A stretch of 34,123 nt of DNA, from assembly GCA_013178015.1 (NCBI GenBank), contig JABLXR010000059.1, positions 1-34,123 on the forward strand, read 5' to 3'. Position numbers and translations under genes: made by a program. The notes under the pieces were generated by a model, which saw nothing but the letters and a program-made list of their open reading frames with translations, did not search any database and had not been told where the DNA came from. Positions 1 through 34,123 of the stretch are shown here, piece after piece. The first letter of the stretch is position 1; each line of letters starts with the position of its first letter. The DNA is from Anaerolineae bacterium (lineage in GTDB: Bacteria; Chloroflexota; Anaerolineae; DRVO01).

Positions 1-655
1 GGGCCCAGGTGGGGCGCTGGGAAGCCAGGAAGCTGTTGATGCTCAGAGCCGCACCTAGCACCGCCATCCCCAGCGAGGCCCGCCACTGCCGGAATACCTG
101 CCAACTAGCGAAGAGGGTGACGGAGTAGAGCCCTACGGAAACCAGCAGGAGCCATACCTGGCGGTCTGCGTTCTGCTGGCCAAAGTAGGCTCGCCAGAAC
201 CACACCCAGACCCGGTAGAACATGCCCGCCAGTTGTCGCTCTACGTAGGCGAGCGTCTCCGGAGCCGGCGGGCCCAAGCCCTGCCACTGCCCCCACCGCA
301 GAGCCTCCCACCAACCACCAATTTGAGCCAAGTCCAAACGCACGTAGGCAAGCGGCGGCCAGAGCCCTCCCACGGTGATCAGGATCAACTCAAGACCAAG
401 TACCACCGCTATGGGCGCAGCCATCCATCCGGGCAAGGGGGATAGAGCCAGGACGTAAGCCAGCAGTACCGCCAGAAGTGCATCCCAGATGAGGAAGCCG
501 GTGCCCTCCGCCCAGCCTACTTCATCGATGGCCCCAGCGGCACAGTACGCCAGCGCCAACACCAGAACGAGAGAGAGAACATCACCCGAGCGAGAGGTCA
601 CCGAACGGGGTCCCCTCTGCGCGGCAGACCGGAAGGGGAGATCGAGGGCCGTCAT
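1..655 (-). CDS. Transglutaminase-type multi-pass membrane protein, N-terminal part only
   Basis: The frame is open from an ATG at 655 to the window edge (218 codons, no stop), so only the N-terminus is seen. It has an Arg-rich cytoplasmic start and about five hydrophobic segments (near residues 26-42, 54-72, 78-97, 168-187 and 195-211), with a Trp-rich stretch between the third and fourth. The ATG overlaps the TGA of the upstream DUF58 gene as ATGA, so the two are translationally coupled. Membrane proteins with this topology that follow DUF58 genes usually carry a periplasmic transglutaminase-like (TgpA/DUF3488-type) domain after the first membrane segments. That domain would lie beyond position 1 and is not visible, so the family name is inferred from context. 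The membrane topology itself is clear. Confidence 0.7.
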   Translation of the reverse strand, partial: MTALDLPFRSAAQRGPRSVTSRSGDVLSLVLVLALAYCAAGAIDEVGWAEGTGFLIWDALLAVLLAYVLALSPLPGWMAAPIAVVLGLELILITVGGLWPPLAYVRLDLAQIGGWWEALRWGQWQGLGPPAPETLAYVERQLAGMFYRVWVWFWRAYFGQQNADRQVWLLLVSVGLYSVTLFASWQVFRQWRASLGMAVLGAALSINSFLASQRPTWA

Positions 656-1950
656 GGGTTCGCCGGCGCCGGGCCCGTAACGAGGTAAGCCTTCCCGGTC
701 GCACCCACCCGGAACCGAGGCACTCCGCGGTAAGCGAGCGGCACCAGGTGCTCGAACTCCATTCCCGCCCTCACCACGCGAGCCTGAATGCGAAGCTCCG
801 CCAGCGTTTCCATCATTCCAGATAGGCCCCGCTCGCGACCGTCGAAGGACGAGGCGTCCACCAGGGTTACACTGGCCACCAGGCCCCTGGCAGCGATCCG
901 GGTGAGAGGAGCCATCCACGAGCTATCCGTAGAGGGAGTGACCACGGCCAGGCTGGCCTCCCGCGACGCCATCCGCGCCCACTCTTCTAGCGCCTCCGCC
1001 AGAGTGGCGCCCTCGCCAGGCTGCACCGCAGTGAGCGCCCGCATGATGCCCCAAGTGTGGTTCAGCCCCACGTTGGGTCGGATGAGCACGCGTGCGTTGC
1101 CGTCGCAGAACAGGCCCACGGGCCGGTTGTCCCTCAGGACCATGTGCGCCAGTGAAGCGGCCACGATCACCCCATACTCGGCTGTGCTCTCCTCTTCCTG
1201 TCCCGCCTGAACCCGAGCGTCCAGGTCGAGCAAGATCCAGAGAGAGCCACTGGGCTCGCGGTCGAACTCCTTTACGTAGAGCTCGCGCATCCGGGCCGCG
1301 GTGGGCCAATGGATGTGGCTGAGGCTATCCCCGGGCACGTACTGGCGGACCCCGGCCACGTCCACCGTGGTCTCCCGGGCGCGAGCCCGGCTCCGGGAGC
1401 TTCCGCTGGCCACGCCCCTAGGTAGGGAGAGTTGGGGGACCCGCACTACTGGCGGAAACACCACTACTTCCCGAACGTCATCGAACACGTGGGTCACTTC
1501 GAAGATCGCGAAGGGGTCACCCGTGCGTAACTCCCAGGGGCCGAGCTGGAAGTGCCCTCGCAGTCGGCACACTGAGCGCGTCCGCCAGGACCGCCGGCCC
1601 CGGCCGGGAGCGCTCTCCACCCGCGCCGCTTCGTATCCCGGCACGGTGGAGTGGTCCACCACTTCCGCCCAGACCACCGGAAGCCAGGAGTCATTCTCCA
1701 GGACGAACTCTTCTTCCAGCAAGTCCCCAACCTGGGCCCAGGACCACAGCACTCGTCGCTGCGCATAGAGCCGGGTCCGGAGCTCTCGTGCCCAGTAGGC
1801 AGATACCACGTTGGCCAGGAAGACGCCCGTCATCATGTACTGCCAGACGAGCGCCGGGTTGGTCGCCTGGAGCAGGACGAGCACCACCAGCAGCGCCGGC
1901 AACCACGGGCTGTTGAGACGGAGCCTAACACCAGACTTGCCAGTTTGCAT
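652..1950 (-). CDS. DUF58 domain-containing protein
   Basis: This 432-residue protein has two N-terminal membrane segments (about residues 15-30 and 36-52), then a beta-rich region and a DUF58 domain. The diagnostic stretch is YVPGDSLSHIHWPTAAR at residues 204-220. DUF58 proteins have a von Willebrand factor A-like C-terminal fold and usually sit with MoxR AAA+ ATPases and transglutaminase-like membrane proteins; their biochemical role is poorly defined. The transglutaminase-type partner follows directly with a 4-base overlap, but no moxR gene is nearby. The frame extends upstream to 2061. The ATG at 1950 is preferred because the residues before it are Pro/Gly/Arg-rich and unlike the family, and because the membrane anchor follows soon after. 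No good Shine-Dalgarno sequence precedes this ATG. Confidence 0.88.
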   Translation of the reverse strand: MQTGKSGVRLRLNSPWLPALLVVLVLLQATNPALVWQYMMTGVFLANVVSAYWARELRTRLYAQRRVLWSWAQVGDLLEEEFVLENDSWLPVVWAEVVDHSTVPGYEAARVESAPGRGRRSWRTRSVCRLRGHFQLGPWELRTGDPFAIFEVTHVFDDVREVVVFPPVVRVPQLSLPRGVASGSSRSRARARETTVDVAGVRQYVPGDSLSHIHWPTAARMRELYVKEFDREPSGSLWILLDLDARVQAGQEEESTAEYGVIVAASLAHMVLRDNRPVGLFCDGNARVLIRPNVGLNHTWGIMRALTAVQPGEGATLAEALEEWARMASREASLAVVTPSTDSSWMAPLTRIAARGLVASVTLVDASSFDGRERGLSGMMETLAELRIQARVVRAGMEFEHLVPLAYRGVPRFRVGATGKAYLVTGPAPANP

Positions 1951-1958
1951 ATGCTGGT

Positions 1959-1967
1959 AATGTATCA
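1959..1967 (-). promoter_or_regulatory. Possible extended -10 box before the DUF58 gene
   Basis: On the minus strand the sequence reads TGATACATT, matching an extended -10 (TGn followed by TAnnnT). It ends 8 bases before the ATG at 1950, so transcription would begin almost at the start codon. This would fit the missing Shine-Dalgarno sequence and a near-leaderless mRNA. No convincing -35 was found. The call rests on one short motif. Confidence 0.3.
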
Positions 1968-2032
1968 GAACCCTCGAAGTAGCGCTAACGGAGGCGAGCC
2001 CGGTCTCACTGCGCCCGACCGCCAGCGCACGC

Positions 2033-2058
2033 GGAGCCGGCCCGGGTGGGCCGGCTCC
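2033..2058 (-). terminator. 11-bp perfect hairpin downstream of the Gfo/Idh/MocA gene
   Basis: The arms GGAGCCGGCCC (2033-2043) and GGGCCGGCTCC (2048-2058) pair perfectly around a four-base loop. The hairpin lies about 20 bases after the stop of the oxidoreductase gene and before the DUF58 gene, where a terminator is expected. No T-tract follows on the minus strand, so it would be a U-less hairpin terminator or an mRNA 3'-end stabiliser. Confidence 0.5.
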
Positions 2059-2079
2059 CAACGCCGCCAGCGCCGTCTG

Positions 2080-3165
2080 CTATGCGATCTTCACCGTTTC
2101 CCCAGACTCAGCCGACTCATAGATGGCATTCAGTATCCTGGCCACGGTAAGCGCCTCTTCGTGCCGCACGAGGGGCTCGCACTCCCCGCGGACGCAGGCT
2201 ATGAAGTGGGCGATCTCGGTCCAGTGTGGTCGTTGGCCGGGACTGACGTAGATGGTGGAGTCGTACTGCGTCCCGTGCCGCTCGCCGAAGTATCGCACCG
2301 GGTAGTCCTTGCCGTAGCGCGAGGAGATCTCGGCGCCACCCTCGGTGCCCAGGAAGCGCAGGTAGTTCTCTCCCTGCTCGCTGACATAGGCAGCCCAGGA
2401 GACTTCCAGAGTGAGCACCGCTCCGTTCTCGAAACGGATGAAGGCCGTGGCCAGATCGTCTACATCGAAGGTCTGCTTCCCTTCTCGGTAGATGTCGGCA
2501 CCCCAGTTACCCAGGGCCATGCCCCGGGGTCCGAACTTGGCGTACGTCATCCCCGTCACCGAAACGGGCTTGGGGAATCCCGCCACCCACAGGGCCAGGT
2601 CCAGGTAGTGCACGCCAATGTCCAGCAGTGAGCCCCCTCCGGAGAGCTTCCTAGTGGTGAACCAGGAGCCATACCCGGGGATTCCCGTTCGGCGCAGCCA
2701 CCCCGCCTTGAGATAGTATATCTCTCCCAGAAGCCCATCCTCTACGTACTTCCGCAACGCCGCCGTGTCCGGTCGGAAGCGGTTCGTCATACCGATGAGG
2801 AGCACTCTGCCCGTCCGGGCGGCAGTCCCGATCATGGCCTCGGCGTCAGGGACCCTGACGGACATGGGCTTTTCACACAGCACGTGAAGGCCCGCCTCCA
2901 AGGCAGCGATGGTCTGCTCCGCATGAAAGGCGTTTGGACTACAGATGCTCACCGCATCGATGCCGTTGCCCGCGATCAGGTCGCGGTAGTCGGTGAAAGC
3001 TTGAGGTATGCCGTACCGGTCCGCCACGGCCTGCGCCCGTCCCTCTTTGGGATCCGCCACCGCCACCACTTCCACCCCAGGGACAGCCAGGTACGCCGGA
3101 ATATGTACCTGAGACGCGATCGCTCCGGCACCGATGACACCCACCCTGATCTTCCCGTCAGCCAT
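2080..3165 (-). CDS. Gfo/Idh/MocA family NAD(P)-dependent oxidoreductase
   Basis: This 361-residue protein has an N-terminal Rossmann fold with GVIGAGAIASQVHIP (residues 9-23) and the family signature CEKP (97-100), whose Lys99 is the usual catalytic lysine. A C-terminal alpha/beta domain follows, with Asp182 and His186 in the SLLDIGVHYLD stretch. Members oxidise or reduce sugars, inositols or related polyols; the substrate cannot be read from the sequence. The start is the ATG at 3165, which has a GGGGGAT Shine-Dalgarno about six bases upstream and opens directly into the Rossmann strand. The longer frame runs into the ligA end and its extra 49 residues look non-coding. The gene lies 94 bases downstream of ligA and is probably transcribed separately or by readthrough. 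Confidence 0.92.
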   Translation of the reverse strand: MADGKIRVGVIGAGAIASQVHIPAYLAVPGVEVVAVADPKEGRAQAVADRYGIPQAFTDYRDLIAGNGIDAVSICSPNAFHAEQTIAALEAGLHVLCEKPMSVRVPDAEAMIGTAARTGRVLLIGMTNRFRPDTAALRKYVEDGLLGEIYYLKAGWLRRTGIPGYGSWFTTRKLSGGGSLLDIGVHYLDLALWVAGFPKPVSVTGMTYAKFGPRGMALGNWGADIYREGKQTFDVDDLATAFIRFENGAVLTLEVSWAAYVSEQGENYLRFLGTEGGAEISSRYGKDYPVRYFGERHGTQYDSTIYVSPGQRPHWTEIAHFIACVRGECEPLVRHEEALTVARILNAIYESAESGETVKIA

Positions 3166-3240
3166 GTCTGATCCCCCTGCAGGCCTGCTCCCGGCTACGG
3201 AAGGGGCAGTCAGGCCCAATAATGGTGTGACCAAGTCTGC

Positions 3241-3254
3241 CGAGCTGAAGCTCG
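3241..3254 (-). terminator. Small tetraloop hairpin just after ligA
   Basis: On the minus strand CGAGC, TTCA and GCTCG form a 5-bp stem with a four-base loop, starting about six bases after the ligA stop codon. It could be a weak terminator or an mRNA end structure. There is no T-tract, and the stem is short enough to arise by chance in GC-rich DNA. Confidence 0.25.
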
Positions 3255-3259
3255 ACGGC

Positions 3260-5727
<2,468 letters not shown>

Positions 5728-5753
<26 letters not shown>

Positions 5754-6348
5754 CCATCAGATCTCCAAACACGCTTGGCGCCTGCTCGTGCAATGCCTCC
5801 AGCACCCGCCACGCCACTTCCCTGATCTCCCACTGCGCTGCCGGGTCCAGGCCCCTGAGCTTGATGAAGTGCCGCCAGGAGCGGAAGTTCATGGTCACCA
5901 CGATGCGCGTGGCGGTCGCGTTCGGTAGCACAAAACGAGCGTCCTCCTTGCGCACTCCCCGCTCACGCAGCTCCCGGTACGCCGCGCCCACGGTGTCGCA
6001 GAACCGCTCGAAGGCCGCCGAAGCCTCAGGGTCAGCCGCCACCGAAGGAGGCACCACGAATTCCGGATCGGCCATGTCCACGTAACGCTGGCTCTCCTGG
6101 CTGTAGCTGGCAATGCGATGCCGCACCAGCTGATGACTACACGCCCGCGATATCCCGCTTATGTCAAACGTGGCCGATGCGTGCTCAATGATGCTTTCGT
6201 GTCCCTCGGAAATGCGCCGGCGTATGAATTCCCCGGCGTTGCCTCTGGGCTCACTGCGATAGCACGCCCGGCCGGCCTGCTCGATGAGCTCCTCGGGTGT
6301 GCCCTGGCCCCCGAGATACTTAGTGATAGCTATGAGCTTGACGTCCAC
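5728..6348 (-). CDS. thyX: Flavin-dependent thymidylate synthase ThyX
   Basis: This 206-residue protein carries the ThyX signature RHRx7S as Arg76-His77-Arg78 to Ser86, in RHRIASYSQESQRY. ThyX methylates dUMP to dTMP using FAD, NADPH and methylene-tetrahydrofolate and is the alternative to ThyA. The start is a GTG at 6348 with GGAGGGG directly upstream (short spacing). The stop lies inside the dCMP deaminase gene, so dUMP production and consumption are encoded in overlapping genes. The gap to the upstream mannosidase gene is only 44 bases, so the whole block may share a transcript. The C-terminal segment NFRSWRHFIKLR fits the family. Confidence 0.97.
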
Positions 6349-6392
6349 TACCCCTCCAACCGACCCATGATGCGAGCGCCAGAAGGCGCGCC

Positions 6393-8882
6393 TCAGAGCC
6401 GCAACGAGGCGGAAAAACCTCCTGGAACCGGCTCCTCAAGTAAGTTCACCTCGGTTGCCGTAAGGCTGCCCTCGGCCGCTTCTACCGCGAGCGTCTTGAT
6501 CTGGTAGTGCCCTAGCGGGACCTCCAGCAGCGCCCCCCACAAAGGGAACCCCAGTCGAGCGGTGCAGTCCCGCCCGCACGTCTCCACCAGGCGGATCACC
6601 AGTGCCTCGGAGTCCTCGGCCCGCTTGAGGGCCCCCACCTCCACGCCGTCCGTCGGGCACTCCAGGAAGGACCACGTCGGTGGCAGGCCTCCTTGGCGCG
6701 GGGCCACCGGAAGTCTCAGCACGGGGGCATTCAGGCGGTGAGCTTCGCGAACTGTCCCGGCCTCGCGCCACGAGTCGCGGTGCGGCAGCAGCCAGTACCG
6801 CACCGTCTGCTCCCCCTGGTCGATAAAGGCATACGTCTCAGTGGGGTCGAACGGTCGCGGATCGTGAAACGCGTACGGCGGCGACCGCAATATGGTCATG
6901 CGCAGCTCCGTATCGGTTCGCTCGCGACCTCGAACGGGGATCCTCTCGTCCATGCTGAAGGCGTACTTAGAGTCGCTGATCAGGCTCACTCCGTAAGGCA
7001 CCGGCCGCCCATCCCGGGCCAGGGCCACTCCGGTAGCATCCACCCAGGTCTGCCCGGGCTCCTCCTCGCCGTTGGGCACCCGCATGGTGACGCCATAGGG
7101 CACTTCGTAGGTGCACACCGGGTACTCGACGGCCACTGGGAACGCCACCTTCAGCGCTTTGCGCGTGTCGTGCCAATCCACCGTCAATTGTACCGCGACC
7201 GGCCCCTCACCCGCATGGAGGCTGACCCGCTCTTCCGCCCAGGAGCGGCCGTACCGCCGCCGGACGAGGAGCGACGCCCGCAACGGTCCTGATTCCACCA
7301 CCTCTACGCTGGCCTCGCCGAACCGCCCCACCTGCGTGTAGTAGCCAGTCACGCCGTGGCTCCAGGTGTCGCTGGGGTCGTCCAGCACCACCAAAGCGTT
7401 GCCCGGCTGCGATAGCACCTCCACGCCCTCCTTCTTGTCCAAGAGCGATATCCACTCTCCGGTGGCACGGTCGACCTCCAGCCGCCACCGGCCGTTCTCC
7501 AGCGTACTCCCCCGCGCCCGGGCCGGTCCCTCCGGCACGATTGCCTGACCCGGGCTTGCCGCCAGGTGGATGCAGGCCACACCCAGGGCGGGCACCGACG
7601 CTCGAACCAGAAGCTTGCCGTCATGAGCCCGCTGTGCCGGAACGGGTGAACCGGCGACCATGGCGCCCTCTGGCTCTCCCTCCAGCTCGATGAGGGCAGT
7701 AGCCTCCCAGGAGCAGGGGTTGAACACCAGCGTCGGCTCCCCCTCGCCCCGGCAATCCGTGACCGCCGCCAGCCTGGCCAGCGCTGCCCGTGCCACGCCC
7801 TCCGCCATTCGGTCCGCCTCGGCGTGATCCTCGGCCACCTCGCGGTAGGCCTCGGGAATGGAGGTTCCCGCCAGGATATCGTGGAACTGGCTAAACAGAA
7901 CCAGCCGCCACGCCTCCTCGAAGGCGCCGTTCCCGGCAACCGGCCCGCCCGCCAAAGCCGACGCCACCGCGTTGGCTTTCTCCGCCGCGACCAGCTTCTG
8001 TTCGGCCCGCCGATTCCAGCGCTTGACGTTCGACTCCGCCGAGTAGCAGCCGGGAGCGTGGTGCTGCAGATCGTTGCGACGGGTTCCGTAATCGTCCCGC
8101 GCGGCGGCAGCCCGGTCGAAGAACTCCCGCAGGGAACCATGCCTTATCTGGGGCAGGTCCTGACGAGCGGCCACGGCCCTGATCGAGTCCAGGTTGGCCC
8201 GGGTCGGCCCGCCACCATGGTCACCGACGCCGTAGAAGCAGAGCACGCCGCCGGCGCGCTCCGGAGCGTGCACCACGCTCCTCACGATCCAGTTCTCGAT
8301 CTCTCCTGCCCAGGTGCCGTAGTGGTTGGGCGGGCGGCAAGCCAGAACCCGGGAGCCGTCGGGCGACTGCCACCAGTACAGCTCCTCGTCCAGGCTCACC
8401 TCCCGCCGCGGGTCGGGCCGGAAGTATACGTACGAGTCCATTCCAGCGCCTCGCAGCAGTTGGGGCAAGGTGCCGGCATGGCCGAAGCTGTCTACGTTGT
8501 AGCCCACGGTGGCGCGAACGCCCAAGCGGGAATGGAAGTATCGCTGGGCATAGAGAAGCTGGCGCACGAATGCTTCGCCACTGGGGAGGTTGCAGTCGGG
8601 CTGCACCCACATGCCACCCGCCACGTGCCAGCGACCGGCCGCCACCAACTCCCGGATTCGCCCGAAGAGCACCGGATCGTCCTCCTCCACCCAGGCATAC
8701 AGCTGGGCCTGTGCCGACGTAAACAGCATCTCCGGGTACTCCGCTAGAAGGTCAACCACGGTGCGAAAGGTGTCGAGCGTGACCTGCCGGCCTTCAGACC
8801 TGGTCCACAGCCAGACCGGGTCTATGTGTGCGTTGCCGATCATGTATACCGTCAGTGCCGGTCTTGCGTCCTGATCCGCCAT
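6393..8882 (-). CDS. Glycoside hydrolase family 38 alpha-mannosidase
   Basis: This 829-residue protein begins with the GH38 metal-site motif GNAHIDPVWLWT (residues 16-27; His19 and Asp21 are zinc ligands). The nucleophile motif NVDSFGH follows, with Asp131 as the expected nucleophile. A three-helix middle domain (around 280-350, with the FHDILAGTSIPEAYREV stretch) precedes a long beta-sandwich C-terminal half. No signal peptide is visible, so it probably acts in the cytoplasm on imported mannose-containing oligosaccharides. The ATG at 8882 has GGGAG six to ten bases upstream. It diverges from radC across 72 bases. Mannosyl specificity is inferred from family membership; a related hexose linkage is possible. 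Confidence 0.93.
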   Translation of the reverse strand: MADQDARPALTVYMIGNAHIDPVWLWTRSEGRQVTLDTFRTVVDLLAEYPEMLFTSAQAQLYAWVEEDDPVLFGRIRELVAAGRWHVAGGMWVQPDCNLPSGEAFVRQLLYAQRYFHSRLGVRATVGYNVDSFGHAGTLPQLLRGAGMDSYVYFRPDPRREVSLDEELYWWQSPDGSRVLACRPPNHYGTWAGEIENWIVRSVVHAPERAGGVLCFYGVGDHGGGPTRANLDSIRAVAARQDLPQIRHGSLREFFDRAAAARDDYGTRRNDLQHHAPGCYSAESNVKRWNRRAEQKLVAAEKANAVASALAGGPVAGNGAFEEAWRLVLFSQFHDILAGTSIPEAYREVAEDHAEADRMAEGVARAALARLAAVTDCRGEGEPTLVFNPCSWEATALIELEGEPEGAMVAGSPVPAQRAHDGKLLVRASVPALGVACIHLAASPGQAIVPEGPARARGSTLENGRWRLEVDRATGEWISLLDKKEGVEVLSQPGNALVVLDDPSDTWSHGVTGYYTQVGRFGEASVEVVESGPLRASLLVRRRYGRSWAEERVSLHAGEGPVAVQLTVDWHDTRKALKVAFPVAVEYPVCTYEVPYGVTMRVPNGEEEPGQTWVDATGVALARDGRPVPYGVSLISDSKYAFSMDERIPVRGRERTDTELRMTILRSPPYAFHDPRPFDPTETYAFIDQGEQTVRYWLLPHRDSWREAGTVREAHRLNAPVLRLPVAPRQGGLPPTWSFLECPTDGVEVGALKRAEDSEALVIRLVETCGRDCTARLGFPLWGALLEVPLGHYQIKTLAVEAAEGSLTATEVNLLEEPVPGGFSASLRL

Positions 8883-8896
8883 GTACTCTCCCTCGC

Positions 8897-8926
8897 ATGA
8901 CAGCCTACATCTTCTCCTGGTAGAAT
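8897..8926 (+). promoter_or_regulatory. Sigma70-type promoter for the radC operon
   Basis: ATGACA (8897-8902) and TAGAAT (8921-8926) are separated by 18 bases. Each matches the -35 and -10 consensus at five of six positions. Predicted transcription would start near 8933, about 20 bases before the radC ATG. The site lies in the 72-base gap between the divergent mannosidase and radC genes. Confidence 0.6.
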
Positions 8927-8954
8927 CCCCTCAAGCACACTGGGGACTCGCTCC

Positions 8955-9668
8955 ATGCATCCAGAAGACCCGCAACGCCGCTACTCGCCCACCATCAAGG
9001 AGCTGCCCGAGACGGAGCGCCCCCGCGAGCGGCTCCAAGCCTACGGCCCGGGAGTCCTAAGCACGCCGGAGCTGCTCGCCATCATAGTGCGGACCGGCTC
9101 CCGCGGCGAGAACGCCGTGAGTCTGGCCACCCGGATCGTAACCCACTTCGGCGGGTTGTCCGAGCTGGCTCGAGCTTCGGTGGAAGAACTCGCCGCCGTT
9201 TATGGTGTCGGTATCGCCAAGGCTTGCGAGATTCGGGCCGCGCTGGAACTGGGGATCAGGCTGGCCGCCTCGGTGGACGACCTCAAACCGGAGATCCGAG
9301 GGCCGGGCGACGCCGCAGGCCTGGTCTTGACCGAGATGAGCCTCCTTACCGAGGAGGAACTGCGAGTCCTGGTTCTCGACACCAAGAACCAGGTGCTTGC
9401 CATCCAGAAGGTCTACCGTGGCACAGTCAGCGGCTCGCCCGTCCGGGCTGCCGAGGTCTTTCGAGAGGCCCTCCGACGCAACGCCCCAGGACTGATCGTG
9501 GTCCACAACCACCCTAGTGGCGACCCCACGCCCTCACCGGAGGACGTGCAGACCACCCAGCGGCTCTACCAGGCCGGCAACCTGCTAGGGATCGAACTGC
9601 TCGATCATCTGATCGTGGCTGGGGGGAGGTTCGTGAGCCTCCGGCAGAAGGGCCTCGGCTTCTCATAG
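8955..9668 (+). CDS. radC: RadC family JAB/MPN-domain protein
   Basis: This 237-residue protein has the UPF0758 N-terminal helix-hairpin-helix region (about residues 15-100) and a C-terminal JAB1/MPN metalloprotease-like domain. The JAMM-type motif HNHPSGDPTPSPED starts at residue 184, so His184, His186 and Asp190 can hold zinc. RadC was once linked to DNA repair, but its role remains unsettled. The ATG at 8955 has a weak GGGGA nine bases upstream. A clear promoter precedes the gene, and DUF4416 and a kinase gene follow in the same direction with tight spacing. Confidence 0.95.
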   Translation: MHPEDPQRRYSPTIKELPETERPRERLQAYGPGVLSTPELLAIIVRTGSRGENAVSLATRIVTHFGGLSELARASVEELAAVYGVGIAKACEIRAALELGIRLAASVDDLKPEIRGPGDAAGLVLTEMSLLTEEELRVLVLDTKNQVLAIQKVYRGTVSGSPVRAAEVFREALRRNAPGLIVVHNHPSGDPTPSPEDVQTTQRLYQAGNLLGIELLDHLIVAGGRFVSLRQKGLGFS

Positions 9669-9690
9669 CGTGCAAGGGAGGGCTTTTGCC

Positions 9691-10242
9691 ATGGGTGAGC
9701 CGCATCGGCCGCCTCCGGCGCGCCTGGTGGTGGGTATGCTCAGCGCCGATGAGGCGCTAATGGGCACCGTCGCGAAGGAGCTCGCAGAGCTGTTCGGGCC
9801 GATTGACTATCGCAGCCCTCTCATACCCTTCACCCAGACCACCTACTACGACCACGAGCTGGGCACTCCCATCTTCCGCCGCTTCCTATCCTTCTCCGAC
9901 CCGTTCCCTCCAGATGGCCTGGCGACGGCCAAGCTTCTCACCAACTCGGTCGAGCAGCGCTATCGCCTCCGCGGAAACCGGAGGGTTAACCTCGACCCTA
10001 GCTACCTAACTCTGGCCAAACTGGTGCTGGCTACTACCAAGGATCACGCTCATCGCATCTACCTAGGCCAGGGCATCTACGCCGAAGTAACCCTGCACTA
10101 TCGCGGCGGCACCTTTGAGCCCTGGCCCTGGACCTATCCCGACTACCGGACCCCGGAGTACCTCGCTGTCTTCCACGAACTGCGTGCTCGCCTGGCCAGT
10201 TCGTCCCGGAGCCCGGATCTGACCGAGGGGAGAACTCCGTGA
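9691..10242 (+). CDS. DUF4416 family protein
   Basis: This 183-residue protein matches DUF4416, a family of unknown function. Recognisable stretches are LVVGMLSADEALM near the N-terminus, then FGPIDYRSPLIPFTQTTYY and a C-terminal PWPWTYPDYRTPEY. No signal peptide or membrane segment is seen, so it is probably cytoplasmic. The ATG at 9691 is preferred over an in-frame GTG at 9670 because GGGAGGG lies about nine bases before the ATG. It starts 22 bases after radC and overlaps the next gene by four bases (GTGA), so it is part of the radC operon. No function is proposed here. Confidence 0.88.
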   Translation: MGEPHRPPPARLVVGMLSADEALMGTVAKELAELFGPIDYRSPLIPFTQTTYYDHELGTPIFRRFLSFSDPFPPDGLATAKLLTNSVEQRYRLRGNRRVNLDPSYLTLAKLVLATTKDHAHRIYLGQGIYAEVTLHYRGGTFEPWPWTYPDYRTPEYLAVFHELRARLASSSRSPDLTEGRTP

Positions 10243-11336
10243 ACGCGATGACCGTGCCCGAACCCCCCGATTGGACGCGCATCCTAGCTCACTTCGACAT
10301 AGGGGCCGTGCGCTCTCTCCGGCCTGGCGGGGGGACGGCCGCCCCCAAGGTCCTGGTGGAGACAGACAGGGGATGCTTCCTTCTCCGAGCCCGAAGGCCG
10401 CAGTCATCTGCGGACGACGTGGTCGCCTTCGACCATTCCCTCATACGGGGACTGGCAGAGGCGGGCCTACCCACGGTGGCTCCCTTGCCCTGTCGCCCCA
10501 AGCCGGCCTCGGGCTATCAGGCGCGAGCCACATGGCTGCGCCAGGGCGCGGTGGCCTACGAGGCCTTCCCCTTCATCGAGGGGCTGGAGCAGTTCCACCC
10601 CGGGGATCCCGATCAGATTGCCTCAGCCGCCCAGCATCTGGCCCGCCTTCATCGCGTCACAGAGCACCTGCGTCCCGAGGGACATAAGCCCTGGAGACGT
10701 GAGCACGAGATCGGCACCATGGCGGAGACACTCAGGCGAGCCCTGGAGGCAGCCGAGGCGGGGCACGACCGGATACATGAGGCACAAGGGATGCTAGTGG
10801 CCGCCGAAGCCCTCCGAGAGCAGCTGACCGAGGAGCTGGTTGCCTCCCTGCCCCGCGTCATCATCCACGGCGACTACACTCCGGCGAACGTGATGTTTCG
10901 CGGCTCACAGGTCGGCGGCATCTTCGATTTCGACTGGGCCTCGTACCAGCCCCGCCTAGTGGACGTGGGCGAGGCACTGCAGTTCTTCGCCTTCCGGCGG
11001 GAGACCCCCATAGACCCCGACAGCATCTGGTCCCTGGTACAAGAATGGACCCCAGATGACCAGGGGGCGCACACGTTCCTGCGGGCGTACCAGTCCGTGT
11101 GGCCCCTATTGCCTCAGGAGGCACAGGCGTTGCCGCTCTTCATGTGCGAGACCTGGCTCGGGATCAGGATCAGGGCCATGCGCAAAGTGGAGCCTGGAGA
11201 GCGGCTGCGGATTCTCACCGAAGGTGGGCTGGGCCCAACAAGGTATCTGGAACAGGCCGCCGCTCACCTCCGCCGTCTGGTGGAGGTAACGCGGCCCTGC
11301 GCCACGGCAGGGCACACTGCGTCTGCCCGGGGATAG
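10239..11336 (+). CDS. APH/choline-kinase-like phosphotransferase
   Basis: This 365-residue protein has the aminoglycoside-phosphotransferase fold signatures. The catalytic loop is IIHGDYTPANVMF with Asp212 and Asn217, followed by the metal-binding GIFDFDWASYQPRLVD segment (Asp230, Asp232). The N-terminal lobe is divergent, as in homoserine kinase II and spectinomycin-kinase-like proteins. It probably phosphorylates a small hydroxyl-bearing metabolite. Nothing suggests antibiotic resistance specifically: it lies in a chromosomal operon after radC and DUF4416 and overlaps DUF4416 by GTGA. The start is that GTG at 10239, with an ATG three codons later as an alternative. It converges with the putative glycosidase gene, and the 27 bases between them hold no clear hairpin. 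Confidence 0.85.
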   Translation: MNAMTVPEPPDWTRILAHFDIGAVRSLRPGGGTAAPKVLVETDRGCFLLRARRPQSSADDVVAFDHSLIRGLAEAGLPTVAPLPCRPKPASGYQARATWLRQGAVAYEAFPFIEGLEQFHPGDPDQIASAAQHLARLHRVTEHLRPEGHKPWRREHEIGTMAETLRRALEAAEAGHDRIHEAQGMLVAAEALREQLTEELVASLPRVIIHGDYTPANVMFRGSQVGGIFDFDWASYQPRLVDVGEALQFFAFRRETPIDPDSIWSLVQEWTPDDQGAHTFLRAYQSVWPLLPQEAQALPLFMCETWLGIRIRAMRKVEPGERLRILTEGGLGPTRYLEQAAAHLRRLVEVTRPCATAGHTASARG

Positions 11337-11363
11337 AGAGCAGCTGAGACGCCTGAAGACGCG

Positions 11364-13001
11364 CTACGCGGCCGCTCCCTTAGGGTCCGCGTAGACTGCT
11401 CGGTCAGCGCCGTATAGAGCATCCCAGTTGCGGGCCCACTCCAGGGCAGCGTACACCTCTTCCATGGCCGTGCTCAGCGTTTCCCGCACTATGGTGACCG
11501 CGGGCAGCACATTGGGGCTCACCCCCTTAAGGGGGCGGTGCTGAGCATGGACCAGCGGTCCTGCGCCCGCCCGATTGAGGGGATCGGCCACGGCGGAATA
11601 GGCCACGCTTCGACCCCACCGGCCAACAGCGAGCTGGAACTCGGCCGAGTCGGCCCGGCAGTGAGGCTCGAAGATGGGAGTGAGGCTGGGCACGTAGTCC
11701 GCATGCCCGTCCCCCAGCAGCACCATGTCCTCGCTTATGTCGCACAGCTCGCGTACCAGAGCCTTCCAGCCAGCATAGAAGTCGCCCCTAGGATCGGGCG
11801 CGTAGATCTGCATGTCCGCTAGGAAGAAGCCATCTACCCCATAGGTGCGCACCAACCGCTCGCAGTTCTCGACCACCCAGCCTCTGTGAGGCTGGCACCA
11901 GGGGTTCATCAGGACCCAGCCGCTCTCAACAAACCCATCGCCATCCCAGTCCCGCGCCGGATAGGTTACTGGCCCGCTGTAGAAGCCCACCGCCTGACAG
12001 GAACGACGAGCGGGGTCCATCGCTATTGACTCCGAAGCGGCTACTGGGTTGACGTGGAGCACCACCTTGGCGCCGAGGGCGTGGGCCGCTCCTACCACGT
12101 CCTGTAAGCTGGCGCTGACCGCCAGCTCTCTCGCCGGCTCCAGCCTGGGGTAGTCCCTCATGAAGGGGCCATCCCAACCCACGAGGTAGATCACTGCCCG
12201 GTTAAGGTTGCCGTGCCGGGAAAGCAGTTTCAGAGCCTTGATCATGCGGGCAAAGTCGAGGTGCACCAGACCGTTGAAGTCCACGCCGCTAAGCTTGATC
12301 ACCAGGTCGCAAGAGCGAGCCCAAGGGGGCACATCCTGACGGCAGTCGAACCGGGTGAGCCCGCGAACGGCCGCCAACTCCGAGCCGTGCTCCTCCAGTT
12401 CCGTCATCAAGGAGCGGGTGGCGCGTAGCCGCCAACGGCTGCCGGAGAACTCGGCTCCGTACCTGGGGGCATAGGCTTCTTCGTAGAGCATCAATTCGGT
12501 GTCGCCCTCCGGCCGCAGGCGAGCCGAGAAAGCCTTGCGGGACACCGGCTCCGGCACACATCGGGCCACGAATCGAGGAACTCCGCTGCTGTCCGGCTGC
12601 AGCCAGACGAAAGGCGTCGCCCAATCCGTCGGGTATTCGCGCGGGCGATGGCGCGCGCCGATGCGAATATGCCCGTCCTCCGTCACGCAACGCAGAGAAC
12701 CGGAGGGCAGTCCCTGCACCACCGTCTTCACGGCGCGCACCCGCTCCGGGTGCGCTACCGTCACCCAGTAGTCCAGCCCCGCAGGGCGGGGCTCCAGTCG
12801 TATCCTGGCGCGGAACGCTCGGGAAACGGCAGTGTCCCAGCCCAGCCCAGTCTCGGTGGCCAGGGTGACCCCGTTTGCATCCCGGGTGGCAACCAGGTTC
12901 AGGAGCCGGTACGAGGTGCGCTCGGTGTGGACCAGCCACTGAAGGGTGAGCGAGCCGAACTCCACCTTACCGTCAGCCAGCCGGCCGAGACTCAACTCCA
13001 A
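11364..13001 (-). CDS. Putative TIM-barrel glycoside hydrolase-like protein (DUF6259-like)
   Basis: This 545-residue protein is not firmly recognised. The N-terminal 220 residues look like a beta-sandwich. The C-terminal half resembles a TIM barrel of the GH31/GH36/GH101 or DUF6259 kind, with VIYLVGWDGPFMRDYP, a strand ending VVLHVNP, and YGVDGFFLADMQIY, whose Asp residues sit where such barrels carry catalytic acids. No signal peptide is evident. The start is set at a TTG at 13001 because a perfect AGGAGG lies six bases upstream. The longer frame from a GTG at 13028 would place that Shine-Dalgarno inside the coding region. A promoter fits 66 bases upstream. Family and substrate need a profile search; enzymatic activity is inference. 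Confidence 0.65.
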   Translation of the reverse strand: MELSLGRLADGKVEFGSLTLQWLVHTERTSYRLLNLVATRDANGVTLATETGLGWDTAVSRAFRARIRLEPRPAGLDYWVTVAHPERVRAVKTVVQGLPSGSLRCVTEDGHIRIGARHRPREYPTDWATPFVWLQPDSSGVPRFVARCVPEPVSRKAFSARLRPEGDTELMLYEEAYAPRYGAEFSGSRWRLRATRSLMTELEEHGSELAAVRGLTRFDCRQDVPPWARSCDLVIKLSGVDFNGLVHLDFARMIKALKLLSRHGNLNRAVIYLVGWDGPFMRDYPRLEPARELAVSASLQDVVGAAHALGAKVVLHVNPVAASESIAMDPARRSCQAVGFYSGPVTYPARDWDGDGFVESGWVLMNPWCQPHRGWVVENCERLVRTYGVDGFFLADMQIYAPDPRGDFYAGWKALVRELCDISEDMVLLGDGHADYVPSLTPIFEPHCRADSAEFQLAVGRWGRSVAYSAVADPLNRAGAGPLVHAQHRPLKGVSPNVLPAVTIVRETLSTAMEEVYAALEWARNWDALYGADRAVYADPKGAAA

Positions 13002-13066
13002 CTGCTGCCTCCTCAACTCAGGGACCACGCAATCACAGTCTCGCGTAGAATGCCAACGACAGTCTT

Positions 13067-13095
13067 CTTATAGCGCCGCCCGTAACCGACGTCAA
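13067..13095 (-). promoter_or_regulatory. Sigma70-type promoter for the putative glycosidase gene
   Basis: On the minus strand TTGACG (plus coordinates 13090-13095) and TATAAG (13067-13072) are separated by 17 bases, each matching consensus at five of six positions. Transcription would start near 13060, giving a leader of about 60 bases before the TTG start at 13001. It lies back to back with the promoter of the YfhO-like gene. Confidence 0.7.
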
Positions 13096-13114
13096 GTAGG
13101 GCCCCCTGATGCCG

Positions 13115-13143
13115 TTGCCTGTCCCGGGGTGACCGCCTATAAT
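13115..13143 (+). promoter_or_regulatory. Sigma70-type promoter for the YfhO-like gene
   Basis: TTGCCT (13115-13120) and a perfect TATAAT (13138-13143) are separated by 17 bases. Transcription would start near 13150, about 20 bases before the proposed TTG start at 13171. This position rules out the upstream in-frame ATG at 12946 as the main start. Confidence 0.75.
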
Positions 13144-13170
13144 CGCGCCCAGTCCCTTGAGGCCAGCAGC

Positions 13171-15510
13171 TTGATCCTTCTCTACCTGTCGTTCTTGCTC
13201 CTAGCTGTCGCCACTTCTTTCGCGCGGCTCCGTCGGTCGGCCGTAGCACTGGACCTAAGCGCCTGGCTGCTCCTCGGGTTCATGGCCGTAGGCTTTCACT
13301 GGCGGCTGGTGACCGGCGACGCTTTCGCTCCGGCTGGCGGGGGCGACCTAGCCTCCTTCCTCTACCCGTACTACACCTTCGCCGCTCGCTCCTTGCAGCG
13401 GGGGCAGATTCCCCTGTGGAATCCCTACGTCTTCTCCGGTATGCCGTTCATTGGCGATGTCCAGAATGGCTTGCTCTACCCGCCCAACTTGGCCCTGTTC
13501 CTGTTGCAGCCCCGTCTCACCTATCCCGACATGCAGGCCATGAGCGTGCTTCATCTCTGGCTCGCCGGCGGGCTCACCTTCACCTGTCTGCACCATCTTC
13601 CCGGGCTTGGCCTAGGCAGAGGTCCCGCCCTCCTCGGTGCCACCGCCTTCATGTTCTCCGACATATTCGTGATGCACTTCGGCAACCTCAACCTGATCGC
13701 GGTGGCCGCCTGGCTTCCCCTGGTATTCCTGCTGTTCGCTCAGTCGCTGGAGCGGCAATCGGCGGCGCTGGCCGGCTGGGCAGGGGCGACATTGGGGATA
13801 TCGGCTCTGGCCGGCCACATTCAACCCACGATCTACAACGGTCTGTTCCTGGCGCTGCTGGCCCTACACCGCACCTGGGTAGGAGTGATGGCTCGCCAGG
13901 GAAGGCGGGGGCTCTGGCCTCTGGCCCTTCTGCTGGTCGCCGCCATGGTGGCGGCAGCCGTGTCTGCCCCCGTCATGGTGCCGTCTCTGGTGCTCAGCGG
14001 TCACACCGTTCGCGCTGATTTCACCTACTGGCAAGCCTCGCGTTACTCCCTAACGCCGTTTCGCACCCTGGGCCTCTTGATTCCCGACCTGACCGGAAGG
14101 GATCCGTCCCAATACTGGGGCTTGGGTGATCGTGTCGAGACGGGCTACCTCGGACTGCTGCCGCTGCTTCTGGCCCTCTTTGCCACCTGGCGACTGGTTC
14201 ATCGCCCTTGGGCCCGGTTCTTCTCCCTGGCGGCTGTCTTCTTCTTCGCCCTGGCCCTGGGCGATACCCTCCCGGTCCACGGCTGGCTGTTCCGGTTGGT
14301 GCCCGGACTGGGGCTGCTCCGGGCCCCGGCGAGGGCGCTGTACCTGACCGACTTCGCCCTGGCGGGCCTGGCGGCGATGGCCTGCCACTCCCTAGCCCAG
14401 TCCAGCGGCGCCCGCCTACGACGCTCGTCGGCGCGGTTCGCCAGGGCAATTGCTCGGGTGGCCCTGTATGCCTTGCCTGCTGCCCTTGCGGCCTCCCTGC
14501 TGGCCCTTCTGCTGCTCCAGGACCGTGACCCGGTGATTTTCGCCCGCGCCTGGGGTGTGGTTGGCAGCCTGTCGCGGGCAGCGCTGTTCCTGAGTGCCTC
14601 ACTCGCCGTGTTGTGCAGTGTGCCGCTACTGCTACCCGTTCGACGCCAGACCTGGATGGGAGCGGCCATTGCCCTCACGTTCCTGGACCTGTTCTCCGCC
14701 GGGGCGTACCTTGACCTTGGTCGCTCCAGCCCGGCGACTGCGTTCCAGCATCAAGAAGCGGTGAGCTTCCTCAAGACGGATCCTTACCCGCACCGAGTCG
14801 ACGTGGACCCGAGTGCGTGGTCCCTCTGGCCGCCTAACCTCGGCTGCGTGCACGAAATCGAGCACGTCCGCGGGGTCCCCAATCCCATGGAGCTGGCCCG
14901 CTACCAAAGCTTCCTGGAGCTCACCGGGGACCGCAGCTCGAGGCTCTACCAACTCCTAGGAGCCAAGTACCTGGTGGTGGCTAAGGGCGTGGTTCCGCCC
15001 GAGCACAACTTCGTGCCTGCTTTCGGGGAGGACCCCGAGGTAGACATCTACCTGAACACCGCAGCCTACCCCCTGGCCGTCGTGGTCCCGGCGTCAGTGT
15101 CGGCCGCAGGTCCGGAGGAGTCGGCGGGCATCGTCTCGGCCCCCGACTTTGACCCGACGGGCGTTGTGGTGCTTGAGGGTGAGGCCCCCCAGGTAGCGGC
15201 CACGAGTCCTGACCCGGATCTGCACTTCTCGGTCTGGCAGCCGGACCGGATTGGCCTCGGCATAGCGGTACGCGAAGATACCTACCTCGTTCTCTCCCTT
15301 CCCTTCGCCCCAGGCTGGAGCGCTACCCTCGATGGCAACCCCGTGCCGGTCTGGCCCGCCGACCTGGCGTTCACCGCGGTGCACGTGCCGACTGGTAGCC
15401 ACACTATCGAGCTCGTCTACCGTCCACCGCTACTAGTGCCTTCGCTCCTTCTGGCTGTGGCCGCACTGGGAGCGACCGTGGGGCTCACAGCCCGCGAGAG
15501 GCGCCGGTAG
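13171..15510 (+). CDS. YfhO-like multi-pass membrane protein (GT-C-type)
   Basis: This protein of about 779 residues has many hydrophobic segments and the YfhO hallmarks. Near the N-terminus is GGGDLASFLYPYY followed by WNPYVFSGMPF (83-93) in a periplasmic loop. The C-terminal soluble part contains LSLPFAPGWSATLDGNPV, and one last membrane helix precedes an Arg-rich tail. YfhO proteins are GT-C-type membrane proteins linked to glycosylation of cell-surface polymers; the donor and acceptor here are unknown. The start is a TTG at 13171 with GAGG eight bases upstream, just after the predicted transcription start. The 75 extra codons of the longer frame overlap both divergent promoters and read as non-coding. 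Confidence 0.88.
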   Translation: MILLYLSFLLLAVATSFARLRRSAVALDLSAWLLLGFMAVGFHWRLVTGDAFAPAGGGDLASFLYPYYTFAARSLQRGQIPLWNPYVFSGMPFIGDVQNGLLYPPNLALFLLQPRLTYPDMQAMSVLHLWLAGGLTFTCLHHLPGLGLGRGPALLGATAFMFSDIFVMHFGNLNLIAVAAWLPLVFLLFAQSLERQSAALAGWAGATLGISALAGHIQPTIYNGLFLALLALHRTWVGVMARQGRRGLWPLALLLVAAMVAAAVSAPVMVPSLVLSGHTVRADFTYWQASRYSLTPFRTLGLLIPDLTGRDPSQYWGLGDRVETGYLGLLPLLLALFATWRLVHRPWARFFSLAAVFFFALALGDTLPVHGWLFRLVPGLGLLRAPARALYLTDFALAGLAAMACHSLAQSSGARLRRSSARFARAIARVALYALPAALAASLLALLLLQDRDPVIFARAWGVVGSLSRAALFLSASLAVLCSVPLLLPVRRQTWMGAAIALTFLDLFSAGAYLDLGRSSPATAFQHQEAVSFLKTDPYPHRVDVDPSAWSLWPPNLGCVHEIEHVRGVPNPMELARYQSFLELTGDRSSRLYQLLGAKYLVVAKGVVPPEHNFVPAFGEDPEVDIYLNTAAYPLAVVVPASVSAAGPEESAGIVSAPDFDPTGVVVLEGEAPQVAATSPDPDLHFSVWQPDRIGLGIAVREDTYLVLSLPFAPGWSATLDGNPVPVWPADLAFTAVHVPTGSHTIELVYRPPLLVPSLLLAVAALGATVGLTARERRR

Positions 15511-15602
15511 GTTGCACCATCGGACGAGTCCCGGGCTCGGGCAGCCGGCACGGGGACGGTGTTGGGGCCACCCGATGGCCGAAAGCGGAGCTCTGGCAAG
15601 AC

Positions 15603-15627
15603 GGCCGATCGCCGGCACAGATCGGCC
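15603..15627. repeat. 8-bp inverted repeat between the YfhO-like and chaperonin-like genes
   Basis: GGCCGATC (15603-15610) and GATCGGCC (15620-15627) form a perfect 8-bp stem with a nine-base loop. The hairpin lies about 90 bases after the YfhO-like stop and 38 bases before the chaperonin promoter. It may be a terminator for the YfhO-like gene or an operator; no T-tract follows. The rest of the 249-base gap (15511-15759) holds the promoter at 15665 and nothing else recognised. Confidence 0.35.
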
Positions 15628-15664
15628 TGCCGTTGGCCCTCGGCCGCAAATGACAGAGAACCTG

Positions 15665-15694
15665 TTGCCGGCCGTGCAGGCGCTGTGCTAGACT
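15665..15694 (+). promoter_or_regulatory. Promoter for the chaperonin-like and propeller genes
   Basis: TTGCCG (15665-15670) and TAGACT (15689-15694) are 18 bases apart, and a TG one base before the -10 makes it an extended -10 (TGCTAGACT). Transcription would start near 15701, giving a leader of about 60 bases. No CIRCE-type (HrcA) inverted repeat of the kind that often controls groEL operons is visible here. Confidence 0.5.
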
Positions 15695-15759
15695 CATCAG
15701 CATCTTCGGGGCCGCAACCGCGTGCCGGTCATGTTCCTGTCGGAGGGGGGAGTAGAAGG

Positions 15760-17367
15760 ATGGCTTCACGCCCGGACGTTCTTTTCGGCCGGAAGGCGCT
15801 CGCCGAGTTCCGGCGGGGTTTCACCGAGATGGCTGAGCTAGCAGCAGTCACCTATGGCCCGCGCGCGGGGCTCGTCGTACACCAGGCCGACCTCCGCCGC
15901 GAGCCTGAGTTCATCGGCGATGCCGCCACCATCAGCCGGCGCATCATCGCCCTTCCCGGAGCCGCCCGAGACGCGGGGGCCATGCTGGCCCGCCATTTCA
16001 TCTGGAAGGTGCGGCAGGATGTCGGTGATGGGAGTGCCATGTCGGCGGTGCTGGCAGGAGCCATACTCACCGAGGCCACTCGCCTCATGGCCGCTGGCTA
16101 CAACCCTCAGCTCCTCCGCCGCGGCATCGACCGGGCCGTGAACGCCGTCTGCGCCCGACTCAGCGAGATGGCCACTCCTCTGCAAGGAGAGGACGACTAC
16201 GCCGCCCTGGCCTCAGCCATTACCGGCAACCCGGCGCTAGGCCGGGTCATCGGCGAGGCGGTGGACCTAGTGGGGGCAGATGGGGCCATCACGGTGGAGG
16301 AGTTCACCGCTCCCTACTTGGAGAGGGAGTACGTCGAGGGGGCTCGTCTGCGCTGGGGGCTCCTCTCACCCCACTTTGAGACCGATACCATTCGGCATGA
16401 GGCTATCCTGGAGCAGCCGTTCGTGTATGTGACCAGCAACAAGCTCCAGGGCGCCCGCGATATCATCCCCGTCATCAACATCGTGAAAGAGGCCGGGGGC
16501 AAGTCGCTCCTGGTGGTGGCCGATCAGTTGCAGGCCGACGCCCTGGCCATTCTGTTGGTGAACAATCAGAAGGGCGAACTCAGATGCGCGGCCGTGAAGG
16601 TCGAGGCTCTCGGCGAACAGCGCGTCCCCTCCATGGAGGACGTTGCCGTACTGACTGGGGGCAGGATATTACTCGCCCAGCAGGGCCTTGGGTCGCAGGA
16701 CGTCCGGCTGGAGGACCTGGGTCGGGCCCGGCGGGTGATCGTGCGCCGGAAGGAGACCATCATCGCCGGAGGGGCGGGCTCGTCAGCCGACATCCGCCAG
16801 CGCATCCGCCAGATTCGACAGGAGATGAAGCTCAGCGACCTGAGCGAGGACACCTACAAGAAGCTCCGGGAACGCCTCTCCCACCTGAGCGCGGGCGTCG
16901 CCATCCTCAAGATCGGCGCCTTCGGGGAGAAAGAGAGAAAGGCGCTGAGGGAGCAGGTGGAGAACACGCTCCTGGTCATCTCCGCCTCCGCCGAGGAGGG
17001 AATGGTCCCCGGAGGCGGGGCGGCTCTGCTGGCCTGCACCTCGGCGCTGCGGCGGCTGAGGGCCAACGGCGATGAGAGCCTGGGTGTCGCCATCGTGGAA
17101 AGGGCCCTGGAAGAGCCGATCAGGCGCCTGGCCATGAGTGCGGGCCACCACCCACCTCTGGTCATTAATGCCGCCCGACGTCGGGGCCCTGGATATGGCT
17201 TTGACGTCTTGAGCGAGCGAGTGGTTGACATGCGGCGGGCTGGCATCAGCGACCCGGCCAAGGTGGTCAAAGCGGCACTGACTACAGCCGCCAGCGCCGC
17301 CAACATGACCCTGACTACCGCGGCTCTGGTGCTGCACCGGAAGCCAGAGACCGTGATGGAGCCTTAG
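15760..17367 (+). CDS. Divergent GroEL/Cpn60-like chaperonin paralogue
   Basis: This 535-residue protein aligns by eye with GroEL over its whole length. Matches include TYGPRAGLVV (31-40, GroEL TLGPKGRNVV), GDAATIS (53-59), VGDGSAM (88-94), LLSPHF (201-206) in the apical domain, AILLVNNQKG (263-272), DIRQRIRQIRQEM (344-356), VPGGGAALL (416-424) and SDPAKVVKAAL (497-507). Important departures exist. GroEL DGTTT reads Asp90-Gly-Ser-Ala-Met, and the position of catalytic Asp398 is Asn402 (VENTL against VEDAL). Lys34 is Arg, and the GGM tail is missing. Asp54, Asp90 and Asp498 match GroEL Asp52, Asp87 and Asp495. ATP hydrolysis may therefore be weak or lost. No groES is adjacent. The ATG at 15760 has a strong GGAGGGGGG upstream; a longer upstream frame is non-coding in character. 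The next gene starts 31 bases later. Confidence 0.9.
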   Translation: MASRPDVLFGRKALAEFRRGFTEMAELAAVTYGPRAGLVVHQADLRREPEFIGDAATISRRIIALPGAARDAGAMLARHFIWKVRQDVGDGSAMSAVLAGAILTEATRLMAAGYNPQLLRRGIDRAVNAVCARLSEMATPLQGEDDYAALASAITGNPALGRVIGEAVDLVGADGAITVEEFTAPYLEREYVEGARLRWGLLSPHFETDTIRHEAILEQPFVYVTSNKLQGARDIIPVINIVKEAGGKSLLVVADQLQADALAILLVNNQKGELRCAAVKVEALGEQRVPSMEDVAVLTGGRILLAQQGLGSQDVRLEDLGRARRVIVRRKETIIAGGAGSSADIRQRIRQIRQEMKLSDLSEDTYKKLRERLSHLSAGVAILKIGAFGEKERKALREQVENTLLVISASAEEGMVPGGGAALLACTSALRRLRANGDESLGVAIVERALEEPIRRLAMSAGHHPPLVINAARRRGPGYGFDVLSERVVDMRRAGISDPAKVVKAALTTAASAANMTLTTAALVLHRKPETVMEP

Positions 17368-17398
17368 CCACGACCCTATCTGTCCAGGAGGAAGTGCC

Positions 17399-19285
17399 AT
17401 GAGTGTGAGGGAGTACACCAGTCGGCGACGCTGGCGGCTCGCGGGGCCGGTCCTGGAGGGGGGCACCGTCTACGCCCTGGTGCTCTCGCCCAACAAGGAC
17501 CAGCACAACCCCTTGATTGCGGGTACGCCTGTGGGCGCGTTCCGGTCACTGAGCCGTGGTGCCCAGTGGTCCTGGGCTAACCGCGGGCTTACCGGCCTAC
17601 AGGTATCCGCTCTCGCCGCGTCGGCCAATGGCGTGCTCTTCCTAGGCTCTCTGGACGGCACTCTGGCCCGTTCCGTCGACGGAGGTTATTCGTGGGACTG
17701 TATGCCCCGCTTGCACGACAGCGGCAGCATCACCTCTCTGGCAGTCTCCCCCGATTACCTGCGCGATGGCACCGTGCTCATTGGTACCGAATCGGGGGGT
17801 GTGTTCCGCACTACCGACAGCGGCAAGACTGCCCGCCCGGTTAACTTCGGGCTTCTGGACCTGAGTGTGCTGGCCCTGGCCTGCGCCCCCGGCTGGCCGG
17901 AGCGCCCGATAGCCTTCGCTGGCAGCCTGGAGGGCGTCTTCCGCTCCACTAACGGCGGTCGCGCCTGGCGCCCCTCCGGAGACGACCTGGACGGGGTGAC
18001 AGTCCAAGCCCTTGCTGTAAGCCCCGCCTTCACTCGGGATGGGACCGTCTTTGCCGGCACCGAGGAGGATGGCTTGTATCGCTCCACCGACGGTGGAGAC
18101 TCATGGGTCCGGGTTGGAGCCGATGTCTTGGGAGACACGGTGAACGCGCTGTGGATCTCGCCCAACTACCGTTCTAGCCCAGTCGTCCTTGCCGGTTCGG
18201 CCGGCGGCGGCGTGTATCGCTCAGAAGACGGGGGCAACTCCTGGGTCCGGACTCTTGAGACCGGTGGTGCCGCGCTGGCTCTGGCGGGGGACGGCGAGAC
18301 AGTGTTCGCCGGCTTCCACGGGGCCGGCGCCTATCGCTCCAGCGATGCGGGGCTCACGTGGGAGGAATGCCGGGAGGGCCTCTTCGCCAACGCTTTCACC
18401 CACCTGAGCGTCACCAAGGGTGGAACCCTCTTTGTCGCCGGGCCGGACACTGGTGTGTACACCTCAACTGATGGTACTCGATGGACGGCGATCCCCTCGC
18501 TACCGAATCTTGCCGGTCTAGGCTCCCTAGCCGTGTGGCCGCGCTACGAGGAGCGCCCCCTCCTGCTCGCTGCCGACGTCGAGAGCGGCGCATACGTGAG
18601 CGAGGACGGAGGTCGCTCCTGGGACCAGACTCTGGAGGAGCAGGTCTCCGCCCTCGCTCTCGAGGAGGACGGCGAGGTGGCCGTGGCGTGGGCCGGCACT
18701 ACCGACGGTAGGCTGGCGCTCAGCTTGGATGGAGGGCACCAGTGGCAGGAAAGCGCCCCCTTCTCCGGACAGGCCGTCCTTCGGATCGCCCCTTCGGCGG
18801 CCTTCGGTCAGGATCACGTGGTGCTGGCAGCCACTCGCGACACCGGATCAGCGGGGTCACCTCTGGTTCTGTGGCGCTCCGATGATGGAGGCCGGAGCTG
18901 GCGCCATCTCCTGGAGCAGGACGTCGAGCTGCTGCACGTGAGCTTAATCGTCAGGCCAGGAGAGGCCGGGCGAGCCACGGCAGTCTTTGACCGGTACTGC
19001 CTGATCCAAGAGGACGCCGACCAGTGGAAGCGGCTTACCCTGGGCATGGGCGATCCGCCCCTGCTGTCGGTCGCTTCCCGCATGGGAACGGGAGAGGAGT
19101 ATCTCATCGTCGGATCCACTCAGGGCGTCTTCGCCACCACCGACGGGCAGAACTGGACGCCAATGATGCGTGGCATGGGATACGCTCCCGTGCTGGCCTT
19201 GACGCCCACTGTCGGCGGGCGGGAGAGCCCGATATGGGCCCTGGCGCTCGGCGGCATTGTCTGGAAGTGGGATAGAACAGAGTAG
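17399..19285 (+). CDS. Asp-box (BNR/sortilin-like) beta-propeller protein
   Basis: This 628-residue protein is built of repeats with Asp-box motifs (S/T-x-D-x-G-x-x-W). Clear copies are SVDGGYSW, STNGGRAW, STDGGDSW, SEDGGNSW, SSDAGLTW, SEDGGRSW, SLDGGHQW and SDDGGRSW, plus degenerate ones (SLSRGAQW, TTDSGKTA, STDGTRW, TTDGQNW). That gives about 11-12 boxes, suggesting a ten-bladed VPS10/sortilin-like or a double propeller. No sialidase catalytic Arg triad was identified. There is no signal peptide or membrane segment, so it is expected in the cytoplasm, unusual for this class. The ATG at 17399 has AGGAGG eight bases upstream. It is probably co-transcribed with the chaperonin-like gene 31 bases before it, and a 12-bp hairpin follows its stop. 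Molecular function is unknown. Confidence 0.88.
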   Translation: MSVREYTSRRRWRLAGPVLEGGTVYALVLSPNKDQHNPLIAGTPVGAFRSLSRGAQWSWANRGLTGLQVSALAASANGVLFLGSLDGTLARSVDGGYSWDCMPRLHDSGSITSLAVSPDYLRDGTVLIGTESGGVFRTTDSGKTARPVNFGLLDLSVLALACAPGWPERPIAFAGSLEGVFRSTNGGRAWRPSGDDLDGVTVQALAVSPAFTRDGTVFAGTEEDGLYRSTDGGDSWVRVGADVLGDTVNALWISPNYRSSPVVLAGSAGGGVYRSEDGGNSWVRTLETGGAALALAGDGETVFAGFHGAGAYRSSDAGLTWEECREGLFANAFTHLSVTKGGTLFVAGPDTGVYTSTDGTRWTAIPSLPNLAGLGSLAVWPRYEERPLLLAADVESGAYVSEDGGRSWDQTLEEQVSALALEEDGEVAVAWAGTTDGRLALSLDGGHQWQESAPFSGQAVLRIAPSAAFGQDHVVLAATRDTGSAGSPLVLWRSDDGGRSWRHLLEQDVELLHVSLIVRPGEAGRATAVFDRYCLIQEDADQWKRLTLGMGDPPLLSVASRMGTGEEYLIVGSTQGVFATTDGQNWTPMMRGMGYAPVLALTPTVGGRESPIWALALGGIVWKWDRTE

Positions 19286-19312
19286 AGCGCCCTTCGCGTG
19301 GCTCACTGCAGT

Positions 19313-19340
19313 CGAGGCCCCGACAGAAGTCGGGGCCTCG
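19313..19340 (+). terminator. 12-bp hairpin terminator after the chaperonin-propeller pair
   Basis: The arms CGAGGCCCCGAC (19313-19324) and GTCGGGGCCTCG (19329-19340) pair perfectly around an AGAA loop. The sequence after it (TGATTCT) is only weakly T-rich. The hairpin lies 27 bases past the propeller stop and 20 bases before the end of the convergent dehydrogenase gene, so it may end transcripts from both sides. Confidence 0.7.
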
Positions 19341-19360
19341 TGATTCTAGCAGCCGGTGCC

Positions 19361-20362
19361 CTAAGGCATACAGCCGAAGAACGGCAGATCGAGCATAGTG
19401 AGGTACCCAGGAGGGCAGCGCAGGGAGGGCAGCACGGCGTTGGTGACCACGGCGGCAGTGGCTGTGTCCCCAGGGAATCCACCGACCACCTTCACCTGAG
19501 CCTCGTGATCCCCCTCGATGGTCACCTCGTCCACCGGTTCGGGAGCCCCAAGGAACATCTCCAGGTGCAGTATCATCTGCGCTCCGCCGCTCAGCTGGCA
19601 GCGCAGCTCCTGGCGCAGGCCAACCACCCGACCCGGCGGCACCTGGAAGTACTCCGTGACCACCTCTCGGTCAGCCAGCACCGGCTCTATGCTCCCGCTC
19701 TGTTCCAGCACCCGCCGCCCCAGGCCCTTGGCCAGCAGCAGGGCGGATGCCTCCAGCCCTACGTGGCCGAGCCGCCGTGCGGCTACCTCCTTGCGGAACT
19801 CCTCCGCTGTCATGCCTGCGCCGATCTTGCGCTGTAGAGGCTCGCGTCGGGTGGACGCGTCCACCACCCGCCGCACCAGGATCCGGTCCACTCGAGCCTG
19901 AGCAGCACTTACCACCAGCGGCCACACATCCATGGCGAAACCGGGGTTGATTCCTGTGGCAAGGACGCGCACGCCCGCCTCCTTGCACGCCCGGTCGAGC
20001 TGCTCCGTCAGCAACCGCGCCTGAACCGTGGTCGGGTAGCTGGCATCCTCACAGGTGGAGACGACGTTAAGCCCTGCCTGGACCAGTTCCTGGAACTGGG
20101 GGTAGACTCGGTCCAGGTAGGAGCCGGTAGCGTGCAACACCACCTCGGGCTGGCAAGCATCCAGCAGTCTAGCGAGCGAAGGCGCTACGCTGATGCCCCG
20201 AGGCCCTCCGGCGACCACGTCACTCAGCGGGCGGCCGGCGATGTCGGGTGCCACGTCTACTGCCCCCACTAGGTCCAGCGACTTCTTTGCTGCTGCAGCT
20301 GCGGCTATCGCTCTGCCGATGGGGCCCAGCCCGTACGCCGCTACTCTCACCGGTGCTTCCAT
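19361..20362 (-). CDS. 2,4-diaminopentanoate dehydrogenase-like NAD(P) oxidoreductase
   Basis: This 333-residue protein has an N-terminal Rossmann fold (VAAYGLGPIGRAIA, Gly11, Gly13, Gly16) of the dihydrodipicolinate-reductase type. It then shows the stretches LHATGSYLDRVYPQ, NVVSTCEDASYP and ATGINPGFAMDVWP, which resemble 2,4-diaminopentanoate dehydrogenase, the Ord enzyme of clostridial ornithine fermentation. No other ornithine-fermentation gene is near, so the substrate may differ, for example another amino acid-derived amine or oxo compound. The ATG at 20362 has a perfect GGAGGT four bases upstream; the longer frame from 20383 lacks this. A promoter fits about 40 bases upstream. It converges with the propeller gene and diverges from the kinase gene. 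Confidence 0.8.
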   Translation of the reverse strand: MEAPVRVAAYGLGPIGRAIAAAAAAKKSLDLVGAVDVAPDIAGRPLSDVVAGGPRGISVAPSLARLLDACQPEVVLHATGSYLDRVYPQFQELVQAGLNVVSTCEDASYPTTVQARLLTEQLDRACKEAGVRVLATGINPGFAMDVWPLVVSAAQARVDRILVRRVVDASTRREPLQRKIGAGMTAEEFRKEVAARRLGHVGLEASALLLAKGLGRRVLEQSGSIEPVLADREVVTEYFQVPPGRVVGLRQELRCQLSGGAQMILHLEMFLGAPEPVDEVTIEGDHEAQVKVVGGFPGDTATAAVVTNAVLPSLRCPPGYLTMLDLPFFGCMP

Positions 20363-20400
20363 GTTACCTCCACGGGGGCGCAAGTAGTGCTCGACCAGGC

Positions 20401-20429
20401 AGAGTAGCCTGTGCCACTTGAGTCGTCAA
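20401..20429 (-). promoter_or_regulatory. Promoter for the dehydrogenase gene
   Basis: On the minus strand TTGACG (20424-20429) is followed after 17 bases by TACTCT (20401-20406). The -35 matches at five of six positions and the -10 at three. Transcription would start near 20394, about 30 bases before the ATG at 20362. Confidence 0.45.
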
Positions 20430-20502
20430 CCCGAGAGCAGGCCAATTGCTGCGACGCCGCCGGCCTCGCGTCAGTGCGACGGAGGAGATGTGTCAGGTCG
20501 CA

Positions 20503-20531
20503 TTGCGCCCAGAGAGTGGTTCCCGTAACAT
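20503..20531 (+). promoter_or_regulatory. Candidate promoter for the REC-GAF-kinase gene
   Basis: TTGCGC (20503-20508) and TAACAT (20526-20531) are 17 bases apart, each matching consensus at four of six positions. The predicted start of transcription, near 20538, falls inside an inverted repeat. This is a moderate match only. Confidence 0.4.
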
Positions 20532-20548
20532 ACCGGTCATCCCGGTAT
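20530..20548. promoter_or_regulatory. Inverted repeat, possible operator upstream of the kinase gene
   Basis: ATACCGG (20530-20536) and CCGGTAT (20542-20548) form a perfect 7-bp inverted repeat with a five-base spacer. It overlaps the last base of the candidate -10 box and the predicted transcription start, where a repressor would act. It could also form a small hairpin in the 5' leader. The binding factor is unknown. Confidence 0.45.
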
Positions 20549-20570
20549 CACCGTGCCTGCGAGGAGGCCT

Positions 20571-22175
20571 ATGCCCCGAGAGCGCATTCTGGTCGTCGAC
20601 GACGAGCCAGATGTCCTACGGGTATGCGAGCGTATCCTGGTGGGCAATGGCTACATGGTCAGCACCGTTGGGAGTGGCTTCGAGGCTGTCCAGCTGGCCA
20701 GCGCTCAGCACTTCGATTGCCTGCTCACCGACATCAAGATGCCTGGCATGGACGGCCTCGATGTCGCCGAAGCCGCCCGGTCGGTGAACCAACACCTGGT
20801 GTGTATCATCATGACCGGCTACAGCACCATGGATACGGCCATCGAGGCGCTCAGGCTGGGGGTTGAGGAGTTCATCATCAAGCCTTTCAGCCCTCAGGAC
20901 CTTATCACCGCGGTGTCACGGGCGCTGGAAAAGGAGCGACTACGGCAGGAGAGCGCCCGACTGCGCGCTCTGCTGCCCCTGTTCGAGGCCAACAAGGTCT
21001 TCATGTCCACCACGGAGCTTCCCCGTCTGGCCCAGCAGGTGGTCAATACCGCCATCGCCGAGCTAAGGGCAGATCGAGCGGTGCTGTTCCTGGGAGAAGA
21101 GCCCGCGACTGACGCAACGGGCATCGGTGGCTTCCGGCCCGTAGCGATGCACGGCGTCCACCGCTCGGAGCTGAAGGCCTGGGCCGCTGCCGTCGAAGGG
21201 GCCAGCCTGGGAGAGGGGGCGGCGATTCTGCCCGAGACGGCGGTGCCAGAAGCGCTGCGGGGAGTCAACGGCTCCAGCCTTCTAGCCTGCAATATCCACT
21301 CGAAGAAGGGAGCTATCGGCGTTCTGGTTCTGAAGCACGATGAGCCGCACAGGGTCTTCGGGGAGGCAGACAGGGAGTTCCTCTCTGTGCTATGCAGCCA
21401 GGCCGGGATCGCCTTCGAGAATGCCGCTCTGTTCGAGGAGCTCAGGCATGCCTACGAGGATCTGAAGCAGCTAGACTACATGAAGAGTGAGTTCATCAGC
21501 ATCGCCGCCCACGAGCTGCGCACGCCCCTCGCCATCCTGATGGGATACGCCGGCATCCTGGAAGGGATGGTTTCACCGGACCAGAAGCCGTTCGCCGGCA
21601 TCATCCTGCGAAGCGCTCAGCGTCTGAGGGCACTGCTGGACGAGATGCTCGACCTGGAGTCCCTGGAACGAGGCGCATCCTTGATGCGCCTAGAAGCGAT
21701 CAACCTGGCCGAAGTGGTGGAGGAGACGGTCGAGGCTCTCCGCCCCCTGGCCGATAACCGCGGGCACACAATTCGAGTGGTGCTGCCCGAGGGTGGGTTG
21801 CGGCTGACCACCGACCGCGACAAGCTTGGCATGATCCTCACTAACCTGGTCTCCAACGCCATCAAGTTCACGCACAGCGGGGGACAGATCGAGATACGGG
21901 CCACCGAGCGGAGCGGATTCGTGCAGGTGGACGTAGAGGACAACGGCATCGGGATCGCCCCATCCGAGTGGGAGCGGATCTTCGAGCGTTTCTACCAGGT
22001 CGAGGACTCCCTCACTCGGGAGCACGAGGGCATGGGCCTAGGCCTGAGCATCGCCAAGGGAATGGTAGAGCTACTGGGAGGCCGCATCTGGCTGGACAGC
22101 CGAGTGGGCGTCGGCAGCACGTTCAGCTTCTCCATCCCCATATCGCTCAGGCAGACCGACGACAACGCTAGTTAG
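20571..22175 (+). CDS. REC-GAF-histidine kinase signalling protein
   Basis: This 534-residue protein starts with a receiver domain (acidic pair Asp10/Asp11, phospho-acceptor Asp54 in LLTDIKMPG, Lys104 in FIIKPF). A GAF-like domain (about 140-290) and a short coiled linker follow. The HisKA domain has phospho-acceptor His314 in IAAHELRTPL, and the HATPase_c domain has N-box Asn425/Asn429, G1 DNGIG at 457-461 and G2 GMGLGLS. There are no membrane segments, so it is a cytoplasmic kinase. The receiver is N-terminal, so the kinase may take phosphate from, or be gated by, another kinase. No partner response regulator is adjacent. The ATG at 20571 follows GAGGAGG closely; an in-frame GTG at 20553 is less likely. 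The stop overlaps the convergent YprB-like gene by eight bases. Confidence 0.95.
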   Translation: MPRERILVVDDEPDVLRVCERILVGNGYMVSTVGSGFEAVQLASAQHFDCLLTDIKMPGMDGLDVAEAARSVNQHLVCIIMTGYSTMDTAIEALRLGVEEFIIKPFSPQDLITAVSRALEKERLRQESARLRALLPLFEANKVFMSTTELPRLAQQVVNTAIAELRADRAVLFLGEEPATDATGIGGFRPVAMHGVHRSELKAWAAAVEGASLGEGAAILPETAVPEALRGVNGSSLLACNIHSKKGAIGVLVLKHDEPHRVFGEADREFLSVLCSQAGIAFENAALFEELRHAYEDLKQLDYMKSEFISIAAHELRTPLAILMGYAGILEGMVSPDQKPFAGIILRSAQRLRALLDEMLDLESLERGASLMRLEAINLAEVVEETVEALRPLADNRGHTIRVVLPEGGLRLTTDRDKLGMILTNLVSNAIKFTHSGGQIEIRATERSGFVQVDVEDNGIGIAPSEWERIFERFYQVEDSLTREHEGMGLGLSIAKGMVELLGGRIWLDSRVGVGSTFSFSIPISLRQTDDNAS

Positions 22176-23409
22176 CCGCCTTGCGCATCACTCGCCGCAG
22201 CCGGTGGTCAAGCGCTTCCCGCCTTCCCGGCTGACGAGCCCCTGGCTGACTCAGCGCCCCTTTCACCACCTCCACTGCCGCGGAGTAGTCGTGCACTCGA
22301 TGCTCGAGGTACTTGGCCAGCTCCACCGCCGCTATCGCCTCTGGATCCGCCCCCGCCTCGATTAGCGCCCGCCAAGCCTCTGCAGCCCTCTCGTGCTCGC
22401 CCATCCGCTTCAGCAGGAACCCGAGGCGCTGCATGAGCTCCGCCCGGCGCCTTCCGGTGGCGACCATGAGCGCCCGGCGATAGGCCGCCTCCGCTTCCCG
22501 AAGGCACCCGGAGGCTTCTAGCATCCTGGCCGCGCCCATATGGTCCGACGGATGGGTGCATTCTGGCCTCCCTTCCACAGCCGCGGAAGCCGACCCGCTC
22601 AGGCCGGCCAGCGACAGAACGTCCAGCAGATTGTGGTAGAAGACCCGCCCCAACTGCTCCACGGCACCGGTGTGGAGGAAGTCGAAGTAGATGCCCGGTA
22701 TCAGCGCCCCGGGCACGTCTTCCTCGCCGCGTTCCACCCCTAGAATCACCCGCTCTATCGTGCTCAGGCGGCAGTCCGGTACGCGTGCCCGGTACAGATT
22801 GCGAGCCGCGTACAGCAAATCAAGGTGAGGCCTACGACTGAGCGCCACGCGCTGTCGCTGCAGAGTGAAGCGGGCCTCGAGGAGGGGCGCATCGAAGCAC
22901 TTACCGTTGTAGGAAACGAGAAAGGCTTCGTCTCCCAGCCCGGCCCTCACGGCCGCCAGAAAGAGAGGTTCCATGCCCGGACCGGGCAGGAAGTACTGGG
23001 TGACCTCAAATGCATCGTCCATGAACCGGCCCACGCCGACCAAGAAGACCAGAGTGCCTGCCGCCGTGCCCAAACCAGTGGTCTCTGTGTCGAGGAAGAC
23101 AGCTGACGACGGATCCATCACCCTGAGACGGGGGTCGCGGGCCAGCAGCCCAAGGGTCTCGGGCCGAGCCGCTAGCGCGCGCGACAGAGGCTGGCGACCG
23201 TGGCTGTGATCGAGGGGGAAAGTGTTCCGGACGGCCAGGAATCCGTCCCGGTCCACCTGCGTCACCGCTTCGCCCCCTGCCAACCGGCAGAGCCGGACCC
23301 AGTCGCAGTCACGCTTCTGGACAGAGCTAGGAGTCGGTGATAGTCTGAACCCGCCCAGGCCGCGCAGCGTGCGCCGCAGTCGGTCAGTCGAGGGCTCTAC
23401 ATGGCTCAT
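22168..23409 (-). CDS. YprB-like RNase H-fold nuclease with C-terminal TPR
   Basis: This 413-residue protein contains a DEDD-type 3'-5' exonuclease-like domain (about 100-270). Candidate acidic residues are Asp107 and Glu109 in VFLDTETTG, Asp173 in GKCFDAPLLE, and Asp263 in FYHNLLDVLSL. The closest known type is Bacillus YprB (RNase_H_2 family), whose role in the cell is unclear. The C-terminal part (about 285-390) reads as tetratricopeptide-like helical hairpins, for example ASGCLREAEAAYRRALM. It is expected to be cytoplasmic. The ATG at 23409 has no good Shine-Dalgarno sequence. A promoter fits about 45-75 bases upstream, overlapping the divergent subtilase promoter. Confidence 0.88.
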   Translation of the reverse strand: MSHVEPSTDRLRRTLRGLGGFRLSPTPSSVQKRDCDWVRLCRLAGGEAVTQVDRDGFLAVRNTFPLDHSHGRQPLSRALAARPETLGLLARDPRLRVMDPSSAVFLDTETTGLGTAAGTLVFLVGVGRFMDDAFEVTQYFLPGPGMEPLFLAAVRAGLGDEAFLVSYNGKCFDAPLLEARFTLQRQRVALSRRPHLDLLYAARNLYRARVPDCRLSTIERVILGVERGEEDVPGALIPGIYFDFLHTGAVEQLGRVFYHNLLDVLSLAGLSGSASAAVEGRPECTHPSDHMGAARMLEASGCLREAEAAYRRALMVATGRRRAELMQRLGFLLKRMGEHERAAEAWRALIEAGADPEAIAAVELAKYLEHRVHDYSAAVEVVKGALSQPGARQPGRREALDHRLRRVMRKAAN

Positions 23410-23451
23410 CTCTGGCTACCGGGACCCGCTCGTACCTTGGGGATAAGTGCT

Positions 23452-23460
23452 TGCCATAAT
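23452..23460 (+). promoter_or_regulatory. Extended -10 promoter for the subtilase gene
   Basis: TGCCATAAT (23452-23460) is an extended -10 with CATAAT matching consensus at five of six positions. No good -35 is seen, which is common for extended -10 promoters. Transcription would start near 23467, only a few bases before the proposed ATG at 23474. Confidence 0.4.
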
Positions 23461-23485
23461 AGGTCGTGCACGCATGAGTGGTCAA
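23456..23485 (-). promoter_or_regulatory. Promoter for the YprB-like gene, overlapping the subtilase promoter
   Basis: On the minus strand TTGACC (23480-23485) and TATTAT (23456-23461) are 18 bases apart, each matching consensus at five of six positions. The -10 shares its bases with the -10 of the divergent subtilase promoter, and the -35 lies in the first codons of the subtilase gene. Transcription would start near 23449 with a leader of about 40 bases. Confidence 0.55.
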
Positions 23486-25519
23486 CACCGGGTGCCACGG
23501 GCACCTGCCTCGCACCTGACCAAGATGACCGCGGCATCCGGTCTGAGCTCAGGAGCTACGCTAGCTGGAGTGCTCCTGACAGTGGCCATGCTTCTGGTGA
23601 CTTCCTCTCTGCTACTTGGCGCCCCGAGTCTGTCTCCGCTGCAGACACCTCTGGCCACCACCACCTCGACTCCGTCGGCGTTTGCCACCCGCGTCACAGC
23701 GCTGGACCAGGCGGACCTGACGCCCGACGAGGATCTAGTATTCCACGGCGAGGCCTACCGGGTTGAGGCCACAGGTGCGAACGGCCAGGCCCTGGCAATG
23801 GGCGAGCCCTTCCCCGAGGGCGCCGACCCGCTGGCGTTGGATCTGATCTTCAGTGAGCCGCTACCCGACAGCATTCCCTCCGCCGATCTGTTGGATGTGC
23901 ACTATTTCGACGGCACTGCCTGGAGCGCGCTCGGGCTCACCCCCAGCGACAATGTGTTCCATGTCGCCGTCAGCCGAGTGGGCGACTACGCCATAGCCGC
24001 GCCGGCTCTGCGGGTAGTGGTCGCTCCCGCAGAAGCAACCGTGAGGCGACGGGAGACGGTGCAGTTTTCCGCTCGAGTGCTTTACCCCGGGGGTGAGGAA
24101 GCCAGCGGCTATCGGGTGGAATGGCACGCCACCAGCGTGGCTGGCACCATCACTTCCGACGGGCTCTTCCGGGCCACTGGAGCTCACGGTGACTATCCCG
24201 GTGCCGTGGTGGCGGCTCTGGGCGGCATAGAAGGCTTCGCCGACATCCACATCGTGCCATGGGAGATCGCTCTACCTCTGGTGCCGCACAACTGGGAGAT
24301 GCAGCGCTTCCCGAATGATCCCTACTACCCGGTCCAATGGAACCTCGCCCGCATACGCGCCCCTCAGGCCTGGGCGCTCGCCACGGGTGGACCGGCGGTG
24401 ATTGCCATCATCGACACCGGCGCCGACCTGGACCACCCTGACCTAAAGGCCAATCTGGTCGCCGGATACAACTTCCTCGATCCCCATCTCCCTCCCGACG
24501 ACGACTCGCTGTATTCCCACGGCACGCATGTGGCGGGGATTGCGGGCGCGGTGGGGAACAACATGCTCGGCGTTGCCGGTACCGCGTGGACCACGCGCAT
24601 CATGCCACTCAAAGTGCTGGACCGCTACGGGGCCGGCTCCATCGCTCATGCTGCGGCGGCCGTGTACCGCGCCGTGAGCAGTGGCGCCCGGATCATCAAC
24701 CTCAGCCTGGGCGCCCCCTATGACAGCGAGTACCCGGGAGCGTTCCAGCTTCTGGAAGATGCCATCAGCTACGCGGTGGCCCACGACGTCCTGGTGGTGG
24801 CCGCGGCAGGCAACGTGGGGTCCGCCGGGATCAAGATGGGAGACCTCGTCTACCCCGCCGGCTACCCCGGCGTGTTGGGCGTCGGCTCCACCAGCCTCTC
24901 GGACCAGATTTCCGGCTTCTCCAACCGGGGCCCTTGGGTCGATGTGGTCGCCCCCGGGGAGTACCTTCGCAGCACCTGTGTGGGCGGCGGATACTGTGTG
25001 CTCAGCGGAACGTCCATGGCCACTCCCCATGTGGCTGGTCTCGCCGCCCTGATCTGGTCCCGGTACCCCCAGCTGACCGCCGCCCAAGTGGCGGCAATGA
25101 TCACGGCTTCTGCCCAAGACCTGGGCGTCCCGGGCTACGACACCACCTTCGGCTATGGCCGGATCGACGCAGGGAAGGCCCTCATCCAGGGGCCGGCCTT
25201 GCTGGCGGCGACGACGGTCGCCGAGCAGATCCCTCCCTCACCCACTGCCAGCCTTGGAAGCAGCGTGTTGGACCAGGCAGGCTCAGGACGCTATCGCCCG
25301 GGGGTGCTGCTGGTCGATGCCGATGCCCCCACCCTGGCTCGCCTGCGAAGCTCGCTCCCTGAGGCGGCCATCCGAGCCATGGAGATGGACACGGGAGTGC
25401 CCGGCTTGGCGCGCCTGCACGTCCCCGAGGGCACTGAGGCGGAGATGCTGGAGCGGCTCTCCCGCCTGCCCGGCGTTCGAGCCGTCTACCTGGACACGTA
25501 CGTCTACGCCATGTGGTAG
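23474..25519 (+). CDS. Secreted subtilisin-like (S8) serine protease with C-terminal propeptide-like domain
   Basis: This protease of 681 residues is numbered from the ATG at 23474. A long N-terminal region with a hydrophobic signal segment (about 30-50) is followed by a beta-rich stretch and a Big/Ig-like module (about 180-260). The S8 catalytic domain (about 280-575) carries the triad Asp314 (IAIIDTGADLDHPDL), His349 (SHGTHVAGIAGAV) and Ser514 (LSGTSMATPHVAGLAAL), plus oxyanion Asn446 (AAAGNVGS). Two Cys (near 502 and 508) could form a disulfide. The last 75 residues resemble an I9/fervidolysin-type prodomain (LARLHVPEGTEAEMLERL, then LPGVRAVYLD), which normally lies before the catalytic domain. 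The start is uncertain: an earlier GTG precedes the -10 box, and an ATG at 23525 would give a shorter signal peptide. Confidence 0.93.
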   Translation: MSGQHRVPRAPASHLTKMTAASGLSSGATLAGVLLTVAMLLVTSSLLLGAPSLSPLQTPLATTTSTPSAFATRVTALDQADLTPDEDLVFHGEAYRVEATGANGQALAMGEPFPEGADPLALDLIFSEPLPDSIPSADLLDVHYFDGTAWSALGLTPSDNVFHVAVSRVGDYAIAAPALRVVVAPAEATVRRRETVQFSARVLYPGGEEASGYRVEWHATSVAGTITSDGLFRATGAHGDYPGAVVAALGGIEGFADIHIVPWEIALPLVPHNWEMQRFPNDPYYPVQWNLARIRAPQAWALATGGPAVIAIIDTGADLDHPDLKANLVAGYNFLDPHLPPDDDSLYSHGTHVAGIAGAVGNNMLGVAGTAWTTRIMPLKVLDRYGAGSIAHAAAAVYRAVSSGARIINLSLGAPYDSEYPGAFQLLEDAISYAVAHDVLVVAAAGNVGSAGIKMGDLVYPAGYPGVLGVGSTSLSDQISGFSNRGPWVDVVAPGEYLRSTCVGGGYCVLSGTSMATPHVAGLAALIWSRYPQLTAAQVAAMITASAQDLGVPGYDTTFGYGRIDAGKALIQGPALLAATTVAEQIPPSPTASLGSSVLDQAGSGRYRPGVLLVDADAPTLARLRSSLPEAAIRAMEMDTGVPGLARLHVPEGTEAEMLERLSRLPGVRAVYLDTYVYAMW

Positions 25520-25564
25520 GGGCGCCCGGCCACGAACCGGCGATCATCACACGAGGACGCCAGC

Positions 25565-25593
25565 TTGCTCGAGGCCCGACCACCCGCTATAAT
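25565..25593 (+). promoter_or_regulatory. Sigma70-type promoter for the annealing-like gene
   Basis: TTGCTC (25565-25570) and a perfect TATAAT (25588-25593) are 17 bases apart. Transcription would start near 25600, about 28 bases before the GTG start. The -10 is strong and the -35 weak. It lies 45 bases after the subtilase stop. Confidence 0.65.
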
Positions 25594-25627
25594 CGCCATT
25601 AGCACATATGTTCTAGGAGGTACGGGC

Positions 25628-26317
25628 GTGACGCGGGAGGAGTTGGTTGCGCATTGCCGCCGGGCCCCAGATATGGGAGCCGTGAAGCACGAGGAGTTCT
25701 TGGATTACATCACGCTTATCGAACGGCGGCGCCGGGTGAACAACCGTTGGGTCACCGAGCAGGCGCCCTACATGTCGGTGGACGGACGGCTGGCCATGGC
25801 CAACGCGGACCATCGCCGGCAGGAGAGAAAGCTGATCTTCCATGACCCGGTGGTGCTGTCAGACACAGACGAGCAGCTCACCCTCATGGTGGTGGTGGAG
25901 AGCGAAGTCTACGGTCGGCGCCACGGCATAGCCACATCGCGGCGTGTGGATGGGTCGGCCATCGAAATGCAGCATCCCTGGGAGATCGCCGAGACTTCGG
26001 CCATCGGACGAGCCCTAGCCGCTATGGGATACGGCCTGCTGCCCGGAACCGGTCTCGCTTCGGCTGAGGACATGGAGAGGGCGGCTTCCAGGCCAGCGCC
26101 GGCGGGCAGAAGCAGACTGAGCGAGCGGCAGCGCGCCTACCTAGTGGACGCGGTGGCGCGCGCTCGGTCCCTGTCATTGGAGGAGGCGGTCAAGGCCCTC
26201 GACGTGATCTGTCTGGAGCGGTACGGCCACGCGGCTGACCAGTGCACTCCAGACGAGGGCCGGGAGATATCGTTGGACCTCCAGCGGGAGCGCCAGCCCG
26301 GCCAGGAGGCAGCTTAG
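25628..26317 (+). CDS. Phage-type protein, possible single-strand DNA annealing (Erf/Rad52-like)
   Basis: This 229-residue protein is not firmly recognised. The middle part (EMQHPWEIAETSAIGRALA, then GYGLLPGTGLASAEDMERA) strongly resembles the ETSAIGRALA-type motif of phage-encoded recombination and single-strand annealing proteins and their uncharacterised relatives. The N-terminal half (EEFLDYITLIERRRRVNNRW) looks like a beta-rich domain and the C-terminal 60 residues like charged helices. No membrane segment or signal is seen. The GTG at 25628 has AGGAGG eight bases upstream; the longer frame would start in the promoter -35. No other phage gene is near, so it seems a domesticated or chromosomal member. 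The function is inferred from one motif and could be wrong. Confidence 0.5.
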   Translation: MTREELVAHCRRAPDMGAVKHEEFLDYITLIERRRRVNNRWVTEQAPYMSVDGRLAMANADHRRQERKLIFHDPVVLSDTDEQLTLMVVVESEVYGRRHGIATSRRVDGSAIEMQHPWEIAETSAIGRALAAMGYGLLPGTGLASAEDMERAASRPAPAGRSRLSERQRAYLVDAVARARSLSLEEAVKALDVICLERYGHAADQCTPDEGREISLDLQRERQPGQEAA

Positions 26318-26326
26318 CGACGACCG

Positions 26327-26404
26327 CCGGCTGAGCCGGTCCCTTACAGGGGCGCAGAGCCCTGTCCGGTAACGACAGAATCGGTCGGGCGGGGCAGGCC
26401 CGCC
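26327..26404. repeat. Three tandem hairpins in the gap before the GT39-like gene
   Basis: The 201-base gap at 26318-26518 holds three inverted repeats in a row. They are CCGGC-TGA-GCCGG (26327-26339), ACAGGG with an eight-base loop and CCCTGT (26346-26365), and GGCGGG-GCAGG-CCCGCC (26388-26404). None is followed by a T-tract. They could end the annealing-gene transcript, form a structured leader for the glycosyltransferase gene, or be chance in GC-rich DNA. No promoter was recognised in the gap. Confidence 0.35.
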
Positions 26405-26518
26405 GGCCGGCGGCGTCCCGACACCGCCTGGCCTGAGTCTGCCGTCGGCAAGGTGCTTGTGTCGGGGAAGGTTGCGGCATGCCGCGCGGGGGATGAAGGG
26501 CCGGGATCGGGCTCAAGT

Positions 26519-28522
26519 ATGACACCTGCAGGATGGCACCGGAATCAGCAGCCACCGGCCTACTGGCGGATCGCAGGCCTGGTGGCGTGCGCCCTCGGTC
26601 TCGGACTGCGGCTGCATCGCCTGGGCGCCGAAAGCCTCTGGTACGACGAGACGGTCAGCGCCCACCTGGCTGCTTTTCCTCCAGCCCAGGCAGTGCAGCG
26701 TACGGCGCTGGACATTCACCCGCCCGGATACTACCTGGCTCTGGGCTTGTGGGCCGATGCAGACGGCACGAGCGAGTTCGCCCTCGCCTTCTTCTCCTGC
26801 CTTCTCGGGGTGGCGCTGATCGCTCTCACTTACGCCCTGGCCCGCCCGGTCGGTGGCGGCGCAGCGGCCGCCCTCGCCGCGGCCTTGTCCGCCCTGTCCG
26901 CCTACTCCGTCTGGTACTCCCAGGAGGTCCGCATGTACACGCTGGCTGCGGCGCTGGCGTGCTTGCTCCTGTTGATCACTACACGGATGGCGAGCGGGCC
27001 TTCGCCGTGGTGGCCCATATGGGGCGTGGTAGCCGCCGGAGCCCTCTACACCCTCTACTACACCCTCTTCTTGCTGCCTGCCCTCAGCCTTTACTGGCTG
27101 GTCCACGCCTGCCAAGCTCAGCGCGATCGTGCCGGCGCCCTCGCCCGCTGGGCCGGGGCCCACTTGCTGGCGCTGCTGCTCTACCTGCCCTGGCTGCCCA
27201 TCGCCATCAGGCAAGCCCTCGATCCGCCGGTGCCCCCCTGGCGGTCTCCCCTCGTGTGGACCGAGGCCCTGCGTCAAGGAGCGGCAGCGCTCGCCCTGGG
27301 AGAAGCCGCGCCTCTTCGGTGGTGGCCACTGGCAGCTGCGCTCGTCGTGGTGGCCCTGCTGGCCCCGTGGGCGCGGCACGTGCGCAGGACGGAGGCCCTG
27401 CTTCTCGCGTCGGCTTTCGCCCTGCCCTGGGCCTTCATCATCCTGATCTCACTAGCGCAGCCCCTGTTCCACCCACGCTACCTCTTCCCTTACTCGCCTT
27501 TCTTCCTCTCCTCCCTAGCTGTGACGCTACGGGCGTTCGGGCCCCACAGGAGCAAGAGGTATGTGGCCTCGGCCCTGGCGCTCGTGTTCGTCGTGGGCAA
27601 CGCCATGTCGCTCGACCGGGGCTGGACTCAGCCAGAGTTTCGAGCCGATGATCTTCGCGGCGCCGTTGGGGAATTGGCTGAGTCCTGGGTCCCGGGGGAC
27701 GTGATCCTGGTCAACGCCGGCTACACCTATACCGCTCTGGAGCACTACTGGCCGGGCGAGATCGCCTGGATGGGCAGGGTCATCGACTACTCGGGCGCTG
27801 GCGCTGCCGCGGGCCCGGTGATCCTCCAAGGTGGCAGCCTGAGCGCCAACCCCGGGCTGGGATGGGGCCGCCCAGAATCGGACTTCTATGCTACCACCCT
27901 AGAGCAGATGGTCGCGGGTGTGGAGCGCGCCCTGGCCGCCAATCGGCGCCTGTGGGTGTTCCGCTTGTACGATACCGTGACCGATCCTGACGGTTTGCTG
28001 AGGGAATGGTTGAGCCAGTCGCTAATCCAGACGGAGGACCGCGCCATCCCAGGCCCCAGCTTCGGCCGGCTACAGGCCTTCGTGCCTCTTCTGGCCGAGC
28101 TACCCTGCGCCGAGCCTGTCGAGTGGGAGGGCCTCATCCTCACCTGTGTCGAGGTGAGCTCGGAGAGCCCAGCAGAACGCATACCCGTCTACCTCTACGC
28201 CGCGCCGGGACCGCTGGAGGCCAGTGGTTCGGAGCCATCTTCGGGGCAGACACTGCACTACACGGTAAGGCTCACGCTTCCCAGCGGTGACACCATCGGT
28301 CAGACGGACGGCCGAGTGGCCTTAAGGGAGCGGGCAGCCGTTCTCAACTCGGTGGCGCTGGAGCTCCCGCCAGAGGCTCCGCCGGGCGAGTACGCGGTGC
28401 AGCTGGGAGTCTACACCCTCTCGCAGGGCAGCTGGCACAGCCTACAGCCTTCGCTCGGGGGCCGGCCAATGGACAGTCCTGCCGGGCTGGCTGAGGTAGG
28501 CCGGGTCACCATCGGCCCTTGA
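26519..28522 (+). CDS. GT39/PMT_2-like membrane glycosyltransferase
   Basis: This protein of about 667 residues has a first membrane helix (about 15-32), then the hallmark LWYDETVSAHL (40-50), with Asp43-Glu44 in the first periplasmic loop, and DIHPPGYYLALGLW (65-78). These are typical of PMT_2/ArnT-like GT-C glycosyltransferases that use lipid-linked sugars. About ten more hydrophobic segments follow to residue 370. A soluble C-terminal domain (about 380-667) ends in a beta-sandwich with TVRLTLPSGDTIGQTDG. It probably glycosylates a protein or lipid outside the membrane. The start is uncertain: the ATG at 26519 has no clear Shine-Dalgarno but opens just before the first helix. It lies 200 bases after the annealing-like gene. 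After its stop, 28523-28674 (152 bases) holds nothing recognised. Confidence 0.85.
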   Translation: MTPAGWHRNQQPPAYWRIAGLVACALGLGLRLHRLGAESLWYDETVSAHLAAFPPAQAVQRTALDIHPPGYYLALGLWADADGTSEFALAFFSCLLGVALIALTYALARPVGGGAAAALAAALSALSAYSVWYSQEVRMYTLAAALACLLLLITTRMASGPSPWWPIWGVVAAGALYTLYYTLFLLPALSLYWLVHACQAQRDRAGALARWAGAHLLALLLYLPWLPIAIRQALDPPVPPWRSPLVWTEALRQGAAALALGEAAPLRWWPLAAALVVVALLAPWARHVRRTEALLLASAFALPWAFIILISLAQPLFHPRYLFPYSPFFLSSLAVTLRAFGPHRSKRYVASALALVFVVGNAMSLDRGWTQPEFRADDLRGAVGELAESWVPGDVILVNAGYTYTALEHYWPGEIAWMGRVIDYSGAGAAAGPVILQGGSLSANPGLGWGRPESDFYATTLEQMVAGVERALAANRRLWVFRLYDTVTDPDGLLREWLSQSLIQTEDRAIPGPSFGRLQAFVPLLAELPCAEPVEWEGLILTCVEVSSESPAERIPVYLYAAPGPLEASGSEPSSGQTLHYTVRLTLPSGDTIGQTDGRVALRERAAVLNSVALELPPEAPPGEYAVQLGVYTLSQGSWHSLQPSLGGRPMDSPAGLAEVGRVTIGP

Positions 28523-28674
28523 CTCCCGATGCACCCCTAGGGCTCGCCCCGGCGTCATTCGGCGCCCGTCTCGCCCTCCCTGCCCAGGAAGCTATGCCCC
28601 CTGCTCACGTTCCCAAGGGCAGGACGGCTCAAGAGGGGGCCTCGCGCTATGCGAATCCGCTGCCAGGGGCCAGC

Positions 28675-29508
28675 CTAGTAGCGTCTCAGGAGCGCCACGC
28701 TCTTCTCTACTCCATCGAACTGGTCTCCCTCGCCCTCAAACTCGATGGACAGGGGACCAGTGTAGCCCGACCGAGCCGCAATCTGCAGGCAGCGGTCCAG
28801 ATCGTAGCGCACCTCGTGGCCGTCACCATCGAACTCGAACGTCTTGGCGTGAACCATGCGGGCGTAAGGGAACATCATCTCCAGAGCTCGGTAGCGGATG
28901 CCCTCAGGGAAGTTTCCGAAGTCAGGACAGAGACGGAAGTGCTCGCTTCCTACCCCCTCGACCATGCGGACGATGTTGTGTGGGTCGGCCGACAACCCGC
29001 CATGGTTCTCTAGGAGCAGGGTGAGGCCCAGTCTACCCGCGTAAGCCGCCAGTTCCCGGTACGAGGCGATGGCCAGGTCTAGGCTCTCTTCTCCCTTGGG
29101 CTGCTGGCCGCTGTTGACCCGGGCACACGGTGAGCCAATGTAGGCCGCCACGTCCATCCAGCGCTTGATGTTCTCCAAGTCGTGGCGACGCCTGTTCTCA
29201 TCCCGATCCGAGATGTTCCCCACGTCTATAGGCACATTGACGATCGTGCTGCCTGCCTCGGCCACCCTCCCCCGCAGTTCATCTAGGTAGTCCTTCTCGC
29301 TACTCTGGAAGTGCATCTGGCATAGCTCCACATGCTCCAGACCGTACCGCTCCCGGACGAATGCTGCGAAGGAGAGCAGCGAGATGTCCTCGGGGAACCG
29401 GTGTCGCGGGATGAACCGGTGTTGGCCCTGCTCGTCGAGCTCGGTACCGTATATCGGGCCCATATGTCGGTGGAAGCTCCAGGTAGAAACCGCCAAGTCG
29501 TAGGGCAT
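28675..29508 (-). CDS. Sugar phosphate isomerase/epimerase-like TIM-barrel protein
   Basis: This 277-residue protein of the xylose-isomerase-like (AP endonuclease 2) superfamily has the expected metal ligands at the ends of barrel strands. These are Glu167 in LTLLLENHGG, Asp196 in LCPDFGNF, His220 in MVHAKTFEF and Glu256 in LSIEFEGEG. Members act on sugars, inositols or keto-sugars as isomerases, epimerases or dehydratases (IolE-like); the substrate is not evident. No signal peptide is seen, so it is cytoplasmic. The ATG at 29508 has AGGAGAGG five to six bases upstream. It has its own promoter, divergent from the exonuclease-DinG gene. It may share a pathway with the Gfo/Idh oxidoreductase elsewhere in the window, since the two families often work together, but they are 25 kb apart. 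Confidence 0.88.
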   Translation of the reverse strand: MPYDLAVSTWSFHRHMGPIYGTELDEQGQHRFIPRHRFPEDISLLSFAAFVRERYGLEHVELCQMHFQSSEKDYLDELRGRVAEAGSTIVNVPIDVGNISDRDENRRRHDLENIKRWMDVAAYIGSPCARVNSGQQPKGEESLDLAIASYRELAAYAGRLGLTLLLENHGGLSADPHNIVRMVEGVGSEHFRLCPDFGNFPEGIRYRALEMMFPYARMVHAKTFEFDGDGHEVRYDLDRCLQIAARSGYTGPLSIEFEGEGDQFDGVEKSVALLRRY

Positions 29509-29550
29509 CAGCCTCTCCTAGTCAGGGTATGCCGTGGGCATTGGCCCCGA

Positions 29551-29580
29551 ATTCTAGGCGCTCGGACGGCGCCACGGCAA
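29551..29580 (-). promoter_or_regulatory. Sigma70-type promoter for the isomerase gene
   Basis: On the minus strand TTGCCG (29575-29580) and TAGAAT (29551-29556) are 18 bases apart. This is the same arrangement as the chaperonin promoter at 15665. Transcription would start near 29544, about 36 bases before the ATG at 29508. Confidence 0.6.
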
Positions 29581-29626
29581 GGCGGTGCTGCTTCATTGGG
29601 CCGGGCGGGACCTTGGCCGCCAGTGC

Positions 29627-29656
29627 TTGGCCGGGCAAGCGAGGGCATGCTAGAAT
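29627..29656 (+). promoter_or_regulatory. Sigma70-type promoter for the exonuclease-DinG gene
   Basis: TTGGCC (29627-29632) and TAGAAT (29651-29656) are 18 bases apart, with TG placed to make an extended -10 (TGCTAGAAT). Transcription would start near 29663, about 20 bases before the ATG. It is back to back with the isomerase promoter, 46 bases apart. Confidence 0.65.
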
Positions 29657-29683
29657 CCCCGGGCTCAGGAGGGAATGTAGCCG

Positions 29684-32512
29684 ATGCCGCGTCAGTACGT
29701 CGCCCTGGATCTGGAGACTACCGGGCTGGATCCGCAGCGGGATGCCATCATCGAGGTGGGGGCGGTCCGGTTCGGCGATGGGGGGCCCGTGCGCCGCTTC
29801 TCTTCGCTGGTCAACCCTGGCCGATCCCTTCCGGCCAAGATCCAGCACCTCACGGGCATCGCTCCTGACGACCTGGCGGCCGCACCTCCGGTGTGGGAGG
29901 TGATGCGGCAGCTGGCGGACTTCGTGGGCAACGACGCGGTGATCGGCCACAGCATCGGCTTCGACGCCTCGTTCCTCTCCCGCTACAACATCCTCCAACG
30001 TAACCGCATCATAGACACATTCGAGCTCTCCACCATCCTCCTGCCGCACATGGCCCGTCACAGCCTCCAGCACTTGGTGGGCGAACTCGACCTGGCCTCG
30101 CACTCGGCTCACCGGGCCCTGGACGATGCCGAGGCCGCCATGCGACTGTTTCAGGCGTTACGCGAAGCCGCTCTCTCGCTGCCTATAGCCTTGTTGGAGC
30201 AGGTAGTCTCCCTGGGCCGGCGCAGCAATTGGCAACAGGCCGACTTCTTCGAGGACATACTGAGGGAACAGCTCCGCCGCCCCGTTCGCACTAGCATCGC
30301 CCAGCAGCTGGCGGGCAAGGGTGGAATCGGCCCGGGCGCCCTCCTGCTGGGCGCCGAAGCCCCTCAGAGGCATCCGCAGATCGAGCCACGCCGCCCTCCG
30401 GAGCCGCTGGACACCCGGGAATTGGCGGCGGCGCTGGAGCCTGGAGGCCGCGTGGCTGCAGCCATGAGCGCCTATGAGCATCGCCCGCAGCAGGTAGAGA
30501 TGCTCCGGGCGGTGTGTCAGGCCTTCAATGACGGGCGGCATCTGGCCATAGAGGCCGCCACTGGGGTGGGTAAGTCGCTGGCCTACCTCTTGCCGGCGAT
30601 GGTCTTCGCCCGCACCAACCGGGACCGAGTGCTTATCTCTACCCACACCATCAATCTTCAGGAGCAGCTATACACCAAGGACATCCCCCAACTGGCTCGG
30701 GCTCTCGGGATCGAGCCCAGAGTGGCGCTGCTCAAGGGCCGCAACAACTATCTCTGCCCGGCTCGCCTTCAGTCTCTGGTAGACCGGCAGTCACTCTTGG
30801 CAGAGCAGGCGCTTGCCCTGGCCAAGATCCTGGTCTGGATTCCCAACACCGCCACTGGAGACCGGGCCGAGCTGTTCCTCAACACCGCTTCCGAGCGGGG
30901 AGTCTGGCAGCAGGTCTGCTCCGACTTGGCGTGGTGCAACGGCGAGACATGTCGCTACCGACAGCAGGGCCGGTGCTTCTTCCAGCAGGCTCGCCAGACG
31001 GCGCAGCAGGCCGAAGTGGTCATCGTCAACCACTCCCTCCTCGCTATGGACGCCTGCCTCGAAGCCGGGAGCCTGCCAGAATACGACCATCTCATCGTAG
31101 ATGAGGCCCATCATTTCCAGGCGGCGTGCACCAATGCCCTCAGGCTGGAACTCACTTTCTCTCAGTTCCACGACGTGCTAGGTGACGTCCTCTCCGAGGA
31201 GAGGGGCAATGACAGTGGCGCCCTGGCCGTGATCCGCCATGCCTTACAGCGGATGCGACAGCGAGCCGGACGAGCTCTGGAGGACTGCGACCGGTTGAGC
31301 GAGGCGCTGGAAGCCCTGACGTCTCACATCGACGCGGCAGCATCTTCCCTCGAGCTGTGCGCCGAACGGCTGCTGGGCAGCACCGGCCGCTCCTACACTC
31401 AGCAGCGGCGGATCACTGCCCGGGAGCGAGCAACGGCGGAGTGGAGCAGGCTGGTAGAATGCTGGACGGCGGCCGCCAAGGCAGCCTCCGTCGTGGCCGG
31501 CCTGTTGGAGGAAATCAGGCGGCAGGCCGTGGGATTGGGGCTCGAGGAAGACCTGGCTGAGCCCTTGCAGGTCGCGGCGGCCAACGCCCGCCAGCTACGC
31601 GAGCTGGTCGCCACTTTCAGTGAGGTGATCGCCACGCCTGCGGAGGCTTACGTCTACTGGCTATCGGCCCGCGACGTCGGCGAGGCGGTGGCCCTCAATC
31701 GGGCACCCATCAGCGTGGCGGAGAGCCTAGGAGAACTGCTGTTCAGCCAGAAGCGCACCGTTGTCCTCACCTCTGCCACCCTTACTACAGCGGGCTCGTT
31801 CGACTACTTCTTGCAGCAAGTAGGCCTGGACTCGGCCCGAACCGTCACCGTGGGCTCGCCTTTTGACTTCCGCTCTTCCACCCTGGTGTGCATCGCCCGC
31901 GACGTTCCCGAGCCGCGTCACCCAGGACACCAGAAGGCGATCGAGGAGGCCATACTGCGGCTTGCCCGCGCCACCGGCGGAAGGCTTATGGCCCTGTTCA
32001 CGTCCTACAGCCAGCTAAAGCAGACGACGCGCTCCCTCAGTCGTCCTCTGGAGGAGGAGAACATACTGCTCTACTCTCAGTCGGAGGGCGGCAGCAGAAA
32101 CCAGCTACTGGAGGGCTTCAAGTCTGCCGATAGGGCGGTCCTGCTGGGAACGCGGTCGTTCTGGGAGGGCGTCGATGTCCCTGGGGACGCTCTTCAGTGC
32201 CTAGTCATGGCCAAGCTGCCGTTCATGGTCCCCGACGATCCGATCGTCGCCGCACGCAGCGAGCAGTACGCAGACCCGTTCAACCAGTACCTCCTGCCGG
32301 AGGCCATCCTCACTTTCAGACAGGGGTTCGGTCGTCTCATACGCACTCAGACCGACCGGGGCGCCTTTGTGGTGCTCGACAGCCGCGTTCGGACCAAGGC
32401 GTACGGCAGCAGCTTCCTGCGATCCCTGCCCGACTGCACCTTCATCGAGGGCACCATGGACTCCATTCCGGAGAAGGTCGTGTTGTGGCTGAGTCGAAGC
32501 TCTCACGCGTAA
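29684..32512 (+). CDS. dinG: DnaQ-like exonuclease fused to DinG-type (XPD-family) helicase
   Basis: This 942-residue protein is a fusion. Residues 1-165 form a DEDDh 3'-5' exonuclease (Asp9 and Glu11 in ALDLETTGL, Asp94 in GFDASF, His143 and Asp148 in HRALDDAE). After a linker comes a superfamily 2 helicase with Walker A ATGVGKS (292-298), DEAH box at 473-476, and C-terminal motifs LTSATLT, LGTRSFWEGVDVPG and RQGFGRLIR. Four cysteines (Cys358, Cys418, Cys423, Cys431) are spaced much like the iron-sulfur ligands of E. coli DinG, with an extra Cys412. The protein may unwind and degrade DNA or R-loop structures. Exonuclease-DinG fusions are known in Firmicutes, where the iron-sulfur cysteines are usually missing. 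The ATG at 29684 has AGGAGGG 11-12 bases upstream. Confidence 0.95.
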   Translation: MPRQYVALDLETTGLDPQRDAIIEVGAVRFGDGGPVRRFSSLVNPGRSLPAKIQHLTGIAPDDLAAAPPVWEVMRQLADFVGNDAVIGHSIGFDASFLSRYNILQRNRIIDTFELSTILLPHMARHSLQHLVGELDLASHSAHRALDDAEAAMRLFQALREAALSLPIALLEQVVSLGRRSNWQQADFFEDILREQLRRPVRTSIAQQLAGKGGIGPGALLLGAEAPQRHPQIEPRRPPEPLDTRELAAALEPGGRVAAAMSAYEHRPQQVEMLRAVCQAFNDGRHLAIEAATGVGKSLAYLLPAMVFARTNRDRVLISTHTINLQEQLYTKDIPQLARALGIEPRVALLKGRNNYLCPARLQSLVDRQSLLAEQALALAKILVWIPNTATGDRAELFLNTASERGVWQQVCSDLAWCNGETCRYRQQGRCFFQQARQTAQQAEVVIVNHSLLAMDACLEAGSLPEYDHLIVDEAHHFQAACTNALRLELTFSQFHDVLGDVLSEERGNDSGALAVIRHALQRMRQRAGRALEDCDRLSEALEALTSHIDAAASSLELCAERLLGSTGRSYTQQRRITARERATAEWSRLVECWTAAAKAASVVAGLLEEIRRQAVGLGLEEDLAEPLQVAAANARQLRELVATFSEVIATPAEAYVYWLSARDVGEAVALNRAPISVAESLGELLFSQKRTVVLTSATLTTAGSFDYFLQQVGLDSARTVTVGSPFDFRSSTLVCIARDVPEPRHPGHQKAIEEAILRLARATGGRLMALFTSYSQLKQTTRSLSRPLEEENILLYSQSEGGSRNQLLEGFKSADRAVLLGTRSFWEGVDVPGDALQCLVMAKLPFMVPDDPIVAARSEQYADPFNQYLLPEAILTFRQGFGRLIRTQTDRGAFVVLDSRVRTKAYGSSFLRSLPDCTFIEGTMDSIPEKVVLWLSRSSHA

Positions 32513-32561
32513 TATGAGGGGTTGAACCACAGCTCCATCCTAGCTTCGGAGGCAAACCGAG

Positions 32562-33119
32562 TTGATCTCCGTGACCGAATTGCGTCGAGGCACCATCTTC
32601 GAGTCAGACGGTAACCTGTACCGGGTGCTCGAGTACCATCACCATAAGCCGGCCCGCGGCAACGCCTACATCCGCACTCGCGTCAGGGACCTTCGCTCCG
32701 GCGCCACTCTGGAGAAGACCTTCGTTTCCGGTGATCGGGTCCAGGACGTCCGCCTGGACCACCGCACGGTCCAGTACCTGTACAACGACGGAAGCCTGTA
32801 CCACTTCATGGACACGGAGACCTACGAGCAGCTCGCTGTCTCTCGCGAGACGCTGGGTGACCTGGTCAACTACCTGGTGGAGAACATGACCCTCGAGGTG
32901 TCGACGTACGAGGGCGAGCCAGTGGACATCGAGTTGCCCATCACCGTCGACCTCGAGGTGATCCAGACAGAGCCGGGGTTTCGGGGAGACACCGCCAGCG
33001 CCGCCACCAAGCCGGCTACCGTGAGCACCGGCCTGGTAGTGCAGGTGCCCCTCTTCGTGGAGGTAGGCGACGTCATCCGAGTGGACACTCGCGACGGCTC
33101 CTACCTGACGCGTGTCTGA
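32562..33119 (+). CDS. efp: Translation elongation factor P, arginine-tip type
   Basis: At 185 residues this is full length for EF-P, with three beta-barrel domains and the C-terminal signature VGDVIRVDTRDGSYLTRV. EF-P relieves ribosome stalling at polyproline. The domain I loop reads YHHHKPARGNAYIRTR. The residue at the tip, aligned with modified Lys34 of E. coli, is Arg32, preceded by Ala instead of the usual Gly. Arg-tip EF-Ps in Pseudomonas and Neisseria are rhamnosylated by EarP, but no earP is in this window. The start is a TTG at 32562, with GGAGG nine bases upstream; a GTG at 32571 is too far from it. The gene follows dinG by 49 bases and xseA starts six bases after it. Confidence 0.96.
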   Translation: MISVTELRRGTIFESDGNLYRVLEYHHHKPARGNAYIRTRVRDLRSGATLEKTFVSGDRVQDVRLDHRTVQYLYNDGSLYHFMDTETYEQLAVSRETLGDLVNYLVENMTLEVSTYEGEPVDIELPITVDLEVIQTEPGFRGDTASAATKPATVSTGLVVQVPLFVEVGDVIRVDTRDGSYLTRV

Positions 33120-33125
33120 CCCCCG

Positions 33126-34123
33126 ATGTTCTTCGACTCGTTGGGTCCCGACAGCGCCGTCCTCACCGTAGGGCAGGTCACGATGCACCTGCGCTCGGTG
33201 TTGCTGCAAGACGACATCCTGCAGGACATCTGGGTGCGGGGAGAGGTGTCGGGATCCAACTTGTCGCGCGGCGGGCACCTGTTCTTCTCCCTCAAAGACT
33301 CCGACGCCGTCATCAAGGGGGTGGTCTGGGCCCCGCTGTCCTATCGGCTGCGCGCCCAGCTGGCCGAAGGCCGGGAGGTTCTGGCCCACGGGCGGGTGGA
33401 TCTCTACCCACAGCAGGGCGTGTACCAGTTGTATGTGGATGAGGTGCTACCGGTCGGCACTGGCATGGCCTATCTCGAGTTCGAGCGAGTTCGCACCAAG
33501 CTGGAGGCCGAAGGCCTCTTCGCTCAGGACCGCAAGCGCCCTTTGCCTGCCTACGCGCGTCGAATCGGGGTAGTTACCTCTGCTTACGGCGCCGCCCGCC
33601 GTGACATCGAGAACGTGCTGCGCCAGCGCTGGCCCTGCGTGGAGCTAACCCTGGCCGAGTCCAGCGTCCAGGGCGACGGAGCTCCCGAGAGCATCATCGC
33701 CGCACTCAAGGCAGTGGCCGCCCAAGGGGTGGACTTGATCATCCTAGCCCGCGGCGGAGGTGACAAAGAGGCGCTGTGGTGCTTCAATGACGAGCAGGTG
33801 GCCCGAGCCATCGCCTCCATGCCGGTCCCGGTGATCACCGGCATCGGCCACGAGACCGACTTCACCATCGCCGACTTCGTGGCCGACTGCCGGGCCCCCA
33901 CTCCTTCCGCAGCGGCTATGGCCGCTGTGCCCGACCGGCGGGAGGTGATGGCGGCCGTGGGCGAGTGGCAGCGCCGGTTAGCCCAGGCACTCCGCGACGG
34001 GTTGGCCCAGCGCCGAACCGACCTGGCTCACCTCAGCCGAGTGCTGCAGCGATCCTCGCCTGCCTACATCGCCGGAACCTGGAGACTAGTCCTGGACGAG
34101 GCCACGGCGAGGCTATTGCGGGC
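33126..34123 (+). CDS. xseA: Exodeoxyribonuclease VII large subunit, partial (3' end cut)
   Basis: The frame is open from the ATG at 33126 to the window end, covering about 332 residues of a protein normally near 400-450. The N-terminal OB fold shows GEVSGSNLSRGGHLFFSLKD. The catalytic domain shows ARGGGDKEALWCFNDE, then ITGIGHETDFTIADFVAD and CRAPTPSAAAM, all conserved in XseA. With XseB it degrades single-stranded DNA in both directions to oligonucleotides. There is no Shine-Dalgarno sequence, and the ATG lies six bases after the EF-P stop, so translation is probably coupled. xseB would be expected just beyond the window. Confidence 0.96.
   Translation, partial: MFFDSLGPDSAVLTVGQVTMHLRSVLLQDDILQDIWVRGEVSGSNLSRGGHLFFSLKDSDAVIKGVVWAPLSYRLRAQLAEGREVLAHGRVDLYPQQGVYQLYVDEVLPVGTGMAYLEFERVRTKLEAEGLFAQDRKRPLPAYARRIGVVTSAYGAARRDIENVLRQRWPCVELTLAESSVQGDGAPESIIAALKAVAAQGVDLIILARGGGDKEALWCFNDEQVARAIASMPVPVITGIGHETDFTIADFVADCRAPTPSAAAMAAVPDRREVMAAVGEWQRRLAQALRDGLAQRRTDLAHLSRVLQRSSPAYIAGTWRLVLDEATARLLR

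Follow-up and report, generated by a model that had tools for sequence, protein, structure and literature searches.

Bacterial chaperonins are usually seen as GroEL plus GroES. In the window analysed here, a stretch of 34,123 nucleotides of Anaerolineae DNA, a divergent chaperonin gene is followed by a gene for an Asp-box beta-propeller, which raises the question of whether the two proteins act together and in what roles. The initial annotation offered that the chaperonin may be specialised for this propeller, or that the propeller may be a cap, adaptor or substrate receptor for the ring. It also knew of no bacterial system of this kind, and we likewise found no description of a chaperonin-propeller pair in the open literature that was searched.

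Layout of the locus

The two genes lie on the same strand with 31 nt between the chaperonin stop codon and the propeller ATG, and their assignment was borne out by profile matches, coordinates and hydropathy, by which neither the window propeller nor any of the 52 linked propellers described below has a signal peptide-like hydrophobic stretch. That the pair forms an isolated transcription unit, as had been annotated, is plausible, given a convergent gene (19361-20383) downstream of the propeller gene and the hairpin, and a gap of 250 nt to the end of the same-strand YfhO gene upstream, but both proposed boundaries are weak. The perfect 12-bp inverted repeat was recovered, but it lacks a T-run and so does not match an intrinsic terminator. 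The annotated promoter agrees with the consensus at 8 of 12 positions and gained no support from a promoter scan, which returned no sigma-70-like site. An Rfam search of the window gave no matches, and PADLOC anti-phage defence models matched neither the chaperonin nor the propeller.

Table 1. Features of the chaperonin-propeller locus (positions in the window)
Feature	Position	Strand	Evidence
Candidate promoter, TTGCCG, 18-nt spacer, TAGACT	15665..15694	+	8/12 consensus matches
Cpn60 gene (divergent group I chaperonin, 535 aa)	15760..17367	+	Pfam PF00118; TIGR02348; tree
Trp82 codon (E. coli position 79), clade-defining	16003..16005	+	Residue counts
Asn402 codon, in place of the catalytic Asp398 (E. 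coli GroEL numbering; VED to VEN)	16963..16965	+	Alignment with E. coli GroEL and relatives
C-terminal Glu-Pro codons	17359..17364	+	Tail comparison
AGGAGG ribosome-binding site of propeller gene, inside the 31-nt gap	17386..17391	+	Sequence
Asp-box beta-propeller gene, cytosolic type, 628 aa	17399..19285	+	Profile matches; hydropathy
Propeller signature 1, NFGLLDLSVLALACAP, residues 149-164	17843..17890	+	Comparison of linked propellers
Propeller signature 2, STNGGRAWR, residues 183-191	17945..17971	+	Comparison of long propellers
Hairpin, perfect 12-bp inverted repeat, 4-nt loop, 3' of propeller gene	19313-19324/19329-19340	none	

The chaperonin clade and its nucleotide pocket

The window chaperonin belongs to the Cpn60/TCP-1 family (PF00118, 136.4 bits over residues 25-524 against a cut-off of 34.3) and scored 417 bits with the GroEL equivalog model TIGR02348, under the cut-off of 582. 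Thermosome/CCT (group II) models gave no more than 58 bits, where the cut-offs are at least 400, and the chlamydial GroEL2 and GroEL3 models gave 99 and 164 bits against a cut-off of 600. The protein is ~39% identical to the canonical GroEL of the same genome, which is encoded on another contig, and in the tree the divergent chaperonins form a single clade that excludes the canonical GroEL of their genomes (SH-aLRT 100). This clade is marked by R59, M72, R75, W79 and a C-terminal proline. Trp at E. coli position 79 was present in 75 of 81 divergent and 0 of 23 canonical chaperonins, and proline was the last residue, in place of a GGM-like tail, in 72 of the 81 divergent members; the window protein, without a GGM tail, ends in ...HRKPETVMEP. 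Inter-ring positions vary across the clade.

Asp398, catalytic in ATP hydrolysis and present in all 23 canonical chaperonins, is lost in 65 of the 81 divergent members, where R, E, Q, K, H, N, A or Y replaces it. The other nucleotide-pocket residues are kept (D52 in 75/81, D87 in 78/81 and D495 in 81/81), all three of them in the window protein. The same catalytic position is altered in engineered GroEL D398A, in which ATP binding is normal, ATPase is down to 3%, and encapsulation and folding still take place (PMC3326522). Normal ATP binding and slow hydrolysis are likewise predicted here, although D398A is a laboratory mutant and the Chloroflexota change is natural, varied and set within a partner system. 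Slow hydrolysis by the ring would give a long-lived ATP-bound state. A connection between D398 loss and propeller pairing was considered and dropped when wider sampling gave propeller-linked members that keep the residue; D398 is present in 16/81, some of these with a propeller (loci L215, L256, L257 and L260), so that the loss of hydrolysis has no fixed link with pairing.

No GroES gene was found beside a divergent Cpn60. The only Cpn10 gene adjoins the canonical GroEL gene on contig 8, none lies in the chaperonin-propeller operon, and one genome with several pairs, G363, carries one GroES, one canonical Cpn60 and five divergent Cpn60 genes. The apical hydrophobic residues with which GroEL binds GroES and clients are largely retained in the divergent clade, so the ring may use the ordinary GroES. 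The clade thus resembles GroEL/GroES in its Cpn60 fold family and in keeping T30, G32, D52, D87, D495 and most apical hydrophobics, but differs in having no GGM tail or adjoining groES, in the usual loss of D398 and in the propeller gene within the operon.

The propeller and its pairing across genomes

By motif spacing, the window propeller has ~14 blades (7+7, as in GH74 proteins), and linked propellers come in two sizes, ~320 aa with 7 blades and 590-740 aa with ~14, the long ones with masses of 63-73 kDa. The linked propellers are a family of their own. Signature 1, NFGLLDLSVLALACAP, is common to long and short linked propellers and occurs in 0 of six control Asp-box loci, while N185, R188 and W190 of signature 2 are invariant among 34 long propellers. 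AlphaFold models from single sequences had pLDDT of 35 and 38 and were unusable. The Ycf48 model PRK13684 gave a remote match (31.8, under the cut-off of 326). Ycf48/HCF136 is also an Asp-box propeller and an assembly factor, but it works on photosystem II and we know of no chaperonin partner for it.

The initial annotation had suggested searching genomes to see whether propeller genes are conserved neighbours of this Cpn60 clade, and the arrangement is widespread. The chaperonin-then-propeller order on one strand was found at 52 loci (a count inflated by related species) in 20 family-level groups of several classes, probably all within a single phylum, Chloroflexota. The adjacency is thus not confined to one genome, and the two lineages also mirror each other. 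The gap between the paired genes has a median of 12.5 nt and is at most 60 nt in 44/52 loci, 18 of the 52 pairs overlap, mostly by 4 nt, and chaperonin identities reach down to ~35%. No third conserved gene was found beside the pair; the top clusters consisted of common gene families or of antisense reading frames of the two genes themselves. When chaperonin score alone was used to pick 50 divergent members within the class, a propeller adjoined 34, none adjoined 14 and the remaining 2 lay at a contig end. The members without an adjoining propeller (families f39, f96, f80 and parts of f4 and f38) indicate that the chaperonin does not always need the propeller nearby, and in genomes G210, G257, G329 and G702 the chaperonin and a related propeller are encoded at separate loci. 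Loci with Asp-box homologues number only about four in the window's genome, and the remaining Asp-box propellers in these genomes have no chaperonin neighbour.

Divergence of the two proteins is closely parallel, with a mirror-tree correlation of r 0.878 over 52 pairs against a permutation maximum of 0.19. Among the four paralogous pairs of G363, two (L218 and L219) have matching nearest relatives in both proteins. Propeller divergence tracks the apical domain of the chaperonin more closely than the equatorial domain (partial r 0.52 vs 0.26; difference 0.07-0.41), and matched evolutionary rates may lie behind this tracking.

Possible roles of the pair

The recurrent Chloroflexota pair points, from sequence comparisons, to an undescribed two-part cellular machine. 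We tentatively favour a dedicated two-component chaperonin system in which the propeller would serve a slow-hydrolysing ring as standing adaptor or cap, the adaptor or cap step being the least certain. The pair would have been inherited and duplicated as a unit alongside the ordinary GroEL/GroES, the GroEL-like ring would bind ATP and hydrolyse it slowly, the propeller (7 or 7+7 blades) would bind the ring via its fast-evolving apical domains in the place of GroES, and the two together would hold or assemble a third set of clients. In a stricter version, which is distinctly unlikely, a single-chain, pseudo-symmetric propeller of 7 or 7+7 blades would sit on the seven-fold axis as lid or adaptor, take over from the GroES heptamer and lock a barely hydrolysing ring; if true, the propeller-locked ring would be a long-lived chamber for holding or assembly. 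A paralogue so widespread, with its ATP site kept, the main hydrolysis residue usually gone, a propeller accompanying it and no GroES to itself, would amount to a chaperonin system not yet described. Two questions would then be open to direct tests: whether chaperonins can function with a partner other than GroES, and whether partnerships of chaperonin and propeller, as seen with CCT, have arisen independently in bacteria.

Adjacency by chance, or common descent with no functional link, was rejected as having negligible probability; some pairs do come from related species, which inflates the counts, but the spread over 20 family groups and several classes at identities down to ~35%, the scarcity of Asp-box loci and the mirrored paralogues contradict it. 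The genes might instead be co-transcribed stress or envelope genes of one pathway, paired by shared regulation and with products that make no contact. Genes that share an operon need not encode proteins that bind one another, and the four genomes with separate loci fit this account, but we consider it unlikely, as persistence through duplications, near-zero gaps and the lack of a third gene are typical of interacting pairs. It is very improbable that the propeller works as an enzyme, either GH74-like or a glycoside hydrolase of the F510_1955 type, whose production the chaperonin only aids. The best solved relatives of the window propeller are indeed GH74 proteins, which are tandem 7-bladed propellers (PMC2716378), and it scored 202 against a cut-off of 175 with the NCBIfam F510_1955 glycosylhydrolase model NF045728; that score, however, is summed over 8 repeat matches to a short, 246-position profile. 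The second propeller is missing in the 7-blade short form, and signal peptides are absent by hydropathy, though the solved relatives act on polysaccharides. The alignment to GH74 does not reach the positions of the catalytic Asp pair. GH74 xyloglucanases have the tandem 7+7-bladed Asp-box architecture that motif spacing predicts for the window propeller, but are polysaccharide-degrading enzymes and, to our knowledge, have no chaperonin partner.

The main rival to the adaptor or cap is a dedicated folding pair, in which the chaperonin is a paralogue that has specialised in folding or holding the propeller as its obligate client, by analogy with CCT; this is a realistic possibility though the less probable of the two. 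The eukaryotic precedent invoked in the initial annotation is real, since CCT folds 7-bladed WD40 propellers; Gbeta, MLST8 and others bind or need it, and Gbeta is positioned at the apical domains, with PhLP1 required for release (PMC8544692). CCT/TRiC with these propellers and PhLP1 is therefore alike in its chaperonin-7-bladed propeller link (PMC8544692), but it is a group II, hetero-octameric chaperonin that acts on WD40 propellers without an operon, whereas here a group I chaperonin is paired with an Asp-box protein. Gene pairing, co-duplication and apical co-variation would fit a chaperone and its client too, and GroEL D398A still folds (PMC3326522). Against a client stand the chaperonins of the same clade without an adjoining propeller and the other Asp-box propellers of these genomes, which lack a chaperonin neighbour. 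The GroES-capped GroEL chamber has a limit of roughly 60 kDa, and the long propellers are at or above it. While other facts do not separate the two readings, the lack of a dedicated GroES, the loss of D398 in most members and these propeller masses speak for a cap or adaptor rather than an ordinary encapsulated client.

Conservation of the chaperonin-propeller pair

The divergent Cpn60 gene and the Asp-box propeller gene of the window lie on a common strand with a spacing of 31 nt. A Pfam Cpn60_TCP1 match spans the full length of the chaperonin, whose 417 bits on the GroEL equivalog model fall short of the cut-off of 582; the propeller contains no signal-peptide-like stretch. The upstream neighbour is a YfhO-like gene on the same strand, ending ~250 nt from the chaperonin gene, and the gene downstream of the propeller is convergent. 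The initial annotation had placed a promoter ahead of the pair and a perfect hairpin behind it. The hairpin is indeed exact over 12 bp, lacking a T tract, and the promoter was not recovered, as a scan gave no sigma-70-like site.

Features of the chaperonin-propeller locus and of other genes in the window
Feature	Position	Strand	Remark
Divergent Cpn60 ORF	15760-17367	+	535 aa counted from ATG
AGGAGG	17386-17391	+	within the gap between the chaperonin and propeller ORFs
Asp-box propeller ORF	17399-19285	+	628 aa
Phosphotransferase-family (APH) gene	10239-11336	+	
ORF without Pfam match	11364-13028	-	554 aa; adjoins a YfhO-like membrane protein gene
Exonuclease (RNase_T) fused to DinG-type helicase	29684-32512	+	942 aa

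Conserved adjacency, proposed earlier as a check on the pair, was found in 52 pairs from 20 family-level groups. Among 60 relatives, eight other genomes carried the closest-match Cpn60 (40-79% identity) followed directly by a propeller. A profile of the nine propeller-linked chaperonins was searched against 396 genomes of the class, and 50 divergent Cpn60 loci were fetched by chaperonin score only. A same-strand Asp-box propeller lay directly downstream in 34 of the 50 (28 long, 6 short), a fraction biased upward because the profile was built from propeller-linked members; 14 had none there, and two lay at a contig edge. Three extra divergent Cpn60s from the relatives search (genomes G042, G016 and G004) all had a propeller, and four genomes of family-level group f38 that at first seemed unpaired encode another divergent Cpn60 with its own. 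Eight further pairs came from other classes of the phylum, and three loci of a named Caldilineaceae record are arranged likewise, one with broken frames (L296, on contig 45, where the pair is split over several reading frames by pseudogenization or sequencing errors). The intergenic gap has a median of 12.5 nt, is at most 60 nt in 44 of the 52 pairs and is an overlap in 18; a third conserved gene beside the pair was looked for and not found.

Since only about four Asp-box homologue loci occur among the several thousand genes of the genome, one would be the downstream neighbour by chance in ~0.1% of cases. The divergence of the two proteins is also mirrored: patristic distances in the chaperonin and propeller trees correlate at 0.878 across the 52 pairs (maximum of 2000 permutations, 0.19), a value to which species history contributes. 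Genome G363 holds four separate pairs, together with one canonical GroEL and one GroES, suggesting diversification of the system within one cell. Of its paralogues, L219 groups with L212-L214 and L218 is nearest to L162 in both trees; L215 and L217 match less clearly.

The chaperonin clade and the propeller family

A tree built from 50 divergent and 23 canonical sequences splits the two groups with an SH-aLRT of 100. The divergent clade has two major sub-branches, and propeller-linked members occur in each. Among 81 divergent sequences, conserved changes from canonical GroEL (E. coli numbering) include T48E (77), K58R (77), E59R (80), Q72M (76), K75R (81), S79W (75) and L187R (74); 72 end in a C-terminal proline and none has a GGM tail. 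D52, D87 and D495 are nearly always retained. D398, catalytic for ATP hydrolysis, is lost in 65 of the 81 and retained in 23/23 canonical sequences. GroEL D398A binds ATP normally and still encapsulates and folds protein with 3% of the ATPase (PMC3326522), which predicts a slow ATPase for the clade and not a dead protein. Four of the 16 divergent members retaining D398 have an adjacent propeller, so the pairing and the loss of D398 are separate traits.

The linked propellers form a distinct family, most of the 52 carrying FGLxD followed ~35 residues later by GGRxW; these signatures were absent from six control Asp-box loci in genomes with canonical Cpn60 only. By Asp-box spacing (39-52 residues, some boxes degenerate), the short form of roughly 280-340 aa has about 7 blades and the long form of 590-740 aa (63-73 kDa) about 14. 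In alignments the short form matches the long form's first half, and both carry the signatures. The nearest profile matches among solved structures are GH74 proteins, which are built of 7-bladed Asp-box propellers in tandem (PMC2716378); Ycf48 and sortilin match less strongly.

Starting from canonical GroEL loci, 47 genomes were examined, of which 41 belonged to other phyla. No divergent clade member was among the fetched non-Chloroflexota loci, a small sample that does not set the family's limit; those with a readable motif had the canonical GAQ...K form, and all had canonical-type tails. The belief that no bacterial system of this kind had been described held for the open-licence literature on chaperonins with propellers, Chloroflexi and GroEL paralogues, and a review devoted to atypical type I chaperonins is silent on propellers and on Chloroflexi.

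Possible role of the propeller

The genome's canonical GroEL and GroES lie on a different contig from the pair, and this GroEL shares 70-74% identity with its counterparts in named Anaerolineales, Thermoflexales, Caldilineaceae and other Chloroflexi records, against no more than 63% with the next-best records, from other phyla. Together with hits in groups f4 and f38 whose coordinates match those in named Thermoflexales and Caldilineaceae genomes, this points to the class Anaerolineae of the phylum Chloroflexota. Ten genomes tested have one or two Cpn10 genes each, most adjoining a canonical GroEL gene, whole or fragmentary, and none adjoining a divergent Cpn60, so in the operon the propeller fills the cochaperonin's position. 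G363 has a single GroES alongside six Cpn60s. The divergent Cpn60s retain most of the apical hydrophobic residues and so may bind the genome's ordinary GroES.

Chaperonin and propeller probably form a physical complex. Within the divergent clade, conservation is lowest in the apical domains, which is not so in canonical GroEL, and propeller divergence tracks apical more than equatorial divergence (partial r 0.52 vs 0.26; difference interval 0.07-0.41), which suggests an apical interface. The propeller would contact, through the apical domains, a ring with a slow ATPase and would serve as its adaptor or cap, a role also raised in the initial annotation and one that we advance tentatively. Seven being a common blade number, the match of seven blades to a seven-fold ring is suggestive only. 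That the propeller is instead a client of the chaperonin is only slightly less likely. A GroES-capped chamber is limited to about 60 kDa, and the size of the long form argues against ordinary encapsulation under GroES. The CCT precedent favours a client role, Gbeta being held at the CCT apical domains and not released by ATP hydrolysis alone (PMC8544692), behaviour compatible with a slow ring.

Chaperonins without an adjacent propeller

In groups f39, f96 and f80, and in parts of f4 and f38, the chaperonin gene lacks a neighbouring propeller. In G210 a signature-type short propeller (L208) is present and unlinked, the divergent Cpn60 (L176) being on another contig, and in G257, G329 and G702 related short propellers are located apart from the divergent Cpn60. 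Three f39 loci without a propeller (L041, L163 and L168, of G040, G273 and G117) carry a divergent Cpn60 gene with Lys at 398 and, next downstream in the same orientation, a transaldolase-like gene, recognised by eye from its start, MKFFLDSAKxDEV; this may be a further partner or may lie there by chance. At L216 (G363) and L297/L300 (the named Caldilineaceae record), a D398-retaining clade member and a short signature-type propeller are encoded on opposite strands ~8 kb apart, an arrangement that is a loosened pair.
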